A stretch of DNA of 5,774 bases from NCBI GenBank assembly GCA_014382645.1, contig JACNJI010000421.1, forward strand, positions 1-5,774, given 5' to 3'. This DNA comes from Verrucomicrobiota bacterium. Lineage in GTDB: Bacteria > Verrucomicrobiota > Verrucomicrobiia > Opitutales > Seribacteraceae. Each line of letters begins with the position of its first letter. Position 1 is the stretch's first letter. Both the position numbers and the translations under genes were made by a program. Below the pieces are notes generated by a model. It ran no database searches, had not been told where the DNA came from, and worked only from the letters and a program-made list of their open reading frames with translations. Shown here piece by piece: positions 1-5,774 of the stretch.

Positions 1-175
1 CACCGAATCTTCCGGTGAGGAGCAAACGATTCGCAAGGGGGTTGTAATCGTGGAGATTAATGGTCAGGTTGCTCGTGACGAAAAGGATGCCCGGATATAC
101 CTGCACCGAGGCCTAAATCGCTTCTATGTTTGGTTTAAGGGGAGATACAATTTTCTTCCCTATCGCATACCCTAA
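1..175 (+). CDS. C-terminal end of an unidentified protein, possibly PDZ-containing (5' truncated)
   Basis: The reading frame is open from base 2 and stops with TAA at 173-175, giving the last 57 residues of a protein that begins outside the window. The segment GVVIVEINGQVARDEKDA resembles the end of a PDZ domain as in HtrA-type proteases, where a 'GDVIxxINGxxV' strand is followed by a helix starting D/E-D-A/L. After it comes a basic and aromatic tail, RFYVWFKGRYNFLPYRIP. No catalytic residue lies in the visible part, so a protease cannot be claimed. The gene converges on metX-metW and the two stop codons overlap. The PDZ reading is an inference from one short pattern; another small beta-rich domain is possible. 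Confidence 0.55.
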   Translation, partial: TESSGEEQTIRKGVVIVEINGQVARDEKDARIYLHRGLNRFYVWFKGRYNFLPYRIP

Positions 176-2046
176 GTTCTTCCTACCTCATATATTGCCA
201 CTCCGGCAAGTAGGTTTGGGAGTACTCTACGATGGGTTTTCCAGTCTCCGCCTAGGCACACTCTCCTTCGGAGGACTAGGTTGCGGTCACGACAGAAATT
301 TTCGAAATCACGGATTGATACAGGGTTGACGGGGACCCGTTCGTGCCAAGCTTTGTCGTATACGTCGTTTATGATCCGACTACCGTTTAAGAAATAGTGG
401 AGGCGATTACGCCAATAACCGTGATTAACAAAACTTACCACCACTCGCTTGGCGACCTGTAGAGCTTTTTCAATGACTTCACATGGGTTGTTTAATTCTT
501 CCATGGTGCGGGAGAATACGATCCAGTCGAAAGAATCATCGGGAAAGCCTGCAAGAGTTTTGCGAACATCACCTTGATAGACCGGAGCAGCACGTGAGAC
601 ACAGCCAATGACTTTCTCAATATCAATGTCCACGCCTAAACCTCGTACTTGTTTGGTCTTGGCCAAGTGTTCCAGGAGAATTCCGCAACCGCACCCTAGG
701 TCAAGAACGCTTTCGCCTTGCCCAACCCATTCATCTATTACTCGAAAATCAGCTTCTTTTTTTGCTTCGGTACGAGTGATCGAATCGGGCCTAGAACTTT
801 GTCGATCAAGTTCTCTTTGGTCTGCTCCCTCCAGAAAAACTTGTACAAGACGATGGAATCGTTCGGATTTGAGCAAGAAGGAATCGTGACCGAAATCATG
901 ATCGATTTCAGCATAGGAAGCATCCTTACCCAAGCATTGGAGAGTTTCCACAATTTTACGATTTTGCTGGGGAGAGTATAGCCAGTCGGATGTAAAACCT
1001 ACAGCAAGAGTTCGGGCATTTATTCGACTGAGGGATTGTCCGAGTCCTCCCTCCTCCGCATGAAGATCGAATCGATCGAGAGCCTTGGTGAGATGCAGGT
1101 AGGTATTCGCGTCAAAGCGGTTTACGAAGGTCTTCCCCTGATGGCGTAGGTAGCTTTCAACCTCGAACTCAACCCCAAAGTGTGCCTCTACTGACTTCGT
1201 TGCGTTACCGTCTATTTGCTCGCGGCGAGATCTACCGAACTTTTGCTCCATGCCTTTGCCCGAAAGGTAAGTGATGTGAGCCATCATTCTGGCGATCGCG
1301 AGTCCGACCTCTGGACCCCCGTCGGACGGATAGTCTCCACCGTTCCATTCCGGATCGCCCTGGATGGCGGCTCGGCCAACGTCGTTAAAGGCGATGGTTT
1401 GGGCGTTGTGCCGTGTGGTTGCGGCGATCACTACGGTTCGTGCTACTAACTTTGGGCAGGACACTGCCCACTGCAACGCCTGCATCCCGCCCATACTGCC
1501 TCCTACGACGGCATAGAGCTTGTCGATGCCGAGATGTTTCACTAAACGCTTTTGGGCGAAAACCATATCGCCTATGGTTAACTCTGGAAATGAGATGCCG
1601 TAAGGTTTCCCCGTAGCTTCATTGAGCGAAGTTGGACCAGTGGAACCTTGGCATGCACCAAGGCAATTAGAGCAAATTACAAAGAATCGTTTTGTATCGA
1701 TGGCCTTGCCGGGACCTATCATTTGGTTCCACCAACCTGGTTTCGTGTCCCCTGGCGAATGAATCCCGGCACAATGATGGTCGCCCGTTAGGGCATGGCA
1801 TATAAGGATCGCATTTTCCTTGTTCGGAGCAAGCTCTCCATATGTTTCATAACGTAAATTGATGGATGCGATTTCCCCTCCTCTCTCAAATTGAAAGGGT
1901 GAGTCGTCACGAAATTCCTTTGGTTTTACAAGACCAACCTCGTCAACTCCGTTTAGGTAATCGGGATCTGTTTTGCTTCCGATCACTTTATGGGAAACTC
2001 CTTTGTTTTTCCTGCCTGTGCTTAACTTTATCTCAGCACAAGACAA
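172..2046 (-). CDS. metX-metW: Fused homoserine O-acyltransferase (MetX) - methionine biosynthesis protein MetW
   Basis: This 624-residue protein carries two usually separate methionine enzymes. Residues about 38-405 are a complete alpha/beta-hydrolase MetX, which transfers an acyl group (usually acetyl from acetyl-CoA) to homoserine in the cytoplasm. Visible landmarks are ICHALTGDHH (82-91), GACQGSTGPTS (130-140), the nucleophile elbow GGSMGGMQ with Ser184, Asp354 in GFTSDW and His387 in GHDSF, so the catalytic triad is intact. Residues about 432-624 match MetW, a class I methyltransferase-like fold: motif I VLDLGCGCG (447-455), GVDID (471-475), FPDDSFD (501-507) and SFVNHGYWRNRL (538-549). 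The longest frame uses TTG at 2044-2046, 8 bases after yebC. A GTG at 1984-1986 (residue 21) with AAAGGAG upstream is a good alternative giving 604 residues; no ATG precedes the conserved region. Acetyl versus succinyl specificity cannot be read here. MetX and MetW identity is secure; the exact start is not. Confidence 0.93.
   Translation of the reverse strand: MSCAEIKLSTGRKNKGVSHKVIGSKTDPDYLNGVDEVGLVKPKEFRDDSPFQFERGGEIASINLRYETYGELAPNKENAILICHALTGDHHCAGIHSPGDTKPGWWNQMIGPGKAIDTKRFFVICSNCLGACQGSTGPTSLNEATGKPYGISFPELTIGDMVFAQKRLVKHLGIDKLYAVVGGSMGGMQALQWAVSCPKLVARTVVIAATTRHNAQTIAFNDVGRAAIQGDPEWNGGDYPSDGGPEVGLAIARMMAHITYLSGKGMEQKFGRSRREQIDGNATKSVEAHFGVEFEVESYLRHQGKTFVNRFDANTYLHLTKALDRFDLHAEEGGLGQSLSRINARTLAVGFTSDWLYSPQQNRKIVETLQCLGKDASYAEIDHDFGHDSFLLKSERFHRLVQVFLEGADQRELDRQSSRPDSITRTEAKKEADFRVIDEWVGQGESVLDLGCGCGILLEHLAKTKQVRGLGVDIDIEKVIGCVSRAAPVYQGDVRKTLAGFPDDSFDWIVFSRTMEELNNPCEVIEKALQVAKRVVVSFVNHGYWRNRLHYFLNGSRIINDVYDKAWHERVPVNPVSIRDFENFCRDRNLVLRRRVCLGGDWKTHRRVLPNLLAGVAIYEVGRT
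1998..2004 (-). promoter_or_regulatory. Candidate ribosome binding site for the GTG start of metX-metW
   Basis: The minus strand reads AAAGGAG here, 11 bases upstream of an in-frame GTG (1984-1986). This is the best Shine-Dalgarno match near the 5' end of metX-metW, though the spacing is long. Starting there would leave 16 residues before the conserved VGLVKP segment, as is common for MetX. It competes with the TTG start at 2044-2046. Confidence 0.4.
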
Positions 2047-2054
2047 TGAGTTCT

Positions 2055-2813
2055 TTATCCTTGTGCTGCGTGGGTCTCAATCAAAGCTTCATCTATGTCA
2101 TAATTGCTGTGAACAGCCTTAACGTCTTCCAACTCGTCGAGGTTGTCAATTAGGCGCAATACTTGACGAGCTACGTTTTCGTCCGAGACGGCGATAAGGT
2201 TTTCCGGGAGATAGACGAGCTCTGCGGAATCGGTCTCAATTTGTGCAGCATTCAGTGCTTGTGTCAATTTATCGAATGCTCTCACTTCGGAAAGAACTTC
2301 GAAATGCTCCTCTTCGGCAACAACGTCATTCGCATCGTTTTCAAGAGCTAGTTCTGTGAGCGTATCTTCATCGACTTTGTCTTTGGCAATTAGGAATTGG
2401 CCTTTGCGCTTAAAGTTGTATGAGAGAGCACCTGTGCCCGCGAGGTTCCCTCCCCCTTTCCCTAGCGTACTCCTGACTTCAGATGCGGACCTGTTTTTAT
2501 TGTCTGTCGTAACTTCTATTATTAAGCCAACTCCTCCAGGAGCGTAGCCTTCGTAAAGCAGTTCTTCGATTATTGTGCCTTCAAGTTCGCCCGTACCCTT
2601 CTTGATCGCTCGCTCCACATTTTCTGCCGGCATGTTGGCTTGCTTGGCCTTTAGAATTAAAGTACGCAGGCGTGGGTTGCATTCAGCGTCCCCTCCGCCA
2701 TCACGTGCAGTTAGCATAAGTTCTTTACTGATAACGCTGAAAATCTTACCACGTTTGGCGTCTACAGTAGCCTTGTGCCTTTTGGTTGTAGCCCATTTGC
2801 TGTGCCCGGACAT
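2055..2813 (-). CDS. yebC: YebC/PmpR (TACO1) family protein
   Basis: The 252-residue protein is a full-length YebC. It opens with the family signature MSGHSKWAT, followed by DAKRGKIFSVISKEL (18-32), NPRLRTLILKAKQANMP (46-62), the charged stretch ERAIKKGTGELEG (67-79) and EGYAPGGVGLIIEVTTDNKN (88-107). The order fits a helical N-terminal domain (about 1-77) followed by the two mixed alpha/beta domains. Long annotated as a DNA-binding transcriptional regulator, the family (bacterial YebC and mitochondrial TACO1) is now linked to ribosomes that stall at proline-rich stretches. Which role applies here cannot be told from sequence. The ATG at 2811-2813 has AAGGG nine bases upstream. The gene lies 60 bases downstream of yidC and 8 bases upstream of metX-metW. 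Its usual neighbour elsewhere, ruvC, is not in the window. Confidence 0.95.
   Translation of the reverse strand: MSGHSKWATTKRHKATVDAKRGKIFSVISKELMLTARDGGGDAECNPRLRTLILKAKQANMPAENVERAIKKGTGELEGTIIEELLYEGYAPGGVGLIIEVTTDNKNRSASEVRSTLGKGGGNLAGTGALSYNFKRKGQFLIAKDKVDEDTLTELALENDANDVVAEEEHFEVLSEVRAFDKLTQALNAAQIETDSAELVYLPENLIAVSDENVARQVLRLIDNLDELEDVKAVHSNYDIDEALIETHAAQG
2058..2062 (-). promoter_or_regulatory. Candidate ribosome binding site for the TTG start of metX-metW
   Basis: The minus strand reads AAGGA inside the last codons of yebC, directly before its TAA stop and 11 bases ahead of the TTG at 2044-2046. Its position would couple translation of metX-metW to that of yebC. It is a weaker match than the downstream AAAGGAG site. 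Confidence 0.35.
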
Positions 2814-2822
2814 TTCTTTTTT

Positions 2823-2827
2823 CCCTT
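2823..2827 (-). promoter_or_regulatory. Ribosome binding site of yebC
   Basis: The minus strand reads AAGGG here, nine bases before the ATG of yebC, followed by an A-rich spacer. It is the clearest correctly spaced Shine-Dalgarno sequence in the gene cluster and supports the chosen yebC start. Confidence 0.6.
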
Positions 2828-2855
2828 AGTTAATTTCAGTCTCGTGGTTTTTACG

Positions 2856-2871
2856 ATGAAGCGGTCTTCAT
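2856..2871 (-). other. Small perfect hairpin between yidC and yebC
   Basis: The RNA strand can fold a six-pair stem, ATGAAG/CTTCAT, around a four-base loop ACCG, three bases after the yidC stop. No run of U follows (the next bases are CGTAAAAACC), so it does not look like an intrinsic terminator. It could protect the yidC 3' end or mark a processing site, or be chance, since six pairs is short. Confidence 0.3.
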
Positions 2872-2873
2872 AC

Positions 2874-4970
2874 TTATGATTTGTTGGCAAGTTTCTTCAA
2901 GAGAAATTCGTAGGCAGCCTCCAGCCGTTCTTTTTTCTGCATGGCCTCATCCTGCCGCTTGGCCCCAAGGTTACGCACTTTGTCGGGATGATATTTTTCC
3001 ATGAGCCTCCGATAAATTTCATCGATTTGTTTTTTGTTTAGCTTCCCGCGCAACTTTAAACCGAGAACTTGGCGATGTTGCCTTTCCTCTTCCTCGATGA
3101 AATCGGCATCAGGTTTTTTCTGACCGTCCTTTGCTTCATCTTTCGCTAAAATACTTCTTTCGGTTTCGATTTCTTTCGGAGATTTTCCCTTCTTCGTAAT
3201 GAGTGTCTGAATGATGCTCATTGTATTCTGCACTGTCCAATACAGTACCAGTGCAGAAGAAAAGAAATACAAAAACACGAGGAACATGAACGGCATCATT
3301 CGCATCATCTTCGCGTTGATACGCTGAGAATCACTGGCATCAGGACCAAGTTGCATTGGTGTAAGCTTCATCTGAAACCACTGTGTGGCCAACATTACAA
3401 AGGGCAGAGCATTTATCGAAAATCCCGCAATGTCTGCGACATTGTCTTGCTCGGAAAGATCACTTACCCATAGAAAGCTTTGCCCGTACAGTTCGGCAGC
3501 CGAACGAAGCATATAAAACATTCCCAAGAAAATAGGCATCTGAACTAGGATAGGCCAGCAACCCGCAAATGGGTTGACCCCTTGTTCCTTGTAAAACTTC
3601 ATCATTTCCTGATTCATTTTCTGTGAATCTTTTTTGTGTTTTTCACGGAGTTTCGCCATTGGTTCCTGCAACGCCTGCATTCTTTTCTGGGATCGTGTGG
3701 CTTTTGCGGTAAGGGGCCACAGCACCAATTTAAGGAGGATGGTCAGGAAGATAATCGCTAGGCCGAAGTTGCCTAGAATATCGTGCAACTTGTTTAGAAG
3801 CGAATTCATCGGCCCAGAAACCCACTCGAATGGGTTAAACTGCATAACCTTGTCCTGTTCCATTCCCAGTGAGGAGAGTATCATATAATCTTTTGGCCCT
3901 GCATAGTAGAAGCACTCGACGCTTCTGCTTTCTCCGGGAGGAATCTCTCCGAAAGGAATTGAGATGGATCCCGTTACTCCTTGTTCCCTATTGCTGGCGT
4001 TGCCGTCAGTACTACGCTCAATTGGCATTCCTCGAACAACAGCATCCTTTTCTTCCTTAGGCCGAAGAATGCTAACGAAAAACTGATTGTTCACTGAAGC
4101 CCATTTGGCTTCTGATAATTTTTTCCCCTCGTGAAGCCGGTCGTAGTCATCCATTTCGTTAACCTGAAAAAACTCTTCAGTTTCCCCGTCAATGCGACCA
4201 CTGCATTTAGCACACCCCCAGCCCGCCTCTTGAGGGTTTCCAGAATTGAAGTAGCCGACATGCATGTAAGACGCGGCTTGGTCGATGAAATTAAATTTTC
4301 GGGGTATAGGGAATGCCGAACCTATGCCGAACCTAATCCTATCGAGCTTTAGGCTCGAGTCACCTCTGTTAATCACGGTTGTTCTATGCCTAATCACATA
4401 GGTTTCGTTTGCTTCCCGGAAATATTCGCGACGAATCTCAACGTTGCCCGTGCGATTTAGGAAAGTCACCTTGGAATTCAAGTCTCCACTGGCGATTTCG
4501 TAAGCTCTCGAATCGTAGCCTGGTAATGGGTTGTCCAGAGGGTCGCCGTCATGGTTTTCGAACGACATGCTAAATGCATTACCTTCAATGCCTTTGCCAT
4601 TATCATTCGTAGAGAATATCATGTCATAGCTTTTTTTGAGGCGTTCTGCCTCTTCCAGATGTACCGCACTGATGGCTCCGCCCAGAGTAGTGAATTCAAA
4701 AGAAGAGCTATCGCCGACAAGTCCCTCATATGTTTTAACCTCTTGAGGAATCTTCGCAGAAAGAGGTGATGCGTTGGCATCCGATCGCATTCCGCCGTCC
4801 GCGACATCAATTATGTTGGGTGCTGTATAATTACCATCGCTCTGATCTTGGCGTGAGCTCGTATCATGCCGCTGGTTTTCTTCCGCGTTTTCCTGCTGTA
4901 CTTTTGCCTGCTCCATATAAAGGTAAGCAGCGGATAGGATTAGGCTGAAGCCAATGAGGTAGTTTTTCAT
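2874..4970 (-). CDS. yidC: Membrane protein insertase YidC with a C-terminal J-domain
   Basis: This 698-residue protein inserts and folds inner-membrane proteins, alone or with SecYEG. Residues 1-19 are the N-terminal membrane anchor. About 22-395 form the periplasmic P1 domain, which contains an unusual CAKC pair (Cys253, Cys256). The conserved insertase core follows: a membrane segment at about 397-420 ending LVLWPLT, a cytoplasmic helical hairpin (about 422-465) ending EQGVNPFAGCWP, then segments at about 471-490, 517-533 and 556-590 with SSALVLYWTVQN. Lys414 sits where E. coli has the groove arginine Arg366, a conservative change. Residues 591-631 are a charged linker, and about 632-696 match a J-domain: VLGL, a basic helix with YRRLMEKYHPDK (HPD 661-663) and a third helix ending AAYEFLLKK. 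E. coli YidC has 548 residues and no such domain. The ATG overlaps the rnpA stop as ATGA, with no separate ribosome binding site, which suggests translational coupling. Insertase identity is secure; DnaK recruitment is inference. Confidence 0.95.
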   Translation of the reverse strand: MKNYLIGFSLILSAAYLYMEQAKVQQENAEENQRHDTSSRQDQSDGNYTAPNIIDVADGGMRSDANASPLSAKIPQEVKTYEGLVGDSSSFEFTTLGGAISAVHLEEAERLKKSYDMIFSTNDNGKGIEGNAFSMSFENHDGDPLDNPLPGYDSRAYEIASGDLNSKVTFLNRTGNVEIRREYFREANETYVIRHRTTVINRGDSSLKLDRIRFGIGSAFPIPRKFNFIDQAASYMHVGYFNSGNPQEAGWGCAKCSGRIDGETEEFFQVNEMDDYDRLHEGKKLSEAKWASVNNQFFVSILRPKEEKDAVVRGMPIERSTDGNASNREQGVTGSISIPFGEIPPGESRSVECFYYAGPKDYMILSSLGMEQDKVMQFNPFEWVSGPMNSLLNKLHDILGNFGLAIIFLTILLKLVLWPLTAKATRSQKRMQALQEPMAKLREKHKKDSQKMNQEMMKFYKEQGVNPFAGCWPILVQMPIFLGMFYMLRSAAELYGQSFLWVSDLSEQDNVADIAGFSINALPFVMLATQWFQMKLTPMQLGPDASDSQRINAKMMRMMPFMFLVFLYFFSSALVLYWTVQNTMSIIQTLITKKGKSPKEIETERSILAKDEAKDGQKKPDADFIEEEERQHRQVLGLKLRGKLNKKQIDEIYRRLMEKYHPDKVRNLGAKRQDEAMQKKERLEAAYEFLLKKLANKS
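2883..3077 (-). other. J-domain coding segment fused in frame to yidC
   Basis: This is the part of yidC for residues about 632-696. Helix I carries VLGL, helix II IDEIYRRLMEKY is basic as expected for the DnaK-contacting face, and the HPD tripeptide is encoded at 2982-2990. Helix III is longer than in classical DnaJ, and the spacing DK-x3-LG before it recalls the C-terminal J-domain of the membrane co-chaperone DjlA. No zinc-finger or substrate-binding DnaJ regions accompany it. The segment is continuous with the insertase frame, so no frameshift is needed to explain the fusion. Confidence 0.85.
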
Positions 4971-5324
4971 CTGTCGGTTTTAAAGCGTTTGCATGTCTGT
5001 AGAAAATCCGACTCAAGCATCGAATAGGGTTGCGAAAAAAAAGTTGAGTGCGGAATTACTACCAAATCGCTTCTCTCGGGCAAAATTTCTTTATGATTCC
5101 TGAACAACTCTCTAAAGACTCTTTTAGCTCGGTTGCGCTTGACGGCGTTTCCTAGCCGTCTTGTTACAATTATTCCGATCCTTCTTTCAGCCGTTGGTCT
5201 TTCGTCGTCAATAAGAAGTTGCGCCAAGAAATGATTCGTGCGTACACGCTTGCCTTTCTGTTTAACGGTTTGGAATTCTTCACGCTTTCTTATGCGGCTT
5301 TTAGACTTGAAGCCAAAACCGCAA
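4967..5324 (-). CDS. rnpA: Ribonuclease P protein component RnpA (5' end uncertain, possible one-base frameshift)
   Basis: RnpA is the protein subunit of RNase P, which cuts the 5' leader from precursor tRNA. The body is clear: RRIGIIVTRRLGNAVKRNRAKRVFREL contains the family's RNR signature, followed by DLVVIPH. The only in-frame ATG, GTG or TTG is the TTG at 5225-5227, which would give 86 residues and lose the N-terminus. Yet the same frame upstream encodes RIRKREEFQTVKQKGKRVR, a typical RnpA beginning, back to a stop at 5396-5398 without any ATG, GTG, TTG or CTG. If the TTTT run at 5315-5318 (minus strand) were TTT, a TTG at 5322-5324 would start MRFGFKSKSRIRKREEF and yield about 118 residues, the normal family length. 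The coordinates given follow that reading. Rare in-frame starts (ATT 5348-5350, ATA 5291-5293) are the alternative. The stop overlaps the yidC start, and yidD is absent between them. Confidence 0.85.
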
Positions 5325-5358
5325 CCGTTGACTGATTTTTGCCTTAAAATAGCAACAT

Positions 5359-5514
5359 CTAGCGGAAGCGACGTGCCACAGAAGCAGTTAAACGCTTACG
5401 CCCTTTACGCCGCCGATTCCTTAGGATATTTCGGCCCGCGCTCGTACTGTTGCGTTTGCGAAACCCGCACTTACGAGCTCTGCGCACTTTAGACGGATTA
5501 TATGTCGGTTTCAT
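5359..5514 (-). CDS. rpmH: 50S ribosomal protein L34
   Basis: The frame encodes 51 residues beginning [20 protein letters not shown] and ending in the family hallmark GRKRLTAS followed by VARRFR. L34 is a small, very basic protein of the large ribosomal subunit, usually 44-50 residues, so this is full length with a slightly long C-terminus. The start ATG is at 5512-5514 and the stop TAG at 5359-5361. No Shine-Dalgarno sequence is visible in the short leader. It is the first gene of the rpmH-rnpA-yidC arrangement conserved across bacteria, and a sigma70-like promoter lies just upstream. Residue pattern and gene order agree, so the call is secure. Confidence 0.96.
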
Positions 5515-5542
5515 TGGTCGTAGGATTTATTGAAAACGATCC

Positions 5543-5570
5543 ATCAAAGCTTGTTTCTGCATAAAGTCAA
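5543..5570 (-). promoter_or_regulatory. Sigma70-like promoter for rpmH and probably the whole minus-strand cluster
   Basis: The minus strand has a -35 box TTGACT (5565-5570; five of six matches to TTGACA) and a -10 box TTTGAT (5543-5548; four of six to TATAAT), separated by 16 bases. Transcription would start near 5536, leaving a leader of about 20 bases before the rpmH ATG. No comparable promoter was seen ahead of the other minus-strand genes, so it may drive all five. Confidence 0.55.
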
Positions 5571-5671
5571 ATCTTCGCTATGCAAAAAACTCGCTTGCCC
5601 CAAGTTGGAAAAGGGCGCGAGATGCTCAAAAAGCGATTCAATAACATTAAAAACCTCACAAACTTCCTCTT

Positions 5672-5774
5672 ATGAAAGAAAACTCACCCTCCGACAAAAC
5701 TCATGCTTGGGGACGCAGGTCTTTTCTCGCCGCTGCGGCTTCTAGCTTGGGAACTGCAGTTTGTATGGCAAGAG
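5672..5774 (+). CDS. N-terminus of a Tat-exported protein (3' truncated)
   Basis: The frame opens at ATG 5672-5674 and stays open for 34 codons to the window edge. The peptide begins MKENSPSDKTHAWGRRSFLA and continues AAASSLGTAV. A polar stretch, the twin-arginine motif GRRSFLA and an alanine-rich hydrophobic core form a typical Tat signal peptide, so the mature protein is probably exported folded, often with a bound cofactor. No lipoprotein cysteine in proper context is seen (Cys31 is preceded by TAV). The enzyme itself lies outside the window, so its function is unknown. It is divergent from rpmH. No clear Shine-Dalgarno sequence or promoter was found for it in the 157-base intergenic region. 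Confidence 0.7.
   Translation, partial: MKENSPSDKTHAWGRRSFLAAAASSLGTAVCMAR

Follow-up and report, generated by a model that had tools for sequence, protein, structure and literature searches.

The YidC insertase encoded in the window, by which we mean the whole 5,774-nucleotide stretch of DNA that was analysed, carries a real J-domain at its C-terminus, confirming an observation made in an earlier note on this DNA. Our preferred explanation, held with moderate confidence, is that this tail began as a DjlA-type recruiter of Hsp70 and is now becoming a J-like docking module, like mitochondrial Pam16.

A J-domain tail on an insertase

The yidC gene occupies positions 2874..4970 of the minus strand as a single unbroken open reading frame of 698 residues, identified by its profile matches. 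It is flanked upstream by rnpA (4967..5296, minus) and downstream by yebC (2055..2813, minus), both recognised by profile match, and by eye the order rnpA-yidC-yebC recurs in an order-mate, G046. Elsewhere in the window, an rpmH of about 50 residues, named by eye and too short for an open reading frame list with a 60-residue minimum, lies upstream of rnpA at 5300-5520 (minus). MetX (homoserine acyltransferase) and MetW are fused in one 624-residue frame at 172-2046 (minus); G046 has, by eye, a 383-residue MetX-like frame alone, without the fusion. A plus-strand gene start at 5672-5774 is truncated by the window end, and its product opens with a sequence that looks twin-arginine-like by eye (GRRSFLAAAA).

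The 60KD_IMP insertase domain (residues 402-594; 3189..3767, minus) matches PF02096 with 197 bits against a cut-off of 35, and the protein scores 210 bits with NCBIfam TIGR03592 (cut-off 84.3), placing it among the YidC insertases. It resembles other YidC/Oxa1/Alb3 proteins in its insertase core and periplasmic domain, but ends in a J-domain where those have a basic end. The last strongly hydrophobic segment spans residues 558-576, and the J tail therefore lies after the membrane part, as the earlier note had read it, beyond a charged linker (residues 599-628; 3087..3176, minus) that is mostly of low confidence in the AlphaFold2 model. Because the C-terminus of YidC is cytosolic by the known topology of the family, the tail lies at the point of arrival of nascent membrane proteins.

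The tail's J-domain (residues 629-698; 2877..3086, minus) is supported by Pfam, a predicted model, an alignment and a J tree, the last using 7 of 30 DnaJ and few columns. It contains LGL at residues 636-638 and, exactly where the earlier note had placed it, the HPD motif at residues 661-663 (2982..2990, minus), read from the sequence. Residues 638-692 match DnaJ (PF00226) with 27.9 bits when the full-length protein is searched, and the tail alone scores 32.3 bits (E 1.1e-7); both exceed the curated cut-off of 27.8, which together with HPD assigns the tail to the J-domains. Among NCBIfam J models, ActJ and DjlA come closest, both scoring far below their own cut-offs, which fits the 'DjlA-like third helix' proposed earlier. 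Both of these J-domains are found on membrane proteins, whereas that of the window is on an insertase, has a partly acidic DnaK face and lacks HPD in most of its relatives.

The AlphaFold2 model of the tail has helices at 37-46, 56-69, 72-76 and 80-107 (tail numbering), with pLDDT of 79-89 across the J part and below 50 across most of the linker. It matches J-domains, HscB and Tim16, with Pam16/Tim16 as the top structural match; the J fold is that of a predicted model. Helix II, described earlier as basic, is so, although weakly (+2 over 17 residues). Three genus-mates score 27.3-27.4 bits against the DnaJ cut-off of 27.8, of which one passes with neighbours in frame. Residue 656 (3003-3005) is Leu in the window and Arg or His in 27 of 34 genus rows, and this Leu may account for the wider margin by which the window, compared with its genus-mates, passes the cut-off.

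An analogy had also been drawn with YidC tails that bind ribosomes. Like the window protein, YidC of the Rhodopirellula type has a long C-terminal extension, and such tails of Rhodopirellula baltica and Oceanicaulis alexandrii are reported in PMC8595059 to have bound ribosomal proteins of E. coli. The J part of the family's tails is net positive in 31 of 32, so that a ribosome-binding tail whose J ancestry is incidental has some appeal. We nevertheless judge it improbable, because the net charge of whole tails is -2 to +13 over 98-111 residues, compared with +3 to +19 over 5-89 residues for the YidC ends scored in 15 order-mates, and because the predicted J fold persists without HPD. The window tail is only mildly basic, at +8 over 106 residues, and the analogy is weak.

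Distribution of the fusion and loss of HPD

A YidC match was obtained from 33 of the family's 37 genomes (family f1) and none from the other four; 32 of the matched proteins have the J tail, and the remaining match ends at residue 480. Three public MAGs carry a window-type tail at 89-91% identity; these tails are identical to those of G001, G003 and G004, and the MAGs probably represent these very genomes. An assembly artefact or frame error was rejected, as the same tail occurs in 32 family genomes (three probably being the public MAGs); the survey of relatives suggested in the earlier note thus rules out a local artefact.

Outside f1, none of the 16 YidC ends read among 20 order-mate genomes (18 with a YidC match) bears a J-domain. 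Read-through from YidC into a J-domain in order-mate G051, where the match extends to residue 693, was rejected, since this YidC frame ends in a basic 89-residue stretch. A tail profile search, which would miss a YidC fused to an unrelated J-domain, identified the fused protein in all but one of 24 f1 genomes, the exception being G006, which had earlier given no YidC match. The same profile found no fusion in the order beyond f1, where 199 genomes were sampled and eight gave a separate J-protein match. In a sample of 387 genomes from the phylum it matched in 16, and only the window's own match is a YidC. Databases name the YidC matches, where a name is present, as YidC, and have a precomputed DnaJ domain for 8 of 33 YidC protein matches and for none of the 26 found with an HPD-less query. 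In line with the earlier remark that no characterised insertase of this form is known, no YidC/Oxa1-J-domain fusion appeared in the titles or abstract starts of the literature searched, which covered few subscription journals. Bacterial J-domain architectures have reportedly been surveyed by Barriot et al. in 2020.

HPD is absent from 27 of the 32 family tails and from all 26 relatives retrieved with the HPD-less query. In the window's genus it is present in 31 of 34 rows and missing in three, and the window tail, since it has HPD, is not itself a J fold without the motif, as a Pam16-like domain would be. A Pfam scan of 23 of the 27 HPD-less tails found DnaJ in two at E up to 1 (best 0.0019), and such tails are therefore nearly invisible to the DnaJ profile. 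A profile built from HPD-less tails hits HscB structures at E 0.002 and, at 94% and E 1.1e-7, a standalone J-protein. Alignment A4 comprised 26 of the 32 tails, leaving out L091, L106 and L108 (near-copies), L105 (containing X), and L110 and L112 (first codon read as M); alignment A5 comprised 20 of the 27 HPD-less tails, leaving out the same six and L111.

Absence of DnaK was rejected as the cause of HPD loss, as 34 of 42 family genomes have a DnaK match at E 1e-160 or better, including all four other genomes of the window's genus. A search of the window's own genome, which is 88% complete, found no DnaK and only a 348-residue Hsp70-like frame. Because those other genomes, the four genus-mates among them, have DnaK, this gap is taken to reflect incomplete assembly.

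Selection and the DnaK-contact face

Ratios of dN/dS were obtained by a simple counting method for 14 hand-chosen pairs of close relatives, 13 of them computable. The J part gave 0.05, 0.05, 0.04 and 0.01 in four pairs from the window's genus, where the insertase core gave 0.03-0.05 and the periplasmic domain 0.22-0.26; the J tail of this genus is thus under purifying selection as strong as that on the core. In HPD-less lineages the J part gave 0.03-0.19 (nine of ten pairs computable) and the core 0.01-0.04, the J part lying above the core in most pairs and above the periplasmic domain in three of eight computable pairs. Low ratios with and without HPD therefore indicate that selection keeps the domain in both, less strictly where HPD is missing.

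A core tree supports what was probably a single gain of the tail, with HPD present at the start. The HPD state changed four times on this tree, at least three of the changes being forced by supported branches; the tree is a quick one without bootstrap, uses 12 of 33 database proteins, and omits L131 (no motif found) and L004-L006 (copies). These changes, the weaker constraint in HPD-less lineages and one metagenome variant with a diverged tail end (P0036) could indicate a fusion leftover that a long tail tolerates and that is now in decay. We consider such decay very improbable, given dN/dS of only 0.01-0.19 in all computable pairs, the near-constant tail length, and a structure model of an HPD-less family member in which the J fold is predicted to be intact. 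Tim16 was rejected as the nearest fold of that HPD-less model, being absent from its match list.

According to a section of PMC8215388, the DnaJ residues that contact DnaK are R22, K26, R27, K48 and K51. By alignment, the window tail has D, R, R, E and E at these places, two of the five being basic; the acidic residues are D650 (3021..3023), E681 (2928..2930) and E684 (2919..2921), all on the minus strand. An acidic residue stands at the R22 place in 29 of the 32 family tails and at the K48 place in 26, with the window among both. Lys occupies both places in all 30 DnaJ of the family and in all 16 of the larger membrane J-proteins (of 20) from which contact residues were taken. The acid at the K51 place says little, because the family's own DnaJ has Ser there, and Ala at the K48 place in three of four small one-span HPD-bearing J-proteins counts against the acidic-face reading. 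The tail of G009 retains K at the R22, K26 and K48 places, and the DnaK of a genus-mate, read by eye, retains R167, E206, E217 and D477. We read this pattern as suggesting that reversal of the tail's Hsp70-binding face preceded the loss of HPD.

Alternatively, the tail of species with HPD could be an active J-domain, one that would bring DnaK to the insertion site and stimulate it there, with insertase and co-chaperone united in a single polypeptide. The motif itself, the Pfam match and predicted fold, the dN/dS of 0.01-0.05, the retention of HPD across most of the genus, the cytosolic side expected from YidC topology and the presence of DnaK in the four other genus genomes are all consistent with this, but we find it doubtful given the acidic contact places, the missing HPD in most family loci and three genus rows, and the genus-mates that score just at the DnaJ cut-off. 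The earlier suggestion of DnaK recruitment is therefore weakened: it is not supported for most of the family, where HPD is gone, and in the window the retained motif favours it while the acidic contact places leave it in doubt. As HPD is kept in the window's species, some direct DnaK contact is possible there, and direct recruitment is possible in HPD-bearing species generally.

A candidate partner and the Pam16 analogy

Under our preferred explanation of conversion into a docking module, an HPD-bearing DjlA-type tail would have joined YidC and at first recruited DnaK. Its DnaK-facing side would then have turned acidic, and HPD would have been lost in two of four genera with the fold kept. Since most relatives lack HPD, the tail in them is likely to be a docking platform and not an ordinary chaperone switch.

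The closest working analogue of the tail would be Pam16 (Tim16), which acts with Pam18 (Tim14) at TIM23. PMC12953747 and PMC5773037 describe Pam16 as an HPD-less J-like domain that binds the active J-protein Pam18, is required for keeping Pam18 at the translocase and moderates its activity. Most relatives of the window likewise have a J-like domain without HPD at a membrane machine, the tail being part of the YidC chain. Pam16, in contrast, is a separate subunit, whereas the window tail belongs to YidC and keeps HPD; no common descent is claimed. Sec63 also places a J-domain at a translocon, according to PMC13261788, but is a separate protein, oriented towards the ER lumen and BiP.

Each of the 24 family genomes searched also encodes a separate J-protein. 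The 20 of these that were read all have HPD, and the 16 that were scored have one or two hydrophobic segments, from which a membrane location is predicted. This protein is the best candidate partner, and would dock to the YidC tail. Genus g3 also has small one-span J-proteins of about 109-119 residues (G009 contigs C8 and C55, and G006 contig C33; L212, L188), the two G009 contigs giving matches equal in score and length; these are a possible source of the YidC tail. In another family (f24), L189-L192 are proteins of 333-343 residues that have several hydrophobic segments and end in an HPD-bearing J-domain, a DjlA-like layout.

More tentatively, we speculate that the family may hold an independently evolved bacterial counterpart of the Pam16-Pam18 import motor, in which the J-like domain of YidC docks the separate membrane J-protein with its HPD and controls the timing and place of DnaK action on membrane proteins as they emerge. 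All steps would then be extant in one family: an active J-domain (g3), a half-converted one (the window's genus) and a pure J-like module (g2 and g4).

The tail connects an insertase with the Hsp70 system within a single polypeptide, a connection that did not turn up in the literature searched, and the conversion of a J-domain into a J-like one appears to be under way within one family. If the partner J-protein is confirmed, bacteria would have built a Pam16-like arrangement independently, and the role of a J-like domain no longer able to stimulate Hsp70 would become testable.
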